This document shows, one piece after another, positions 1 through 64,000 of a stretch of 64,000 nucleotides of DNA. Both the position numbers and the translations under genes were made by a program. This stretch comes from an uncultured Flavobacteriaceae bacterium (GTDB lineage: Bacteria; Bacteroidota; Bacteroidia; Flavobacteriales; Flavobacteriaceae). How positions within the stretch are numbered: position 1 is the first letter of the stretch; every line of letters begins with the position of its first letter. The stretch lies in contig CALSTV010000001.1 in the NCBI GenBank assembly GCA_943789365.1, forward strand, positions 3,185,343 through 3,249,342, written 5' to 3'. The notes beneath the pieces are model-generated. The model was not told the origin of the DNA, made no database searches, and saw only the letters and a list, made by a program, of their open reading frames with translations.

Positions 1-350
1 TTTTCACGAACCTCATCAGTTGTATAACCAATTACATTTAGTTCTCCAATATATGGTAGTCTTATGTTCCCGTGCATGTCAATTGAATAGCCGTTAAAAT
101 AAGAATTACCTCCCTCTCCTTGGCCAGGGTTTTGATCTTGGTCATTTTTAAATAGAGCAACCAATTCTTCATCTTTTGATTTTATGGTAATCGTCAAGAT
201 GTCGTTTACCTGAAGTTTGTAAGGGATTTCATTTATTTTGTAGATGTCTTCTTTTGGAATAGGGTTTCCTTGAAAGTACACTAGTTTTTTATGAGGTACA
301 CAAGAGGTAATAAGGATAGAAAATATTAAGATATACAGGTGTTTGGTCAT
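1..350 (-). CDS. Polysaccharide export lipoprotein (Wza family), N-terminal part
   Basis: The reading frame opens at the ATG complementary to 348-350 and runs off the left edge, so only about 116 residues are visible. They begin with a lipoprotein signal (MTKHLYILIFSILITSC, lipobox Cys at residue 17) followed by VPHKKLVYFQG and the segment YKLQVNDILTITI. That layout is typical of the polysaccharide biosynthesis/export (Poly_export, Wza-like) family, outer-membrane lipoproteins that form the exit channel for capsule or exopolysaccharide. The segment NIRLPYIGELNVIGYTTDEV is the usual start of the next structural repeat. The rest of the gene and any partner Wzc-type kinase lie outside the window. 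Family assignment is from recognised sequence; the exported polymer is unknown. Confidence 0.8.
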   Translation of the reverse strand, partial: MTKHLYILIFSILITSCVPHKKLVYFQGNPIPKEDIYKINEIPYKLQVNDILTITIKSKDEELVALFKNDQDQNPGQGEGGNSYFNGYSIDMHGNIRLPYIGELNVIGYTTDEVRE

Positions 351-443
351 TTTTTCTATTTTCGTTAATTTACAAATATAATTTTTATTGTTTACAAACA
401 GTAAAAATTCTAGTACTTTTGACCGAACTAATTTTCCTTTGTT

Positions 444-1217
444 ATGTATACCCTATGGTCATATATTAAGTATTTGTTGAAATCTACAAACGCCCATGGT
501 GTTCATTCACCTTTTGTCTATGATTTGTTAACAAAATGCTTGTATGTTAAAAGAGAGGAAAAATACAGGCGTTTTGTTGTAAATTATAAACGTTGTTTGT
601 TCAATTCGAAAGAAACTATATTTGTAAAGGATTTTGGAGCTGGGTCAAAGGTTTTTAGTGGGAGTCAAAGGGAGGTTGCTAAAATAGCTAAAGTGGCCTC
701 TATATCTAATAAGAATGCATTGAATTTAATACGTTTGATTTCTTATCTGAAATTGGAAACAATTTTAGAGTTAGGTACTTCGTTAGGTGTAGCAACTGCA
801 GCTATGAGATATGGCAATCCAACATCAAAAATCACAACTTTGGAAGGTTGTGATGCCACTATTGAAGTGGCTAGAAAACAATTTTCGTATTTTAAATTAA
901 AAAATATTGAGGCAATTTCAGGGGAATTTATGAAAACACTTCCATTTGTATTGGAAAACACGAAGTATGATTTGATATATTTTGATGGGAATCATTCAAA
1001 AAATGCAACCTTAACTTATTTTAAAATGGCCTTAGAAGCAAAACACAATACGTCTGTTTTTATATTTGACGATATTCATTGGTCGAGGGAGATGACTGAG
1101 GCATGGGACGAAATTAGAACTCATAAAGATGTTACAGTGAGTATCGATAGTTTTCAATGGGGCATGGTGTTTTTTAGAAAGGAACAAAGAAAAGAGCATT
1201 TTACAATTAGAATTTAA
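444..1217 (+). CDS. Class I SAM-dependent methyltransferase
   Basis: 257 residues with a Rossmann-type methyltransferase core. The glycine-rich motif I reads LELGTSLGVATAAM at about residues 108-121 and is followed by an acidic end of strand 2 (TTLEGC). A later segment YDLIYFDGNHSKNATL and the IFDDIHWSREMTEAW motif resemble O-methyltransferases that use an Asp-rich site. The N-terminal HGVHSPFVYDL motif is shared by a Bacteroidota-specific group of this family. The substrate is not known. The gene stands 12 bases upstream of the cobalamin adenosyltransferase gene and is probably co-transcribed with it. It opens divergently from the export lipoprotein gene. Confidence 0.8.
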   Translation: MYTLWSYIKYLLKSTNAHGVHSPFVYDLLTKCLYVKREEKYRRFVVNYKRCLFNSKETIFVKDFGAGSKVFSGSQREVAKIAKVASISNKNALNLIRLISYLKLETILELGTSLGVATAAMRYGNPTSKITTLEGCDATIEVARKQFSYFKLKNIEAISGEFMKTLPFVLENTKYDLIYFDGNHSKNATLTYFKMALEAKHNTSVFIFDDIHWSREMTEAWDEIRTHKDVTVSIDSFQWGMVFFRKEQRKEHFTIRI

Positions 1218-1229
1218 CAAAAAGAGGTT

Positions 1230-1793
1230 ATGAAGATATATACTAAAACAGGAGATTCGGGGATGACAAGTTTGTATGGCGGAACGAAAGTGTCTAAAGG
1301 GCATATTCGAATCGATTCTTACGGAACCATTGATGAGTTGAATTCATATTTGGGATTAATTCGCGATCAGGAAATTGATAAACGCAGCCATGAATCATTG
1401 GTCAAAATACAAAAAGAACTTTTTTCAATTGGTGCTGTATTGGCAACACCGGAAGATAAGCTCCTTTTGAAAAATCGAATAAAAAGATTGGAGAATTGTG
1501 TAGTTACTCCAGAAATGATTGTTTTTTTAGAAGCGGAGATAGATCATATGGATGCATCTTTGCCTAAGATGACTCATTTTATTTTGCCAGGTGGACATAC
1601 CACTGTGTCATATTGTCATATTGCAAGATGTGTTTGTAGAAGAGCTGAGCGTTTGGTGGTGCTTTTAGCGGAAGAATCATCTGTTGAAATTGAATTACTC
1701 AGTTATATGAACCGACTATCTGACTATCTTTTTGTACTGGCACGGAAATTGACATTAGACCTTAAAGCTGAAGAAATTAAATGGGTTCCTTAG
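1230..1793 (+). CDS. Cob(I)yrinic acid a,c-diamide adenosyltransferase, PduO type
   Basis: 187 residues. The start MKIYTKTGDSGMTSLYGG is the ATP-binding signature of PduO-type ATP:cob(I)alamin adenosyltransferases, and IDSYGTIDELNSYLGL follows as expected. The C-terminal conserved block contains RRAERLVVLL and YMNRLSDYLFVLAR, which supply the cobalamin- and ATP-contacting Arg and Asp residues of the family. The enzyme transfers the adenosyl group of ATP to reduced cobalamin, making coenzyme B12, probably for a methylmalonyl-CoA mutase or ribonucleotide reductase encoded elsewhere. Length matches the family. It follows the methyltransferase gene by 12 bases. No cobalamin riboswitch was seen upstream. 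Confidence 0.92.
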   Translation: MKIYTKTGDSGMTSLYGGTKVSKGHIRIDSYGTIDELNSYLGLIRDQEIDKRSHESLVKIQKELFSIGAVLATPEDKLLLKNRIKRLENCVVTPEMIVFLEAEIDHMDASLPKMTHFILPGGHTTVSYCHIARCVCRRAERLVVLLAEESSVEIELLSYMNRLSDYLFVLARKLTLDLKAEEIKWVP

Positions 1794-1894
1794 TGAATAA
1801 ACACAACGTTCTTTAGATTTAATGAAAACATTGAAAAATACTTGCAATTTTAATAAAAAAAATTATTTTTGCACTAATATAAAAAGGAATAAAA

Positions 1895-2116
1895 ATGTAT
1901 TGGACATTAGAACTAGCATCGTATTTGGCAGACGCACCTTGGCCAGCAACTAAGGATGAGTTGATAGATTTTGCAATTCGAACAGGAGCACCTCTTGAAG
2001 TGGTTGAAAACTTGCAGAGTATGGAAGATGAAGGAGATGCCTATGAATCGATTGTTGAGATATGGCCAGATTACCCAACAGAAGAAGACTATTTCTGGAA
2101 TGAGGATGAATACTAG
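1895..2116 (+). CDS. DUF2795 family small acidic protein
   Basis: 73 residues, strongly acidic towards the C-terminus (ends EEDYFWNEDEY). The sequence MYWTLELASYLADAPWPATKDELIDFAIRTGAP matches the pattern of DUF2795 proteins, a small conserved family that is nearly universal in flavobacteria and is often found next to secA, as here. No function is established. A rho-independent terminator follows at 2137-2165, so it is probably a single-gene transcript. A -7-like box (TATTTTTG, 1864-1871) lies about 24 bases before the ATG. Written out with the 20-base limit in mind: the conserved core is LADAPWPATKDELIDFA. Confidence 0.85.
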   Translation: MYWTLELASYLADAPWPATKDELIDFAIRTGAPLEVVENLQSMEDEGDAYESIVEIWPDYPTEEDYFWNEDEY

Positions 2117-2136
2117 AAAAAAGAATTTAAAACATT

Positions 2137-2165
2137 AAAAAGTCTCTATTGAGGCTTTTTTTTTG
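2137..2165 (+). terminator. Rho-independent terminator after the DUF2795 gene
   Basis: The hairpin AAAAAGTCTC-tatt-GAGGCTTTTT contains one G-T pair and runs into a T tract. It lies 21 bases past the stop codon. Confidence 0.75.
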
Positions 2166-2330
2166 TGTATTTTTGAAGCAGTTTATTATTTTTTATACAA
2201 GTATGGTTAGAAGCTGCTTGTAAAAACAAAAAACCAATATAAATTAATAAGTACGTTGAGTGTTTTGATGATTGAAATTAAAGCGGTTGAAGAGCTCAAT
2301 AAATGATACAAACGAAATAAATTAACACCT

Positions 2331-5300
2331 ATGAGTTTACTAAATTCTGTCCTGAAAATATTTGTTGGGGACAAGCAAAAAAAGGATTTAAAATTGTTAC
2401 AACCGATTGTAACCGAAGTAATGGCTTTTGAAAGCGAGATGAATGCGTTGTCGAATGATGACTTACGTTTAAAATCTATTCAGTTTAAAGAACAGATAAA
2501 AGAAGCTGTTTCCAATTTTGAAGCGCAAATAAAAAGTCTTGAAGAAGAAGCTGAAAACGCACATATCGATAGAAAAGAACAAATTTTCACTGAAATTGAT
2601 AGCTTGAAAGAGGAAGCTTACAAGGCTTCTGAAGTTGTTTTAGATAGAATTATGCCTGAGGCATTCGCAGTAATCAAAGAAACGGCGAAGCGTTTTGCTG
2701 AAAACGATGAAATTATTGTGTCGGCTTCCATATTTGATAGAGAGTTGTCGGCCAATAAGGAATACATACAATTGAATGAAGAGAGTGCAATATGGAAAAG
2801 CTCTTGGGATGCATCTGGAACCGCTGTAGTTTGGGATATGATTCATTACGATGTTCAGTTGATTGGAGGTTCAGTATTGCATAAAGGTAAAATTGCAGAA
2901 ATGATGACAGGTGAAGGGAAAACACTTGTGGGTACCCTTCCTATTTATTTGAATGCATTAACCGGAAAAGGGGTGCATGTAGTTACTGTGAATGACTACC
3001 TGGCAAAAAGAGATGCTGCTTGGATGGGACCTATTTGGGAGTTTCACGGATTACGTGTAGATTGTATAGATTATTATCAGCCAAATTCAGAAGAAAGACG
3101 GCATGCATACAATGCAGATATAACCTACGGTACTAATAATGAATTTGGTTTTGATTATTTGAGAGATAACATGGCACATTCTCAAAAGGATTTAGTTCAA
3201 AGAGCACCAAATTATGCAATTGTAGATGAAGTGGATTCCGTTTTGATTGATGATGCAAGAACTCCTTTGATAATTTCTGGTGCAATTCCAGAAGGTGATC
3301 GTCATGAATTCAATGAATTGAAGCCAAAAGTAAGTGCTATTGAAAAATTGCAACGTCAATATTTGGTAGGCGTATTGGCAGAAGCCAAGAAAAAGATAGC
3401 GGAAGGAGATACCGAAGAAGGTGCTATTTTGTTGCTTAGAGTTTATCGAGGTTTGCCTAAAAATAAAGCACTCATTAAGTTCTTAAGCCAGGAAGGAATA
3501 AAGCAATTGCTTCAAAAGACAGAGAATACCTATATGGCTGATAACAATAGAGAGATGCCGAAAATAGACAAGGAACTCTATTTTGTTATCGATGAAAAGA
3601 ACAACTCGATAGAATTGACAGACAAGGGTATTGCGCATCTTTCAGATGATAAAGAAGGAGATTTCTTTTTGTTACCAGATATTGGTGTTAAAATAGGTGA
3701 AATAGATACTAGTGATCAAAGTGTTGAAGAAAAAGTTGCGGAGAAAGAAGCTTTATACAAAGATTTTAACATTAAAAGTGAACGAATTCATACCCTAAAT
3801 CAATTGTTAAAAGCATATACCTTATTCAAAAAGGATAAAGAGTATGTGGTAATGGACAATAAAGTCAAAATTGTAGACGAACAAACAGGCCGTATCATGG
3901 ACGGTAGGAGGTATTCTGACGGTTTACATCAAGCAATTGAAGCAAAAGAAAATGTGAAAATCGAAGCGGCAACTCAAACATTTGCAACAGTAACCTTACA
4001 GAACTATTTTAGAATGTATCCTAAACTAGGCGGGATGACAGGTACCGCCATAACTGAAGAAGGTGAATTTTGGGAAATTTATAAGTTAGATGTAGTTGAA
4101 ATACCTACGAATAGAGCGTTGTTGAGAGATGACAGAGAAGACCTTGTCTACAAGACTATACGTGAAAAATATAATGCAGTAATTGATGAAATTGTACAGT
4201 TAGTTGAAAAAGGAAGACCTGTACTGGTTGGGACAACTTCGGTTGAAATTTCCGAATTGTTGTCAAGAATGCTGTCTTTACGAAAGATTACTCACAATGT
4301 ATTGAACGCAAAATTACACCAAAAGGAAGCAGATATTGTTTCAGACGCGGGTAAATCTGGTATGGTAACAATTGCTACAAATATGGCTGGACGTGGAACT
4401 GATATTAAATTGTCAGATGAAGTAAAAGCAGCAGGAGGATTGGCTATAATTGGTACAGAAAGACACGACTCCCGTAGGGTTGATAGACAATTAAGAGGAC
4501 GTGCTGGTCGACAAGGTGATGTAGGTTCTTCTCAATTCTATGTTTCTTTAGAAGATCATTTAATGCGTATATTCGGTTCCGATCGTATTGCAAAAATGAT
4601 GGACCGAATGGGCTTGGAAGAAGGTGAGGTAATTCAGCACTCGATGATTTCTAAATCTATCGAACGCGCTCAGAAAAAAGTTGAAGAGAATAACTTCGGA
4701 ATGCGTAAAAGATTGTTGGAGTACGACGATATAATGAATGCTCAAAGAGAGGTAGTTTATAAAAGAAGACGTCATGCTTTAGATGGAAAGCGATTGCAGA
4801 TAGATATTGTCAATATGATATATGATACCTGTGTAGCGGTCGTTCAGACAAATAAAAACTCAGATAATTTCACCAATTTTGAATTTGAATTGATACAATT
4901 CTCTTCAATGGCTAGTCCTTTTTCAAAAGAAGAATTTAAAGACAGGGCTGAGAATGAGTTGATAGATGAACTCTATAATAAAGTATATGCGCATTATCAG
5001 GATAAAGTAGGTAGGAATATGCAAGCGGCTTTTCCGGTTATTAAAAATGTTTTTGAAAATGAAGGGGATAAATATGAGCGTATAGTGGTTCCTTTTACGG
5101 ATGGAACAAAAACACTACAGATTGTTACAAACCTGAAGGATGCATATGAATCGGAAGGAAAAGGATTGATGAGTGATTTTGAGAAAAACATTACATTGGC
5201 TATAATCGACGAAACTTGGAAAAACCATCTAAGAAAAATGGATGATTTGAAACAGTCGGTACAAAATGCATCTTATGAACAAAAAGATCCATTGTTGATT

Positions 5301-5666
5301 TATAAATTTGAAGCTTTCGAATTGTTTAAAGGGATGTTAGATACGGTAAATAGAGATGTACTGTCATTCTTATTTAAAGGTGAATTGCCTTCACAAAATG
5401 CAAATCAAATTTCAGAAGCTCAAGAACGAAAAAGAGAAAAATTGAATTTGAGTAAAGAAGAAGTTCAAAACGTAAGTCAAGCTTCAAACGGACATCAAAC
5501 GCAGGAAGTTCAGCCCCAAGAAACCATTATCCGTGAGGAAAGAAAAATAGGGAGAAATGAACGCGTTACGATCAAGAATGTAATGAATGGAGAAAACAAG
5601 GAAGTAAAATACAAACAAGCCATACCAATGCTAGATAAAGGAGATTGGGTATTGGTAGAAGATTAA
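2331..5666 (+). CDS. secA: Preprotein translocase ATPase SecA
   Basis: 1111 residues. SecA is the ATP-driven motor that pushes unfolded preproteins through SecYEG. Visible motifs are Walker A MTGEGKTLVGTLP (about residue 188), the DEAD-box equivalent VDEVDSVLIDDARTPL, the GGMTGTA preprotein cross-linking domain motif, and the NBD2 signature TNMAGRGTDIKL followed by GTERHDSRRVDRQLRGRAGRQGD. The protein is longer than the roughly 900-residue Escherichia coli enzyme. There is extra sequence in the N-terminal region and after the DEAD motif, as usual in Bacteroidota. The C-terminus lacks the Cys-rich zinc-binding tail and ends DKGDWVLVED. The gene has its own palindromic terminator at 5672-5700. 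Confidence 0.98.
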   Translation: MSLLNSVLKIFVGDKQKKDLKLLQPIVTEVMAFESEMNALSNDDLRLKSIQFKEQIKEAVSNFEAQIKSLEEEAENAHIDRKEQIFTEIDSLKEEAYKASEVVLDRIMPEAFAVIKETAKRFAENDEIIVSASIFDRELSANKEYIQLNEESAIWKSSWDASGTAVVWDMIHYDVQLIGGSVLHKGKIAEMMTGEGKTLVGTLPIYLNALTGKGVHVVTVNDYLAKRDAAWMGPIWEFHGLRVDCIDYYQPNSEERRHAYNADITYGTNNEFGFDYLRDNMAHSQKDLVQRAPNYAIVDEVDSVLIDDARTPLIISGAIPEGDRHEFNELKPKVSAIEKLQRQYLVGVLAEAKKKIAEGDTEEGAILLLRVYRGLPKNKALIKFLSQEGIKQLLQKTENTYMADNNREMPKIDKELYFVIDEKNNSIELTDKGIAHLSDDKEGDFFLLPDIGVKIGEIDTSDQSVEEKVAEKEALYKDFNIKSERIHTLNQLLKAYTLFKKDKEYVVMDNKVKIVDEQTGRIMDGRRYSDGLHQAIEAKENVKIEAATQTFATVTLQNYFRMYPKLGGMTGTAITEEGEFWEIYKLDVVEIPTNRALLRDDREDLVYKTIREKYNAVIDEIVQLVEKGRPVLVGTTSVEISELLSRMLSLRKITHNVLNAKLHQKEADIVSDAGKSGMVTIATNMAGRGTDIKLSDEVKAAGGLAIIGTERHDSRRVDRQLRGRAGRQGDVGSSQFYVSLEDHLMRIFGSDRIAKMMDRMGLEEGEVIQHSMISKSIERAQKKVEENNFGMRKRLLEYDDIMNAQREVVYKRRRHALDGKRLQIDIVNMIYDTCVAVVQTNKNSDNFTNFEFELIQFSSMASPFSKEEFKDRAENELIDELYNKVYAHYQDKVGRNMQAAFPVIKNVFENEGDKYERIVVPFTDGTKTLQIVTNLKDAYESEGKGLMSDFEKNITLAIIDETWKNHLRKMDDLKQSVQNASYEQKDPLLIYKFEAFELFKGMLDTVNRDVLSFLFKGELPSQNANQISEAQERKREKLNLSKEEVQNVSQASNGHQTQEVQPQETIIREERKIGRNERVTIKNVMNGENKEVKYKQAIPMLDKGDWVLVED

Positions 5667-5671
5667 TTGAT

Positions 5672-5700
5672 AAAGCGAAGTATTAATACTTCGCTTTTTT
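5672..5700 (+). terminator. Terminator after secA
   Basis: A perfect palindrome (AAAGCGAAGTATT and its complement, 5672-5697) runs into TTTT six bases after the secA stop. Confidence 0.85.
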
Positions 5701-5769
5701 TATGTCTTTATAATGTTATATTGAAAAACTACTATGTTTTTTGTAAATTTATTCTCAAAACAATACCCA

Positions 5770-6450
5770 ATGAGTCAATTACCGGAATCCGCAATTCGTT
5801 TTTTAAAACAATTAAAAAAGAACAACAATAGAGATTGGTTTGAAAAAAATAAGTTAGCTTTTAAAGAAGAGGAAGCAAAATTAAAAATATTCTATAGCAA
5901 TGTTTTGGATGATTTGACTAAAATTGACAACATTGATAAAATGAAAATTTTTAGAATCTATCGTGATGTTCGCTTTTCAAAAGACAAAACTCCCTACAAT
6001 ATTCATAGAAGTGTTAGTTTTTCGAGAGCCACTGAAAAGTTACGAGGCGGTTATTATTTACGTATAGAGCCTGGGAAATCTATGGTGGCAGGTGGTTTTT
6101 TTCAGCCCAATTCTAAAGATTTACTGAGAATTAGAAAAGAATTCGAGACGGATGCTTCGGAGGCAAGAAGAATTTTTAATGACGATAACTTTGTCAAGCT
6201 TTTTGGAAATATAGAAGGAGATGAAGTAAAATCTGCTCCAAGAGGGTTTGACAAAACACATCCATCTATAGATTTGATTCGGAAAAAGTCCTTTATTGTA
6301 ACTAGGAATTTTACTGATTCCGAGGTGCTTGCTTCAGATTTTAAAGATGAAATTATTGAATCCTATGGCGCTTTAAGACCATTTTTTGATTATATGAGTG
6401 ATATCCTTACAACTGATTTGAACGGGATTAGCGTTCTAAAAAACGAGTAA
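5770..6450 (+). CDS. DUF2461 family protein (TIGR02453)
   Basis: 226 residues. The core SAIRFLKQLKKNNNRDWF, KIFRIYRDVRFSKDKTPY and GGYYLRIEPGKSMVAGGFF segments are the hallmark of the DUF2461/TIGR02453 family, whose function is unknown. An upstream in-frame ATG at 5734 would add 12 residues, but a likely promoter occupies that stretch: TTG at 5722 and a -7 box TATGTTTTTTG ending near 5742. The ATG at 5770 (MSQLPESAI) is therefore preferred. It follows the secA terminator closely but should be separately transcribed. Confidence 0.85.
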   Translation: MSQLPESAIRFLKQLKKNNNRDWFEKNKLAFKEEEAKLKIFYSNVLDDLTKIDNIDKMKIFRIYRDVRFSKDKTPYNIHRSVSFSRATEKLRGGYYLRIEPGKSMVAGGFFQPNSKDLLRIRKEFETDASEARRIFNDDNFVKLFGNIEGDEVKSAPRGFDKTHPSIDLIRKKSFIVTRNFTDSEVLASDFKDEIIESYGALRPFFDYMSDILTTDLNGISVLKNE

Positions 6451-6617
6451 GTTAAAGCGTGTTCCGTTCAAACTGAACAAACTTTTAAAATTAATTACTT
6501 TCCTTTCAGACCAACGAGTATTGTGACGCTGTGCCATAAATCACTTTCTAAGGACTAGAGTGTAAAGTTGGCAATTGAGAAAGATATGTACTAGCTACAT
6601 TCTGCACGATTAATTTA

Positions 6618-7070
6618 CTAACTAATAAGTTTGGCTAATAATTCATTTAAGATAAAAATTTCTTTTGAAGATAAATTCTTGGTCATGTTTTCATTTAATG
6701 AATTGAGTTTATAGTCTATTCTATTTAACAATCGTATTCCTTCTCTAGTTATTCTAATGGCAATTTTTCTTTTATTGTCTTTACGAACGCTTTTTGTTAC
6801 CAACTCCTTAATAACTAACTTGTCTATAAGTCGTGTTGTATTAGACATTCTTGAAATCATATGTTGATGCACTTCAGACAATGATGCTGGTATTCCTTTT
6901 CTAGCTTTTAAGACTCTTAATATAGAATACTGTTGTGGAGATAGATCGTAATTTTTAAAAAATGAAATGTTCTTTTCCGTTACCCAATTGTTAGTAACCA
7001 GAATGTTTGAAACGGTTTTGTTGTAGATATTAGTTGTAGTATTTGTTGGGGCTAATTTTTTTAATAACAT
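6618..7070 (-). CDS. MarR-family transcriptional regulator
   Basis: 150 residues with the MarR winged helix-turn-helix architecture. LSPQQYSILRVLKARKGIPASLSEVHQHM is the entry to the DNA-binding domain, the recognition helix is around SRMSNTTRLIDKLVIKELV, and the wing is KDNKRKIAIRITREGIRLL. Such proteins are usually dimeric repressors released by small ligands or oxidants. It is divergent from the yceI-like gene, and palindromes with the common core TGTA-N2-TACA in the shared intergenic region (7335-7356, 7464-7473) are good operator candidates. Control of the YceI gene is inferred from that arrangement. No ligand can be guessed. Confidence 0.88.
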   Translation of the reverse strand: MLLKKLAPTNTTTNIYNKTVSNILVTNNWVTEKNISFFKNYDLSPQQYSILRVLKARKGIPASLSEVHQHMISRMSNTTRLIDKLVIKELVTKSVRKDNKRKIAIRITREGIRLLNRIDYKLNSLNENMTKNLSSKEIFILNELLAKLIS

Positions 7071-7488
7071 AATAAAATAGGTTTTTTGAAAAGTGTTTAA
7101 CTGCGTTTTAAACTAATAGATGTTGCCATTAGCCGAAACCATATATACAATTGAAAGCATGTCATACAACGATAAACTTTCGAAAATGGTAGTATAAAAT
7201 GAATTGGAGTAAAAATTTTATTTTCTTTCCGACGATACGACGAACCGCAAATTGGACATTGTTTTAACATTTAACATAGGATTATTGACGAATATACAAA
7301 AATAACCCCAACAAATGTTAATATATGTAATTTATATAGTTGTATGTACAACTATAACCTATTGGTTTTAGGGAGTATAGTTAGATAGTTAAAAGAGAAA
7401 TAAAAAAATGGAAAGAATTGTTTACTATATCAAATAAATATGTATATTTGTACAAACAAAATATGTAGGTACAATTAAAATTATTAAA
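7071..7488. promoter_or_regulatory. Divergent marR/yceI intergenic region
   Basis: This 418-base stretch has no credible gene. On the minus strand a -7-like box TATTTTTG lies at 7297-7304, which could serve the MarR gene. Just upstream of it is the near-perfect palindrome TATAGTTGTA-TG-TACAACTATA (7335-7356, 10-base arms). On the plus strand a promoter for the YceI gene is seen as TTG at 7418-7420 and TATATTTG at 7443-7450. A second element, TGTA-GG-TACA (7464-7473), lies just past the expected start of transcription. A shorter TTTGTACAAA overlaps the end of the -7 box. Confidence 0.55.
7335..7356. promoter_or_regulatory. Candidate MarR operator palindrome
   Basis: Arms TATAGTTGTA and TACAACTATA are exact complements separated by TG. 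The inner core TTGTA-N2-TACAA is echoed as TGTA-GG-TACA at 7464-7473, immediately before the YceI gene. It sits upstream of the probable marR promoter. Binding by the adjacent MarR protein is inference. Confidence 0.5.
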
Positions 7489-8064
7489 ATGAAAAGAAAA
7501 ATGCTCAAATCACTAGCGCTCGTTATCATAGCGGCTTTAACAGTCTCATTTACGACAATTAAAAAAGAAACAAAAAAAATCAATGTTGAAAAAAGTTCCA
7601 TTGAATGGGTTGGAAAGAAAATTACAGGTCAGCACAGCGGAGTAATCGCCGTGAAAGAAGGGAGTTTAAAGTTTAAAAACAACAAACTGGTAGGCGGTGT
7701 AGTTATAGTTAATATGACTTCATTAACTGTGACAGATCTTTCTGGAGATTATAAAAATAAACTTGAAAGACATTTAAAATCAGATGATTTCTTTGGTGTT
7801 GATAAATTTGAAACTTCCACGTTAACAATTAACAAAGTAACTGGTGAAAACGGTTCGTTTTTAGTTAATGGAGATATTACTATTAAAGGTATTACAAAGC
7901 CAATTTCTTTTGATATGACTGTAAATGACAACACAGCAACAGCAGAATTAAAAATCGACAGAACTCAATTTGGTATACGATACGGTTCTGCTAGTTTTTT
8001 CGATGACTTACAAGACAAAGCTATCAATAACGAATTTGAATTGAAAGTGCAATTGAGTATCTAA
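7489..8064 (+). CDS. YceI-like lipocalin-fold protein
   Basis: 191 residues with a Sec signal peptide (MKRKMLKSLALVIIAALTVSF), so the product is periplasmic. The mature part shows the YceI pattern: SSIEWVGKKITGQHSGVI, HLKSDDFFGVDKFETSTLTI, GDITIKGITKPISFDMTV and IDRTQFGIRYGSASFFDDL. YceI proteins form a beta-barrel that binds long isoprenoid-like lipids, and members are often induced by stress. The position opposite a MarR gene, with operator-like sites over the promoter, suggests regulated expression. Length and motifs are complete. A shared bidirectional terminator follows at 8091-8127. Confidence 0.92.
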   Translation: MKRKMLKSLALVIIAALTVSFTTIKKETKKINVEKSSIEWVGKKITGQHSGVIAVKEGSLKFKNNKLVGGVVIVNMTSLTVTDLSGDYKNKLERHLKSDDFFGVDKFETSTLTINKVTGENGSFLVNGDITIKGITKPISFDMTVNDNTATAELKIDRTQFGIRYGSASFFDDLQDKAINNEFELKVQLSI

Positions 8065-8090
8065 ATCAACAAAAGAATTACTTTTCAATA

Positions 8091-8127
8091 AAAACCTTAG
8101 AAGTAAAATACTTTTAAGGTTTTTTTA
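8091..8127. terminator. Bidirectional terminator between yceI-like and DUF3817 genes
   Basis: The inverted repeat AAAACCTTA...TAAGGTTTT, with an inner AAGTA/TACTT stem, is flanked by T runs on both strands. It separates two convergent genes. Confidence 0.7.
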
Positions 8128-8439
8128 TGCGGTACTTTTTTTTAAATATTTAGTGTCTGCATAGAATGTGCCGAAAGGAACTATTGATAAAAGTACTAAG
8201 AATACCAAAGTTAGATAAGACCATTTTTTTTTATACTTAAATACAAAAACAAATGCAATATATAGTAAAAATAATAAGCCATGTATCATACCTGTTATTT
8301 GGACCATTTCAGGTGCGTTAAATAGATATTTTAAAGGCATTGCAATACCTAATAGTAGCAATAATGAAATTCCTTCCAAAAAACCTGTAATTCTAAACAG
8401 TTTAATTCCAATCATTTGTTTTTTTGCAAAGATAGCCAT
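8125..8439 (-). CDS. DUF3817 family membrane protein
   Basis: 104 residues with three hydrophobic segments: GFLEGISLLLLLGIAMPLKY, MVQITGMIHGLLFLLYIAFV and SYLTLVFLVLLSIVPFGTF. The EGISLLLLLGIAMPLKY and HGLLFLLYIAFVF pattern is characteristic of DUF3817, a small integral membrane family of unknown function that also occurs fused to transporters. Two starts are possible: ATG at 8439 or at 8415 (MIGIKLFRITGFLEG). The second fits the family start better. It is transcribed towards the YceI gene and shares its terminator. Confidence 0.82.
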   Translation of the reverse strand: MAIFAKKQMIGIKLFRITGFLEGISLLLLLGIAMPLKYLFNAPEMVQITGMIHGLLFLLYIAFVFVFKYKKKWSYLTLVFLVLLSIVPFGTFYADTKYLKKSTA

Positions 8440-8578
8440 TAATAAGAAATAATAATGAGAACTATGATAAAGTTAAGGAGTGGAATTATTGTTTAAACAG
8501 CGAAGTTTTTGTTTGCAAAAAAAACAGTTTGATGAGGAATTAACCTTTTAGAAGCTGTTATTTATTTAATGGTTTACG

Positions 8579-8586
8579 TATATTTG
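8579..8586 (+). promoter_or_regulatory. -7 box of the pheT promoter
   Basis: TATATTTG lies 33 bases before the pheT ATG, matching the Bacteroidota TAnnTTTG element. A clear -33 element was not found. Confidence 0.5.
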
Positions 8587-8618
8587 CCGCCTATTATTAC
8601 GAACTTTATTTCGCAAAA

Positions 8619-11045
8619 ATGAAAATATCATACAATTGGTTAAAACAGTTTCTGAAAATTGATTGGGAAGCTGAAAAAACAGGTGAATTACTGACAGACT
8701 TAGGATTGGAAGTGGAAGGGATTGACCGTATTGAATCTATAAAAGGAAGTCTTGCCGGTGTTTTGGTAGGTGAGGTTCTGAGTTGTGAAAAACATCCTAA
8801 TGCGGACAAATTAAAAATCACAACTGTATCTATAGGAGAAGATGAACCCTTGCAAATTGTATGTGGAGCACCAAATGTTGCAACTGGACAAAAAGTACCT
8901 GTAGCTACTATTGGAACTGAATTATTTGACGATAAAGGGAATGGTTTCAAGATAAAAAAAGGCAAAATCAGAGGCGAAGTGAGTTTCGGTATGATTTGCG
9001 CAGAAGATGAGTTAGGGCTTGGAAAAGGGCATGATGGTATTTTAGTATTAGATGAAGCCACAATTCCTGGAACTCCATTGGCTGAAGTTTTCAATATTGA
9101 AATCGATGATGTGTTTGAAATTGGCCTTACTCCAAATAGAGCGGATGCCATGAGTCATTACGGAACGGCACGTGATTTAAGAGCTGGTTTGATGCAACAA
9201 GGCGTAAATTTGGAACTTATATCTCCATCGGTTAGTAACTTTCATGTAGATGAAAGAAAACTAAAAATTGACGTTACTGTTGATAACAAAGATTTGGCAC
9301 CTAGGTATTGTGGCGTAACAATTACGGGTGTAAAAGTGAGCGAATCCCCAGAATGGATTCAAAATAAATTAAAAGCTATTGGACTTACTCCAATAAATAA
9401 CATAGTAGACATAACCAATTATGTATTGCATGAATTGGGACAACCATTACATGCTTTTGATGCTGGGAAAGTAAAAGGCAATAAAATTTTAGTAAAGAAC
9501 CTAGCAGAAGGAACAAAATTTACCACTTTAGATGGGGTAGAACGCGAATTGAGTGCTGAAGATCTTATGATTTGTGATGCTGATTCGAATCCACTTTGTA
9601 TTGCAGGTGTATTTGGAGGAGAAGACTCAGGAGTAAGTCAAGAAACCAATGCAATCTTTTTAGAAAGCGCTTATTTCAATCCTGTATCAGTTCGTAAATC
9701 GGCGAAACGACACGCTTTAAACACAGATGCTTCCTTCAGATTCGAAAGAGGAATTGATCCTAATTTTACCAAATACGCACTCAAAAGGGCAGCATTACTG
9801 ATTACTGAGATAGCAGGTGGAACAATTGCGTCGGACATCGTAGATTTGTACCCCGAAAAAGTCGAAGATTTTGAATTGGTGCTATCCTATGATAACGTAG
9901 CCAGATTGATTGGGGAAAGATTGCCAAACGATACCATTAAGAATATTTTGGCCTCGTTAGAGATAAAAATAAATAGTGAAACCGAAGGAGGATTAGGATT
10001 GCTAGTACCTTCATATCGAGTAGATGTAAGAAGAGAAGCAGATATCGTTGAAGAAATTTTACGTGTGTATGGATACAATAATATTCAATTTTCTCATAAA
10101 TTAAATAGTTCCATTTCTTTCTCTAGTTACAACGGAGTAAAAGTTGAAAATACAATTGCTGATCAATTGAATGCGCTCGGTTTTAACGAAATCATGTCTA
10201 ATTCATTGACAAAAGCAGATTATATTGAAAAATTAGAGACGCTGCAAGCTGAAAACAACGTAGCCATGTTGAATCCATTGAGTAGTGATTTGGCAGTGAT
10301 GAGACAATCCATGTTGTTTAGTGGCTTAGAGTCCGTAGCGTACAATATCAATAGAAAAAATAGCAACTTGCAGTTTTTTGAATTTGGGAAAACGTATCAC
10401 AAATTCCAAGAAAACTATGAAGAGTTAAAACACTTGGCATTGTTTGTTTCTGGAAACAGGTCGAAAGATACTTGGTTAAAAACCAATAATACTTCAGATT
10501 TCTTTTATGTAAAAGGGGTAGTAACATCGCTATTACAACGTTTGTCGTCGAGTAATATAAAAACAACACCAACAAAAAACGATGTGTTCTCTGAAGGTGT
10601 AACTTTTAGTTTTGGAAAAGTAAAATTGGCAGATTTTGGTGTTGTAAAACAAGAAATTCTCAAAGAGTTTGGCATCAAACAAGATGTAATATATGTGGAT
10701 TTTAATTGGGACAATGTTTTAAAAATTGCAACTCAAAAAAACATCAAACTAAGTTCTCTGCCTAAATTCCCAGTTGTAAAAAGGGATTTGTCCCTACTAC
10801 TAGACAGTAACATAAACTTTAACGAAATCTATAACTTGTCTTTTCAGTCTGAGAGAAAGTTGTTAAAAGATGTTGATTTGTTTGATGTGTATGAAGGTGA
10901 TAAATTACCGGCTAACAAAAAATCATATGCAGTTAGTTTCTTGTTGCAAGACGAGGATAAAACGTTGAATGAAAAGCAAATAGAAAAAATAATGCAAAAA
11001 CTAAAAGCAACTTTTGAAAAAAATTTGGGAGCTGTGCTTCGATAG
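8619..11045 (+). CDS. pheT: Phenylalanine--tRNA ligase beta subunit
   Basis: 808 residues, the full length of bacterial PheT. Domains in order: N-terminal MKISYNWLKQFLKI, a tRNA-binding OB domain (about residues 40-150, CEKHPNADKLKITTV), the B3/B4 editing region (NIVDITNYVLHELGQPLHAFDA), B5 (EILRVYGYNNI), the catalytic-like core, and a C-terminal anticodon-binding FDX-ACB domain (FPVVKRDLSLLLD to the end). With PheS it forms the heterotetramer that charges tRNA-Phe. pheS is not adjacent, as is common in flavobacteria. A strong terminator lies at 11063-11100. Confidence 0.97.
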   Translation: MKISYNWLKQFLKIDWEAEKTGELLTDLGLEVEGIDRIESIKGSLAGVLVGEVLSCEKHPNADKLKITTVSIGEDEPLQIVCGAPNVATGQKVPVATIGTELFDDKGNGFKIKKGKIRGEVSFGMICAEDELGLGKGHDGILVLDEATIPGTPLAEVFNIEIDDVFEIGLTPNRADAMSHYGTARDLRAGLMQQGVNLELISPSVSNFHVDERKLKIDVTVDNKDLAPRYCGVTITGVKVSESPEWIQNKLKAIGLTPINNIVDITNYVLHELGQPLHAFDAGKVKGNKILVKNLAEGTKFTTLDGVERELSAEDLMICDADSNPLCIAGVFGGEDSGVSQETNAIFLESAYFNPVSVRKSAKRHALNTDASFRFERGIDPNFTKYALKRAALLITEIAGGTIASDIVDLYPEKVEDFELVLSYDNVARLIGERLPNDTIKNILASLEIKINSETEGGLGLLVPSYRVDVRREADIVEEILRVYGYNNIQFSHKLNSSISFSSYNGVKVENTIADQLNALGFNEIMSNSLTKADYIEKLETLQAENNVAMLNPLSSDLAVMRQSMLFSGLESVAYNINRKNSNLQFFEFGKTYHKFQENYEELKHLALFVSGNRSKDTWLKTNNTSDFFYVKGVVTSLLQRLSSSNIKTTPTKNDVFSEGVTFSFGKVKLADFGVVKQEILKEFGIKQDVIYVDFNWDNVLKIATQKNIKLSSLPKFPVVKRDLSLLLDSNINFNEIYNLSFQSERKLLKDVDLFDVYEGDKLPANKKSYAVSFLLQDEDKTLNEKQIEKIMQKLKATFEKNLGAVLR

Positions 11046-11062
11046 TTATAAGAAATAGCTTT

Positions 11063-11100
11063 AAAAAACCTTTTTATCAATTAGATAAAAAGGTTTTTTT
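11063..11100 (+). terminator. Terminator after pheT
   Basis: A 16-base perfect stem (AAAAAACCTTTTTATC and complement) with a five-base loop is followed by T residues. Confidence 0.85.
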
Positions 11101-11204
11101 ATATCCATTTATTCAGGCCTTTCTCTAATCTCGAAAGAAGTCTTTTAATCCATCCTTTTTTCGTAAATTTGCACAGCTTTAAATACGTCAAAACAACCTT
11201 TACA

Positions 11205-12236
11205 ATGTACAAAGCAATTATAAGACCACTGCTCTTTCAATTCGATCCAGAAAAAGTTCACTATTTTACATTTTCACTGATAAAAAAAGTTTCGAAAATT
11301 CCAGGATTCTCTGTGCTAGTTAGAACTATGTTTGGTGTGAACAATCCGAATTTAGAAAGAAAATTATTTGGTTTAAACTTTAAAAACCCGGTAGGCCTGG
11401 CAGCAGGATTTGATAAAAACGCTGTATTGTTTAATGAATTAGCAGATTTTGGATTCGGCTTTATAGAAATTGGAACCGTTACGCCACTTGGACAAGAAGG
11501 AAACCCGAAGAAAAGGTTATTTCGTTTAAAAGACGATCAAGGAATCATCAACCGAATGGGATTTAATAATTTGGGAGTTGAAGAAATCGTAAAAAACCTA
11601 AAATCAAATAAGGGTAAACTTATTATAGGAGGGAATATTGGTAAAAACACGGCAATTCCCACAGCGCAATATACTGAAGATTACTGTCAAGTATTCAAAG
11701 AATTGCACCCATATGTAGATTATTTTGTACTAAATGTAAGTTGTCCAAATGTTGGAAGTCATGCCAAACTTCAAGACAAAGATTATTTGCTTGAATTAAT
11801 TGCAGCCGTTCAAAAATTGAACAATGCAGAGTCTGTGCAACGCCCCATACTGTTGAAAATTGCACCAGATCTTAACAATCAACAATTAGATGAAATTATA
11901 GAATTGGTAGCGGAAACAAAAATAGATGGAGTTATCGCATCTAATACTTCCACAAATAGAGAAGGACTTAAAGCATCAGAAGCGCAATTAGAAAGTATTG
12001 GAAATGGAGGCTTAAGTGGAAAACCAATCAAAGAGCGTAGTACGGAAACTATCAAGTATTTAGCAGACAATTCAAACAAATCATTTCCGATTATAGGTGT
12101 AGGAGGTATCCATTCTGCAGAAGATGCCTTAGAGAAATTGGCAGCAGGGGCAGACCTTGTTCAAATTTATACAGGTTTTATTTATGAAGGTCCCGGACTT
12201 ATCAAAAAGATAAATAAAGCTATACTAAAGAACTGA
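11205..12236 (+). CDS. pyrD: Dihydroorotate dehydrogenase (quinone), class 2
   Basis: 343 residues from the ATG at 11205. The upstream ATG at 11169 would overlap the promoter region: a -7-type TAAATTTG lies at 11164-11171. The N-terminal amphipathic helix ([21 protein letters not shown]) is the membrane-associating extension of class 2 enzymes, which oxidise dihydroorotate to orotate and reduce quinone in pyrimidine synthesis. FMN-site motifs [37 protein letters not shown] and [14 protein letters not shown] are present. The catalytic-base loop reads NVSCPNVG, giving a Cys where the E. coli class 2 enzyme has Ser175. A Cys base is usually a class 1 trait. Confidence 0.95.
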
Positions 12237-12303
12237 AGAGAGTCTAAGTCTTTTTTCGTTTGAAGAAGTTTCAAAATTATTTCATTTCTAAATAATCTTT
12301 TAT

Positions 12304-12311
12304 TAGCTTTG
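12304..12311 (+). promoter_or_regulatory. -7 box of the ferritin promoter
   Basis: TAGCTTTG lies 19 bases before the ferritin ATG and fits TAnnTTTG. No iron-box-like repeat is seen next to it. Confidence 0.45.
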
Positions 12312-12329
12312 AGTAAAACCTAAAAAGAT

Positions 12330-12824
12330 ATGATAGCGGAAATTCAAGATTTATTAAACGATCAAATAAAATACGAAGCAAATGCTTCTATGCAATATAT
12401 GTCTATGGCTTCTTGGGCAGAGAATACGGGCTTTAGTGGAGTTGCCAATTTTTTTTACGCACAGTCAGAAGAAGAGAGAGCACACATGATCAAATTGGTT
12501 AAGTTTGTAAATGAAAGGGGAGGAAAGGCTGTAATTCCGCAACTAGATGAACCGTCATCCGATTTTGATTCGTTGAATACTTTGTTTGAGACCTTCTTAA
12601 AAAGTGAAATGTTTGTCACGGAACAAATTCATAAAATAATTTACGTTTGTTTAGAAAACAAAAATTACAACGTGCATAATTTTATGCAATGGTATGTAAC
12701 TGAACAACTTGAAGAAGAATCTGTAGCCCGTGATTTACTTGATAAATTGAATATTATTGGAAATGATAAAACGGGACATTATCTCTTTGATAGAGACATT
12801 GCTTCGATTACTGCAGCTGAGTAA
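12330..12824 (+). CDS. Ferritin, non-haem iron storage protein
   Basis: 164 residues forming a four-helix ferritin subunit. Ferroxidase ligands are visible: Glu in NDQIKYEANASMQYMSMASW, Glu and His in the EEERAHMIKLV helix, Glu in the third helix (SEMFVTEQIHKI) and the QWYVTEQLEEE helix. The protein belongs to the FtnA-like branch, which assembles into a 24-subunit cytoplasmic cage storing ferric iron. Length is normal. It lies directly upstream of the probable iron-responsive cluster but has its own promoter without the repeated operator motif found further on. Confidence 0.95.
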   Translation: MIAEIQDLLNDQIKYEANASMQYMSMASWAENTGFSGVANFFYAQSEEERAHMIKLVKFVNERGGKAVIPQLDEPSSDFDSLNTLFETFLKSEMFVTEQIHKIIYVCLENKNYNVHNFMQWYVTEQLEEESVARDLLDKLNIIGNDKTGHYLFDRDIASITAAE

Positions 12825-12870
12825 AATATGGATTTATGTTCCATAAATTTCTAGGAACGGATATTTTTAA

Positions 12871-12898
12871 TACCTTTGTTTTTATTTATTCTAAATAA
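12871..12898 (+). promoter_or_regulatory. Promoter and operator-like site of the Cys-rich peptide gene
   Basis: The -7 box TACCTTTG (12871-12878) is followed at once by TTATTTA-TTC-TAAATAA (12882-12898), which would cover the start of transcription. The last 14 bases, TTTATTCTAAATAA, are identical to those of the operator-like sites at 14066-14088 and 20646-20668 (complement). This argues for shared regulation with the iron-uptake genes. Confidence 0.6.
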
Positions 12899-12909
12899 GA
12901 ACACTTAGT

Positions 12910-13050
12910 ATGAGTCCATTATTTGTTTCGCCTTGTATGGTGGCAAGCGTTGATTGTTCCTCTTCTTGTGACAAAAAGAAGAAAAACAAATGTTGTAAGA
13001 AATATAAAAAAAGTGGGAAAACCAACTGCAAACGTTGTCCTAAACTTTAA
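12910..13050 (+). CDS. Small Cys/Lys-rich peptide
   Basis: A 46-residue reading frame: ATG at 12910, TAA at 13048-13050. The product has eight Cys residues (Cys9, 16, 20, 28, 29, 39 and 43 are easily seen in motifs CMVASVDCSSSC, KCCKKYKKSGK and CKRCP; recount before use) and is very rich in Lys. No signal peptide is obvious, although residues 3-14 are mildly hydrophobic. I do not recognise a family. It has its own -7 box and an operator-like site shared with the iron cluster, which makes it more credible than a chance frame. A role in metal binding is possible but only inferred from composition and regulation. Confidence 0.6.
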   Translation: MSPLFVSPCMVASVDCSSSCDKKKKNKCCKKYKKSGKTNCKRCPKL

Positions 13051-13172
13051 TTTGGTAGGTGTCTTTTAGTGATATTTGTTTTTTGAATGCCTTTTTTCAT
13101 CAAAATCTTAGCAGTACATTTGTAACGATCGTATTCTTGTAATAGGTGTGAATAACAAATAATCAGTGTTTT

Positions 13173-14048
13173 TTGGATACAATAAGCAAACCCTTTGTGA
13201 AAATTATCGAGTGCCCGCGTGATGCCATGCAGGGATTAAAAACATTCATTCCAGCAGCGTACAAAGCAAAGTACATAAATGCACTGTTAGGTGTGGGGTT
13301 TGATACGATTGATTTTGGAAGCTTTGTTTCACCTAAAGCCATTCCTCAAATGAGAGATACAGCTGATGTTTTGTCGCAGTTGGATTTGTCGGAAACCAAT
13401 AGCAAATTATTGGCTATTGTGGCGAATGTAAGAGGTGCACAACAAGCGATTAGTTTCGAGGAAATTTCATATTTAGGCTTTCCTTTTTCGATTTCAGAGA
13501 ACTTTCAAATGCGAAATACGCATAAAACCATTGCACAATCTATTACTGTATTAGAAGAAATCATAGACATTGCACATAAGGCAAACAAAGAAGTAGTTAC
13601 CTATTTATCTATGGGCTTTGGTAATCCATACGGAGATCCTTGGAATGTTGATATAGTCGCCAAATGGACAGAACGTTTGTCTAAAATGGGGGTTCGGATA
13701 TTATCATTGTCTGATACTATAGGTAGTGCTAGCCCAGAACAAATTGATTATCTCTTTACAAATTTAATCCCAAGCTATCCGAAAATTGAGTTTGGCGCAC
13801 ATTTACATACCGTATATGACAACTGGCAACCAAAAATAGCTGCTGCGTTTCATGCTGGGTGTCTTCGGTTTGATGGTGCTATTAAGGGATATGGAGGTTG
13901 TCCAATGGCTAAAGATGAGTTGGTAGGGAACATGCCAACTGAAAAATTACTCTCTTATTTTACGCACCTACAAGTAGAAACTAATACTCGGCCTCTGTCT
14001 TTTGAGAGTGCTTATAATGCTGCCTTGCAGGTTTTTGTATCGTCTTAA
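13173..14048 (+). CDS. Hydroxymethylglutaryl-CoA lyase
   Basis: 291 residues. The enzyme cleaves HMG-CoA to acetyl-CoA and acetoacetate, the last step of leucine degradation. TIM-barrel motifs are present: VKIIECPRDAMQG with the catalytic Arg, the cofactor-binding segment FDTIDFGSFVSPKAIPQM, the metal-binding HLHTVYDN and the Cys loop GYGGCPMAKDELVGNMPTE. The start is TTG at 13173. An in-frame stop occurs at 13149 with no ATG between, and the next ATG would remove the catalytic Arg, so TTG is required. A -7 box TACATTTG lies at 13115-13122. The gene sits inside the iron-related region but has no obvious link to it. Confidence 0.92.
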   Translation: MDTISKPFVKIIECPRDAMQGLKTFIPAAYKAKYINALLGVGFDTIDFGSFVSPKAIPQMRDTADVLSQLDLSETNSKLLAIVANVRGAQQAISFEEISYLGFPFSISENFQMRNTHKTIAQSITVLEEIIDIAHKANKEVVTYLSMGFGNPYGDPWNVDIVAKWTERLSKMGVRILSLSDTIGSASPEQIDYLFTNLIPSYPKIEFGAHLHTVYDNWQPKIAAAFHAGCLRFDGAIKGYGGCPMAKDELVGNMPTEKLLSYFTHLQVETNTRPLSFESAYNAALQVFVSS

Positions 14049-14065
14049 AAAAATATTCAAAATCT

Positions 14066-14088
14066 TTATTTAAATTTATTCTAAATAA
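14066..14088 (+). promoter_or_regulatory. Operator-like site, upstream copy (DUF4856 operon)
   Basis: A 23-base site with outer arms TTATTTA and TAAATAA separated by nine bases. It is identical over all 23 bases, and in the same direction relative to transcription, to the site before the hydroxylase gene (20646-20668 on the other strand). Its end lies 23 bases before the -7 box. Confidence 0.65.
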
Positions 14089-14119
14089 GTTTTGTCACTT
14101 CGTATTGTTGTGTATCTTT
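14089..14119 (+). promoter_or_regulatory. Promoter of the DUF4856 iron operon
   Basis: TTTTG at 14090-14094 and TATCTTTG at 14112-14119 match the Bacteroidota -33 TTTG / -7 TAnnTTTG pattern with suitable spacing. Operator-like repeats flank it on both sides. Confidence 0.65.
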
Positions 14120-14134
14120 GCAGCAATAAAACAA

Positions 14135-14157
14135 CTATTTATAATTAATCTAAATAA
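14135..14157 (+). promoter_or_regulatory. Operator-like site, downstream copy (DUF4856 operon)
   Basis: It matches the 14066-14088 site at 19 of 23 positions and ends ATCTAAATAA. It lies between the -7 box and the ATG, so the promoter is bracketed by two copies. Confidence 0.55.
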
Positions 14158-14165
14158 AAAAAGAA

Positions 14166-15416
14166 ATGAAAATAAGAGCATTAAACGCAGTACTATTGGC
14201 AACTACCCTTTTACTTATGCCGTCCTGTGAGAACGATAGTTCTGACGATATAAAAATTGAAGAATTCATTAAAGATGCAAATGCTATTGAAACTGATTTT
14301 TCTGTTCCGTCTACCTATATATTCGAGAGAAATTCCGAAACAACGGTAAGCTTTAGTGGTCAAACCACCCGTTTATTAATGAATAAAGAAATTTTGGGCT
14401 ATTTTGGAGTGGATGCAGGTAAAACTTCTACGCAGATTGAAGCAGCTTTTGACCATCAAGCAGGTGCTCAGGATTTTTCAACTACCGAGTTAAACGATTC
14501 AAACAAAAGTGTAAAAAGTAAAATTGCAGCTTCAGACGATTTGTTTGATACAGATATTATTGCAGCAGATGCAGTAAAAGAGGTGTTTTCGGGGTATATT
14601 TCAAAGAATGCTATAGAGGTTGTTGCAAATAAAACAAATATGGCCTCTCCTGGAGCACCAGGATATATAACGAATGGTTCAAAAACTAGATATGTAAACC
14701 CAAAAGGGTTGGAGTACAATCAAGCCTTCGCCAAAGGATCTATCGGTTCTTTGATTGTAGATCAGGTATTGAACAATTACTTAGGATCTCAACGTCTGTC
14801 CAATTCGGCATACAGAGCAGCTCATGAGGCTGGTACTTTAGAGTCCGGTAAAAACTATACCAAATTAGAGCATTATTTTGATGAGGCTTATGGATATGTA
14901 TACGGTGATCCTACTGTGGATTTTGAAAGTCCAATTGATTATGAAGGCGATGCCTTTTTGTTTAAGTACATTACAAGAGTTAATGGTGATGTAGATTTTG
15001 CAGGAATTCAAGAACAAATTTTTAAAGCTTTTAAAATTGGACGAGCGGCTTTGGTAGCACAGGATTATGACGCATTGAACGACGCAATTACCGTATTGCA
15101 GTACCAAATTTCTAAAGTGATTGGTGTGCGTGCTGTTTATTATTTACAAGCCGGAAAAAGAGCATTGGCAGATCAAGATTTTACAACAGCATTTCATGAC
15201 TTGTCAGAAGGTTATGGTTTTGTGTATAGCTTACAATTTACAAGAAACCCTGAGACGGATGCACCTTATTTAAGTGCTTCTGAAGTAGATGCATTGATTG
15301 CTCAGCTTGAAGCTGGTGATGGATTTTGGGATTTGACAGACGGGACAGTTTTGGATCAAGTTTCAAATAATATCGCTTCAAAGTTCGATTTTTCAACGGC
15401 GCAAGCAGCTGAATAG
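14166..15416 (+). CDS. DUF4856 domain lipoprotein
   Basis: 416 residues. The start MKIRALNAVLLATTLLLMPSC is a lipoprotein signal with lipobox LMPSC. The body, including YRAAHEAGTLESGKNYTKLEHYFDEAYGYVYGD, corresponds to DUF4856, a Bacteroidota surface or periplasmic family related to the imelysin fold. It is regularly found with imelysin-type proteins and TonB receptors in iron-regulated loci, as here. Its biochemical role is unknown. The gene is the first of the series and carries the double operator-like promoter. A strong hairpin follows at 15429-15465. Confidence 0.85.
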   Translation: MKIRALNAVLLATTLLLMPSCENDSSDDIKIEEFIKDANAIETDFSVPSTYIFERNSETTVSFSGQTTRLLMNKEILGYFGVDAGKTSTQIEAAFDHQAGAQDFSTTELNDSNKSVKSKIAASDDLFDTDIIAADAVKEVFSGYISKNAIEVVANKTNMASPGAPGYITNGSKTRYVNPKGLEYNQAFAKGSIGSLIVDQVLNNYLGSQRLSNSAYRAAHEAGTLESGKNYTKLEHYFDEAYGYVYGDPTVDFESPIDYEGDAFLFKYITRVNGDVDFAGIQEQIFKAFKIGRAALVAQDYDALNDAITVLQYQISKVIGVRAVYYLQAGKRALADQDFTTAFHDLSEGYGFVYSLQFTRNPETDAPYLSASEVDALIAQLEAGDGFWDLTDGTVLDQVSNNIASKFDFSTAQAAE

Positions 15417-15428
15417 TAACATTAAAAT

Positions 15429-15465
15429 AAAAGTGATTGTCTTCGATTCTAAGACAATCACTTTT
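15429..15465 (+). terminator. Hairpin terminator between DUF4856 and imelysin genes
   Basis: A perfect 15-base stem (AAAAGTGATTGTCTT and complement) with a seven-base loop ends in TTTT. It is followed at 15468-15475 by TAAATTTG, a -7-type box, so the imelysin gene may have a secondary promoter. The operon would then be only partly co-transcribed. Confidence 0.75.
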
Positions 15466-15467
15466 CG

Positions 15468-15475
15468 TAAATTTG
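15468..15475 (+). promoter_or_regulatory. Possible internal promoter of the imelysin gene
   Basis: TAAATTTG lies 29 bases before the ATG at 15505. No good -33 element is visible at the usual distance. Confidence 0.4.
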
Positions 15476-15504
15476 CAAATTCTTAATTGATAATAAAACA
15501 TAGG

Positions 15505-16623
15505 ATGAGATACAGTATTTACCTTTTTGTTTTGACTTGTTTTTTTGCCTCTTGCAAGAGCGATTCTGCGGTGGAAGATTGTACAAATGATGCCTTTGAT
15601 CGTGGTGCTTTGTTGACAAACTGGGCTGATAATATCATCATTCCATCTTATGAGTTATATGTTGACGAATTGTCAAGCTATAAAACGGCCGTTGCTACAT
15701 TTGTTGCAACCCCCGATATTCAAAATTTAGAAGTGGTAAGAACCGCTTGGATAACTGCCTACACAGTTTGGCAAAATGTTTCTATTTATGAAATTGGACA
15801 GGCAGAGCTTAAAAACATGCGTGACTATACCAATACATTTCCTGTAAATACAGTTCTTGTGGAATCTAATATTTCCACAGGAAATTACGACTTGTCCTTG
15901 TCAACAAATTTAGATGCACAAGGTTTTCCGGCTGTAGATTATCTTTTGAATGGAGTGGGAACTACAGATGCTGAAATTATTGCTGTGTATGCTACAAACG
16001 GGAATGCCGCGAATTACAAAACATACCTGTCTGATGTTTCTGAGCGTTTGCTTTCTATGGGAAACGAGATTTTATCAGATTGGAAAGGAAGTTACAGAGA
16101 TATCTTTATTTCAAACGATTGTGCTTCCTCAACAGCATCTTTGGATAAACTTACCAATGATATGATTTTCAATATAGAAAAAGTAACAAGAGTTGCGAAA
16201 ATTGGAATCCCTATCGATTTCTTTGGGCAACCACCTGTAATCGCTCCTGAAAAAGTAGAGGCAGTTTACAAACAAGATATTTCAAAAACATTGTTAATCG
16301 CGTCTATTCAAGCTTCTCAGGATTTATTCAATGGAAAACATGTAAATAGCGATACGGAAGGTGAAAGTCTAAAATCTTATTTAGATGAGTTGCAAATAGA
16401 AGCTGGGGGCAAACTCTTGAGTGCCGTGATAAATGAACGCTATGATGCAGCAATGACCCAAGCAGAAACCTTAGATGCAAATTTTTACCTAGGGATGCAA
16501 AACGATAGAGAAAAGTATAAAGTTACTAGAGATAAAATTCACAAAATAATAGAAGTATTAAAAACCAATATGATCTCTGCTCTTGGAATTAAAGCAGATT
16601 ATAACGATTCTGATGGGGATTAA
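15505..16623 (+). CDS. Imelysin-family iron-regulated lipoprotein
   Basis: 372 residues from the ATG at 15505; a TTG at 15487 is also in frame. MRYSIYLFVLTCFFASC is a lipoprotein signal with lipobox FASC. Two helical repeats follow the imelysin (peptidase M75-like) pattern, with ALLTNWADNIIIPSYELY near the start and AWITAYTVWQNVSIYEIGQAEL after it. The classical GxHxxE motif is replaced by GFPAVDYLL, so the metal-site His is missing. Many imelysin-like proteins have lost peptidase function. Members are periplasmic or surface proteins of iron-uptake loci. It stands between the DUF4856 and TonB receptor genes. Confidence 0.88.
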   Translation: MRYSIYLFVLTCFFASCKSDSAVEDCTNDAFDRGALLTNWADNIIIPSYELYVDELSSYKTAVATFVATPDIQNLEVVRTAWITAYTVWQNVSIYEIGQAELKNMRDYTNTFPVNTVLVESNISTGNYDLSLSTNLDAQGFPAVDYLLNGVGTTDAEIIAVYATNGNAANYKTYLSDVSERLLSMGNEILSDWKGSYRDIFISNDCASSTASLDKLTNDMIFNIEKVTRVAKIGIPIDFFGQPPVIAPEKVEAVYKQDISKTLLIASIQASQDLFNGKHVNSDTEGESLKSYLDELQIEAGGKLLSAVINERYDAAMTQAETLDANFYLGMQNDREKYKVTRDKIHKIIEVLKTNMISALGIKADYNDSDGD

Positions 16624-16640
16624 TAGCTAATAAAATTTTA

Positions 16641-16675
16641 AAAAGTTCAGAAGCATGTATTTCTGAACTTTTTTT
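16641..16675 (+). terminator. Terminator or attenuator before the TonB receptor gene
   Basis: A 12-base perfect stem (AAAAGTTCAGAA and complement) with an eight-base loop runs into T residues. It lies between two genes of one series, only 11 bases before the receptor ATG. Confidence 0.7.
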
Positions 16676-16685
16676 GAGTAAACAC

Positions 16686-19142
16686 ATGAAACAATTCATA
16701 AGTCTTTTTATCATTTTATGTTGCTGCTTCACAAGAAGTCATGCATTTGCACCTACGCATCCTATCAAAGTAGTTGTAAAAGATAAAGAAACAGGGGCTG
16801 CTGTGAAAGGTGCACAGGTATTTCTTTCGTCAGGAAAAGAGTTGGGAGTTACAAATAACAAAGGAGAGGTTATTGTAGAGGGGGTTACTGAAGGTAAAAA
16901 TTATTTCGTTATTTTTTCTTTTGAATATACCATTTTGGAAACACAATGTGATATTGGCGCTTCAACTACAGAAATTGCTTTCGATTTGGTGCCATACGGA
17001 GAAGTGCTAAGTGAAGTTGAAATTGACAATCAAAAGAAAGAAATATTCAATTTAAAAAGACTACGACCTGTTGAAGGTACCGCCATTTATGCAGGTAAGA
17101 AAACAGAAGTTGTTCTTGTAGATCAGATAGTTGGAAACTTAGCAGCTAACAATGCGCGCCAAGTGATGGCGCAGGTGGTAGGTTTAAATATTTTTGATGC
17201 TGGAGACGGAGGTTTGCAGTTGAGTGTTGGAGGTCGTGGTTTAGACCCTAATAGAACCGCAAATTTTAATACAAGACAAAACGGTTATGATATAAGCGCC
17301 GATGTACTAGGGTATCCAGAGAGTTATTATACACCAGCCTCAGAAGCGTTGTCAGAAATACAAATTGTTCGTGGAGCAGCATCGCTACAATACGGAACTC
17401 AATTTGGTGGATTGATCAATTTTAAAATGAAAAAACCAGTTACTCATAAAGAAATAGAATTGGTTTCTAGAAATACGGTGGGGTCTTTTGGTTTGTATTC
17501 AAATTTCACTAGCCTTAGTGGAACGACAGGAAAGTTTAGTTATTATGCATATTATAACTTTAAACGTGGAGATGGATATAGAGCCAATGCACATTTCGAT
17601 TCACATAATGCATTTGCCCATTTTGGGTATCAATTCAATAAAAAGACAAAAATTTCTTTTGAAACCACCTATATGCAATATTTGGCAAAACAATCTGGTG
17701 GATTGTCAGATGTTCAGTTTTTAGAAAATCCGAAACAAAGTCACAGAACAAGAAATTGGTTTGCTGTCAATTGGAATTTGTACAGCCTTAAACTTGAACA
17801 TGCGTTTTCGGAAAGGACAGATTTTAGTTTGAATGTTTTTGGGCTGAATGCTAACAGGAAGGCCATTGGTTTTATCGTTAATAACAACTTTACAGAACCA
17901 AACCCTTTTAAAGATGTCGATGAACAAGACATGGATGGTAATTTTATTCATGAAAGAGACTTGTTAGTTGGTGAATTTAAAAACTGGGGAGCAGAAGCAC
18001 GTTTATTGTCACATTACGATATTGGTGAAAGAGCCTCAGTCTTTTTGATAGGGACCAAAGTGTACAATGCTAACAATACATCTATGCAGGGTCCTGGAAG
18101 CAAAGATGCGGATGCCGATTTTACCTTTTATTCAGACCGTTACCCTGAGTATCCAAACCAATCGAGTTTTAAGTATCCTAATTTTAATACGGCAGTTTTT
18201 GGAGAAAATATTTTTAATATATCGGATCGTTTTTCTGTCACGCCTGGAGTCCGTTTCGAATATATCAAGACAACTTCAGATGGGCAATATTTTAACAGTA
18301 CCGAAGGCGTGTTTGTAGACGATAATAAAACGCTTGAAAGAACAATCTTGTTGCTTGGAATTGGTGCAAGCTACAAACCTGATAATTATTTTGAATTGTA
18401 TGGAAACGTATCTCAGAATTACAGGTCTGTAACCTTTAGTGACATACGAGTAAACAGTCCAACCTACACAGTATCTCCTGATATTCATGATGAAAAAGGG
18501 TATACAAGTGATATAGGCGTGAGAGGTAAGTTTGGAAAAAATCTATCCTATGATGCGAGTATATTTGGGTTGCTGTATCAAGGAAAAATTGGAACGTTTT
18601 ATCAGGACAGGCAAGATGCGTTGTTGCGAGATAATGTGGGAGATGCCATCATATATGGCGTTGAGTCGTTGTTCGATTTCAATTTGAAAAATGTTTTTTG
18701 GGAAGGCAACAAGCATGTCCGAAGCAATGTGTTTTTGAATACTGCCTTTACCAATTCAGAATACTTAAGTTCAGAATTTAATGGGGTAGAAGGGAAAAAA
18801 GTAGAATTCGTCCCGTTGGTCAATCTTAAAACGGGTCTAGGTTTTGGATATAAAAATCTGATGATGAGTGCACAGTATACCTATCTTTCTGAACAATTTA
18901 CAGATGTAACCAATGCACCCTATGATCCAAACAATGCAACTACGGTGGAAGGTGCCATTCCCGCGTATGATATTTTAGACCTTTCTTTTTCGTATGTTTA
19001 CAAAAAAATAAAAGTAGAAACAGGTGTAACCAATGTATTGAATAACACGTATTTTACCAGAAGGGCAACAGGATATCCTGGGCCAGGAATTATAACTTCC
19101 GATCCAAGAGGTTATTATTTTACTTTTGAATTTAAATTATAA
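16686..19142 (+). CDS. TonB-dependent outer membrane receptor (FecA-like)
   Basis: 818 residues from the ATG at 16686. A TTG at 16674 lies inside the terminator T run and is unlikely to be used. A signal peptide (MKQFISLFIILCCCFTRSHAFA) is followed by a carboxypeptidase-like beta domain (VVVKDKETGAAVKGAQVFL), a plug domain (ARQVMAQVVGLNIFDAGDGG, LSEIQIVRGAASLQYGTQFGG) and a 22-strand barrel ending ITSDPRGYYFTFEFKL with terminal Leu. The context with imelysin, DUF4856 and a haem-binding protein points to uptake of an iron complex, perhaps ferric citrate or a siderophore. The ligand cannot be read from the sequence. Confidence 0.93.
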   Translation: MKQFISLFIILCCCFTRSHAFAPTHPIKVVVKDKETGAAVKGAQVFLSSGKELGVTNNKGEVIVEGVTEGKNYFVIFSFEYTILETQCDIGASTTEIAFDLVPYGEVLSEVEIDNQKKEIFNLKRLRPVEGTAIYAGKKTEVVLVDQIVGNLAANNARQVMAQVVGLNIFDAGDGGLQLSVGGRGLDPNRTANFNTRQNGYDISADVLGYPESYYTPASEALSEIQIVRGAASLQYGTQFGGLINFKMKKPVTHKEIELVSRNTVGSFGLYSNFTSLSGTTGKFSYYAYYNFKRGDGYRANAHFDSHNAFAHFGYQFNKKTKISFETTYMQYLAKQSGGLSDVQFLENPKQSHRTRNWFAVNWNLYSLKLEHAFSERTDFSLNVFGLNANRKAIGFIVNNNFTEPNPFKDVDEQDMDGNFIHERDLLVGEFKNWGAEARLLSHYDIGERASVFLIGTKVYNANNTSMQGPGSKDADADFTFYSDRYPEYPNQSSFKYPNFNTAVFGENIFNISDRFSVTPGVRFEYIKTTSDGQYFNSTEGVFVDDNKTLERTILLLGIGASYKPDNYFELYGNVSQNYRSVTFSDIRVNSPTYTVSPDIHDEKGYTSDIGVRGKFGKNLSYDASIFGLLYQGKIGTFYQDRQDALLRDNVGDAIIYGVESLFDFNLKNVFWEGNKHVRSNVFLNTAFTNSEYLSSEFNGVEGKKVEFVPLVNLKTGLGFGYKNLMMSAQYTYLSEQFTDVTNAPYDPNNATTVEGAIPAYDILDLSFSYVYKKIKVETGVTNVLNNTYFTRRATGYPGPGIITSDPRGYYFTFEFKL

Positions 19143-19156
19143 CCAAACATAGTAGT

Positions 19157-19606
19157 ATGAAAATTAATAAGAAAACAGTTCTGAAAATATTAGTGGCATT
19201 ACTTGTAATAATCCAGTTTTTTGGAATTGATAAAACGACAACGCCTGTAAATGAATCGAAAGATTTTGTGAGTGTAACAAATCCCCCTGTAAAGGTAGCT
19301 ACCATTATAAAAACGTCTTGTTATGACTGTCATTCAAACCAAACAAACTATCCTTGGTATACGAACATAGCACCAGTTTCTTGGTGGATAGGGCATCATA
19401 TAGAAGAGGGTAGAGAACATCTAGATTTTTCTAATTGGGGAGATTACTCTAAAAAGAAAGCAGATCATAAATTAGAAGAATTTTACGAAGAAGTGGAAGA
19501 AGGTGAAATGCCGCTGACATCCTATACCAGTTTACATGGAGAAGCTAAATTGTCTGAAGAAGACAAAGCATTGCTAATTGCCTGGGTAAAAACGCTAAGA
19601 CAATAA
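19157..19606 (+). CDS. Haem-binding domain protein with CxxCH motif
   Basis: 149 residues. An N-terminal membrane segment (VLKILVALLVIIQFFGI) anchors a periplasmic domain with the c-type haem motif CYDCH and the following SNQTNYPWYTNIAPVSWWI, which marks the Haem_bd family (PF14376). The segment GEMPLTSYTSLHGEAKLSEE supplies the probable distal Met. It may shuttle electrons, for example for reducing ferric iron after import. It lies 14 bases after the TonB receptor gene, so co-transcription is likely. A bidirectional terminator at 19626-19658 ends the series. Confidence 0.88.
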   Translation: MKINKKTVLKILVALLVIIQFFGIDKTTTPVNESKDFVSVTNPPVKVATIIKTSCYDCHSNQTNYPWYTNIAPVSWWIGHHIEEGREHLDFSNWGDYSKKKADHKLEEFYEEVEEGEMPLTSYTSLHGEAKLSEEDKALLIAWVKTLRQ

Positions 19607-19625
19607 GACAAAGATCCCTAAAACG

Positions 19626-19658
19626 AAAAGCCATCTGAATGTTCAGATGGCTTTTTTA
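19626..19658. terminator. Bidirectional terminator, haem protein / hydroxylase
   Basis: AAAAGCCATCTGAA-tg-TTCAGATGGCTTTTTT is a 14-base stem serving two convergent genes. Confidence 0.85.
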
Positions 19659-20609
19659 TTTCTTAGTGAATAGTTTGAAAATATTTTGAAACGGCATCCA
19701 TAAATTTTTCATGAAAGAACTGTAGTTTTTATTGTCTTTCTGACCTAATCCGAAAGTGACGTTTTCAACTTGTCTTGATCGAACTAAGGTGCCAAATAGC
19801 CAATCCCAAATCGCCAAACGAGAGCCTAGGTTTTTGTCGTAATGTTCTGGATTGTCACTGTGATGTACTTGATGCTGTACTGGACTAATAAAGATATACT
19901 CAAGGAAATTAAAATACTTTAATTTTACATGTGAATGTCTGAGGTTCGCACCCCAACTATAAAAGATAAAACTAAACACATTTACGCCCAAATACGTCCA
20001 TTTACTTATTTGATGTTCAGATAAATAATCGAATACACCGGTAGTTATTCCAAATACTAGAATTCCCTTCATGTTATTAATTAGCAATTCAATAGGGTGT
20101 AACCTGTATTGAGTAAAAGGATTCATCGTTGTTGCCGAATGGTGAATTTTATGGAATTCCCATAACAAAGGAACTTTATGATATAACCAATGAACAATAT
20201 ACGTCATAAAGTCATTAAGGATGGATAAACTAATAGTATATAGCACTAAAGTTTCTGTTGTACTTAAACTAAAACTAGCATAACCAAACTGGGCCAATAA
20301 AAAGTCATTTGTGTTGAAAGCCAATTTTAAACCGAAGAGCAAGAAGGGAGCAATCAATAGTAATTTGAAAAAACTATTGAATGCAATAAGACCATAATCG
20401 ATACATGCAGATCGACTCAACCATACTTTTCTGTTTAAGACAAAACTAACAAACGACTCTTTACGTTTGGTTCGAACATAAACGTACAAAGTAAGTAATA
20501 GAGAACTTAGTAAATAGAGATAATAGGTTCTTTTACTTGGAGAGTTTATATAACCTAACACCAGTTCAATCCCATCATTTAAAAACGCAAGTATAGCCTT
20601 GTAGTCCAT
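19656..20609 (-). CDS. Sterol desaturase / fatty acid hydroxylase family protein
   Basis: 317 residues with several membrane helices. The diiron His clusters of the superfamily are clear: HWLYH, HKIHHSATTMNP and HQVHHSDNPEHYDKN. Members insert oxygen into lipids; in bacteria they modify fatty acids, hopanoids or carotenoids. The substrate is unknown. The -7 box TAAATTTG ends only four bases before the ATG, suggesting a leaderless message. An operator-like site identical to that of the DUF4856 operon lies 24 bases further upstream. Iron-responsive control of an iron-dependent enzyme is plausible but inferred. Confidence 0.87.
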   Translation of the reverse strand: MDYKAILAFLNDGIELVLGYINSPSKRTYYLYLLSSLLLTLYVYVRTKRKESFVSFVLNRKVWLSRSACIDYGLIAFNSFFKLLLIAPFLLFGLKLAFNTNDFLLAQFGYASFSLSTTETLVLYTISLSILNDFMTYIVHWLYHKVPLLWEFHKIHHSATTMNPFTQYRLHPIELLINNMKGILVFGITTGVFDYLSEHQISKWTYLGVNVFSFIFYSWGANLRHSHVKLKYFNFLEYIFISPVQHQVHHSDNPEHYDKNLGSRLAIWDWLFGTLVRSRQVENVTFGLGQKDNKNYSSFMKNLWMPFQNIFKLFTKK

Positions 20610-20613
20610 ACTG

Positions 20614-20668
20614 CAAATTTACAATTCCTCTTCTAGATTCTTTAGTTATTTAGAATAAATTTAAATAA
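20614..20668 (-). promoter_or_regulatory. Promoter and operator-like site of the hydroxylase gene
   Basis: On the minus strand TAAATTTG (20621-20614) precedes the ATG by four bases. The 23-base site at 20668-20646, arms TTATTTA and TAAATAA, is identical to 14066-14088 in the same direction and at nearly the same distance from the -7 box (24 versus 23 bases). Confidence 0.6.
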
Positions 20669-20677
20669 TAAATAAAA

Positions 20678-21007
20678 TTATTCGAAAAGAAAATCAATAT
20701 TTATACTAGCATCTAAAGCATCAAAGGGTTCTATTTCAATTTTTTCGAAAAAATGGGCAATCAAATTTCGCTTGACTAGTTCTTGATAATAAGCATCTGC
20801 TAACAAAGTAACTTTGCATTCGTGGTGTTCTATTCCATTCGCCAAAAAAGTAATCCTATCTATTGAGGTTAAAGTACAAACAGCAGTATCTGTTGTCTTT
20901 AATTCTTTGATGTTAAATAGCATTAGGTTTGTCTTGTTGTACGCTTCAATAGTCATGACTTTTCCGTCATCATGATCATGATGGTGGTGATGGTCTTCCT
21001 TACTCAA
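20678..21007 (-). CDS. Unknown protein with His-rich N-terminus
   Basis: 109 residues of no recognised family. The N-terminus MSKEDHHHHHDHDDGKVMTI holds six His and several Asp residues, a probable metal-binding tail. The remainder looks like a small mixed alpha/beta domain (ITFLANGIEHHECKVTLLAD, IEIEPFDALDASINIDFLFE). It begins inside the end of the preceding gene (eight-base overlap), which suggests translational coupling in an argE - unknown - unknown operon. The position next to an iron-type operator is suggestive, but that site faces the other gene. Confidence 0.7.
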   Translation of the reverse strand: MSKEDHHHHHDHDDGKVMTIEAYNKTNLMLFNIKELKTTDTAVCTLTSIDRITFLANGIEHHECKVTLLADAYYQELVKRNLIAHFFEKIEIEPFDALDASINIDFLFE

Positions 21008-21287
21008 AATACTTGTTTATTTCAGATTCAGATAAATTATAGTCAACAACCTTATAATGGTTTAGAAGTTCTTCAATAGCATCTGTCTTAAATTTTAAAA
21101 TAGCTTTGTTGAGGTCTTTACCTTCCATAAACTGTTTAAAACAAGTGTTTTTCTCATTCTCAATAACTTCATTGGCAATATTCATGCTTTCCCTGTATAA
21201 AACCACTAAACGAAACTTTTTCGCTCTACTGGTTTTATCGAGTCCAAAGCCTAGGACATAATCATTTCTAAATTCAGTTACGGTCAT
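21000..21287 (-). CDS. Unknown small protein
   Basis: 95 residues, charged and predicted mostly helical, starting MTVTEFRNDYVLGFGLDKTS and ending SESEINKYFE. No family was recognised. It starts three bases after the ArgE-like gene and overlaps the His-rich gene downstream by eight bases, so all three are very likely translated from one message. A single Cys (NTCFKQF) is present. No membrane segment or signal peptide is seen. The function is unknown. Confidence 0.7.
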   Translation of the reverse strand: MTVTEFRNDYVLGFGLDKTSRAKKFRLVVLYRESMNIANEVIENEKNTCFKQFMEGKDLNKAILKFKTDAIEELLNHYKVVDYNLSESEINKYFE

Positions 21288-21290
21288 AGA

Positions 21291-22451
21291 TTAATTTAAA
21301 TTTGAATGTACGATTATAAGTTTATCTAGCATAGCAATGCACTTGTTCAATTCGTCTTTTTCAATAAACTCATTAGCTCTATGCGCCTGGTCTATAGAAC
21401 CAGGACCACAAATAATACTTTCGATACCCGCCGCTGCAAATTGACCTGCTTCGGCAGCATAGGCAACAGTCCCTGTAGTTGTTCTTGGACCAATTTTTTT
21501 TAGGAGGCTAACAATCTCTTGATTTTCTTCTGTATCTAATGGGGGTACAGGGGGGTGAAGACTTTCAGTTTTAATGTTGAAATTTGGAAATACTTTTTGC
21601 AAAATAACTTCTCTTTCTTTACAAAAGTCTGTGAAATCTGAAAGAATAGTAGTCAAACTATCTTTTGGTATGACGCGGGCATCCCAGGAAAAACTCGCTT
21701 GGTCTGCAATTACATTAGGGGCAATTCCGCCCTCAATCATTCCAATATGAATAGAACTATGAGGTGGGGTAAATCTATTGTCAATACTTCCAGAGGCCAC
21801 CAAGGCATTCATTTTTCCTTCAAGCCATAAAATTAAACGGGCCGACTCGTGAATGGCGCTCACCTCTTTTCGAATACCACTGCTATGTCCGGCAGATCCA
21901 TTTACGGTGGTTCTAAACAAACAGATTCCTTTATGTCCTACAATTGGTTGCATTAACGAAGGTTCACCAATAAGCGCAAATTTCGGAGCTTCTGAGTAAT
22001 AATTCTTTAAATGTTCAATCAATTCGGGAGCCGCTAAACAACCAATTTCTTCATCATAAGAAAACGCAAAATAAATAGGCGTTTTTAGGTCAGCCTTACT
22101 CAATTTTGAAACTAAGGACAAGCAGCAAGCAACATAGCCTTTCATGTCACAAGAACCACGACCGTATAATTTTCCGTCGTTCTTATCCGTAAGCACAAAT
22201 GGGTCTGTTTCCCAATCTTGTCCTTCAACCGGAACAACATCGGTATGACCTGATAATATAGTACCTCCGTCAACAGCCGGTCCAAACCTACAATGGAGGG
22301 AGGCTTTATTTCCTATCTTGTTGGGAACTAAAACCGTATCAACTCCAAAAGATTCTATATAGTTTTGTATCCAATGGATGATACTTAAATTACTTTCACC
22401 ACCAAGCACAGCGAATGAGATAAGTTCGGAAAGGATTTTTTCAGCGGTCAT
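21291..22451 (-). CDS. argE: M20-family deacylase, acetylornithine deacetylase-like
   Basis: 386 residues of the M20 metallopeptidase fold. Metal-binding and catalytic motifs are LSGHTDVVPVEGQDW, YGRGSCDMKGYVA and SYDEEIGCLAAPELI, with a dimerisation-domain His in GSAGHSSGI and a late His in DQAHRANEFI. The pattern AGIESIICGPGSIDQAHRANEF is that of ArgE-type enzymes, which remove acetyl (or in Bacteroidota possibly succinyl) groups from N-acylornithine. No other arginine genes are nearby, so the substrate is an inference. It heads an operon with two unknown small genes. Divergent TAnnTTTG promoters lie between it and the VF530 gene. Confidence 0.85.
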   Translation of the reverse strand: MTAEKILSELISFAVLGGESNLSIIHWIQNYIESFGVDTVLVPNKIGNKASLHCRFGPAVDGGTILSGHTDVVPVEGQDWETDPFVLTDKNDGKLYGRGSCDMKGYVACCLSLVSKLSKADLKTPIYFAFSYDEEIGCLAAPELIEHLKNYYSEAPKFALIGEPSLMQPIVGHKGICLFRTTVNGSAGHSSGIRKEVSAIHESARLILWLEGKMNALVASGSIDNRFTPPHSSIHIGMIEGGIAPNVIADQASFSWDARVIPKDSLTTILSDFTDFCKEREVILQKVFPNFNIKTESLHPPVPPLDTEENQEIVSLLKKIGPRTTTGTVAYAAEAGQFAAAGIESIICGPGSIDQAHRANEFIEKDELNKCIAMLDKLIIVHSNLN

Positions 22452-22460
22452 GTCCTGATA

Positions 22461-22495
22461 TTTTGTTTCCTACAAAAGTAAATGAACTATCTTTG
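22461..22495. promoter_or_regulatory. Overlapping divergent promoters, argE / VF530 gene
   Basis: Plus strand: TTTTG (22461-22465) and TATCTTTG (22488-22495). Minus strand: TACTTTTG (22480-22473) for argE. The two promoters overlap, so transcription in one direction may interfere with the other. The plus-strand start supports the ATG at 22535 over an earlier in-frame ATG at 22463. Confidence 0.6.
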
Positions 22496-22534
22496 CTGCC
22501 ATACAAAAACAATCAAATATTTTTAGAATATTTT

Positions 22535-22777
22535 ATGGAGCAACAACCGAACAATCCAATTCACGGAAAAAAACTAGAACAAATTTTAAAAGAATTGGTG
22601 TCCTATTATGGTTGGGAACACTTAGGACATAAGATTAAAATTGGTTGTTTTCGTAACAATCCAAGCATAGGCTCAAGTCTCACCTTTTTAAGACGTACCA
22701 ATTGGGCAAAAAGCAAGGTGGAAGCGTTGTATATAGAAATGTACAGAAAGGATGAGGGAGCTTCCAAAAAGGAGTAA
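22535..22777 (+). CDS. VF530 family (DUF2132) small protein
   Basis: 80 residues. NPIHGKKLEQILKELVSYYGW, CFRNNPSIGSSLTFLRRTNWA and KVEALYIEMYR match the VF530/DUF2132 family, small helical proteins thought to bind DNA, first solved structurally from Vibrio fischeri. The role is not established. The start at 22535 follows the -7 box TATCTTTG at a normal distance. An upstream ATG at 22463 would place coding sequence over both promoters. Confidence 0.85.
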   Translation: MEQQPNNPIHGKKLEQILKELVSYYGWEHLGHKIKIGCFRNNPSIGSSLTFLRRTNWAKSKVEALYIEMYRKDEGASKKE

Positions 22778-23133
22778 ATCTTTTGTAGATAGCTGTTTAC
22801 TGTATTCAACCCTTCTCATAAGAATCTTAAGATACGCTTTGATTTCTTCATAATTTTAATATTCATTTTGTTGGGGGCGTATTTTATTTTTTCAGCTACA
22901 GATAATACGAATCACCTCTCAGTGTCATTTCGCAATATATAAAGGCATGATTGTCATGTAGTAGGTAGCTGTAAATCAAAGTGTACAGAAGGAAAAGCAA
23001 AGGATAGAAATAACTTATCATAATGTAGGTTGTTAATCAGAAATCCATCAAAATAATTACTTTGTAATTCGAATCGTATAACGGAATAAAAAACGTATAT
23101 TTGCACGCAATTAAATGTTAAATTTATTTGCAC
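22778..23133. other. Gene-free stretch with the guaB promoter
   Basis: I see no credible gene, terminator hairpin or structured RNA in this interval. The only clear signal is TATATTTG at 23096-23103, the -7 box of guaB, 30 bases before the chosen ATG. The left part is slightly less AT-rich but has no open frame of note. Confidence 0.5.
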
Positions 23134-24600
23134 ATGGCTACTTCAAAAATATTAATGGAAGGATTGACTTATGACGATGTCCTTTTGGTTCCAGCTTACT
23201 CAGAGGTTTTACCAGCTGACGTAAGCATCAGAACAAAATTCACTAAAAATATTTCATTAAATACTCCAATTGTATCCGCAGCGATGGATACTGTTACTGA
23301 ATCCTCTATGGCTATTGCTATGGCACGTGAGGGAGGTATTGGTGTATTGCATAAAAATATGTCAATTGCTGAACAAGCATTAGAAGTGAAAAAGGTAAAG
23401 CGTTCTGAAGCCGGTATGATTTTAGAGCCCGTAACAATTGGCGCAAATGCTACAGTTTTAGACGCTAAAAATAGCATGGCTGAATATAAAATTGGTGGGA
23501 TTCCTGTAACCAATGACTCCAATGAATTGGTAGGGATTGTAACCAATCGAGATTTGCGATTTGAAACAGATGATGCTCGTTTGATCTCTTCAATCATGAC
23601 TTCTGAGAACCTCGTTACTGTAAAAGAAGGCACTTCTTTAAAGGAGGCTGAAGTAATTTTGCAAGAAAATAAAGTAGAAAAGCTACCAGTTGTGAATGCA
23701 GATAATAAATTAGTTGGCTTGATTACTTTTAGAGACATAATTAAAGTAAGAGAAAACCCAGAGGCCAATAAAGATAGTTATGGACGTTTACGAGTAGCTG
23801 CAGCTATTGGTGTTACTGCTGATTGTTTGGATCGCGTTGCTGCCTTGGTTGCAGAAGGTGTAGATGCAGTTGTATTGGATTCTGCGCATGGGCATTCTGT
23901 AAATATTTTAAACAAATTAAAAGAAGTAAAAGCAGCTTATCCTGAATTGGATGTTGTTGCTGGGAATATCGTTACTGAACAAGCTGCAAAAGATTTAGTT
24001 GCTGCTGGAGCTGATGCTGTAAAGGTTGGAATTGGTCCAGGTTCTATTTGTACAACTAGAGTTGTTGCAGGCGTTGGATACCCTCAACTTTCTGCAGTAA
24101 TGAATGTAGCTGAAGCTTTGAAAGGAACAGGTGTTCCAGTAATTGCTGACGGTGGGATTCGTTACACGGGAGATATACCCAAGGCAATTGCAGCTGGTGC
24201 AGATTCTATCATGTTGGGATCCTTACTAGCAGGAACAAAAGAGGCACCAGGTGAGGTGATTATTTTTAACGGAAGACGTTTTAAGTCGTATAGAGGAATG
24301 GGTTCTGTTTCTGCCATGAAAGACGGTTCTAAAGATCGATACTTCCAAGGAAAAGAAGATAATAATTTAAAATTAGTTCCGGAAGGAATTGAAGGACGTG
24401 TACCCTATAAAGGAGAATTGTATGCTACTATGCATCAATTTATTGGAGGTTTGCGTGCAGGAATGGGGTATTGTGGTTCTGCCACGATTGAGGGTCAAAA
24501 GAACAATTCTAGTTTTGTGAAAATTACTTCTTCAGGAATTGCAGAAAGTCACCCTCATGATGTAACCATTACAAAAGAAGCTCCGAATTATTCGAGGTAA
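23134..24600 (+). CDS. guaB: Inosine-5'-monophosphate dehydrogenase
   Basis: 488 residues from the ATG at 23134; an in-frame TTG at 23128 adds two residues. The enzyme oxidises IMP to XMP with NAD+, the committed step to GMP. The (beta/alpha)8 barrel begins [18 protein letters not shown], is interrupted by two CBS domains (about residues 95-205, containing [10 protein letters not shown] and GLITFRDI), and resumes with the catalytic Cys loop [15 protein letters not shown]. The flap motif [11 protein letters not shown] and the GRVPYKGEL segment follow. Length and order are normal. A shared terminator separates it from uvrA. Confidence 0.97.
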
Positions 24601-24619
24601 GTCAAAGTATTATATAGTA

Positions 24620-24657
24620 AAAAAGACCTTTCATCTTTAACGAAAGGTCTTTTTTTT
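24620..24657. terminator. Bidirectional terminator between guaB and uvrA
   Basis: The inverted repeat AAAAGACCTTTC...GAAAGGTCTTTT with T runs on both sides lies between convergent genes. Confidence 0.85.
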
Positions 24658-24660
24658 GTG

Positions 24661-27474
24661 TTATAGTTTTTCTTTTAAAAACCGTGCTGTCACAGAATCT
24701 TTGTTTTTTATCATAGCTTCTGGAGTTCCATGAAATAATAGGTTTCCACCATTTTTTCCGCCTTCAGGCCCAAGATCTATAAGGTAATCAGCACATTTAA
24801 TCAAATCAATATTGTGTTCAATGAGTACAATAGAATGCCCTTTTTGAATTAGCGCTTGCAAAGAGTTTAATAGTTTTTTTATATCGTGAAAATGCAATCC
24901 TGTAGTAGGTTCGTCAAAAATAAATAAGGTTTTATCCTTTGTGGTTCCTTTTACCAAAAAAGATGCAAGTTTTATGCGCTGCGCCTCTCCTCCAGAAAGT
25001 GTAGAAGAAGATTGTCCGAGTTGCACATAGCCTAAACCTACATCGAGTAGGGGTTTTAGTTTTTGAACAATTTTTGTTTTATGATGATCATCGAAAAAAG
25101 CAATGGCATCTGAGATGGTAAGATTTAAAATGTCATCGATGGTTTTGTTTTGAAACTTTATTTCTAGCACCTCTTTCTTAAAACGTTTACCATGACACTC
25201 GTCACATTCTAAATGCACATCTGCCATAAACTGCATTTCAATAGTGACTTCGCCTTCTCCTTTACATTTTTCACAACGACCACCTTCCACATTAAACGAA
25301 AAGTGTTTAGGCTTGTAATTTCTCGCTTTGGAGAGACTTTCGTTGGCAAAGAGACTTCTAATGTCGTCATATGCTTTGATATAAGTTACAGGATTTGAAC
25401 GAGAAGACCTACCTATGGGGTTTTGATCTATAAATTCAACATTTTTTAAGGTTTCGAAATCACCGGATAGGCTTGTGAATTCTCCCATTTTATCTCCATG
25501 TCCTAACATTCTTTTTTGTAGTGCTGGGTACACTATTTTTTTGACTAAAGTACTTTTCCCACTACCAGAAACTCCTGTAATTACTGTTAAGGTATTTAAT
25601 GGGATACTCACATCGATGTTTTTAAGGTTGTTTTCACGAGCACCTTTGATATGTATGAATTTTTTAGAAGTTCTTCTGTTTTTCGGAATGTCAATTTGGA
25701 GATCTGAGTTCAGGTATCTGGAGGTTAAGGAGTTCGATTTTAGAATGGTGTCATAATCGCCTTCAGCTACAATTTCCCCCCCGTTCGTACCCGCCTCGGG
25801 ACCTATGTCAATAATATAATCTGCCTCCTTCATGATATCTTCATCATGTTCCACAACGATTACAGTATTGCCGAGTTTTTGCAAAGTTTTCAGCACAGCA
25901 ATTAGGCGTTCGGTATCTTTGGGGTGCAACCCAATACTGGGTTCATCCAAAATATACATAGAGCCCACCAAACTACTTCCCAATGAAGTAGCTAAATTGA
26001 TACGCTGACTTTCACCTCCAGAAAGCGTATTTGAAGTTCTGTTTAGAGTAAGATAGCTCAGTCCAACATTATTTAGGAACGACAATCGATTTTCAATTTC
26101 TACAAGCAGTCGTTTTGCAATGGCTGTGTCGTTTTTGTCGATCTTTAAGTTTTTAAAAAACAAGGCCAATTCATCGATAGGGATTTCTACCAAATCGGAA
26201 ATGTTGTGATTGTCAATTTTTACATAATCAGTTTCTTTGCGCAACCGCTTTCCATGACAACTTTTACAAGTACTTCTACCTCTATATCTAGACAGCATAA
26301 CTCGAAATTGAATTTTGTAGGCTTTCTTTTCTACAAAATCAAAGAATTCGTTCAAACCTATAAACGATTCAGTTCCTTCCCAAACCATCGCCTTTTGCGT
26401 AGCTGAAAGTTCAAACCAGGGTTTGTGAATAGGGATGTCGTATTTGTAGGCATGATCAATAAGTTGCTCTTTGTGTTTTAAAAAAGAGTCTGTTTTCCAC
26501 GGAGCAATGGCATCTTCATAGATAGATAATGCTGTATTGGGAATTACCAATTCATCGTCGATACCTATGGTACTTCCATATCCTTCACATTTAGGACATG
26601 CGCCATAGGGATTGTTAAAACTGAAGAAATGCGTATTAGGTTCGTAAAAAGACATTCCGTCTAGTTCAAACTTATTACTGAATTCAATTTTAGTACCCGA
26701 ACTTATTTGTTCAATAGAACATATTCCTTTGCCTTCGAAAAATGCAGTTTGTACGGCATCTCCCAGTCGGTTATAGAAATCTTCTTCTTCTCGTACAACA
26801 ATTCTATCGACAACTAAATCAAAATCCTTTTGCTCAGCTGCGTTAGCTAAATCTTTATCGGAATATTTTTTTTGAAAACTTTCGTCTATTCTTTCCGTGT
26901 TTCCATTGATTTTTACTCTTGAGTAGCCTTGTTGTGAAAGCAAATTGATTACAACTGAAGGTTTTTTGTCCTTGTCGAATACGATAGGTGCTAATAGTAA
27001 CAACTTAGTACCTATTTCATACGCTTTAACACATTGCACTACATCTGTAACCGAATGTTTTTTAACTTCATTATTCGAAATAGGCGAGTAGGTTTTTCCA
27101 ATCCTAGCGAACAGTAATTTTAGGTAATCAAAAATCTCAGTGGAAGTACCAACGGTAGATCTAGGATTTGTAGAATTTACTTTTTGTTCAATAGCAATGG
27201 CCGGTGCAATTCCTTTAATGTAATCGACTTTAGGTTTGTGTAGCTTACCTAAAAATTGCCTTGCATAGGAAGACAGACTTTCTACATATCTTCGTTGTCC
27301 CTCCGCGTATAAGGTATCGAAAGCCAAACTTGACTTTCCTGAACCCGATAAACCTGTAATAACTACAAGCTTATTCCTAGGAATGGCTACATCAATATTT
27401 TTTAAATTATGTAGTTGTGCACCTTTAATTAGGATGTTTTTTTTTGGATCTAGTAAATGAAGTTTTTTTGACAT
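24661..27474 (-). CDS. uvrA: Excinuclease ABC subunit A
   Basis: 937 residues, the usual UvrA length. Two ABC modules are present. The first has Walker A GLSGSGKSSLAFDT and signature NTLSGGESQRINLA. The second has Walker A GVSGSGKSTLVKK and signature STLSGGEAQRIKLA, with LFIFDEPTTGLHFHD as Walker B. Zinc-binding modules are seen as CPKCEGYG, CKSCHGKR and CEKCKGEGEVT...CDECHGKRF. UvrA finds bulky DNA lesions and loads UvrB. uvrB is not in the window. No SOS-type operator was identified upstream. Confidence 0.97.
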   Translation of the reverse strand: MSKKLHLLDPKKNILIKGAQLHNLKNIDVAIPRNKLVVITGLSGSGKSSLAFDTLYAEGQRRYVESLSSYARQFLGKLHKPKVDYIKGIAPAIAIEQKVNSTNPRSTVGTSTEIFDYLKLLFARIGKTYSPISNNEVKKHSVTDVVQCVKAYEIGTKLLLLAPIVFDKDKKPSVVINLLSQQGYSRVKINGNTERIDESFQKKYSDKDLANAAEQKDFDLVVDRIVVREEEDFYNRLGDAVQTAFFEGKGICSIEQISSGTKIEFSNKFELDGMSFYEPNTHFFSFNNPYGACPKCEGYGSTIGIDDELVIPNTALSIYEDAIAPWKTDSFLKHKEQLIDHAYKYDIPIHKPWFELSATQKAMVWEGTESFIGLNEFFDFVEKKAYKIQFRVMLSRYRGRSTCKSCHGKRLRKETDYVKIDNHNISDLVEIPIDELALFFKNLKIDKNDTAIAKRLLVEIENRLSFLNNVGLSYLTLNRTSNTLSGGESQRINLATSLGSSLVGSMYILDEPSIGLHPKDTERLIAVLKTLQKLGNTVIVVEHDEDIMKEADYIIDIGPEAGTNGGEIVAEGDYDTILKSNSLTSRYLNSDLQIDIPKNRRTSKKFIHIKGARENNLKNIDVSIPLNTLTVITGVSGSGKSTLVKKIVYPALQKRMLGHGDKMGEFTSLSGDFETLKNVEFIDQNPIGRSSRSNPVTYIKAYDDIRSLFANESLSKARNYKPKHFSFNVEGGRCEKCKGEGEVTIEMQFMADVHLECDECHGKRFKKEVLEIKFQNKTIDDILNLTISDAIAFFDDHHKTKIVQKLKPLLDVGLGYVQLGQSSSTLSGGEAQRIKLASFLVKGTTKDKTLFIFDEPTTGLHFHDIKKLLNSLQALIQKGHSIVLIEHNIDLIKCADYLIDLGPEGGKNGGNLLFHGTPEAMIKNKDSVTARFLKEKL

Positions 27475-27784
27475 TTAGTATAAATATGAAACATGTAAAA
27501 ATAGCTAATTTGAACTTCTAAATGAAACGGTATTCCTAAAAAACATTTTGAAAAAGAATTGATTTAATGAGGTGCTAAAGAGCTACAACAACCTTAAAGA
27601 ATCCTATCATATGTTGTTTTTTTAAGAATTTTAACAATAAATAGTTGTCTAGAAAGTATTTATTGTACATATTTGTAGTAACAAACTGAGTTAATTTACT
27701 TCAAAACCAACTGCATATAGAATAAAATTACTTTTAAAATAATAGCCCTATTACTCGTCGAGTAATTTTTTAAAAGCGAATTGT
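27475..27784. other. Intergenic region between uvrA and an ECF sigma gene
   Basis: There is no gene in these 310 bases, but two exact inverted repeats are present. ACAATAAATA (27634-27643) and TATTTATTGT (27657-27666) are separated by 13 bases. ATTACTCG-T-CGAGTAAT (27750-27766) is followed by TTTTTT and lies 18 bases before the sigma gene ATG. They may be protein-binding sites or an attenuator. No confident TAnnTTTG box was found for the sigma gene. Confidence 0.5.
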
Positions 27785-28369
27785 ATGCAACATTCAATCA
27801 TTTCAGACAGCACATTAGTGTCAAATTATATTAACGGAGAAGAGAGAGCTCTCGAAATATTGATAACAAGACACAAACAAAAAATATTTGGTTTTATCTA
27901 TTCCAAAGTAGGTGATAAATTTTTGACTGAAGATATTTTTCAGGATACCTTTATCAAAGTTATTCGAACCTTAAAACATGGTAATTACAACGAAGAAGGA
28001 AAGTTTCTACCTTGGGTAATGCGTATAGCTCATAATTTAGTAATTGACCATTATAGAAAGTCGAGTAGAATTCCGAAGTTTAATAGAACGGACGAGTTTG
28101 ATATCTTTTCTGTTTTAGGGGATGACAGTGGGAATATGGAAACTAAAATGATACAAAGTCAATTGTACAGTCAAATTACACATATCATTAAGGACTTACC
28201 TAAAGATCAGCGTGAAGTATTAACGATGCGTATTTACAATGAATTGAGTTTTAAAGAAATTTCAGAAAATACGGGTGTTAGTATCAATACAGTATTAGGT
28301 AGAATGCGTTATGCATTAATTAATATGAGAAAATTAGTGGCAAAAAATGAAATTATTTTAACAGATTAA
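27785..28369 (+). CDS. RNA polymerase ECF-type sigma factor
   Basis: 194 residues. Sigma region 2 is visible from RALEILITRHKQKIFGFIYSKVG through LTEDIFQDTFIKVIRTL to FLPWVMRIAHNLVIDHYRK. Region 4 is DLPKDQREVLTMRIYNELSFKEISENTGVSINTVLGRMRYAL with its helix-turn-helix. No anti-sigma gene adjoins it; only a 48-residue frame follows. The regulon is unknown. The gene begins 18 bases after a 17-base palindrome plus T run, which may control its expression. Confidence 0.93.
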   Translation: MQHSIISDSTLVSNYINGEERALEILITRHKQKIFGFIYSKVGDKFLTEDIFQDTFIKVIRTLKHGNYNEEGKFLPWVMRIAHNLVIDHYRKSSRIPKFNRTDEFDIFSVLGDDSGNMETKMIQSQLYSQITHIIKDLPKDQREVLTMRIYNELSFKEISENTGVSINTVLGRMRYALINMRKLVAKNEIILTD

Positions 28370-28418
28370 TACTAAAGGTTGTGTTTTTTCGTTTTATTAA
28401 AAAACTAAAGAACAACTT

Positions 28419-28565
28419 ATGATAAAAAACTACACTACTGAGCAGATTTCTATTATAAATTTGCACCCTTCTGAACAGAGTGTTCAATTTTTATTGAACT
28501 TCTCGAAATCTTTTAAAGTTTATAAGACCAAAAAAGATACAGCAATTGAGATATTCTCAAACTAA
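28419..28565 (+). CDS. Small protein downstream of the ECF sigma gene
   Basis: A 48-residue frame (ATG 28419, TAA 28563-28565) starting MIKNYTTEQISIINLHPSEQ and ending KKDTAIEIFSN. It follows the sigma gene by 49 bases and is closed by its own terminator at 28570-28594, as expected for the last gene of a transcript. No domain is recognised. It could modulate the sigma factor, but nothing in the sequence shows this. It is soluble, without Cys or a membrane segment. Confidence 0.6.
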   Translation: MIKNYTTEQISIINLHPSEQSVQFLLNFSKSFKVYKTKKDTAIEIFSN

Positions 28566-28569
28566 TACT

Positions 28570-28594
28570 AAAAACCTCTTTAAGAGGTTTTTTT
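28570..28594 (+). terminator. Terminator after the sigma operon
   Basis: AAAAACCTCTT-t-AAGAGGTTTTTTT, a tight hairpin with a T run, lies five bases past the small gene. Confidence 0.75.
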
Positions 28595-28648
28595 GTGCCT
28601 TGTCATCAAATAGCTTTTTAATGAATGCGGCAAGAAAATAAGAGCAAC

Positions 28649-28680
28649 AAAAAAGGCTGTCTATATGAGACAGCCTTTTA
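28649..28680 (-). terminator. Terminator of the cold-shock gene
   Basis: The 12-base stem AAAAGGCTGTCT/AGACAGCCTTTT has a five-base loop. On the minus strand it ends in a T run. Confidence 0.8.
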
Positions 28681-28712
28681 CAAGAATAATATTATTAGTT
28701 ATGCTATTGTGA

Positions 28713-28904
28713 TTAAATTACTTTAACATCAATTGCATTCATACCTTTTCTACCTTCTTTTAAATCGAATTCAACGTTGTCTCCTTCTCTAATCTCATCA
28801 ACTAATCCTGAGATGTGCACGAAGAATTCTTCGTTTGATTCTGTGTCTGTAATGAATCCAAATCCTTTTGAATCATTAAAAAACTTTACTGTTCCTTGTT
28901 TCAT
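28713..28904 (-). CDS. Cold-shock domain protein (CspA family)
   Basis: 63 residues forming one OB-fold cold-shock domain. The RNA-binding motifs are KGFGFITD (RNP1) and FFVHIS (RNP2), and the start MKQGTVKFFNDSKGFGF is typical. It binds single-stranded nucleic acid and acts as an RNA chaperone. A -7 box TATATTTG is on the minus strand at 28932-28925. Its terminator is at 28649-28680, so it is monocistronic. The 5' leader is short, unlike the long thermosensing leader of E. coli cspA. Confidence 0.95.
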   Translation of the reverse strand: MKQGTVKFFNDSKGFGFITDTESNEEFFVHISGLVDEIREGDNVEFDLKEGRKGMNAIDVKVI

Positions 28905-28999
28905 TTTATTAAATATTTTGAATGCAAATATACTCTTATTTAGTTAATTGACGCTTTTTTTTTTGTTTTTTATTTTCTCCATAGATTCGAACTCATAAA

Positions 29000-30043
29000 T
29001 CATTCTTTATAATAGGTTTTTCGGAGCCAAAAAGAGGCTCTTACCAAGAGAATAAGTGCCGGTACTTCGATTAGTGGTCCAATTACTCCTGTAAATGCTT
29101 GCCCCGAATTGAGTCCGAATACGGCAATGGCAACTGCAATGGCCAATTCGAAATTATTACCAGTTGCGGTAAAAGAAATAGCGGCATTGTTTGCATAACT
29201 CGTGTTCATCGCTTTACTAACAAAGAAACTAATGATAAACATACTTACAAAATAAATGATTAATGGTATCGCAATCAATACAATGTCCATTGGGAGTTCA
29301 ATGATGTACGCTCCTTTTAGAGAGAACATGAGAACTATAGTGAATAACAGCGCAATTAAAGTCATAGGAGCAATGGCTGGTATGTATTTTTGCATATACC
29401 AATCTTCACCTTTAAGTTTCGTTAAAACCGTTCTGCTAACGATTCCAGCCACAAAAGGAATTCCAAGATAAATGGCTACACTTTCGGCAATACTGCTGAT
29501 AGAAATATCTACAATAGCCCCTTCAAACCCGAAATAGGGAGGAAGTATTGTGATAAAAATCCAGGCATAAAAACTATAGGAAACAACTTGAAAAAGACTG
29601 TTTAGTGCTACCAATCCTGCACCGTATTCACTACTTCCTTCAGCAAGATCGTTCCATACCAATACCATGGCAATACATCTAGCAAGCCCTATTAGAATAA
29701 GTCCAACCATATAATCAGGATGGTCATGCAGAAAAATAATAGCCAATGAAAACATCAGGATAGGACCAATGATCCAATTTAAAAGCAATGAAATTAAGAG
29801 TGCTTTAGTATTTTGAAATACTTTTGGCAAAAGGGCATAATTTACCTTGGCCAATGGTGGGTACATCATTAAAATCAATCCAATTGCAATTGGGATATTG
29901 GTCGTGCCTGTGCTAAAACGATCGAGTATATCCGGAAAAGATGGTATAAAATAACCAATTGATATGCCTAGTGCCATGGCACAAAAAATCCACAAGGTTA
30001 GATAATTGTCTAAAAAACTTAACTTTTTAATCGAAGTGCTCAT
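29000..30043 (-). CDS. Arsenite efflux transporter, ACR3 family
   Basis: 347 residues with about ten membrane segments. The ACR3 signature is present, including [14 protein letters not shown] and [18 protein letters not shown], which carries the conserved Cys needed for As(III) transport, and [19 protein letters not shown] near the end. It pumps arsenite (and perhaps antimonite) out of the cytoplasm using the proton gradient. It is the last gene of the arsR - DUF6428 - reductase - acr3 operon and starts one base after the reductase stop codon. It removes the arsenite made by the reductase. Confidence 0.94.
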
Positions 30044-30044
30044 G

Positions 30045-30668
30045 TTATTTTTTTAGTTGTGAAAATACAAAATAAAGTTCTGTAGCAATTTGAATACTTC
30101 TTTCGTTGTATTTCTCCAATTGCAGAGGAGACTCGTCAAAAGCTTTAGGGTCTTCAAAAGTAATAGGGATACGTTTTTCAGCACCGGCTATGAAAGGACA
30201 ACCTTCATCAGCCGAAGAACAGATGAGAATCGCCGCAAAACCCGATTGAGGGTTGAATGGGTTATCAAAGGTCTTAGAGAAACCAATAATTGGAGCACTA
30301 TTAGTATCGTATTTGATACTGTAGACAGGGTTGTTGCCTTCGGAAAGGGTTTCAATTTGAAATCCTGTATTTACGAGGGTCTTCGCTACTACGGGGAACA
30401 AAGCCGTATTTTCAGTACCTCCTGAATAGCTATATACATTGCTAATTTTAAAATAACTAGCCATTACTTGGGCCCATACTTGGGAAAGATGGCTTCTTCT
30501 AGAATTATGTGTACAGATAAAATTCAAACGAATTTGCTCGCCATTATTTACTTTTGTTTGAATAAAAGCAACTAAAGGCGCTAATGTTTCACGCCTTTGT
30601 TCAGGGATATTTGTCGTATCTATAGATTCAATTTGCTGAATCAATTGAGGATATATATTCTTTGTCAT
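30045..30668 (-). CDS. Arsenate reductase, low-molecular-weight phosphatase type
   Basis: 207 residues from the ATG at 30668; a frame extension to 30710 would overlap the DUF6428 gene. The phosphatase P-loop CTHNSRRS (CX5RS) is at about residue 63, and the general acid DP motif is in [11 protein letters not shown]. The segment [13 protein letters not shown] supplies further Cys residues for thiol exchange. Length is greater than the 130 residues of thioredoxin-coupled ArsC, as in a group common in Bacteroidota that is annotated as protein-tyrosine phosphatase. The operon context supports arsenate reduction. Confidence 0.87.
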
Positions 30669-30678
30669 ATGAATAAGT

Positions 30679-31140
30679 TTAGCAGCATCCAGAACCTGGA
30701 GTGCATGCATTCGGTGTTGAACTTACAAGGTTTTTTTCTTCTTGGGGTGGAATACCGCAGGCATCTTCTGCCAAACAAGCTGTTTGCGTATTTGTGAGCA
30801 TAAAAATGCCATTTGAATAGTCCAATCCAAATTTTCCAATGGTCTCTCCTTGGTATTCTACTTCAATCTCTAGGTCTTTTAGGTGCAACACCTTTTCCGA
30901 GAGTTCTATAATATGTGTCAATTTTTCTGGGTGTAAACGATGGTTGTAATCGTTCGCCTCCCACAATTGAATATTGGCAACTTCTTCAGTTCTAACTGTG
31001 CCACCACAGTCGATAAAATGTTTAGAAACCTTTCCAACTTCAGTAACGTGAAAGTGGGTAGGTACTAAAGTTCCGTTGGGTAATTGGAAAGCGATGCTTT
31101 CCGCTTGCGCTAAATGATTTTTTAATTCTGATAGTTTCAT
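30679..31140 (-). CDS. DUF6428 family protein of the arsenic operon
   Basis: 153 residues. MKLSELKNHLAQAESIAFQL, PTHFHVTEVGKVSKHFIDCGG and LQLWEANDYNHRLHP-like segments (here IQLWEANDYNHRLHP) mark the DUF6428 family, repeatedly found in ars operons of Bacteroidota. The C-terminus is Cys-rich (TACLAEDACGIPP and NACTPGSGCC, six Cys in about 30 residues), suggesting binding of As(III) or another soft metal. The His and Cys in the core could form another site. The role has not been shown; a chaperone or scavenger function is inferred. Confidence 0.82.
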   Translation of the reverse strand: MKLSELKNHLAQAESIAFQLPNGTLVPTHFHVTEVGKVSKHFIDCGGTVRTEEVANIQLWEANDYNHRLHPEKLTHIIELSEKVLHLKDLEIEVEYQGETIGKFGLDYSNGIFMLTNTQTACLAEDACGIPPQEEKNLVSSTPNACTPGSGCC

Positions 31141-31167
31141 GCTATAGTAAATAAAAATTAATAATAA

Positions 31168-31521
31168 TTAACAACATTCTTCATTACAGGCGTCAATACT
31201 GCCAAAAAATGTATTGAATGTGTTTTTGAGTTGATTCCATTTTGTAATATCAATACAGTAACAAACGCTGGTCCCTTCAATGGTCCCTTTGATGATTCCA
31301 ATACGCTTTAATTCTTTTAAATGTTGAGAAATTGTTGGTTGAGCCAATCCTATTTCATCAACCAAATCGCCACAAATACAACTTTGTTGTTGTGCTAAAT
31401 ATTGAAGTATTGCAATGCGGGCAGGGTGTCCTAGTACCTTTGATACCGTAGAGATACTATTTTGTTCTGCTGTAAAATTTTCTGTTTTGGTCAATCCCAT
31501 TTTGTTGCTGTATTTATTCAT
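31168..31521 (-). CDS. arsR: ArsR-family arsenic-responsive repressor
   Basis: 117 residues; an alternative ATG at 31500 (MGLTKTEN) gives 110. The winged helix is clear: KVLGHPARIAILQYLAQQQSCICGDLVDEIGLAQPTISQHLKELKRIG. The metal site CIC in helix alpha-3 matches the ELCVC element of classical ArsR, and the tail CNEECC adds more thiols. It should repress its own operon until As(III) binds. An inverted repeat ATATTA-N4-TAATAT (31526-31541) lies directly upstream, overlapping a TAATATTG -7-like box, and is a probable operator. Confidence 0.93.
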   Translation of the reverse strand: MNKYSNKMGLTKTENFTAEQNSISTVSKVLGHPARIAILQYLAQQQSCICGDLVDEIGLAQPTISQHLKELKRIGIIKGTIEGTSVCYCIDITKWNQLKNTFNTFFGSIDACNEECC

Positions 31522-31525
31522 TGCA

Positions 31526-31541
31526 ATATTACGATTAATAT
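31526..31541 (-). promoter_or_regulatory. Probable ArsR operator and promoter
   Basis: ATATTA-cgat-TAATAT is an exact inverted repeat. On the minus strand TAATATTG, a near match to TAnnTTTG, ends two bases before the ATG at 31521. That favours the later start at 31500 or a leaderless message. Confidence 0.5.
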
Positions 31542-31579
31542 AATTCTAAAAAAAAGATTTTATGAAAAATATTTAACAA

Positions 31580-32752
31580 TCAACTATTTAAGACTTCTAG
31601 AATACGGTCGCACCCTATCTTTATTTCTTCATCGGAAATGGTTAGGGGAGGTGTAATCCGTACCGCTTTTGGCTCGTAGAGTAACCAGAAGAGTAACAGG
31701 CCTTTATCCATACAGCTAAGGATGGTGTTTGAGGCTGTTTCCGCGTCCTCGAGTATAAGTGCTAACATCAATCCCTTTCCTCTAATTTCTTTAATCTTAG
31801 GGTGTACGAGTAAAGATCTGAATAACTTTTCCTTACGCAAACAGTCCTGCATTAGCTTAGAGCTTGTAATTTCCGTGAGTGTTGCCAAAGCAGCGGCGGC
31901 AATTACTGGATGTCCTCCAAATGTGGTTATATGTCCTAATTTAGGGTTGTCTTTTAAATGGCTCATCATTTGCTGAGAGGCTATAAAAGCACCAATTGGC
32001 ATACCACCACCAAGCCCCTTTCCGGTAATAACAATGTCTGGGGTAATTCCATAGTTTTGAAATCCGAATAAGGTACCGGTTCTTCCAATTCCAGATTGAA
32101 TTTCATCGAGGATAAGCAACGCTCCCATAGCCTCACATTGCTTTTTGACTTTTGCTAAATAATTATTTGTTGGAACTATGCATCCAGCGCCTCCTTGGAT
32201 AGTTTCCATGACTATGGCAGCTGTGTTTTTTGTTATTTTTTTTAGCGCGTCTTCTTCATTAAATGGAATGAATTGAACACCGGGTAGTAAAGGGCGAAAA
32301 GGGCGATTTTGCTTTTCTGTTCCACAAAGGCTCATAGCACCTTGTGTGTTGCCATGATAGGCATTGTTACAGGCAACAAATTCACTTCTACCTGTGTAGC
32401 GTTTGGCCAATTTCATAGCACCTTCAGTCGCCTCTGTTCCAGAATTCGTCAAATATACAGTAGAAAGTGATGCAGGTAGTTGTGAGGCCAGTAGTTTGCA
32501 TAGTTTAAGTGCTGGTTTTTGAATAAATTCGCCATACACCATGACATGCGTATATTGGTCGACCTGATCTTTTATGGCTTTACTAATTTTTGGATGGTTG
32601 TGTCCAAGGCTATTCGCCGAAACTCCGGCAATAAAATCTAAGTATTGTTTGTCTTGAACATCATATATATAAGATCCTTTGGCACTTTTTATTTCCAAGG
32701 CCATTGGATGTGGTGTCGTTTGTGTTTGGTATTTTAAAAAATCTTCTTTCAC
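31580..32752 (-). CDS. Class III PLP-dependent aminotransferase
   Basis: 390 residues. The fold-type I, class III pattern is present: YLDFIAGVSANSLGHNHP, VYLTNSGTEATEGAMKLAKR, the PLP-binding Asp in LLILDEIQSGIGRTG and the Schiff-base Lys in VITGKGLGGGMPIGAF. Relatives are acetylornithine, ornithine and 4-aminobutyrate aminotransferases. The exact substrate is not decided by the motifs. The gene follows the OstA-like gene by 12 bases in the same direction, an arrangement that recurs in flavobacteria without a clear functional link. Confidence 0.9.
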   Translation of the reverse strand: MKEDFLKYQTQTTPHPMALEIKSAKGSYIYDVQDKQYLDFIAGVSANSLGHNHPKISKAIKDQVDQYTHVMVYGEFIQKPALKLCKLLASQLPASLSTVYLTNSGTEATEGAMKLAKRYTGRSEFVACNNAYHGNTQGAMSLCGTEKQNRPFRPLLPGVQFIPFNEEDALKKITKNTAAIVMETIQGGAGCIVPTNNYLAKVKKQCEAMGALLILDEIQSGIGRTGTLFGFQNYGITPDIVITGKGLGGGMPIGAFIASQQMMSHLKDNPKLGHITTFGGHPVIAAAALATLTEITSSKLMQDCLRKEKLFRSLLVHPKIKEIRGKGLMLALILEDAETASNTILSCMDKGLLLFWLLYEPKAVRITPPLTISDEEIKIGCDRILEVLNS

Positions 32753-32764
32753 GCTAAAGTATAG

Positions 32765-34312
32765 TTATTTGGGCATCGCTTTGAAGTCTCTAAGCAACGA
32801 GCCTTTTACATAAGGTTCATCATCATGAATAAAAATATCTTCCTTGGTTAGCGGTTTTTCCTTTTCCCTCCAAAGGAAACCTTTTAGAAGTTTTAAATCT
32901 TCAGGATACTTTGAGGGAGGATATGTTTTGCCCTCTGGCTTCTGTAAAAACTTAATAGTGTTAATGTTGTTTTCTTTCAGTTCAAACAAAATGTTACTAC
33001 AACTCATATTTAAAATAGCCACCAGAATTCCACGTTCATCACGGGCGTAATTAATTACTTGTCCGTTACCTTTAGTAAGCAGTGAAGACAATTCATTGTT
33101 CACAAATTTCCCATACATGTCTTTTCCTTTGATTTGGCTATAGCCGGCGGAATCTTTTTGTATGATAAAAGCATTTTTTTTGATGAACAGAGAATCTAAT
33201 TTATTGGTGAGCTTGTTGGATTTTAAATGGATGCTATCTCCAGTAATTTGATTTTCTCCAGACCAAATGATAGGCGCTTTAAACATTTTGGTAATACCCG
33301 ATTTTTGATTTGTATAAAGGGAGTCACATTTACCACGTAAATCGGTCTTAAAGAATTTTACATGGTGGTAGGCTCTAATAATTCGTTCTTCAGGTCTTCC
33401 GGTAATCAATAACGTGTCTCCATGGATGAAAAGAGAATCTATTTCTGCCGTTGAAATGGCAACAGGTCTTTTAATTACCAAAACAGAATCCTTGTCTTTA
33501 TAGAGTTCGGCATAACCTCCTTTGAGTATCATATTATTAATCGTATCCGTCACTACAATATTACCAGAACTCGAGGCAAAGCTTTTGTTTTTATCGCTGT
33601 AAATACTATCACCTTCAATAGTTCTATTGTCATAATCGATGCGAGCGTCTTTTATCAATCGCGAAATGCCATTTTTGGTATCGTAAAACCCTTTTTTTGC
33701 TACAGCAATACTCTCTTTTGTGGTGATTGTGGAAGGTCCGTAAAAATAAGTTTGTCCGCTTTCAGTAAAATAATCTAAATGATTGGATTCTAGTTTGTTT
33801 TCGGGATTGTTAACAACCACATTTGTAGTAGCTGTAAATTTTTTTTCAACAGTAGAGTATACTCCATTTTTACTTTTCAATTGATTGCTATCATCGTTAA
33901 TTGTGGCGTAACAATCATACTTAAGTTGCTGGGTAATTCTATCGAAATGCAGTGTGTCAGTTCGTAATTCCATACTTGGGTCAGTCAAAACTACATTCCC
34001 CCAAGAAATCACCTTTTGTGTTTCGCCATTATAATTTGTGTACTCGCTAGTCTGCCTTAGTGTATCTCCCTGATTGATTCTTACGTTTCCATACGCATGT
34101 AAAAGATTTTTGGATTGATAGTACAAGGCTTTATTACAATACAGTAGTACTCCTTCATGACTTACTTTTACATCTCCATTGAGAACAATAGCACCTGGGT
34201 ACTTGATTTGATTTTTGTAAGTCTGTTCAGAATTGATAATTTTTATTTTCTTCGACTGTGCATTGGTCGCGAAGTTGAAAAGAATAAAAAGTAATAGCGT
34301 ACAGTGTTTCAA
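32765..34312 (-). CDS. OstA-like (LptA-domain) protein
   Basis: 515 residues with an N-terminal signal peptide (MKHCTLLLFILFNFATNAQS). The mature part is built of beta-jellyroll LptA/OstA repeats: YPGAIVLNGDVKVSHEGVLLYCNKALYYQ, LLHAYGNVRINQGDT, ISWGNVVLTDPSMELRTDTLHFD and several later TLLITGRPEER-type repeats. It matches the OstA_2 group that is standard in Bacteroidota. By analogy with LptA/LptD it probably takes part in carrying lipopolysaccharide across the periplasm. No beta-barrel translocon domain of LptD type is evident. Confidence 0.87.
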   Translation of the reverse strand: MKHCTLLLFILFNFATNAQSKKIKIINSEQTYKNQIKYPGAIVLNGDVKVSHEGVLLYCNKALYYQSKNLLHAYGNVRINQGDTLRQTSEYTNYNGETQKVISWGNVVLTDPSMELRTDTLHFDRITQQLKYDCYATINDDSNQLKSKNGVYSTVEKKFTATTNVVVNNPENKLESNHLDYFTESGQTYFYGPSTITTKESIAVAKKGFYDTKNGISRLIKDARIDYDNRTIEGDSIYSDKNKSFASSSGNIVVTDTINNMILKGGYAELYKDKDSVLVIKRPVAISTAEIDSLFIHGDTLLITGRPEERIIRAYHHVKFFKTDLRGKCDSLYTNQKSGITKMFKAPIIWSGENQITGDSIHLKSNKLTNKLDSLFIKKNAFIIQKDSAGYSQIKGKDMYGKFVNNELSSLLTKGNGQVINYARDERGILVAILNMSCSNILFELKENNINTIKFLQKPEGKTYPPSKYPEDLKLLKGFLWREKEKPLTKEDIFIHDDEPYVKGSLLRDFKAMPK

Positions 34313-34374
34313 TGCGAAATGTTTTGAGCAAAAATAAACAAAAAGACAGTAGCAATTGTTTTTGATTGTTAAAA

Positions 34375-34872
34375 TTAATGCAAATTGATGACCTCGAAAA
34401 TGCCCTTTTCTCTATTCTTTTTTACATTGTCCCATGTGAAATACTTTCCATTCATAGAAATATAAACACCCTGGTCTAAAGTTTGTACATAGGCTAGGGA
34501 ACTACCTAAATTGAAAAGGCCATCGGAACTGCCAAACTGATAAGGAATCATGGCGCCTGTTAGCACAATTGTTTTGGCAATATTTTGTTTAGCAATCCAA
34601 GCAGCAGTTTCAACCATGGTGTCTGTACCATGTGTGATTACAATTTTATTTCCTTTACTTTCTTGGCAAGTCTTAACAATGGTGTTGCGGTGTTCTGAAG
34701 TCATTTGCAGACTGTCTACCATCATAAGTGGTATAATTTCTGTAGCCAGTAATGAACGTCCTAATCCTAACATTTCATGAAGATGAGTGTCTTTAAAATA
34801 AAGACTTCCGTTGAGTTCGTTGTATTGTTTGTCAAAGGTGCCTCCAGTGCAAATTAGTGTAATTTCCTCCAT
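34375..34872 (-). CDS. Short asparaginase-domain protein
   Basis: 165 residues corresponding only to the N-terminal domain of type I/II asparaginases. The two catalytic Thr motifs are seen: LICTGGTFDKQY and VITHGTDTMVETAAW. Full-length enzymes have about 330 residues and complete the active site with a second domain. Short forms like this are widespread in flavobacteria, so truncation is probably ancestral rather than a recent break. Whether it hydrolyses asparagine is uncertain. Its end at 34375 is clean, with no continuation recognised downstream in other frames. Confidence 0.8.
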   Translation of the reverse strand: MEEITLICTGGTFDKQYNELNGSLYFKDTHLHEMLGLGRSLLATEIIPLMMVDSLQMTSEHRNTIVKTCQESKGNKIVITHGTDTMVETAAWIAKQNIAKTIVLTGAMIPYQFGSSDGLFNLGSSLAYVQTLDQGVYISMNGKYFTWDNVKKNREKGIFEVINLH

Positions 34873-35005
34873 AGATGTTGCTTTTTTTCAAAGATACTCA
34901 AAATTTTCAGTTGATTAAGTGGGAGGATTTTAAGAAATTATGTTTTGTTTTAAACCATTCTCATATTTAAAAGTCTTACTGCCGAACCCCCTCAAGAACA
35001 AATAG

Positions 35006-36376
35006 ATGCTTTCCATTAGATTTATGCTTATTTTAGGAATTGTTTTTAGTATTTCAGCTTGTTCATCAGATACTATGGACGAAACGATTGATGAAGTAGA
35101 AACACCCAATGAAGAAGAACCACCAGTTCAAGGTGATCGACCAAATATTTTGTTGATTATAGCTGACGATATGGGGGTAGATGCCACTCCAAGTTTCGCG
35201 TCAGAATTAAATGCTACCAAACCTGTTATGCCTACTTTGTCGAATTTAATGGATACTGGATTGGTGTTCGATAATTTGTGGTCATACGCCTTGTGTTCAC
35301 CTACACGAGCATCTATTTTAACAGGGAAACATGGGTTTTCAAATGGGGTATTGGCGCCAATTCGTGGAACGATGAGTGGTGCTCATAAATCCATACATAG
35401 TTATTTAGACGAGCAAACAAACAATGCCTATGCACATGCTGTGTTTGGAAAATGGCATTTAGGCGCTGTTACCACACATCCAACTCAAACAATGGGCGTT
35501 GGCACCTATTCGGGAAATCTTAGTGGAGGCGTAAGTAGTTTTTGGGATTACAGTTTGGTAGTGAATGAAGAAGAAACCATATCGAACGTATACAGTACTA
35601 CACAGTATACGCAATTGGCCATAGATTGGAAGAACGAACAAACAAAACCTTGGTTTATTTGGTTGGCGTACAACGCTGCACATACACCTTTCCACAGACC
35701 CGACAATACCGTGTTAGATGTCAATTCTCCATCACGTTCCTTGCCAGACTATGTAGCAGGGCAAAGTGCACCGTTACCTTATTATCTGGCAATGTTGGAA
35801 GCCATGGATTTTGAAATGGGTAGGTTGATAAACGGAATGTCGGAAACAGAAAGAGAAAACACGGTGATTATTTTTATTGGAGACAACGGTTCACCCAAAA
35901 AAGTGGATCAATACCCTGGAACTAAACATGGGAAAGGATCAATCTATCAGGGAGGCGTAAATGTACCACTGGTGATATCTGGAAATGGAGTTCGCTTGGG
36001 AAGAGAAGAATCGGCACTGTTGAATACGACTGATTTGTTTGCTACCATTGCAGAGATTGCGGGTGTTACCATGGCTTCAGTATATCATCACAGTCAAAGC
36101 TTTAAGGATTTATTATATGATGAAAATGCGACAACACGTGAATTCGTGTATGTAGAGGTTCCAGGGGATGGTGATAATGGTTCTTATGCAGTTCGTAATG
36201 CCGACTATAAATTAATCCATGAGATTGATAGCGGACGAGAAGAAATGTATCATATAGTTGAGGATGCTAATGAAACCAACGATTTGTTATCGGAGGATCA
36301 TGTGTTGACAAGTGAAGAAATGCAAAATTTAACTGAGCTTCAGGACGAAGGACTAAGGCTTAGAAACGAAAGTTAG
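35006..36376 (+). CDS. Sulfatase lipoprotein (S1 family)
   Basis: 456 residues. MLSIRFMLILGIVFSISAC is a lipoprotein signal (lipobox ISAC). The sulfatase core begins RPNILLIIADDMGVDATPSF with metal-binding Asp residues and has the formylglycine signature CSPTRASILTGKHG, where Cys is converted by a maturase. VIIFIGDNGSPKKVD supplies the second metal-binding Asp-Asn pair. It should release sulfate from a sulfated glycan or aryl ester at the cell surface. The maturase is not in the window. It lies 14 kb from the fucosidase locus, so joint action on a fucan is possible but unproven. Confidence 0.92.
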   Translation: MLSIRFMLILGIVFSISACSSDTMDETIDEVETPNEEEPPVQGDRPNILLIIADDMGVDATPSFASELNATKPVMPTLSNLMDTGLVFDNLWSYALCSPTRASILTGKHGFSNGVLAPIRGTMSGAHKSIHSYLDEQTNNAYAHAVFGKWHLGAVTTHPTQTMGVGTYSGNLSGGVSSFWDYSLVVNEEETISNVYSTTQYTQLAIDWKNEQTKPWFIWLAYNAAHTPFHRPDNTVLDVNSPSRSLPDYVAGQSAPLPYYLAMLEAMDFEMGRLINGMSETERENTVIIFIGDNGSPKKVDQYPGTKHGKGSIYQGGVNVPLVISGNGVRLGREESALLNTTDLFATIAEIAGVTMASVYHHSQSFKDLLYDENATTREFVYVEVPGDGDNGSYAVRNADYKLIHEIDSGREEMYHIVEDANETNDLLSEDHVLTSEEMQNLTELQDEGLRLRNES

Positions 36377-36402
36377 TTAGTAGTACCAATTAGTTTAGTT
36401 AG

Positions 36403-36436
36403 AAAAGCCACAAAAGAAATCTTTTGTGGCTTTTTG
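36403..36436 (+). terminator. Terminator after the sulfatase gene
   Basis: AAAAGCCACAAAAG-aaat-CTTTTGTGGCTTTTT is a 14-base stem. Confidence 0.85.
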
Positions 36437-36499
36437 TTTATGTTTTTTTTAAGGGAACTTGAGTCATAGTATTCTACTCTTATTTGGTAAGCGTGATTC

Positions 36500-36964
36500 C
36501 TATTGCTTTTTCGGTTTTTGTTTGTTCAGTCTTCTTAAAACTTTCATGTTAAATTCGATTTCAGCAACATGAAGTTTTAGCAATTGTTTTGGCGTCAAAA
36601 CGGTTTCTAGTTTCTTGAAATACGCCTTTTTATTTTCGAGAAGTTTTTCGTCAATCCGAACAAATTTATGAGCAAGAGTAAGCGCTTCGGTATCGTTCAT
36701 GTCTTCGATAGCTCCTGAACGTTCTACTTCATTTTTTATTTTTTGCAATTCTGAAGATCTCAGTTTTCTATTGATTTGCTCAAATTCATTAAAAATAGGC
36801 CAAAAAACTTCGGCAGTTTCCGCAGATAAGTTCAATTCAGTAGAAATAAAGTTTACTTTAAGTGTACGTATTTTTGAATAGTTGCCACCACCTTTTTTCT
36901 GGGCAGAAACCATCGTGGTAGCCAAGAAAAAAAGAAGTAGGTAGAGAGAAGTTGCTTTTTTCAT
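36500..36964 (-). CDS. Spy-like periplasmic protein of unknown function
   Basis: 154 residues from the ATG at 36964 (MKKATSLYLLLFFLATTMVSAQ, signal peptide). The mature part is mostly helical and highly charged, with FISTELNLSAETAEVFWPIFNEFEQ and LLENKKAYFKKLETVLTPKQLLKLHVAEIEF. This resembles the Spy/CpxP (LTXXQ) style of periplasmic chaperone-like proteins. The gene follows the repeat-bearing membrane protein by four bases in a sigma-factor operon, so it may be a target or sensor component. The frame extends to 36994, but the signal peptide begins at 36964. Confidence 0.75.
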   Translation of the reverse strand: MKKATSLYLLLFFLATTMVSAQKKGGGNYSKIRTLKVNFISTELNLSAETAEVFWPIFNEFEQINRKLRSSELQKIKNEVERSGAIEDMNDTEALTLAHKFVRIDEKLLENKKAYFKKLETVLTPKQLLKLHVAEIEFNMKVLRRLNKQKPKKQ

Positions 36965-36968
36965 AATC

Positions 36969-37658
36969 TTAATTGTATAAATATTCAGGATCAACAGTGT
37001 CTAAATAATCATTGAGTTCTTCGTCACTAATATCCTCGTAGATAAAACTTGCGCTATTCAAAACAGTAGCGTCTATCGAAGCAATATCATAACTGTTTAC
37101 ATCCATATTACCGTCTTTGATCCATTCATTAATTTCGGTAACAGTCAAAGCGTCAAAGTTGACTTCCATGTTTTCTTGAGGTCTGTTAAAGCCAAAATAA
37201 AGTACTAGAATGGCGGCGGCACTGCTCACAAAAGGAATCACGAGGTTTCGAAGTTTCTTTTTAGACCTCTCTTTTGGTACCGCTGCAATAAGGTTTTCTT
37301 CTATGTCAGTAAAATAGTTTTCCGGATTTATAAACCCTGTTTCTTTAGGGAATTCTTCACTGTTTATTTTAGCGAGAAGTTCATTTTCAAAATTGCTGAA
37401 GTACTTTTCGGGTGTGTTAAAACCAGTGTTTTTAGGAATTGCGTCCTCAGAAATAGTAGAGAGCAATTCCGTTTCAAAATTAGCGAAGTAGTTGTCAGGA
37501 GTAGTATAACCAGTTTCTTTTGGAAACGATTCTGAATGGATACGAGCTTCGATCGCGTCGTCCAATGTATCAAAATAGTCATCTGGAGTTGAAAAACCGT
37601 GTCGTTTTCCAACCAATGCATCAATGCGTTCCAGTGCTTTTTTTAGTTCTTTGTCCAT
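36969..37658 (-). CDS. Anti-sigma-like membrane protein with four 29-residue repeats
   Basis: 229 residues. Residues 21-131 hold four repeats of the form G-F/Y-x-T/N-P-x-x-Y-F-x-x-(I/L/F)-E, starting at residues 21, 50, 79 and 108, exactly 29 residues apart (for example TGFNTPEKYFSNFENELL). A single membrane segment follows (about 138-156, VIPFVSSAAAILVLYFGF), then a periplasmic tail rich in acidic residues. Topology and position immediately after an ECF sigma gene suggest an anti-sigma role, with the repeats facing the cytoplasm. No zinc-finger anti-sigma motif is present. The sigma gene itself is interrupted. Confidence 0.72.
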   Translation of the reverse strand: MDKELKKALERIDALVGKRHGFSTPDDYFDTLDDAIEARIHSESFPKETGYTTPDNYFANFETELLSTISEDAIPKNTGFNTPEKYFSNFENELLAKINSEEFPKETGFINPENYFTDIEENLIAAVPKERSKKKLRNLVIPFVSSAAAILVLYFGFNRPQENMEVNFDALTVTEINEWIKDGNMDVNSYDIASIDATVLNSASFIYEDISDEELNDYLDTVDPEYLYN

Positions 37659-37689
37659 ACTTCTTTAGACCTTCGGTTTATATAAAGGT

Positions 37690-38232
37690 TTAATGATTCT
37701 CTAGTTGCTCTTTTATTTTTTTTACAGCGTGAAAATAGGAGGCCTTTAATGCGCCTACCGATGTGCCTAATATTTCTGAAATCTCATCGTATTTTAGGTT
37801 GTCGAAATACTTCATATTAAATACAAGTCGTTGCTTTTCAGGTAGTTTTTGAATTGCTTTTTGCAATAATAATTGAATGGAATCTCCATCAAAAAGAATA
37901 TCTTGTTGCAGTGAATAAACTGAATTCATATGAAGGTCATCAATGTCTACATTCCGTTCTTTTGCTCTTTTATTGATAAAGGTAATGGCTTCGTTTGTGG
38001 CAATTCTGTACATCCATGAAAACAATTTACTATCTCCTTTGAAGTTTTGAATACCTCTATGTACTTTGACAAAGGTGTTTTGCTAAACATCATTTGTGTC
38101 CTCATGGGAAATAAGAATCTTACGAATATGCCAATACAATCTTTCTTTATAATCGCGAACGAGCGTTAGAAACGCCTTGTCACGCGTTTTAGGGTTTTTT
38201 AGTTGTTCGATAAACAGTTGCTCGTCTTCCAA
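37690..38232 (-). pseudogene. ECF sigma factor gene with in-frame amber codon
   Basis: Read from TTG 38232 the frame gives LEDEQLFIEQLKNPKTRDKA... (first residue Met in practice), then ISHEDTNDV, TAG at 38085-38083, and continues without shift QNTFVKVHRG...KLFSWMYRIATNEAITF. It ends with a complete region 4 (LPEKQRLVFNMKYFDNLKYDEISEILGTSVGALK). Sigma factors of this type have Leu at the TAG position (DVLQNTF), so TTG to TAG is a one-base change. The intact product would be 180 residues. The downstream fragment lacks regions 2.1-2.2, needed for core binding. It heads an operon with the repeat-bearing membrane protein (31-base gap) and the Spy-like protein. Confidence 0.85.
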
Positions 38233-38267
38233 TAGAAATATGGATTAATGAATTGAAATTTATATTC

Positions 38268-39758
38268 TTAACTATTCTTGGTTTGTTTTTTAATTGCGGA
38301 ATAGCCAAACAAACGTCTGGTTTTTATAAGTTCTGAAATTCCTTCAGGAAGCATTTCTTCCCAGCCTTTTTCTGAGTTAGCAATCATGGATAGGATTTTC
38401 CTTGAGAACACCTCTAATATTTCAGGATTGTATTCTTTTATATCAACCAGTTTTCCATTGTTTTTGAAGAATTTATACAATTCTTTCATTCTTGGGTGTA
38501 CAATTAGATTCTCGCTGGTTACAATTTCTTTGGATCCTTTTTGTTTTAAGGGATACATATAAATTTTTAAATCCTTAAAAAAGAGTTTTCCAAAAGCCTC
38601 TAAAATACCCCCACTTAGATCTCTATAATATTTTTGATCGAAAATATTTACCAAGCTCTCAACTCCCATAGCTAATGCCATACGCGCTTTTGTAAACTCA
38701 CTAAAGTATTCGACAATTTTGTAGTATTCCTGGAAATTGGTAATCATTACATTCTGTCCAAGAGAACATAATAGTTCGGCACGATCTAAAAAATCACGTT
38801 CATTAATTTTACCTTCTTTACGCAAATTAGCCAATGTAATTTCAAAGATAATTTTGGTATTTTCTTTGTCCACCTTATTTTCATTAAAAAACAAAGTTTT
38901 AGAGTTTTCAAACATGTCCATGTTTACCTTGGTAACAGGTCTAAAACTTCCTCTTAAAGCCAAAATATTTTTCTTGTACAGTACCTGAGCGGGCAATAGA
39001 TTTCTACCGCTAGAGTCAAACATTACTGCATTGGTCATGTCGTTTTTAACCAATTGAAGACTCATCAATCTATTGTCAACATACATAAATCTTGGACCCG
39101 AAAAATTAATCATGTCAATTTCGAGTTGATCCTTGTCTATATTGTCATAAAGAGAAACAAGTAACTCTTTTGGGTTGTCGTTCATATAAAAGGCACCATA
39201 AATGAGGTTTACACCTAATTTACCAAGTGTTTCTTGCTGAAGTGTGGCATCCGTTTCTTTAAATCTCAAATGCAGTACAATTTCATTATACTCTTCTAGG
39301 GGATCTAATTGAAATCTAATTCCTACCCAGCCATGGCCTTTGAATTTTTTTGCAAAATCTATGGTAGCTACCGTATTTGCATAGCTAAAGAAAAATTTAT
39401 TGGGGTGTTTTGCCCTACTCAATCTGTCTTCCATAAGACGAATTTCGTGCTTTAGCATTTTTTTGAGACGTACTTCTTTTACATAACGTCTATCGTCTTC
39501 TATGCCATAGATTGCGTCGGAGAAATCTTTGTCATAAGCACTCATGGCTTTTGCAATCGTACCGGAGGAACCTCCTGTTCTAAAAAAATTACGAACGGTT
39601 TCTTGACCAGCACCAATTTCAGAAAAGGTTCCGTAAATATTTTCGTTTAAATTTATTCTAAGCGATTTCCCTTTTATTGTTGGGATGTTGCTGATTTCTT
39701 TATCTCCTTTTAAAGTAACTGCCATTGCTGATGAAAGTGATTGTTGGATTTCTAACAA
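38268..39758 (-). CDS. Conserved flavobacterial protein of unknown function
   Basis: 496 residues without signal peptide or membrane segments. Conserved-looking blocks include NENIYGTFSEIGAGQETVRNFFR, SGTIAKAMSAYDKDFSDAIYG, FFSYANTVATIDFAKKFKGHGW and GVNLIYGAFYMNDNPKELL. I recognise it as a widely conserved Bacteroidota protein, but not with a proven activity. Some database names refer to nucleotidyl transferase activity, and I do not see the motif that would support that. It is divergent from the MBL-fold gene. The invariant Gly/Asn-rich N-terminal block suggests an enzyme. Confidence 0.75.
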   Translation of the reverse strand: MLEIQQSLSSAMAVTLKGDKEISNIPTIKGKSLRINLNENIYGTFSEIGAGQETVRNFFRTGGSSGTIAKAMSAYDKDFSDAIYGIEDDRRYVKEVRLKKMLKHEIRLMEDRLSRAKHPNKFFFSYANTVATIDFAKKFKGHGWVGIRFQLDPLEEYNEIVLHLRFKETDATLQQETLGKLGVNLIYGAFYMNDNPKELLVSLYDNIDKDQLEIDMINFSGPRFMYVDNRLMSLQLVKNDMTNAVMFDSSGRNLLPAQVLYKKNILALRGSFRPVTKVNMDMFENSKTLFFNENKVDKENTKIIFEITLANLRKEGKINERDFLDRAELLCSLGQNVMITNFQEYYKIVEYFSEFTKARMALAMGVESLVNIFDQKYYRDLSGGILEAFGKLFFKDLKIYMYPLKQKGSKEIVTSENLIVHPRMKELYKFFKNNGKLVDIKEYNPEILEVFSRKILSMIANSEKGWEEMLPEGISELIKTRRLFGYSAIKKQTKNS

Positions 39759-39826
39759 ATGTACTAAAATTGCTATACAGTTGCGAAATATAATCTTATT
39801 TTTGTGTATGTTTTTTAGGATTCCAA

Positions 39827-40603
39827 ATGAAAAAGATAACCGTTAAAATTACATTTCTAGGTACTGGGACTTCTCAAGGAGTTCCAATGCTACTTTCTGA
39901 TGAGCCTGTGAACTTGTCTAAAAACAATAAAGATAAACGACTTCGTTCGTCGGTGCTTATTTCTTGGGGTACTGTGAATTACCTAATCGATTGTGGGCCT
40001 GATTTTCGCTATCAAATGCTTAGGGCCGATGTAAAACGTCTTGATGGCATCTTTTTTAGTCATGAACATTCCGATCATATTGCTGGGCTCGATGATATTC
40101 GACCCTTTTGTTATCAAATAGGTCCCATGCCAATATATGCGCAACAACGCGTTATGACAGCACTTGAAAAACGTTATGATTATATTTTTGAAAAAGAGAA
40201 CCGCTATCCAGGAGCTGCCCAAGTACTCGAACATATCATTGATACGAGTTCATTAATTTTGAACGGAATGCAAATTGTTCCTATTGCAGTACAGCATGGT
40301 AACTTGGATATTAGAGGGTATCGATTTGGAGACGTAGCCTATTTAACCGATGTAAAGAATGTGGCTGAGACTGAAATTGAAAAGTTAAAAAAATTGGATG
40401 TTTTGGTGGTTAGTGCTTTGAGAATTGATCCACATCCAACCCATTTCAATCTTGAGGAGGCTTTGGCATTTATTGCAAAGATTCAACCTCAAAAGGCATA
40501 TTTAACACATATTAGTCATCGTTTAGGCTTCCATGATGAGGTTTCTAAACAATTACCAAGCAATGTTTTTTTAAGTTACGATGGTTTGGAGGTGAGTAAT
40601 TAG
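39827..40603 (+). CDS. MBL-fold metallohydrolase, PhnP-like
   Basis: 258 residues. The zinc-binding motif HEHSDH (SHEHSDHIAGLDDIRPF) is present with the further metal ligands in YLTDVK and a C-terminal His (LTHISHRLG). The start ITFLGTGTSQGVPML is that of the PhnP/RNase Z-like branch, which contains phosphodiesterases. The substrate is unknown; no phosphonate genes are near. Its stop codon overlaps that of the convergent esterase gene by four bases. Confidence 0.88.
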   Translation: MKKITVKITFLGTGTSQGVPMLLSDEPVNLSKNNKDKRLRSSVLISWGTVNYLIDCGPDFRYQMLRADVKRLDGIFFSHEHSDHIAGLDDIRPFCYQIGPMPIYAQQRVMTALEKRYDYIFEKENRYPGAAQVLEHIIDTSSLILNGMQIVPIAVQHGNLDIRGYRFGDVAYLTDVKNVAETEIEKLKKLDVLVVSALRIDPHPTHFNLEEALAFIAKIQPQKAYLTHISHRLGFHDEVSKQLPSNVFLSYDGLEVSN

Positions 40604-41241
40604 AGCCTTTCACCAATCCAACTTTTAAAATCATAAAAATTTTGAGGGTGCACTCCATGACCAACAGGATACTCTTGAAAACTGTTAGCGATCCCTTTTT
40701 CTGTAAGAATAACAGGTGCTTTTCTTGCCAAAGTAACAGGGATGACTTGATCGACAGAGCCGTGAGAAATAAAATAATCTGTAGTGTGCTCTTTAGGCCA
40801 GCTTTTAATTAAATCTTCATTCAAATATCCGCTAAGCGCAATTACATGCTGAATTTTCGAACTATTTAAAGAGAGTCCATAACTCAGAATAGCGCCTTGA
40901 CTAAACCCTAGGACAAATATTTTGTTAGTGTCTATCTCATTATTAGCTATAAAGGTGTCGATAAATTCTGCAATTTTACTTTGTGAAACTCTCGCTTCAT
41001 CTAAATCGGAAAATTTATTTTGGTCGGCATCAAAATTAATGCTGTACCAAGCAAAACCTTGTCCGCCTAAACTATGTGGAGCACGTAAGCTAACGATGTG
41101 TAGCTCATCCTGAAGTTCATCAGCAAAAGAATATAGATCCATTTCATTACTTCCGTATCCGTGCAGCAATACAAGGAGGGGAGCTGGCTTTTCACTATTC
41201 TTTTTAGGCAGTCTTTCTATATATTCTAAGGTAGTGGTCAT
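40600..41241 (-). CDS. Alpha/beta hydrolase, carboxylesterase/phospholipase type
   Basis: 213 residues. The catalytic Ser is in the elbow GFSQGA, the oxyanion segment is LLVLLHGYGSNEMDLYSFA, and the Asp and His lie in SHGSVDQVIPVTLA and YPVGHGVHPQN. It belongs to the small cytoplasmic esterase/lysophospholipase group (abhydrolase_2). It is the last gene of the minus-strand series LolD-like, nucleosidase, small protein, dihydroorotase homologue, esterase. The spacing to the previous gene is 22 bases. The substrate is unknown. Confidence 0.88.
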   Translation of the reverse strand: MTTTLEYIERLPKKNSEKPAPLLVLLHGYGSNEMDLYSFADELQDELHIVSLRAPHSLGGQGFAWYSINFDADQNKFSDLDEARVSQSKIAEFIDTFIANNEIDTNKIFVLGFSQGAILSYGLSLNSSKIQHVIALSGYLNEDLIKSWPKEHTTDYFISHGSVDQVIPVTLARKAPVILTEKGIANSFQEYPVGHGVHPQNFYDFKSWIGERL

Positions 41242-41263
41242 ATTGGGAAAATACGGTAGGGAA

Positions 41264-42520
41264 TTATTTCAAGATAAGTTGGTTGTTTGCAAAGACTCCA
41301 TAGGCTTTTCCTTTTAACTCTTTGTGTAAGAAAACAGCGTTTTTGGACGTCGACAAGATATCACTTTCTTGAAAAATGTTTTTGTCAGTTGTATTGAAAA
41401 GTGAAATGGAAACCTTGTTACCTGTGTCGATACTTAAATTTTCAATTTCAAAAATTTCTTTTGGCTTGTGTGTCAAGCAATCGATAATCGTTTCTGTGTC
41501 GAGCACTGTAAGTAAACTTCCAAAGAGACTTTCAAGTCCAATGGTTCCGTATTTAGCATTGCTAAATTCTACTTTCTTATTTTCAATATCAATAGGGTTG
41601 TGGTCTGAAGTAATAATATCTATGGTCCCGTCATTAACACCTTCTATCAATGCAAGTCTATCTTGTTCTGTCCTTAGGGGTGGCAATACTTTTACATTGC
41701 CATCAAAAGATTTCAGTTCTGAATCTGTCAAACATAAGTGATGTGCAGTAACACTACAACTCACCTGTAGGCCTTTTTGTTTGGCTTGACGTATCAAGTC
41801 TACTGATTTTGATGTGCTAATGGTTGGGATATGCAATTTGCCTCCAGTGTATTCTAGGATAGCTATATCGCGAGCAATTTGTAATTCCTCTGCTAAGTTT
41901 GGTATACCTTTGAGACCTAATAATGTACTGTTTTCTCCTTCATTGGCAATCCCTTCCCCTGCAATTACCTTGTTGTTTGGGAAGCTCAACACAAGTCCAT
42001 CAAAGTTTTGAGCGTAGAGTAGGGCAACCTTCATTAGGTTGTCATTACTCAGGGCTTTGTTGTAATCTCCAAAGGCAATAGCACCAACCTGCTTCATATC
42101 GTACAACTCTGCAATTTCTTCTCCCTTGGAAGCTTGCGTTAGACTGGCAATAGGATGTAAGTTAGTGGCTTTAGAATGACTTTCGTTTTTTATAAAAACA
42201 ACAGATGACTTTGTGTCGATATAAGGGTTTGTATTTGAATTCATGGCAACATCTGTAAATCCAGCTTTTGCAGCAACATCAAGTCCGTTTGCGATAGTTT
42301 CTCTTTCCTCATATCCAGGTTCGCCAAAAGAAACACTGGTGTCGAACCAACCGTTTGATACGTGTAGATTGTCAAGTTGTATTTCTTGAACATCCTCCGG
42401 ACAATCTATATGATCGGCAATTTGTACAAAGGTGCTCTCCTTTATAAGAATATCTTGCGTCTTTTTGTGATAAGGACTTTTTTTGTCAAAGATAGTGGCC
42501 GATTTTAATAATATATTCAT
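41264..42520 (-). CDS. pyrC: Dihydroorotase homologue lacking the HxH metal motif
   Basis: 418 residues of the amidohydrolase fold, closest to dihydroorotase, which closes carbamoyl-aspartate in pyrimidine synthesis. The canonical DxHVHxREPG is here DTSVSFGEPGYEERETI, so both His and the Arg are replaced by Ser, Ser and Gly. Later elements are kept, such as TAHHLCLTDSEL and TSDHNPID with the catalytic Asp. Such forms are usual in flavobacteria and may be non-catalytic partners or use an altered metal site. The ATG overlaps the stop of a small upstream gene by four bases. Confidence 0.82.
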   Translation of the reverse strand: MNILLKSATIFDKKSPYHKKTQDILIKESTFVQIADHIDCPEDVQEIQLDNLHVSNGWFDTSVSFGEPGYEERETIANGLDVAAKAGFTDVAMNSNTNPYIDTKSSVVFIKNESHSKATNLHPIASLTQASKGEEIAELYDMKQVGAIAFGDYNKALSNDNLMKVALLYAQNFDGLVLSFPNNKVIAGEGIANEGENSTLLGLKGIPNLAEELQIARDIAILEYTGGKLHIPTISTSKSVDLIRQAKQKGLQVSCSVTAHHLCLTDSELKSFDGNVKVLPPLRTEQDRLALIEGVNDGTIDIITSDHNPIDIENKKVEFSNAKYGTIGLESLFGSLLTVLDTETIIDCLTHKPKEIFEIENLSIDTGNKVSISLFNTTDKNIFQESDILSTSKNAVFLHKELKGKAYGVFANNQLILK

Positions 42521-42690
42521 TGAGCGTGTTGTTTAGAAAGTAGCTGTTCAAAAGCAAAAACAGCAGTGTTATTTCCATTAGAAATTGCTTTTTGCAAGTT
42601 TGATAGTCGTAAAATATAGTGAAAATCAACAGTTTTTGCTAGAAGTGTTAGCATTGGGAAAAGTAAAAAAAATAGATACTTCAACTGCAT
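42517..42690 (-). CDS. Small possible membrane protein coupled to the pyrC-like gene
   Basis: 57 residues from the ATG at 42690 (MQLKYLFFLLFPMLTLLAK); the frame can extend to 42720. The first 20 residues form a signal or membrane segment. The rest (ILRLSNLQKAISNGNNTAVF) is short and unlike any family I know. The stop overlaps the next gene's start as ATGA, and the nucleosidase gene ends 36 bases upstream. This suits a translated link in the operon. It could still be a chance frame. Confidence 0.5.
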   Translation of the reverse strand: MQLKYLFFLLFPMLTLLAKTVDFHYILRLSNLQKAISNGNNTAVFAFEQLLSKQHAQ

Positions 42691-42726
42691 TGATTCATAA
42701 GATTTGTCAAAGATAAGCAAAGAATT

Positions 42727-43464
42727 TTAAATGGAATAGTTTTCCAATATTCCTTTTGCATAATTTGAAGCGATTGATTTGGTGAATTTTGGAAAATCAA
42801 TAGGAGCATCATCATTGGCATTGTCCGAAATGATTCGAATTATTGAAAAAGGTACATCGTATTCAAAACAAACTTGAGCCACAGCAGCGCCTTCCATTTC
42901 TACACATAATGCATTTGGAAGTGCTGTTTTTAATTCATTTACTTTTTTAGCATCGGCAATAAATTGATCACCACTTAAAACAACCCCTTTATGAATGGTG
43001 AGGTTGTCTATGGAAAATTCCTGTAAATCTTTGCTTTCAACGTAATTATGAATGCTGTTAGTAAAATCATGCACTGCCTTTTCTAATTTAATGTTCGTAG
43101 TTGTTGAAAAAGAAGTCTTGTTTAGCAATGGAATTTCAAACCTTTTGAATAAGGGCCGTGTGTCCATGTCATGTTGAAACAATTTAGAGCCTATAACTAC
43201 ATCGCCAACCTTTAAATTGCTATCTAAAGCACCAGCTACACCAGTGAAGATGATTTCATCAATTGCATAATCGTTGATTAGCTGGGTGGTCGTAGCTGCT
43301 GCGGCAACTTTGCCCCATCTAGAAAACACCACCACTAATTGATGAGACCGGAATGTTCCAGCATAGTAGGAACGCATGCCTTTATTTGTAATGCTAACAT
43401 CTTCCAAAGCTTCCACCAAGGTTTGGACTTCTTCTGGCATCGCACTTATAATTCCTATTGTCAT
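42727..43464 (-). CDS. mtnN: 5'-Methylthioadenosine/S-adenosylhomocysteine nucleosidase
   Basis: 245 residues. MTIGIISAMPEEVQTLVEAL is the family start, with FTGVAGALDSNLKVGDVVIG, LSGDQFIADAKKV, CVEMEGAAVAQVCFEYDVPF and the catalytic Asp in RIISDNANDDAP. The enzyme splits adenine from methylthioadenosine and S-adenosylhomocysteine, feeding methionine salvage and removing inhibitory by-products of methyl transfer. It lies 10 bases after the LolD-like gene and is probably co-transcribed with it. Confidence 0.94.
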   Translation of the reverse strand: MTIGIISAMPEEVQTLVEALEDVSITNKGMRSYYAGTFRSHQLVVVFSRWGKVAAAATTTQLINDYAIDEIIFTGVAGALDSNLKVGDVVIGSKLFQHDMDTRPLFKRFEIPLLNKTSFSTTTNIKLEKAVHDFTNSIHNYVESKDLQEFSIDNLTIHKGVVLSGDQFIADAKKVNELKTALPNALCVEMEGAAVAQVCFEYDVPFSIIRIISDNANDDAPIDFPKFTKSIASNYAKGILENYSI

Positions 43465-43474
43465 TTTAATTATA

Positions 43475-44149
43475 TTATTGTTTGTGGGTGTCTAAAATAG
43501 CACCATCTTTCATTTCAATGGTTCGATCTGCCATGGCAGCTAATTTGCTATTATGTGTAACGATTACGAAAGTTTGACCAAGTTCTTCTCTAAGTTTGAG
43601 AAACAAATGGTGTAGATTTTCTGCAGATTTTGAATCTAGATTTCCGCTAGGCTCATCTGCAAAAATAACCGCAGGATCGTTAATCAACGCTCTTGCTACA
43701 GCAACTCTTTGTTGTTCTCCACCAGAAAGTTCATTCGGTTTGTGGGATATGCGCTCAGAAAGACCTAAATAGTCTAGTAGCTTAGCTGCTTTTTGTTCCG
43801 TCTCTTTTTTGTTTTTTCTTGCAATAAAGGCAGGGATACATACATTTTCTAAAGCAGTAAACTCGGGGAGAAGTTGGTGGAATTGAAAAATAAAGCCAAT
43901 ATTGGTATTTCTAAACTTTGATAGCGATTTGTCTGAAATCTTTTCTAAAGAGGTACCATTGATCGTTAAGCTATGTTTGTGCTCTGTACTAGGTTTGTCG
44001 AGCGTACCCAATATTTGTAACAAAGTTGTTTTACCCGTTCCTGACGGTCCAACAATAGCAATAACTTCCCCTTTTTTAATATGAAGATTTACTCCTTTTA
44101 GCACTTCTAAAGGGCCGTATTTTTTATGGATATTTGTCGCTTTTATCAT
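43475..44149 (-). CDS. ABC transporter ATPase, LolD/MacB type
   Basis: 224 residues. Walker [13 protein letters not shown], the Q-loop in [18 protein letters not shown], signature [15 protein letters not shown], Walker [13 protein letters not shown] and the H-loop in [11 protein letters not shown] are all present. The [13 protein letters not shown] segment is characteristic of the LolD branch, which powers release of lipoproteins from the inner membrane. No membrane partner gene adjoins, which is common for lolD in Bacteroidota. It is the first gene of the minus-strand series down to the esterase. Confidence 0.9.
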
Positions 44150-44301
44150 TTTTTGTCTCTTTGCAATACGAAAATATTAAAAATGCAGCAATTAGGCATT
44201 CCTTTTTTAGCTTTCTTCATAAAATATATATGGGCTAATTTAGGATAGCATAATTTATTATCTTTTTTATGAAAATTCAGAACTTTTCGGGAATGGATTC
44301 T

Positions 44302-44309
44302 TATTTTTG
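44302..44309 (+). promoter_or_regulatory. -7 box of the sucC promoter
   Basis: TATTTTTG lies 26 bases before the sucC ATG. Confidence 0.45.
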
Positions 44310-44334
44310 TCTTGTTTTAATAAATCATATATAG

Positions 44335-45528
44335 ATGAACTTACACGAATATCAAGGAAAAGAAATTTTAAATAGTTTTGGTGTTAGAATACAACGAGGA
44401 ATTGTTGCTCAAACTCCAGAAGAGGCTGTAACTGCGGCAAAAGAATTGACGGAACAAACAGGTACAGGTTGGTACGTTGTAAAAGCACAGGTACACGCTG
44501 GTGGACGTGGTAAAGGTGGAGGTGTTAAGCTTGCAAAAAACTTAGAGGAAGTAAAAACAATCTCTGATTCTATTTTAGGTATGATGTTGGTAACGCCGCA
44601 AACTTCGGCTGAAGGAAAGTTGGTAAACCAAGTATTGATAGCTGAAGATGTTTACTATCCGGGAGATAGTGAGCCAGAAGAATTCTATATTTCTGTTTTG
44701 TTAAACAGAGCTACAGGTAGAAACATGGTTATGTATTCTACAGAAGGTGGAATGGATATTGAAACCGTAGCAGAAGAAACACCACATTTAATTTTTACCG
44801 AAGAAATTGACCCAACTTTAGGAATATTGCCTTTTCAAGCGCGTAAGATTGCTTTCAACTTAGGGTTAAAAGGAAATGCACTTAAGGAAATGACTAAGTT
44901 TGTGACTGCTTTGTATACGGCTTATGACAAATCAGATGCGTCTATGTTCGAAATCAACCCAGTGTTAAAAACTTCAGATGACAAGATTTTAGCTGTTGAT
45001 GCGAAAGTAACCTTAGATGAAAATGCTTTATACCGTCATAAGGACTATGTAGCGTTGAGAGATATTCGTGAAGAAAACCCTATTGAAGTAGAAGCGAAAG
45101 CAGCTGGATTGAACTATGTAGATTTGGACGGAAACGTTGGATGTATGGTAAACGGTGCAGGTTTGGCAATGGGTACGATGGATTTGATAAAGCAAGCTGG
45201 AGGTGATCCTGCTAACTTTTTGGATGTAGGAGGTACTGCAGATGCAAAACGTGTGGAAACTGCTTTTAGAATTATATTAAAAGACAGTAATGTAAAAGCA
45301 ATTTTGGTAAATATCTTTGGAGGTATTGTTCGTTGTGATAGAGTAGCGCAAGGAGTTGTTGATGCCTATACAAACATGGGAGATGCAATCAAGGTGCCAA
45401 TTATTGTTCGATTGCAAGGAACCAATGCTGCCGAAGCTAAAGAATTGATTGACAATAGTGGAATGAAAATTATTTCTGCAACTGAATTCCAGGAAGCAGC
45501 AGATAAAGTGCAGGAAGTATTGAGCTAA
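44335..45528 (+). CDS. sucC: Succinate--CoA ligase (ADP-forming) beta subunit
   Basis: 397 residues. The ATP-grasp start MNLHEYQGKEILNSFGV, the AQVHAGGRGKGGGVKLAK loop, LDGNVGCMVNGAGLAMGTMD and NIFGGIVRCDRVAQGVVDA are all diagnostic. With SucD it makes succinate and ATP from succinyl-CoA in the citric acid cycle. sucD is not next to it, as in many flavobacteria. A hairpin terminator follows at 45553-45586, so it is transcribed alone. Confidence 0.97.
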   Translation: MNLHEYQGKEILNSFGVRIQRGIVAQTPEEAVTAAKELTEQTGTGWYVVKAQVHAGGRGKGGGVKLAKNLEEVKTISDSILGMMLVTPQTSAEGKLVNQVLIAEDVYYPGDSEPEEFYISVLLNRATGRNMVMYSTEGGMDIETVAEETPHLIFTEEIDPTLGILPFQARKIAFNLGLKGNALKEMTKFVTALYTAYDKSDASMFEINPVLKTSDDKILAVDAKVTLDENALYRHKDYVALRDIREENPIEVEAKAAGLNYVDLDGNVGCMVNGAGLAMGTMDLIKQAGGDPANFLDVGGTADAKRVETAFRIILKDSNVKAILVNIFGGIVRCDRVAQGVVDAYTNMGDAIKVPIIVRLQGTNAAEAKELIDNSGMKIISATEFQEAADKVQEVLS

Positions 45529-45552
45529 TCAAATAGTAACTAAATTTTATAG

Positions 45553-45586
45553 AATCCGTTTTCTTTTTAGGAAACGGATTTTTTTA
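45553..45586 (+). terminator. Terminator after sucC
   Basis: AATCCGTTTTC...GAAACGGATT with a T run. Confidence 0.8.
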
Positions 45587-45677
45587 TGACTGGTAATTTC
45601 GTATTAGAATTACAGTTTTGAGTGTTGATTGTTAAGTTTTAAGTTGTTTTTTGGAGAGGTTTCGTTTTTCATTAACC

Positions 45678-45711
45678 ACCAGCTACCAGCTATCAGTACC
45701 AGCCACCAGCT
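45678..45711. repeat. Tandem ACCAGCT-type heptamer repeat
   Basis: Five adjacent units read ACCAGCT, ACCAGCT, ATCAGT, ACCAGCC, ACCAGCT (7-7-6-7-7 bases), between sucC and the NUDIX gene. They are GC-richer than their surroundings and do not encode anything evident. The repeat ends two bases before the NUDIX stop codon. Confidence 0.7.
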
Positions 45712-45713
45712 TT

Positions 45714-46298
45714 TCACCCCATAAGCTTATGAATAATCGCATATTGCAAGAGCATAATTGTCTTGGCATCCGTAATTTTGCCCGTGTTTAATAATTCGAT
45801 AGCATCTGTAAAAGGCATTTCGAGCACTTCAATATCTTCTTGTTCGTGTGCCAATCCGCCACCTTGTTCTAATTTCATGGCATCGGAATATTCGGCAATA
45901 AAGCAATGCAGTTGTTCTGTGACGGCACCAGGAGTCATATACGCTTCAAAAACTTTGGTAACCTTCTGTATTTGATAACCAGTTTCTTCTCTAATTTCTT
46001 TCTTGATGCAGTCTTCTGGATTGTCTTTGTCTAACAAACCAGCACATGTCTCTATTAAGAAACCTGACTCGTTGCCATTTAAAAAACTCGGCATTCGAAA
46101 CTGTCTTATTAAAATGATGTTTTGAGTTTGTTTATTAAACATAAAAACCGCTGCGCCATTCCCTCGGTCGTACGATTCTCTAATTTGAGTTTGCCAAACG
46201 CCATCATTTCTTAAATAGTCAAAAGTTATTTTGTTTAAGACATACCAGTTGTCTGAAAGTACTTCTGTTTCTTTTATAATAACACGATTGTTATCCAT
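45714..46298 (-). CDS. NUDIX hydrolase, NudK/ADP-ribose pyrophosphatase type
   Basis: 194 residues from the ATG at 46298. The Nudix box GLLDKDNPEDCIKKEIREETG is intact, with FMFNKQTQNIILIRQFRMP before it and YMTPGAVTEQLHCFIAEY after it. This is the pattern of ADP-sugar and GDP-mannose pyrophosphatases (NudF/NudK branch). It hydrolyses nucleoside diphosphate sugars to housekeeping ends. The ATG overlaps the stop of the 53-residue upstream gene, which suggests coupling. The frame opens further to 46319, but that would extend the overlap. Confidence 0.9.
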   Translation of the reverse strand: MDNNRVIIKETEVLSDNWYVLNKITFDYLRNDGVWQTQIRESYDRGNGAAVFMFNKQTQNIILIRQFRMPSFLNGNESGFLIETCAGLLDKDNPEDCIKKEIREETGYQIQKVTKVFEAYMTPGAVTEQLHCFIAEYSDAMKLEQGGGLAHEQEDIEVLEMPFTDAIELLNTGKITDAKTIMLLQYAIIHKLMG

Positions 46299-46452
46299 TC
46301 TTTTTTTTGTTGAAGTCAATTAGTTTTTTTGTGTATTCCAATTTGGAGTCGTGACAGTCTTGAAAAATCCCACAAGATACCCCAGGTTTAGCCAGCGTTT
46401 TCTTCGTGTGTTTTTCGGACAGCTTTTCGATATCGGGTGTAAGATATTTCAT
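46291..46452 (-). CDS. Small unknown protein coupled to the NUDIX gene
   Basis: 53 residues from the ATG at 46452 (MKYLTPDIEKLSEKHTKKTL), ending DFNKKKNG; the frame extends to 46512. Two Cys residues lie in GVSCGIFQDCHDSKLEY. No family is recognised. Its stop codon overlaps the NUDIX start by eight bases. It is charged, helical in appearance and without a signal peptide. Confidence 0.55.
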   Translation of the reverse strand: MKYLTPDIEKLSEKHTKKTLAKPGVSCGIFQDCHDSKLEYTKKLIDFNKKKNG

Positions 46453-46616
46453 AGGGACTGCAGTTGACAATAATGCTGTAAAATTACAACTTTTTGAAGA
46501 ATATATTTTCAATAGCTGTTGTTGCGTTAAGCTACAGTTAAGCCTTCAATGTTTTGATAAGAAAAACAAGTCTAATTAAGAAATCAACTATATTTGTGGT
46601 AAAATTTTAAAAGCAT

Positions 46617-47336
46617 ATGAAAATAGCCTTGTTCTCAGACATTCATGCCAACCTGCCGGCATTGGATTCTTTTTTCGCAGATGTAGCTAATTTAAAACCA
46701 GATGGTATTTATTGTTTAGGAGATTTGGTTGGTTATAATATTTGGCCAAATGAAGTAGTGAATGCAATTCGTAACCGACAGATCCCAACCATTTCAGGGA
46801 ATCATGACGCCGTTGTTGGGATGCCTTCTGATAAACCTTCAGGAATATATACCAATGAGGTGTTAGGAACTGATCAGATAAACTACTTACGGTCTTTACC
46901 AGCACATCTAAAATTAGAATTTCAACTTCCAAATGGACCTCTAAATATACTATTGGTACACGGAAGTCCGAGAAGAAATAATGAGTACCTAACAGAGGAA
47001 ACTTCTTCTGAGCTTTTACTTGAGATGATGGAAGCATCTAAGGCAGATATCTTGTGTTTTGGACATACACATATTCCGTTTCATAGAGTTTTAACAACCG
47101 CGAATGGACATTATAAACACGCTATAAACTTAGGGTCTTTAGGGAAACCAAAAGATGGTGACCCAAGAGGTTGTTATGCAGTGCTAACGATTGATGAGAA
47201 GAGTTCTAGCAGGGATAAAGAGAGTGTTAAAGTTTCATTTGCTAGAGTAGTATATCCTGTTGAGAAAGCTGCACAAGCGGTTGAAGGTAGTTCATTGCCT
47301 AATGAATTTGCTACGGCACTTAGATTGGCGAGGTAA
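46617..47336 (+). CDS. Metallophosphoesterase, YfcE/MJ0936-like
   Basis: 239 residues with the calcineurin-like dimetal motifs in order: ALFSDIHANLPAL (DxH), CLGDLVGY (GD), SGNHDAVVG (GNHD), LVHGSPR and CFGHTHIPFHR (GHxH). It is a small cytoplasmic phosphodiesterase or phosphatase of unknown substrate. The C-terminal tail past about residue 200 (DEKSSSRDKESVKVSFARV) is longer than in minimal members. The next gene begins downstream without overlap if the ATG at 47413 is taken. Confidence 0.9.
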   Translation: MKIALFSDIHANLPALDSFFADVANLKPDGIYCLGDLVGYNIWPNEVVNAIRNRQIPTISGNHDAVVGMPSDKPSGIYTNEVLGTDQINYLRSLPAHLKLEFQLPNGPLNILLVHGSPRRNNEYLTEETSSELLLEMMEASKADILCFGHTHIPFHRVLTTANGHYKHAINLGSLGKPKDGDPRGCYAVLTIDEKSSSRDKESVKVSFARVVYPVEKAAQAVEGSSLPNEFATALRLAR

Positions 47337-47412
47337 TTTAGGATACTCCTTTTTGCTTTCTATGTCAATATTTTCAGTATTTTTATCAAAACGACAGCGA
47401 TTAAAATCATCT

Positions 47413-48594
47413 ATGTGGAAATCAATATTTAAAACTTCTATTCGTAACGATTACACCTGTCAGGTGGTTAATACGATTGATGAAATTGATAGGACCCTAT
47501 GGGAACAATTAACGAGAGATGCTTCGATTTATCTGTCTTATTTGTATTTGAAAGCGCTTGAAGACGGGATGTCCAATGAAATTTCGTTTAAATACCTTGT
47601 TTTTTTTAACAAACAAAAAGAAGCGGTTTGTTGTGCTGTGCTTCAGATTGTCAGTTTTAAGTTAGCAGAGTTAATTCAGGATCGAGTCCCAGAAGCATTG
47701 GCTGAAAAAGTTCGTTACGTGCTATCTGAGGATCGCGCATTGAAACTAATGATTTGTGGTAATTTATTTGCCTGTGGAGAGACAGGGATTGCACATCATT
47801 CCTCGTTGAGTAAACCTATAGCTTTGTCTTTAGTTTCTGGTGCGATAGCCGAAATGTATTCTGATAAAAACAAACAAAATAAGATTTCCTTTGCCGTGTT
47901 TAAGGAGTTTTGGCCAGCTTCTGTGTCTATAAGTGATGATTTGAAAAAGGAATCATTTAAAGACTTTTATATAGATGTCAATATGATTGTGGACATTGCG
48001 ATGGAGTGGAAATCTTTTGACGATTATTTGAATGCGATGAATACCAAATACCGAACCAGAGCAAAGAATGTGCTCAAAAAATCGGAAGATGTGAAGTCAA
48101 GAGATTTTTCCGCCTTCGATATTCAAAAATACAGTGAGCAAATAAAAATTCTGTATAAACAGGTCTTGCAACGTGTAGAATATAGTTTGGGAGAATTAAA
48201 TACTGAAACTTTTGTGTATTTCAAAAACAACCTAAAAGACGATTTTGTGTTTACAGGGTATTTTGTTCAAGATAAGATGATTGGCTTTAGTACTGCGTTT
48301 GTTTCAAAAGAATTTGTAGACGCAAATTTTATAGGGATTGATTATGATTATTTAAAAGGCTATAAGTTATACCAAAGAATATTGTATGACTATGTTGCGC
48401 TAGCTATAATCAAAGGTACGCAATCACTTCGATTGGGAAGAACAGCCGAAACTATAAAGAGTGGTGTAGGAGCGCAACCCATAGCGATGAAATTGTATAC
48501 AAGACATAGAAATTGCATTTCGACAGAGTTGATGGGCCCCGTTCTCAATGCGATTAAACCAAAAGAGTATGAACTTAGAACTCCCTTTAAATAA
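47413..48594 (+). CDS. GNAT-type acyltransferase (BioF2/FemAB-like)
   Basis: 393 residues from the ATG at 47413 (MWKSIFKTSIRNDYTC); ATG 47362 is another option, and a frame opening at 47260 would overlap the phosphoesterase gene. The protein has a two-lobed arrangement as in FemAB/BioF2 transferases: an N-terminal substrate lobe and a C-terminal GNAT fold. The C-terminal lobe contains GYFVQDKMIGFSTAFVSKEF and LRLGRTAETIKSGVGAQP. The acyl group and acceptor are unknown. It ends five bases before the hydrolase gene and is probably co-transcribed with it. Confidence 0.7.
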   Translation: MWKSIFKTSIRNDYTCQVVNTIDEIDRTLWEQLTRDASIYLSYLYLKALEDGMSNEISFKYLVFFNKQKEAVCCAVLQIVSFKLAELIQDRVPEALAEKVRYVLSEDRALKLMICGNLFACGETGIAHHSSLSKPIALSLVSGAIAEMYSDKNKQNKISFAVFKEFWPASVSISDDLKKESFKDFYIDVNMIVDIAMEWKSFDDYLNAMNTKYRTRAKNVLKKSEDVKSRDFSAFDIQKYSEQIKILYKQVLQRVEYSLGELNTETFVYFKNNLKDDFVFTGYFVQDKMIGFSTAFVSKEFVDANFIGIDYDYLKGYKLYQRILYDYVALAIIKGTQSLRLGRTAETIKSGVGAQPIAMKLYTRHRNCISTELMGPVLNAIKPKEYELRTPFK

Positions 48595-48599
48595 ATGCT

Positions 48600-49607
48600 A
48601 TGGATTCATTAACACAGATTGTTTTAGGCGCAGCCGTTGGTGAAGCTGTTCTCGGTAAAAAAGTAGGTAACAAAGCTGTTTTATGGGGGGCTATTGCTGG
48701 AACCATACCAGATTTAGATGTGTTGACAAAATTGTTTTTTGATAGCGTGACTGCAAATGAAATGCACAGAGGATTTTCGCACTCTATTGTTTTTTCTCTG
48801 TTATTTGCACCTCTTTTTGGGTGGCTCGTATTTAAGTTGTACAAAGAAAGAGAAGGCACGTGGAAGGGATGGACCAAGCTTTTCTTTTTGTCGTTAGTGA
48901 CGCATCCGCTTTTAGATGCTCATACAACATGGGGAACACAACTGTTTTGGCCGTTGGCGAATAAGATTTCATATAAAAATATATTTGTTGTAGACCCTTT
49001 ATATACACTTCCTTTTTTAGGCTTTTTGTTACTTGCCATGTATCACAAACAAGGAACTGTAAAACGAGCACGTCTTAATAATTTGGGGCTTTATGTAAGT
49101 ACCTCCTATATGTTGTTAACCTTGATATTCAAAGGGATTACTTTTAAAGTGTTTGCAGATAGTTTGAAGGCTCAGAATATTGATTATTCTGAATTAGAAA
49201 CAAAACCAACCCCGTTAAACTCAATTTTGTGGACAGCAAATGTTGAAACGGAGCATGCATATTTAATTGGCTATTATTCCTTGTTCGACAGCTCGAAGGA
49301 AGTACAGTTTACATCATTTCCCAAAAACAGAAATCTACTAGGGACCTACAAAAATAATGAGTTGATAAAGCGTCTTTCGAAGCTTTCAAAAGGTTGGTAT
49401 ACCGTTGAGAAAAGGGGAGAAAAACTATATTTTAACGATTTGCGTTTTGGTTTGTTGGGAGTTGCATCGACCGAAAAACGATTTGTCTTTTCATATGAAT
49501 TGTATGAAGAAGATGGTGTTTTAATGGCTAGAGAAACAGCAAAAAAAACCGATGAGGTTGCGCCTATGTTAGCTGAATTATGGCAACGTATTAAAGGTGT
49601 GTACTGA
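48600..49607 (+). CDS. Membrane-bound metal-dependent hydrolase, YdjM family
   Basis: 335 residues. MDSLTQIVLGAAVGEAVLGKKVGNKA and AIAGTIPDLDVLTKLFF are the signature of the YdjM/LexA-binding inner-membrane hydrolase family (PF04307). Conserved metal-type residues include HRGFSHSI, THPLLDAHTTWGTQLFWPL and the Asp in PDLD. There are about five membrane segments in the first half and a soluble C-terminal part. No activity has been proven for most members. The gene follows the acyltransferase gene by five bases. Confidence 0.87.
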   Translation: MDSLTQIVLGAAVGEAVLGKKVGNKAVLWGAIAGTIPDLDVLTKLFFDSVTANEMHRGFSHSIVFSLLFAPLFGWLVFKLYKEREGTWKGWTKLFFLSLVTHPLLDAHTTWGTQLFWPLANKISYKNIFVVDPLYTLPFLGFLLLAMYHKQGTVKRARLNNLGLYVSTSYMLLTLIFKGITFKVFADSLKAQNIDYSELETKPTPLNSILWTANVETEHAYLIGYYSLFDSSKEVQFTSFPKNRNLLGTYKNNELIKRLSKLSKGWYTVEKRGEKLYFNDLRFGLLGVASTEKRFVFSYELYEEDGVLMARETAKKTDEVAPMLAELWQRIKGVY

Positions 49608-49703
49608 AATAGCAGTAAAATAATTAACGATTCTTAGTCGGTTTTCTTTGAATCACACCATAGGATTGACTATATTTGATTGCATAACCAAACCCCCTAA
49701 CTT

Positions 49704-50048
49704 ATGAAAACTATATATTTTTTTATTGCTACAGTATTGTTTGTGTCAGGAAGTGTATTTTCCCAAGCGAATATAGAGAAACAAGCAAAGAGGACAACAA
49801 AAGAAATGTCTGAAGTAATGGTGCTCAATGATGAGCAATCAACAAAAATATTGGATATAAATATGCGGAAATTTACAGCAATAGCTGAACTTAAAGAAAA
49901 GTATAAAGACGATCCGACCACTATGAAAACTGAAATAAAAAAAGCTACAAAGCCCTTTGCGATGGAAGCTACAGATATAGTAGGCCAAGAAAAGATAGAA
50001 ATTTGGAGAGCTTATTTGAAAGAGAAGAAAAAACAAAAGAACAAATAG
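49704..50048 (+). CDS. Small secreted protein, Lys/Glu-rich
   Basis: 114 residues with a signal peptide (MKTIYFFIATVLFVSGSVFSQ). The mature part is helical and highly charged (EMSEVMVLNDEQSTKILDIN, EIWRAYLKEKKKQKNK) and resembles small Spy-like periplasmic proteins of Bacteroidota, but no defined family was recognised. It is monocistronic, closed by the terminator at 50057-50088. Confidence 0.75.
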   Translation: MKTIYFFIATVLFVSGSVFSQANIEKQAKRTTKEMSEVMVLNDEQSTKILDINMRKFTAIAELKEKYKDDPTTMKTEIKKATKPFAMEATDIVGQEKIEIWRAYLKEKKKQKNK

Positions 50049-50056
50049 CACGAAAT

Positions 50057-50088
50057 AAAAAGGAACCTAATTAGGTTCTTTTTTTTTG
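50057..50088 (+). terminator. Terminator after the small secreted protein gene
   Basis: AAAAAGGAACCTAATTAGGTTCTTTTTTTT; the core GAACCTAATTAGGTTC is an exact palindrome. Confidence 0.8.
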
Positions 50089-50281
50089 CCATTACTATCT
50101 TTATATAATTTTTGTAGTAATCAGTGCGGAATCTACAAGACCTTATTTTATAGAGCCAACCTATCGGCTTAGGAAGGATATATTTATGTTATTTTCTGTA
50201 GTATTTCGACTGTCAAATTCGTTTGTGTTCCTCTATTTTTACATTGTTAGAAAATTTAAAAATTCGTAAAAACACCTACCA

Positions 50282-52141
50282 ATGAATTGTAAACTAAATT
50301 CAAAATCGATTTTAATAGTACTATTATCGCTTACCATAGCTTGTAATAAAGTTCCAAATACGGAAAGTACAACTTCAAAAAAAATTGAAGAAACCGCATT
50401 GCAAACCTGGCAAAAAATGAAATTCGGACTGTTTATTCATTGGGGAGTGTATTCAATTCCTGCAGGGGTGTGGAAGGGGAAACAAATAGAGAAGCTTGGT
50501 GAGCAAATTATGCGTCATGCCGATATTTCTATTCCAGATTACGAAAATTTAGCAAAGCAATTCAATCCAGTTGATTTTGATGCCGATGCTATTGTTGCAT
50601 TGGCGAAAAGTGCAGGAATGAAATATGTAATCTTAACTTCTAAACATCATGATGGCTTTGCTATGTTCAAATCGGAAGTTTCAGATTATAATATTGTGGA
50701 TTTTACCCCTTATAAAAAAGATATTTTAAAAGAATTGGCAGTTGCCTGTAAAAAGCACGGTTTAAAACTAGGGTTGTATTATTCAACACCCGATTGGCAT
50801 TTTAACGGGCCGGCTCCCGAGCGCAATCCAGTAGATGGAAAAATTTCGGTATTTGGAAAAGTCTCAAAAGAAAATGAAGATTTTCAAGTGGCGCAATTAA
50901 AAGAATTATTGACAAATTATGGTGAAATTGTAGAGCTGTTTTTCGATATGGGTGAACCAACGACTGCACAAAGTAAACGATTTAGAGAAACTGTAAAATC
51001 ACTGCAACCGAACTGTTTGATTAATGGACGTGTAATGAATAATCAAGGAGACTTTATTACCATGCCTGATAATCATTTGCCGGATGTCCCTATATACGAT
51101 GTCGCATGGGAAACACCGGGTACATTTTATCATACTTGGGGATATAAATCTTGGGTGAAAGGAGCTCCTTTAGAACAACAGGTGAAAAAACAAATTAGAA
51201 ACCTATCGAAAATCACATGTATGGGAGGGAATTATCTCTTAAACATTGGGCCTAAAAGTGATGGAACTGTAGTAGGTTATGAGCAAGATGTTCTGAAGGG
51301 GATAGGCAAGTGGACCGCCATTCATAAAGAAGCTATATTTGAAACATCTGTAAACCCATTTAAGAAACTAGAATGGGGGTATAGCACTGTCAAACCTGCC
51401 CAAAATCTTTTGTATTTGCATGTGTTCGACTGGCCTAAAAACGGTGAATTAAGAATTCCTGGATTAAAAAATAACATTAACAAGACGTACCACCTATCTG
51501 ACACAAATAAAAAAGAATTGATGTTTTCTGCAGTTGGTACGGATAAGATAATCAAAGTAGGAAACCAACCCTCAAATGCGAATTTGTCTATAGTAGTAGT
51601 TGAGTATGAAGGGGTGCTTTCAATTGAAGACCCAATACTAAAAGAAAATAAAAAAGGAGTTCTGCTTTTAAAAGATGCAGATGCTATAAAGCACGGTAAA
51701 TATGGAATGTTAAGTTATCGTTCAATTATCAAAGACGATCATAGAACATGGGATGTGGAAGTAGAGGAGTCGGCGATGTATTCCATAGAGATGCTGTATA
51801 AAATGAAATATGACTTCAAAGAGTTTACACTTGAAACACCTGAGCAGACGCTCAATTTCTCCCTTTCCGGGAAGGCTCCCGAAAAGGAAATTGTGGAAGA
51901 ATTATTTGATGGTAATGAAACGCATCACGAACAAAATATAAGTAAAACTGCTTATGGAAAAGCCAATATTGGAACGATCCAACTTAAAAAAGGCAAACAG
52001 ACTATTGTGCTAAAATCAGGGCAAAGTTTTGAGTTTAAAGCAACATTAAAAGAATTTCATGCGCAAGATAGAAAACATAGAGGTCTAAATGCCGATATCA
52101 AAGTCATTCGATTGCGTAAAATAGAGGATGTGAAAAAATGA
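50282..52141 (+). CDS. Alpha-L-fucosidase, GH29 lipoprotein
   Basis: 619 residues. The lipoprotein signal ends in lipobox LTIAC. The GH29 barrel is shown by KFGLFIHWGVYSIPAGVW, YVILTSKHHDGFAMF, GLYYSTPDWHF and ELFFDMGEP, where the Asp is the probable nucleophile, and by GGNYLLNIGPKSDG. A C-terminal beta domain follows from about residue 350. It removes terminal alpha-L-fucose from glycans such as fucans or fucosylated polysaccharides. It is the first gene of the polysaccharide locus with the hybrid regulator and SusC/SusD. Confidence 0.93.
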   Translation: MNCKLNSKSILIVLLSLTIACNKVPNTESTTSKKIEETALQTWQKMKFGLFIHWGVYSIPAGVWKGKQIEKLGEQIMRHADISIPDYENLAKQFNPVDFDADAIVALAKSAGMKYVILTSKHHDGFAMFKSEVSDYNIVDFTPYKKDILKELAVACKKHGLKLGLYYSTPDWHFNGPAPERNPVDGKISVFGKVSKENEDFQVAQLKELLTNYGEIVELFFDMGEPTTAQSKRFRETVKSLQPNCLINGRVMNNQGDFITMPDNHLPDVPIYDVAWETPGTFYHTWGYKSWVKGAPLEQQVKKQIRNLSKITCMGGNYLLNIGPKSDGTVVGYEQDVLKGIGKWTAIHKEAIFETSVNPFKKLEWGYSTVKPAQNLLYLHVFDWPKNGELRIPGLKNNINKTYHLSDTNKKELMFSAVGTDKIIKVGNQPSNANLSIVVVEYEGVLSIEDPILKENKKGVLLLKDADAIKHGKYGMLSYRSIIKDDHRTWDVEVEESAMYSIEMLYKMKYDFKEFTLETPEQTLNFSLSGKAPEKEIVEELFDGNETHHEQNISKTAYGKANIGTIQLKKGKQTIVLKSGQSFEFKATLKEFHAQDRKHRGLNADIKVIRLRKIEDVKK

Positions 52142-52226
52142 TGAGGTAAATCCTATTTTTTTTTCTGTTTTTCATTTCTTTTTGTACATTATTGCCAAGT
52201 ATCAAATTTAGATTCCCCCTGTTACT

Positions 52227-55200
52227 ATGAAGTTAAAACTAAATATATTTCTTTTTTTTACCGTCATTTTTTCTGTATTTGCTCAAGAAAAACAATCCTT
52301 GTTATATACAGACCAGTTAATGTTTGAGCATTTAGGAGCTAATGAAGGTTTGATGCACAACTCTATTACTACCATTCTTTAAGACGCCAAGGGGTTTATG
52401 TGGTTTGGAACTTCAAATGGTTTGTATAAATACGACGGCTATCAATTTTTGTATTACTCAAATTCTCCAGACGATAATTTTAGTTTGTTGAGTAACAAAG
52501 TGACCGAACTATATGAAGATTCTAATGGCGTGATTTGGGTAGGTACTAAATCTGGATTGTGTCATTATAATAGAATGGAAGATCGCTTTAAATCTGGACT
52601 AAATACGAGAGGATCGGAAGACGATGGCCGATTGATTTCAGACCCTATTCGTTGTGTTTATGAAGACGCTAATAAAACCTTATGGGTAGGAACACGTTTT
52701 GGATTGTATGAAGTAAAACGCACAGAAAATGGAAGTCATAAAATTACCATTCATACGACTGGAATAAAAGAAGGGAGTTTATCGAATAATACAGTAAATA
52801 CAATTATTGAAGATGAAGAAGGACGTCTGTGGATAGGAACGAATATAGGCTTAAACCAACTACAATACTCCAAAGAAGGGGATGTTTATTTTAAAACATA
52901 TTTTTCGGATGCAACTAAAAATTGGTTGACGAATAATATTATTACAGAAATAATTAGAGATAAAGATGAAGGGCTCTGGATAGGAACACGAAGAGGTTTG
53001 AATAAGTTGACTTTTGATAAAAAAACGGGTAAGGAGGTTTTTACAAGTTATATCATGGATAAGTCGAAAAAGAACACGATCTCCAATAACTATGTGTCCT
53101 CTTTATCACAAGATAAAAAAGGTGTTCTTTGGATTGGTTTTAAAACGAGTGGCATGAATGCTTTCAATCCGAAAACAGGAGTTTTTAATGATTGTAGTAA
53201 TTCACCTTCCCAAGATACGCGTTTAAAAAGTACGGATATTATGGATGTGTTGATTGACAGAACGGGTATTTTGTGGATAGCAACCTCCAGGGGGTGGATT
53301 AGTAAGTTAAATATTGAAAGAAAAAAAATTGAACATTTTAAACACAACCGATTAAACCTGAACAGTCTTAGTGGAAATGTGATAAATACTGTGTATCAAG
53401 ACGCTAAAAATAATATTTGGGTGGCTGCCTATAACAAAGGTTTAAATCGCTTGGTTTTCGAAGATGGAGCTCCCAAATTTGTAAAATATATTTTAAAAAG
53501 AAAGGCCGAAAATTCGATTGTAAGTAATAATATCTTTGCGCTGTGTGAAGATAATTTCGGAAACTATTGGGCGGCGTCTCAAGCTTCTGGTATGACACAT
53601 TTTAAAATGTCATCCAATCTTAATTCTTCTGATATTCAGAGTTATGAGTATAGCAATCATAGGCAGAAGGGGAATTTTCCAATCAACAAATTAGCGGTAC
53701 TTACCAAAGATAAAAAAGGAGATATATGGGTAGGTGCCTACGATAAGGGAGGTCTGATTCAGTTCACTCCTAATGATTTTGGACAACCGTCTCCTGAATT
53801 CCACCAATACCTAAACAACCCAAATAATGAAAACAGCCTAAGTGTTAGTAATGTTGCTTGTGTTTTTGAAGATAGTGAGGGTATATTATGGGTAGGAACA
53901 AATGGAGGTGGTTTAAACAAAATACTAAGAGATGAAAACAATAAACCCATTAAGTTTATTCGTATTAGGAACGAAAAAAACAATCCTAAGAGTTTGAGTA
54001 ACGATTATGTTTCCTCTATTTATGAGGACTTGAATGGCAATATATGGGTAGGTACATTTGGAGGTGGGCTCAATATGATTCCTAAAGACCAAAAAAACAA
54101 TATGTTTCCAGAGTTAAAACGCTACTCTATGGACGATGGATTGCCTAGTAATGAATTGTATGGGGTACTAGGGGATGTGAATAACAATTTATGGTTGAGT
54201 ACCAATAATGGACTTTCTGTTTTTGATATAGAAAAAGAAACCTTTTCAAATTTACATCTAAGTGATGGTCTACAAGCCTTAAATTATAGGAAATATGCCT
54301 ATACGAAAGGAAATGATGGATTGCTTTATTTCGGAGGTATTGGAGGTTTGAATGTGTTAGATCCAACGAATATCGAAGATAATAGTTATGCACCTCAAGT
54401 AGAAGTTGTTGACATTAAGATATTGAATGAATCAGTGCAAGTTGGTAAAAAGGTATTAGGTAAGGTTATCTTAAACAAAACCATCGATGAAACCACTGCC
54501 ATAGAATTGGAGTATGCACACAACACTTTTTCATTTGAATTTGCTGCATTACACTATGCCTCGCCCATGCAAAATCAATACAAATATATGCTTGAAGGTT
54601 TTGATGAAGACTGGATAAGTACCACCTCAGACAGGAGGTTTGCAGGCTATTCAAATTTAGAGCCAGGCAATTACCTATTTAAAGTAAAAGTATCGAATAA
54701 AGACAATCTATGGAATGAAGCACATAAAGAAATAGCAGTTAAAATATTGCCTCCAATATGGAAAACTTGGTATGCCTATTTGTTGTATGTAGTACTTATA
54801 ATTATGGTTATGTGGCTGTTTAGACGTTATGTGTTAATCAATGAAGTCTATCAGAATAAATTAAAAATTGAAAAAATTGAACAAGAGAAAATAAAAGAAA
54901 TCAATAAAATGAAATTGGAGTTCTTTACCAACGTTTCTCATGAGTTCAAAACTCCGTTAACACTTATATTAGGCCCTCTACAATCTTTGTTGAATTCTAA
55001 GGAGACCAGTGCCAAAGTAAAAGGAAGTCTTTTATTGATGGAGCGTAATGCAAATCAATTGTTTCGTTTAATCAATCAAATTATGGAATTCCGAAAACTG
55101 GAAACGAAAGAATTGAAATTGGATTTATCCAAAGGAGATCTGGTGAATTTCTGCAAAGAAGAGGTCTTTTCTTTTAAAGTATTGGCAGAAAAAAAGAATA

Positions 55201-56543
55201 TTGATATCGTATTTCAATCGGGAGAAAACAGCATCGAAGGCTATTACGATTGGGATAAAATGGAGAAAATACTCAATAACTTAATCTCGAATTCAATTAA
55301 ATATACCAATGAAGGGGGCGCTGTAAAACTTTCCTTATCATTGGTGTCAAAAACATCTGAGAACGACACAGCTAAATCTGTTCAAATAATTGTAGAAGAT
55401 ACCGGTGAAGGAATTCCACAAGGACAACTGAACCTAATCTTTGATAGATTCTATCAAATAAGAAAAGGAAAAGGAGAAGGCGCAAAAGGTTCTGGTATTG
55501 GGCTGGCATTGACCAAATCGTTAATCGATTTGCATAAAGGAACCATACAGGTAGAAAGTGAAGAGAAAAAAGGCACCAAATTTACGGTTGCTTTGCCGCT
55601 ACTTACTGAATTGAGTTCTTTAGGACAACCTGCAAATAGATTGGAAGGGAATACCGATGAATTAATGACCAAAGAGAAAGATGAACCGGAAGCTTCAGTT
55701 TCAGAAGAAAAAGAAATAAGGAACACTGTTGAGCAAGTAACACCTGCTTTTGAAGAGGAGTTTTTGGAAAAAAAGCCGAAACCTACCATCTTAGTTGTAG
55801 AAGACAATCCGGATATGTTGTTGTTTATTAGTAATACTCTGGAACCGAATTACAAAATCCACAAAGCAAAAGATGGTGTTAAGGGATTGAAATCGGCACT
55901 TAAAGTAGTACCTGACCTTATTATTAGTGATGTAATGATGCCGAATATGGATGGAATTGAATTTTGTGACGCCATAAAAAAACATGAAATTACCAGTCAT
56001 ATTCCTGTCATACTGTTAACAGCCAAAGGCTCTATGGATCACAGGATTGAAGGTTTAGAAGTAGGCGCAGATGCTTATATTCCAAAACCTTTTGACATTC
56101 GACATTTAGAAGTACGTATTCAAACCTTATTGGATCAAAGAGAAAAACTAAAAAATAAGTTTTCTTCAGGTGAAATAAAACTAGACTCTCAAAAGATTGG
56201 AATCAACAAAATGGAAAAGGACTTCTTAGAACGTCTTGAGGCTGTTGTTGAAGAAAACTTATCAAATTCCGATTTTGGTGTAGAAGATCTAGGAGACGCC
56301 ATGGGCTATAGTAAAATGCAGTTGTATAGAAAATTAAAATCTATGCGAGGATTGTCTGCAAATGAGTTTATTCGTGAATATAGAATTAAAAAAGCTGCGG
56401 TTTATCTGAGAGAAACAGATATGAAAATATTCGAAATATTATATGAAGTAGGTATTTCTAACCATTCCTATTTCACCAAATGTTTCAAGCAATATTTTGA
56501 ACAATCACCGCGGGAATATATAGAAATGTATCGCGGGAAGTAA
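52227..56543 (+). pseudogene. Hybrid two-component system regulator with in-frame ochre codon
   Basis: The frame starts at ATG 52227 with signal peptide MKLKLNIFLFFTVIFSVFAQ and continues MFEHLGANEGLMHNSITTIL, then TAA (52380-52382), then DAKGFMWFGTSNGLYKYDGY with no shift. Relatives have Gln there (LQDAKGFMWFGT), so CAA to TAA is one base. The remaining frame, 1381 residues from ATG 52398, holds the beta-propeller repeats, a Y_Y_Y domain and one membrane segment (about 848-868). It also holds a HisKA His (NVSHEFKTPL, about 903), an HATPase (DTGEGIPQG), a receiver (ISDVMMPNMDG) and a C-terminal AraC helix-turn-helix. Without the signal peptide the sensor should not reach the periplasm. Confidence 0.82.
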
Positions 56544-56839
56544 AAAAGAGTATCACACTTAATTGTTTCAGTAGGATGAGACAATCGTTTTGTTGTGGAA
56601 TTAGCGTTGTTTTTGCAAGGAATGTGTTTTTATACTTTCAGCTGTTTGAGTATAAAAATCTAGCTTAGTGGGTTTTACGATGTGTTTTATGCAGAAACAA
56701 CAAAATGTAAAATGTGTGTTAGTTATTGTCGGATTAGAACTTTTCTAATAAATGACTTCCTAGTAATTTTAAAATGTTTAATATTTGTTTGTACAAATGT
56801 TTTATCAACTAATCTAACTAACTAATAAAAACTTAATGT
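56544..56839. promoter_or_regulatory. susC upstream region
   Basis: No gene is seen in these 296 bases. A candidate dyad ATTTGT-N4-ACAAAT (56783-56798) lies about 40 bases before the susC ATG and could be a regulator site, though it is weak. No clear TAnnTTTG box was found. Confidence 0.35.
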
Positions 56840-59800
56840 ATGAGTAAACCTTATCTAACCCTTAATAGGAGGTTTGTTTTGTTAATTGCCTTATTATGTG
56901 TCGGAATGACATATGGACAACGAAAAACAATTTCAGGGACGGTCTTGTCCGATACAGGAGATCCATTACCTGGTGTAACTGTAATCGCTTTGGATGTAAA
57001 ATCGGTTGGAACTGCCACAGATTTTGACGGTAATTTCCAACTTAAAGTTCCAGAAAAAGTAGTCAATATAGAAATCAGCTATATGGGCTTTGAAACACAA
57101 ACTATTTCTATAGACGGAAAAACTTCATTGACTGTAAACTTGATAGCGGCATCAAATGAATTGGAAGAAGTAGTTGTCGTTGGTTTTGGTACACAGAAAA
57201 GAAAAGACATTACAGGAGCCATTGCTTCGGTAAAAGCGGAGGAGTTAGACAGAACCATAAATATGAATGTTGGGGATGCTTTGCAAGGGAAAGTTGCAGG
57301 GTTGCAAGTACTGTCGGAAGATGGTACACCAGGTGGAGGTTTTAAAGTCAACATTCGTGGTGCTTCCTCTATTACGGGATCTACAGAACCCTTATATGTA
57401 GTAGATGGATTTCCTATAGAAGTATTTGGAAATGATATTGACTCGTCTAATGGCTATGAAGGAGGTACAAGTAGTAGCCCTATTGACTTTTTAGATGCTT
57501 CCTTAATTGAATCGATAGAAATTTTAAAGGATGCTTCGGCAACAGCTATCTATGGAGCACGTGGTGCGAATGGAGTAGTAATCATCACCACAAAACAAGG
57601 AAAAGCCGGGAAAACGAAAATTACCTATTCCGTATCTAGTAGTTTGAGTTCTGTGCCGACGGAACGCTTGCCAAGCATGCAAAATACTGCAGAGGTTTTC
57701 GATTATTTAACCTCTAAAGATTATTATGACTTAGGAGTGAATAGATTTAGAGTAGGCGATACTGAAGAGTGGGAGTATACATTGCCAAGAGAAGATTTTA
57801 CTCTAGAAGACCCTTATTATACAGGAGATGAAGATACCCCCAAATTGAATAGAGAACAATGGAATGATCAACTTTCGGATACCAACTGGATTGAAGAAGT
57901 GATGCGTACCGGGGTTGTTACCAATCATGTATTAGGGATTTCTGGAGGTTCAGAAAGAAATACATACAACTATTCCATGTCTTATTTAAACAATGAAGGA
58001 GTAGTAGTCGGTTCTGGATACGATCGCTTCGTATTGAACGTGAATCTAAAAAATAAATTTACTGATAAGCTTACGTTAAATACAAATATTTCTCCTACTT
58101 ATTCAAAATCATTTGGAACGGGTGGTGGAGGATCTTCCGTAAGAAACTCTTGGGGATTCTTTTCTAGAACACTAAACACGCCGCCGTATACACAATTTAG
58201 TGATACCTCTGAAGGAAATGATGGTTTTGATGATACTGATGAATCTTACTATAACAATCCATTGTATCAGGCGGAGAATGAAGTAAACAACAATACCAAG
58301 TACGGAATTAGAATGTTGTCGAAAGTTTCTTATGAGATTTTTAAGGGCTTGAGAGCGAATATCGATTTTGGTATCAAATTCGATCGACAAGAACAACGTC
58401 AATACAACCCACCAACCTTTGCCATTGGAGCGAACAATCGTGTACAAGGACAGGCAACTCGTTTAGATAAACAACAAGTAGCGTATACGAACTCTAACGT
58501 ATTGAACTATGTTACGGCTTTCGGAGACCATCGTTTCAACGCAACTTTAGGGTATACACAGCAATCGAAAGACACCGATAGTTATCGACACAGAGCCAAT
58601 CATTTTGATATTTCAGTAGAAGATGGTTCTGTAGACTTTGACAAGGCAGGAGTGTACTCAACTCCACAAGTGCGAATTGAAGAAATTAAGCAAACAGGAC
58701 TTTTAATGAGAATAAATTATGTGTATGATAACAAGTACTCATTTACCGGGTCGTTGAGGAGAGATGGAGATTCTCGATTTAACAAAGACAATAGATACCG
58801 TACTTTTCCTTCAGCAGCTTTTGCATGGACAATCTCAGAGGAAGGATTTATGGATTGGGCTACAGATCTAGACAACTGGAAAATTAGAATGTCTGCCGGT
58901 AAAGCAGGAAATAGTGGTCAAAGACCTCGTGATACCAGAGAAAGTTTTGTAGATTTTGCTTACAGTTTTGGAGGAAACTATGAAATAGGGGCGGGCTCAA
59001 GAGCTTTGGTAGATGAAGAATTAACCTGGCAGTCAACGATTCAATATGATATTGGAACAGATATTTCATTGTTTAATTCTCGTTTACAGTTGGTTGGTGA
59101 TATCTATCTCAAACAAACGGAAGACATGATATTGGATCAGCCTATGGCTCCAAATACAGGGTATTCTCTTTATAGAACCAATGCAGGAGATTTGGATAAC
59201 TGGGGTTATGAATTAACAATTAATTCAAACAATATTGTTACTAAAAACTTTGTGTGGAGTTCTACTTTTACCTTTGCCGCGGATAGGTCGGAAGTCTTAA
59301 GTTTGAACGGACCTACTCAGCAGTTCTTTAAAGATAGACTAACAGGAGGTAATAGCGTGGTGCTCGCCGTTGGTGAAAATATTGGAACCTGGGTTGGCTA
59401 TGACATGGATGGAGTGTATAACACTTGGGCAGAAATTGAGGCATCTCCGATTACCAAAAATTTAAGAGGTGATGATTTGCAACCTGGTGATCCGAAATAT
59501 GTGGATCAGGACGGCGACAATCGAATCAATGAAAACGATTTGACAATTATTGCAGATACGCAACCACAATTTCATGGTGGGTTGTACAACAATTTCAAAT
59601 ATAAAAACTTTGATTTTAGTTTGTTCTTTACCTATAAATACAATATGGATGTCATAAATGGAGATAAGTTAAAACATAGCTACCATTCCCGTGGTGGTGG
59701 AAATACCATGTTCTCCAGTGCCTTGTATAACGCTTGGTCACCAGACAATCCAAATTCTGAGCATCCAGGATTTCATCTAGATGAAGGAAGTAGCACTTTA

Positions 59801-60079
59801 CCGCTTTCGTCTTACCATATTGAGGATGGGTCGTTCATTCGTTTACAGAATGTAAGTTTCGCTTATAATATACCAAAGAAACTTTTTGAAGGAACTTTTA
59901 TCAATACCTGTAAATTGTCTTTCAATATTACAAATGTGTATTTATGGACAGATTATACAGGGTCTGACCCTGAGAATAGTGTTTCTAGAGGTAGAAACAG
60001 CAACTTGGCACCCAACTTAGATTGGGGAACCTATCCAAGAGCAAGAACGTGGAATACCACTTTGAAATTAGGATTTTAA
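56840..60079 (+). CDS. SusC/RagA-family TonB-linked outer membrane transporter
   Basis: 1079 residues. After a signal peptide comes a carboxypeptidase-like domain (ISGTVLSDTGDPLPGVTVIALD), then a TonB-box-like segment (LEEVVVVGFGTQKRKDITGA), a plug (GRDLQ-type here GDALQGKVAGLQVL) and SILKDASATAIYGARGANGVVIITTKQG, the SusC signature. The barrel runs to the end (WNTTLKLGF). It imports oligosaccharides captured by its SusD partner. With the GH29 enzyme the likely substrate is a fucose-containing glycan. This gene is intact even though both neighbours (regulator and SusD) carry stop codons. Confidence 0.95.
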   Translation: MSKPYLTLNRRFVLLIALLCVGMTYGQRKTISGTVLSDTGDPLPGVTVIALDVKSVGTATDFDGNFQLKVPEKVVNIEISYMGFETQTISIDGKTSLTVNLIAASNELEEVVVVGFGTQKRKDITGAIASVKAEELDRTINMNVGDALQGKVAGLQVLSEDGTPGGGFKVNIRGASSITGSTEPLYVVDGFPIEVFGNDIDSSNGYEGGTSSSPIDFLDASLIESIEILKDASATAIYGARGANGVVIITTKQGKAGKTKITYSVSSSLSSVPTERLPSMQNTAEVFDYLTSKDYYDLGVNRFRVGDTEEWEYTLPREDFTLEDPYYTGDEDTPKLNREQWNDQLSDTNWIEEVMRTGVVTNHVLGISGGSERNTYNYSMSYLNNEGVVVGSGYDRFVLNVNLKNKFTDKLTLNTNISPTYSKSFGTGGGGSSVRNSWGFFSRTLNTPPYTQFSDTSEGNDGFDDTDESYYNNPLYQAENEVNNNTKYGIRMLSKVSYEIFKGLRANIDFGIKFDRQEQRQYNPPTFAIGANNRVQGQATRLDKQQVAYTNSNVLNYVTAFGDHRFNATLGYTQQSKDTDSYRHRANHFDISVEDGSVDFDKAGVYSTPQVRIEEIKQTGLLMRINYVYDNKYSFTGSLRRDGDSRFNKDNRYRTFPSAAFAWTISEEGFMDWATDLDNWKIRMSAGKAGNSGQRPRDTRESFVDFAYSFGGNYEIGAGSRALVDEELTWQSTIQYDIGTDISLFNSRLQLVGDIYLKQTEDMILDQPMAPNTGYSLYRTNAGDLDNWGYELTINSNNIVTKNFVWSSTFTFAADRSEVLSLNGPTQQFFKDRLTGGNSVVLAVGENIGTWVGYDMDGVYNTWAEIEASPITKNLRGDDLQPGDPKYVDQDGDNRINENDLTIIADTQPQFHGGLYNNFKYKNFDFSLFFTYKYNMDVINGDKLKHSYHSRGGGNTMFSSALYNAWSPDNPNSEHPGFHLDEGSSTLPLSSYHIEDGSFIRLQNVSFAYNIPKKLFEGTFINTCKLSFNITNVYLWTDYTGSDPENSVSRGRNSNLAPNLDWGTYPRARTWNTTLKLGF

Positions 60080-60097
60080 AAACTAAAAAAGAACAGT

Positions 60098-61669
60098 ATG
60101 AAAATAGTAAAATTTATAAAATTAGTAGCACTGGCACTACCTTTGGTTTTTACAGCTTGTGTGGATCTGGACAATACGGAGTTCAGTACTGAAGAAACAG
60201 CAACTTTTTTTGAAACCGAAGCCGATATAGCAGCTGGAATAGTGGTTGTATACGATGCTTTGGGAAAAGGACCTTATGATTACAATACAACCAATAGTGT
60301 ACAAGGTTCTGTATACGACCTGTCTACCATTCTAATGGGGAGTGGCGTACATACAATATGGGATACAAGATCATTTGGAACCAATACGTTCACTTCATAA
60401 ACAAAGGATTTAGAGGTGTTCTATTTGGGTAGCTATTTTGGAATTTCTAAGGCGAATTTAGTACTTGAAAAAATTGAAGGTATTGAAATGACTGAAGAAG
60501 CAAAAAACCATTACATGGCAGAAGCGCGTTTTTTAAGAGGTTTGTATTATTTCAATCTTGTACAGTATTTTGGAGGGGTTCCGATTACTACAGAGGTGTA
60601 TGACTACAACTTTGAATCTTCTTTAATACCAAGATCGACGGCAACCGAAGTGTATGATTTTGTGGTAGCCGATTTAGAATTTGCTGAAGCACATTTACCT
60701 TTGGATAGTTTTGAAGAGGGCGATTTAGGAACCGGAAGAGCAAGCGCTAGTGCTGCCAGTGGATTGTTAGCCAAAGTTTGGTTGACGAGAGCCGGACATC
60801 CATTGAATGAGGGGATACCTTCTTTTCAAAAAGCCAAAGATTACGCACAAAAAGTAGTTGATTATGGAATCTATAGCTTGCAAGACGACTACGGGAAAAT
60901 ATTTACATCAGACAATGAAAATAATAAAGAGTGGTTGTTTAGTGTACAATTTGGACCTTTAGAAAATGACCAAGGAAACTGGGGCGGATGGCACAATACA
61001 GGAGACAATGTAAATTATGACCAACCTTATGGATCTGGTTATGGTAGAATTGCGTTAACAGAAGAAATGGTAGACGCATGGCATGATGACGACCCTAGAA
61101 AAGACTATATTATTGTAGATTTAAAAGGGAATGGAAAGGTTGAAAAACGTAAGTGGAAATGGAAGACAAGAAAATTCCGTTTTGCTGAAGACAATCCTGC
61201 TAAAAATTTCAGTCCTGTGAATGCCCCGGTACTGCGTTATGCAGATATCTTATTAGTACTTGCAGAGGCAGAAAATGAAATCAATGGACCTACGCAATTA
61301 GCCATGGATATGGTGAATTTGGTACGCGAAAGAGCTAGAAAAGGAATTCCTAGTGATAATGATAGCGACAATGGTCCATCATTAGAGCCAGCCGACATCA
61401 CTACTGCCGATTTTGCTGATGCAGCAGAGTTTAGAGATGCAATGATATGGGAACGCGCTCGTGAATTGTGTATGGAAGGATTGGATCGCTTTGATCTGGT
61501 TAGATCTGGAAAATATATGGAATTGACCGAAAGCGCCGCACATTTAAAATCGAATGGTGGAGATAAAAAAGTGCTAGATCCTTTACCTCATTTTGCATTG
61601 CTACCGTTGCCTTCATTGGCTATGAGAAACAATTCAGCACTGCAAGGTGATCAAAACCCAGGGTATTAA
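60098..61669 (+). pseudogene. SusD/RagB-family lipoprotein gene with in-frame ochre codon
   Basis: The frame begins MKIVKFIKLVALALPLVFTAC (lipoprotein signal) and runs 100 residues to RSFGTNTFTS, TAA at 60398-60400. It then continues in the same frame TKDLEVFYLGSYFGISKANLVLEKIE through the SusD tetratricopeptide core (YMAEARFLRGLYYFNLVQYFGGVPI) to the conserved end (ALLPLPSLAMRNNSALQGDQNPGY). The whole frame would be 523 codons before the final stop, a normal SusD length. The second half has no good ATG start near its beginning and lacks the lipid anchor. Loss of SusD should impair glycan capture by SusC. Confidence 0.85.
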
Positions 61670-61756
61670 TAGATACCATAAACTTTAAACAAAGAAAAAA
61701 TAACTAAAGGAGCAAGTGTAGAAGAAGTATCAGTTTGAACCGATAAACAAGATGTT

Positions 61757-61876
61757 ATGAATAAAAAAGAAAAGTACTCGCAATTAAAGAACAAAACAAG
61801 TTTTGGGTTGATTGAAGTTTTTCTTTCGGTTATTTTGGCAGTCATTGTTGTGCTACTGGTACACTATATTACCTAG
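61757..61876 (+). CDS. 39-residue single-pass membrane peptide
   Basis: Frame from ATG 61757 to TAG 61876. It starts MNKKEKYSQLKNKTSFGLIE, followed by a hydrophobic helix (VFLSVILAVIVVLLVHYI) to the end, with a positively charged N-terminus that would stay in the cytoplasm. It lies 88 bases after susD, before a strong bidirectional terminator. No family is recognised. The clean topology and position make it a plausible small gene. Confidence 0.5.
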   Translation: MNKKEKYSQLKNKTSFGLIEVFLSVILAVIVVLLVHYIT

Positions 61877-61897
61877 TTTTCTATTCTTTCTGAATAC

Positions 61898-61936
61898 AAA
61901 AAAGGTCGTTTCATTTTTTATGAAACGACCTTTTTG
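61898..61936. terminator. Bidirectional terminator, susD locus / recQ
   Basis: AAAAAGGTCGTTTCAT-ttttt-ATGAAACGACCTTTTT, a 16-base perfect stem between convergent transcripts. Confidence 0.85.
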
Positions 61937-61953
61937 TATAAAATCTTTACAAT

Positions 61954-62264
61954 CTACTTTTTTTCTAATATAGCCAAAGAGAATTTTATGGTTTCATAAG
62001 ACATCTGTTCCTCGAAATATTCAAAATAAGGTTTTAATCCCGTCGGATTGTTTAATTTCTTTTTAGCCACTGCAATTAATGCTACTTCCTTTGGGTCTAC
62101 AAATTCACTGAGGTCAATTTCATAGCCTTCCTGAAAAAGTTTGATAAAATGCGCTTGAATAGTCATCAAACTAAGTTTGCGTTCCAAAGCGATTTCCTCT
62201 GTAGAAAGCCCTTTCAAATGTAGTTTAAAAGTCTCTTTATAGGTGGCTCCTTTGGAAGGTCTGC
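61954..62264 (-). pseudogene. Detached C-terminal helix-turn-helix domain of RecQ
   Basis: This frame has no ATG near its start. Read in the +1 frame from the A9 run it gives SRPSKGATYKETFKLHLKG, then LSTEEIALERKLSLMTIQAH and on to an end at FSLAILEKK. It has the features of the HTH_40 domain that normally ends Bacteroidota RecQ. The upstream RecQ frame reaches TAA at 62237 just after the same DNA. The two belong to one ancestral gene. Confidence 0.75.
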
Positions 62265-64000
62265 TTTTTTTTTATTTTTGTTTTATCCTTTTGAAAGGCA
62301 CTAATTTCTTTAATAAATTGATACCCGAAATCTTCGAATTTTTTTCGTCCCACCCCTTCAATCGCTAAGAAATCTTCATCGGTCATAGGACGCTCTTTTT
62401 CCATCTGTTTTAAGGAGGCGTCTGTGAAAACATGGTAGGCAGGAATGTTTTTTTGTTGGGCAATGTTCAAACGTAACAAGCGCAATCTTTCGAACAAGGT
62501 ATCTTTGACCTTTTTCTTTTTCGTGACCGTCTTTTCTTTAATTGTTTTTAACTTCGGCGCAATTTTAGTAAAACGTACCTTTTCATTTTCAAACAGTACT
62601 TTTTTAGACAATTCGCTAAATTTTAGAGCGTTGTTTTCGTGAAAAGCTATTTCACAATACCCCAAATTGATGGTTTGAATGATGTATTGCTGTAAGTCGC
62701 GCCATGAAATATCTTTTATGATTCCGTACGTTTTTAAGTTTTGATAGCCTTTATCATAGATAGCCGAATTTTGTGAGCCTCGTAAAAAGTCGACCAAGGT
62801 TCCGATGGGCTCTTGCTCCTTAAGGCGGTATATACCAGAGAGTATTTTTTGGGCCACAATAGTGCCATCAAAGAAGGAGGGAGGGTTTTTACACACATCA
62901 CAAGCGCCACAGTCTTCTTCTAGAAACTCTCCAAAATAACTCAATAAGATTTTTCTACGACAGCTCAGCGCTTCAGTATACTGTTGCATACGTTCCAACT
63001 TGGATAGTTGCACCTCTTTATTTCCAGAATTTTCGGCGAATTTTTGTAACTGAATTACGTCGGCATAGCTATAAAACAAAATAGTTTCTGCTTGCAGTCC
63101 ATCACGACCAGATCGTCCAATTTCCTGATAGTAACCTTCCATATTTTTTGGAAGGTTGTAATGAATGACCCATCGCACGTTCGACTTGTCAATACCCATA
63201 CCAAACGCTATGGTTGCACATACAATGGTGCTTTTGTCATAAATAAAATCTTCTTGAATTTTCGAGCGCTCCTCATGTGGCAAGCCAGCATGGTACGCCT
63301 TAGCTTTAAAACCTTGTTTTTCCAATCTTGCAGCTACCTGTTCGGTGGCTTTTCTACTCAAACAATAGATGATACCAGCACTGTTTGGTCTTTCCTCAAT
63401 AAACTGAACAATCTGAGAAATTCGATCCTGTGCTGCTCTTACTTCTAAAAAAATATTAGGTCGGTCAAAAGAAGCAATATGTCGGCTTGCCTTAGGAATG
63501 TTCAACTGTTTGACAATATCTTCGCGTGTAGCTTTGTCTGCTGTGGCGGTTAGAGCAATTATTGGCGTATTAGGAAGTCTTTTCTTTAAAAAACCGAGTT
63601 GGGTATAGGCAGGTCTAAAATCGTGGCCCCATGAAGAAATACAATGCGCTTCATCTATTGCAATTAAACTTATAGTGATTTGTGCTAGGAGGTTTTCGAA
63701 TAGGGCTAAACTCTCTGGTGCTAAATAGAGTAATTTTACTTCGCCATTAGCTATTTTCCCAAGAATGCTTTGATTTTCTGTTTGGGTTTGACTACTGTTT
63801 AAATAGGCTGCTGGAATTCCATTGGCATTCATACCATCAACTTGATCTTTCATTAGGGCTATTAAGGGAGAAATCACTAGGGTTACCCCTTTTAGTAGTA
63901 GCGCCGGTAATTGAAAGCAAATTGATTTTCCACCTCCGGTAGGCATAATGACCAAATTGTCATTCCCATCAAGAATAGACTTTATAATGGTTTCTTGTAA
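62237..64000 (-). CDS. recQ: RecQ ATP-dependent DNA helicase, partial and truncated at C-terminus
   Basis: The gene runs off the right edge, where the frame is open (LQETIIKSILDGNDNLVIMP). Visible motifs are Walker A PTGGGKSICFQLPALLL, DEAH box IDEAHCISSWGHDFRP, TATADKATREDI, motif V GMGIDKSNVRWVIHYN and motif VI QEIGRSGRDGL. A four-Cys zinc site (CRRKILLSYFGE...CGACDVC), an RQC domain and an HRDC domain (LRLLRLNIAQQKNIPAYHVF, EGVGRKKFEDFG) follow. RecQ unwinds recombination and replication intermediates. After HRDC a run of nine A (62273-62265) puts the C-terminal HTH_40 domain out of frame, so the protein ends QTFQRSHL. The helicase core is complete and should still act. Confidence 0.92.
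   Translation of the reverse strand, partial: LQETIIKSILDGNDNLVIMPTGGGKSICFQLPALLLKGVTLVISPLIALMKDQVDGMNANGIPAAYLNSSQTQTENQSILGKIANGEVKLLYLAPESLALFENLLAQITISLIAIDEAHCISSWGHDFRPAYTQLGFLKKRLPNTPIIALTATADKATREDIVKQLNIPKASRHIASFDRPNIFLEVRAAQDRISQIVQFIEERPNSAGIIYCLSRKATEQVAARLEKQGFKAKAYHAGLPHEERSKIQEDFIYDKSTIVCATIAFGMGIDKSNVRWVIHYNLPKNMEGYYQEIGRSGRDGLQAETILFYSYADVIQLQKFAENSGNKEVQLSKLERMQQYTEALSCRRKILLSYFGEFLEEDCGACDVCKNPPSFFDGTIVAQKILSGIYRLKEQEPIGTLVDFLRGSQNSAIYDKGYQNLKTYGIIKDISWRDLQQYIIQTINLGYCEIAFHENNALKFSELSKKVLFENEKVRFTKIAPKLKTIKEKTVTKKKKVKDTLFERLRLLRLNIAQQKNIPAYHVFTDASLKQMEKERPMTDEDFLAIEGVGRKKFEDFGYQFIKEISAFQKDKTKIKKKQTFQRSHL

Follow-up and report, generated by a model that had tools for sequence, protein, structure and literature searches.

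A single in-frame amber codon interrupts an otherwise undecayed ECF sigma factor gene in a Flavicella genome

In the 64,000-nucleotide stretch of DNA analyzed here (the window), a gene of the ECF (group IV) sigma factor family is interrupted by one amber codon, TAG, at codon 50, while the rest of the gene shows no decay and its two downstream neighbors are open. The reading that we regard as probable is that this is a natural and recent loss-of-function allele, and that the affected protein is the sigma factor of a three-gene envelope-stress system composed of the ECF sigma factor, a repeat-bearing anti-sigma-like protein and a Spy/CnrX-like protein. A motif with the features of an ECF promoter begins within the terminal stop codon of the same gene. 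The coordinates of all features are collected in Table 1.

Table 1. Features of the sigma factor locus and of the nearby candidate target (positions in the window)
Feature	Position	Strand	Remarks
Conserved upstream gene	38268..39758	-	35 nt between its end and the sigma start
ECF sigma factor gene, interrupted	37690..38232	-	TTG start, TAA end; 180 codons plus terminal stop
N-terminal piece of sigma gene	38086..38232	-	49 codons
In-frame TAG, codon 50	38083..38085	-	in sigma domain 2; Leu in 107/109 relatives
C-terminal piece of sigma gene	37690..38082	-	130 codons; end of sigma region 2 and whole region 4
Terminal stop TAA of sigma gene	37692-37690	-
Probable ECF promoter, AAACCTTT-N13-GTCTAA	37665..37691	-	exact motif match
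Anti-sigma-like gene	36969..37658	-	four N-terminal repeats (GF.TP..YF type), then a hydrophobic stretch
Gene for Spy/CnrX-like exported helical protein	36500..36994	-	likely ATG start at 36964
Sulfatase gene, lipoprotein-type signal	35006..36376	+	possible sigma target gene
Two-mismatch motif variant, AAACCATT-N13-GTCTTA	34952..34978	+	27 nt before the sulfatase ATG

An earlier note on this DNA had described the locus as a minus-strand frame that is open from end to end except for one TAG, and direct translation bears this out: the codon, flanked by ...HEDTNDV on one side and QNTFVKV... on the other, is the sole internal stop of the frame, and no frameshift is involved. It falls in what we take to be region 2.2 of sigma domain 2. 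The identification as an ECF sigma factor gene, made in the same note, is upheld by matches to Sigma70_r4_2, Sigma70_r2 and TIGR02937 and to known structures. The C-terminal piece alone scores 59.7 bits against Sigma70_r4_2, 26.2 bits against Sigma70_r2 (profile positions 28-70 of 71) and 75.2 bits against the sigma70-ECF family TIGR02937 (cut-off 42.9), and a full-length query with X in place of the stop matches the SigH, RpoE and SigW structures; the N-terminal piece alone (48 of its 49 codons queried, 38088-38232) has no Pfam or NCBIfam match. The gene thus has domains 2 and 4, no domain 3 and fewer than about 200 residues, which are the marks of group IV, but owing to the TAG at codon 50 it does not encode a single uninterrupted product; it is a broken member of that family. 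Its TTG start is not unusual, since the three genus-mates that have the gene also show a non-ATG codon, GTG, at the corresponding end (as judged by eye). The in-frame restart after the TAG, among ORFs of at least 50 aa, is a TTG at 38025, 19 codons further on, with 111 aa. The source genome (3.73 Mb in three contigs, the main contig 3.69 Mb; 99.84% complete) contains the sigma gene in single copy, and a backup paralogue was rejected, the next best match in the genome being only 25% identical.

The frame is not a product of chance, for in all 109 relative loci (106 of them distinct) the gene is open over its whole length, and the column of the stop holds Leu in 107 of them, Thr in one and Ala in one, just as the earlier note had expected for Leu. 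These loci come from two collections in which some species occur twice, and the 106 distinct relatives were used for conservation and for the motif registers; because they are best-hit sets, broken or diverged copies of the gene are under-represented among them. The one-base step from TTG to TAG named in the earlier note is no more than a candidate, as the relatives use six different Leu codons in this column. That note had also called for an alignment to relatives, and in it none of the 109 begins or ends at the point of the stop, which favours a true interruption. Of the 299 family genomes surveyed (this one included), 262 yielded a match to the gene at E <= 1e-40, as did 233 of the 249 more complete ones, and 37 of the 299 gave no close match at that threshold; among the matches listed, only the gene studied here has an internal stop. 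For G003 and G005, two of the five genus-mates examined (about 1.8 Mb each, the former 87% complete), the matches are distant ones only, with best E-values of 4e-11 and 2e-10, and smaller genomes of the genus may have lost the gene altogether. The genus-mates include Flavicella sediminum, in which a second sigma gene (G002:C67:81188-81715) lies about 16 kb from the orthologue and is 47% identical; no counterpart of this paralogue was found in the source genome.

Apart from the stop, the sequence looks like that of a working copy. None of the 49 near-invariant columns (those at least 97% uniform in the other relatives, 10 before and 39 after the stop, whose own column was left out) deviates from the consensus, and the median relative also deviates at none. 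Compared across four members of the genus, the gene has 7 unique residue changes in 177 positions, versus 5, 10 and 13 in the others, and its mean identity to the other sequences is slightly low (0.626 versus a median of 0.650, rank 93 of 107). Slow decay of the gene was rejected on the strength of the unchanged near-invariant columns and the lack of an excess of unique changes. The stop appears to be young, because about 0.03 neutral substitutions per site would lead one to expect three changes in the 39 near-invariant codons that follow it, yet third positions differ by 0.53 from the nearest relative. Pairwise dN/dS was uninformative, as the NG86 method returned no dS for pairs that include this gene, and 2.6-3.5 for the other pairs. 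Selection acted on the gene up to a very recent date, and if the base is wrong it still does.

Both genes downstream of the sigma gene have open frames, as had been claimed for them. The order of upstream gene, sigma gene, anti-sigma-like gene and Spy-like gene is kept in three genus-mates (L003-L005), and a tblastn survey of 84 of the 109 loci found the anti-sigma gene in 71 and the Spy-like gene in 80, as well as the upstream gene, with which the sigma gene may be transcribed, in 43. A gene set of the CirYZ-spy or CnrYXH type therefore stands side by side at this locus. The anti-sigma-like protein has no Pfam or NCBIfam match and its profile retrieved nothing convincing from the PDB; from its position and hydrophobic stretch we infer that it would bind and inhibit the sigma factor across the membrane. 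Its four repeats compare with 0-3 in 82 loci, and its 229 aa exceed both the median (178) and the maximum (210) of the same set (repeats were counted by a simple pattern, and some loci are one species twice). The model of the Spy-like protein (query without the first Met; alignment of 31/73 usable relatives) has five predicted helices, the first of them signal-like, at a mean pLDDT of 88.6. No Foldseek match to this model reached E <= 0.001: a Salmonella protein, STV, came first (E 0.073), followed mostly by CnrX (E of at least 0.17), with CpxP at rank 19. A sequence search of the PDB gave nothing relevant for this protein, and Metal_resist was found in three and LTXXQ in one of 32 Spy-like members, neither of them in the protein studied here. 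On the model, kinship with the Spy/CnrX/CpxP fold is likely, short of proof. Elsewhere on the minus strand of the window, a 165-aa protein (34375-34872) matches only the N-terminal asparaginase domain (PF00710), and a similar short frame was seen by eye behind the Spy-like gene of another locus (L032).

The promoter-like motif at the end of the sigma gene shares its first two bases with the last two bases of the TAA stop and ends 6 nt before the ATG of the anti-sigma gene. When the 106 distinct relatives were anchored on the sigma stop, two boxes became apparent: TTAAACCTTT, which covers the stop, and GTCWWA, which follows AAACC at a distance of 16 nt. In this register AAACC-N16-GTCnnA occurs in 64 of the 106, versus 1 in 50,817 start positions inside sigma genes (the script also allowed AACC), and a looser scan near the stop recovered the motif in 77 of 109 loci. 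The stop codon of the 106 is TAA in 102, TGA in three and TAG in one. In 59 of the 82 loci where a next gene was found, that gene starts 30-33 nt after the sigma stop, or 5-8 nt past the second box, so its mRNA would be leaderless or nearly leaderless if the motif is a promoter; a share of 5.5% leaderless mRNAs is given for Flavobacterium psychrophilum in PMC9723704. In the part of the literature searched, the motif led, by title or abstract opening, to work on Bacillus and Caulobacter.

A similar motif stands upstream of the sigma gene in 72 of the 109 loci (one of which has no upstream DNA). With up to two mismatches allowed over 150 bases, none was found upstream here, nor in any of the three gene-bearing genus-mates; these four sigma genes lack the sigma-type promoter of an autoregulated ECF factor, and to judge from the DNA the sigma gene in Flavicella does not look self-regulated. 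The statement in the earlier note that the amber codon would switch off the regulator of its own operon needs refinement for Flavicella, where the motif follows the sigma gene and none precedes it: what would be lost is drive on the post-sigma site, and self-regulation of the sigma gene looks doubtful. In two of the genus-mates (L003 and L005) an almost identical stretch, AAAAAAATAATTTCGTAAACTTAC, was seen by eye before the sigma gene instead of the ECF motif, and the window lacks it. Judged from sequence alone, the motif is a predicted promoter of this sigma factor. On balance, and with some reserve, we favour the view that the sigma stop codon lies in the -35 box of a promoter read by the sigma factor itself, that the anti-sigma mRNA is nearly leaderless, and that the strain is a natural null. 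Were this so, negative feedback would run by way of the sigma gene's final codon.

Other possible members of the regulon were sought with the same motif. A scan of the window with up to two mismatches gave three matches, no more than chance allows (three were reached in 24 of 100 shuffles, with a mean of 1.70), so that the variant before the sulfatase does not stand out by number; only the post-sigma site among the three is exact. In the whole source genome AAACCWTT-N13-GTCWWA gave seven sites, versus two for the backward control, and spacers of N10-12 gave none. Of the seven, two fall within long opposite-strand frames and one is separated from a gene start by 162 nt; about four look to have the position of a promoter, with a distance to the gene start of 6 nt for the anti-sigma-like protein, 27 nt for the sulfatase, 30 nt for a Porph_ging-family protein and 32 nt for a lipoprotein. 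In G020, too, a sulfatase (44% identical) follows the motif, as does the lipoprotein (34-35% identical) in G012 and in G019; because these loci were picked for the motif, the independent evidence lies in the kinship of the genes behind it. The F. sediminum sulfatase (59%) adjoins the same operon and has a weaker site, AAACT-N16-GTC (two substitutions allowed). No motif was found for a sulfatase-like gene of G001 (25%), and the Porph_ging protein has no homologue in the loci searched. Across 40 genomes (G000 included) the strict motif gave 38 sites among those listed, versus 14 control matches; 19 of the 40 have no site, and in G002, G003, G015, G037, G040 and G049 controls outnumber sites. Many of the 30 sites looked at precede sigma, anti-sigma, Spy-like, sulfatase and lipoprotein genes, and some strict-motif sites are inside genes or have no gene behind them. 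The sulfatase is listed as a possible target gene. Loss of the sigma factor would remove the drive on the post-sigma site, which would serve the anti-sigma and Spy-like genes, and probably that on a small number of genes for exported proteins.

The main rival to a natural null allele is that the TAG arose as an error of base calling or assembly, or that the consensus took up a minority allele, in which case the living strain would be intact. We hold this to be unlikely, while giving it real weight, for the gene looks functional except in one codon, it is one that most of the family keeps, and its partner genes and the motif are intact; intact targets and the lack of decay fit a sequencing error equally well, and lack of decay cannot separate a recent break from a wrong base. 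What speaks against it is that deep or polished assemblies seldom contain isolated wrong substitutions and that the surroundings of the gene are clean. Among 48 neighboring genes compared, no counterpart extends more than 15 residues past the stop of the gene in this genome. Within 224 kb around the sigma gene, where 70 of 227 relative ORFs were comparable (two relatives were used, one gene may count twice, and flagged rows were judged from coordinates), it is the sole single-copy gene seen broken: three of the 16 flagged rows are the sigma gene itself (one of them through a 47% paralogue as query), a fourth is a shadow ORF that runs antisense to the Spy-like gene, and the other 12 are overlapping matches of tandem paralogues. 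In view of these two comparisons a generally poor assembly was rejected for the 224 kb, and the neighborhood is neither error-rich nor pseudogene-rich.

The remaining alternatives accept the codon and differ about its consequences or its cause. If the amber codon were read through or recoded, whether by a suppressor tRNA, by genome-wide reassignment or by programmed readthrough, the outcome would be a low, tuned level of sigma factor; the frame after the stop is indeed well conserved, and the stop is followed by CAA, a context known to be leaky in some viruses. The earlier note had claimed loss of function unless the codon is read through, and readthrough fares poorly on RF1, the tRNA set and TAG usage alike, which makes it very improbable. 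RF1 is present, over its cut-off, and no CUA anticodon occurs in the 49 tRNAs obtained with a covariance model and all read by ARAGORN, although an odd tRNA could have been missed, as scoring covered 150 of the 300 candidates. In the 224 kb TAG has the look of an ordinary stop: it terminates 27 of the 137 ORFs with 150 aa or more, and for the nine TAG-ended ORFs among the 48 with a counterpart in two genus-mates, every counterpart is at most 15 residues longer. Neither a CUA tRNA, nor loss of RF1, nor TAG inside other conserved genes (checked in the 224 kb) was found, a stop at codon 50 occurs in none of the 109 relatives, and the other matches are listed without an internal stop. Low-level misreading of UAG by ordinary tRNAs may occur and counts against a strictly null reading. 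Lower still do we rate the chance that the two pieces form a split sigma factor or that the 111-aa restart product alone acts as a modulator. Two-part sigma factors exist in Bacillus and region 4 is whole in the second piece, but the cut falls inside domain 2, as the profile positions covered by that piece indicate, and not between domains, the listed restart is 19 codons away and uses TTG, and none of the 109 relatives is split. An improbable, if less far-fetched, course of events is that the anti-sigma gene changed first, its longer repeats leaving the sigma factor unrestrained and costly so that its loss was selected. The repeat number and length of the anti-sigma-like protein, both beyond the range of the other 82 loci, are in keeping with this, but the expansion may be older and unrelated.

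With a recent natural loss of the sigma factor as the preferred reading, the locus may be compared with systems already described. The CirY/CirZ-spy system of Phocaeicola vulgatus likewise has an ECF sigma factor, an anti-sigma factor and a co-transcribed Spy-like gene in one operon, and deletion of the anti-sigma gene is described there as inducing cirY, spy and two downstream envelope genes (PMC13114119). CirY, however, is intact and raises its own transcription (PMC13114119), whereas the sigma gene here is interrupted and has no upstream motif in Flavicella. The likeness to CirY is one of gene arrangement, not of sequence comparison. CnrYXH of Cupriavidus metallidurans also combines a sigma factor, a membrane anti-sigma factor and a periplasmic helical sensor, in a gene order unlike that found here, and most of the top-ranking Foldseek matches to the Spy-like model are CnrX structures, but with weak E-values and behind another protein. 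A parallel for the lesion itself is found in E. coli K-12, for which suppressor strains are known. In some K-12 strains the sigma gene rpoS is lost to a single TAG at codon 33, where other K-12 strains have sense codons (PMC2700278); rpoS, however, encodes a general stress sigma factor and not an ECF factor, and the case presented here is one genome. The SM6 motif of F. psychrophilum is described as preceding type IX secretion and other genes (PMC9723704), whereas the AAACC and GTC boxes reported here precede sigma, anti-sigma, Spy-like, sulfatase and lipoprotein genes; the two are set apart by that description and not by a logo, and may overlap.

In the intact system, stress would be passed by way of the Spy/CnrX-like protein, acting as a sensor or a chaperone, and the anti-sigma factor, and the sigma factor would thereby be freed. 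It would then direct RNA polymerase to promoters of the form AAACCTTT-N13-GTCTAA, of which the one starting in the sigma stop codon would drive the anti-sigma and spy genes almost without a leader, and others would drive genes for exported proteins. In the genome studied here translation would stop after 49 residues; because it ends before the core-binding part of domain 2 is complete, no working sigma factor should be made, and neither piece would serve as one. The anti-sigma gene, the Spy-like gene and the promoter-like sites would remain intact but unserved.

In these marine bacteria the probable stress switch is widespread across the family and apparently little studied; no description of the system in Flavobacteriaceae was met in the titles and abstract openings of the part of the literature searched. 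The amber codon taken alone is an ordinary pseudogene event, and what is newer is the probable promoter that begins within the stop codon, which offers a testable binding site together with a predicted regulon of anti-sigma, Spy-like, sulfatase and lipoprotein genes. A natural null strain, together with two genus-mates that lack the gene, suggests that the sigma factor is dispensable. If the reading is right, this is a sigma-null strain that has kept its target promoters, and the regulon could be read by comparison with its relatives.
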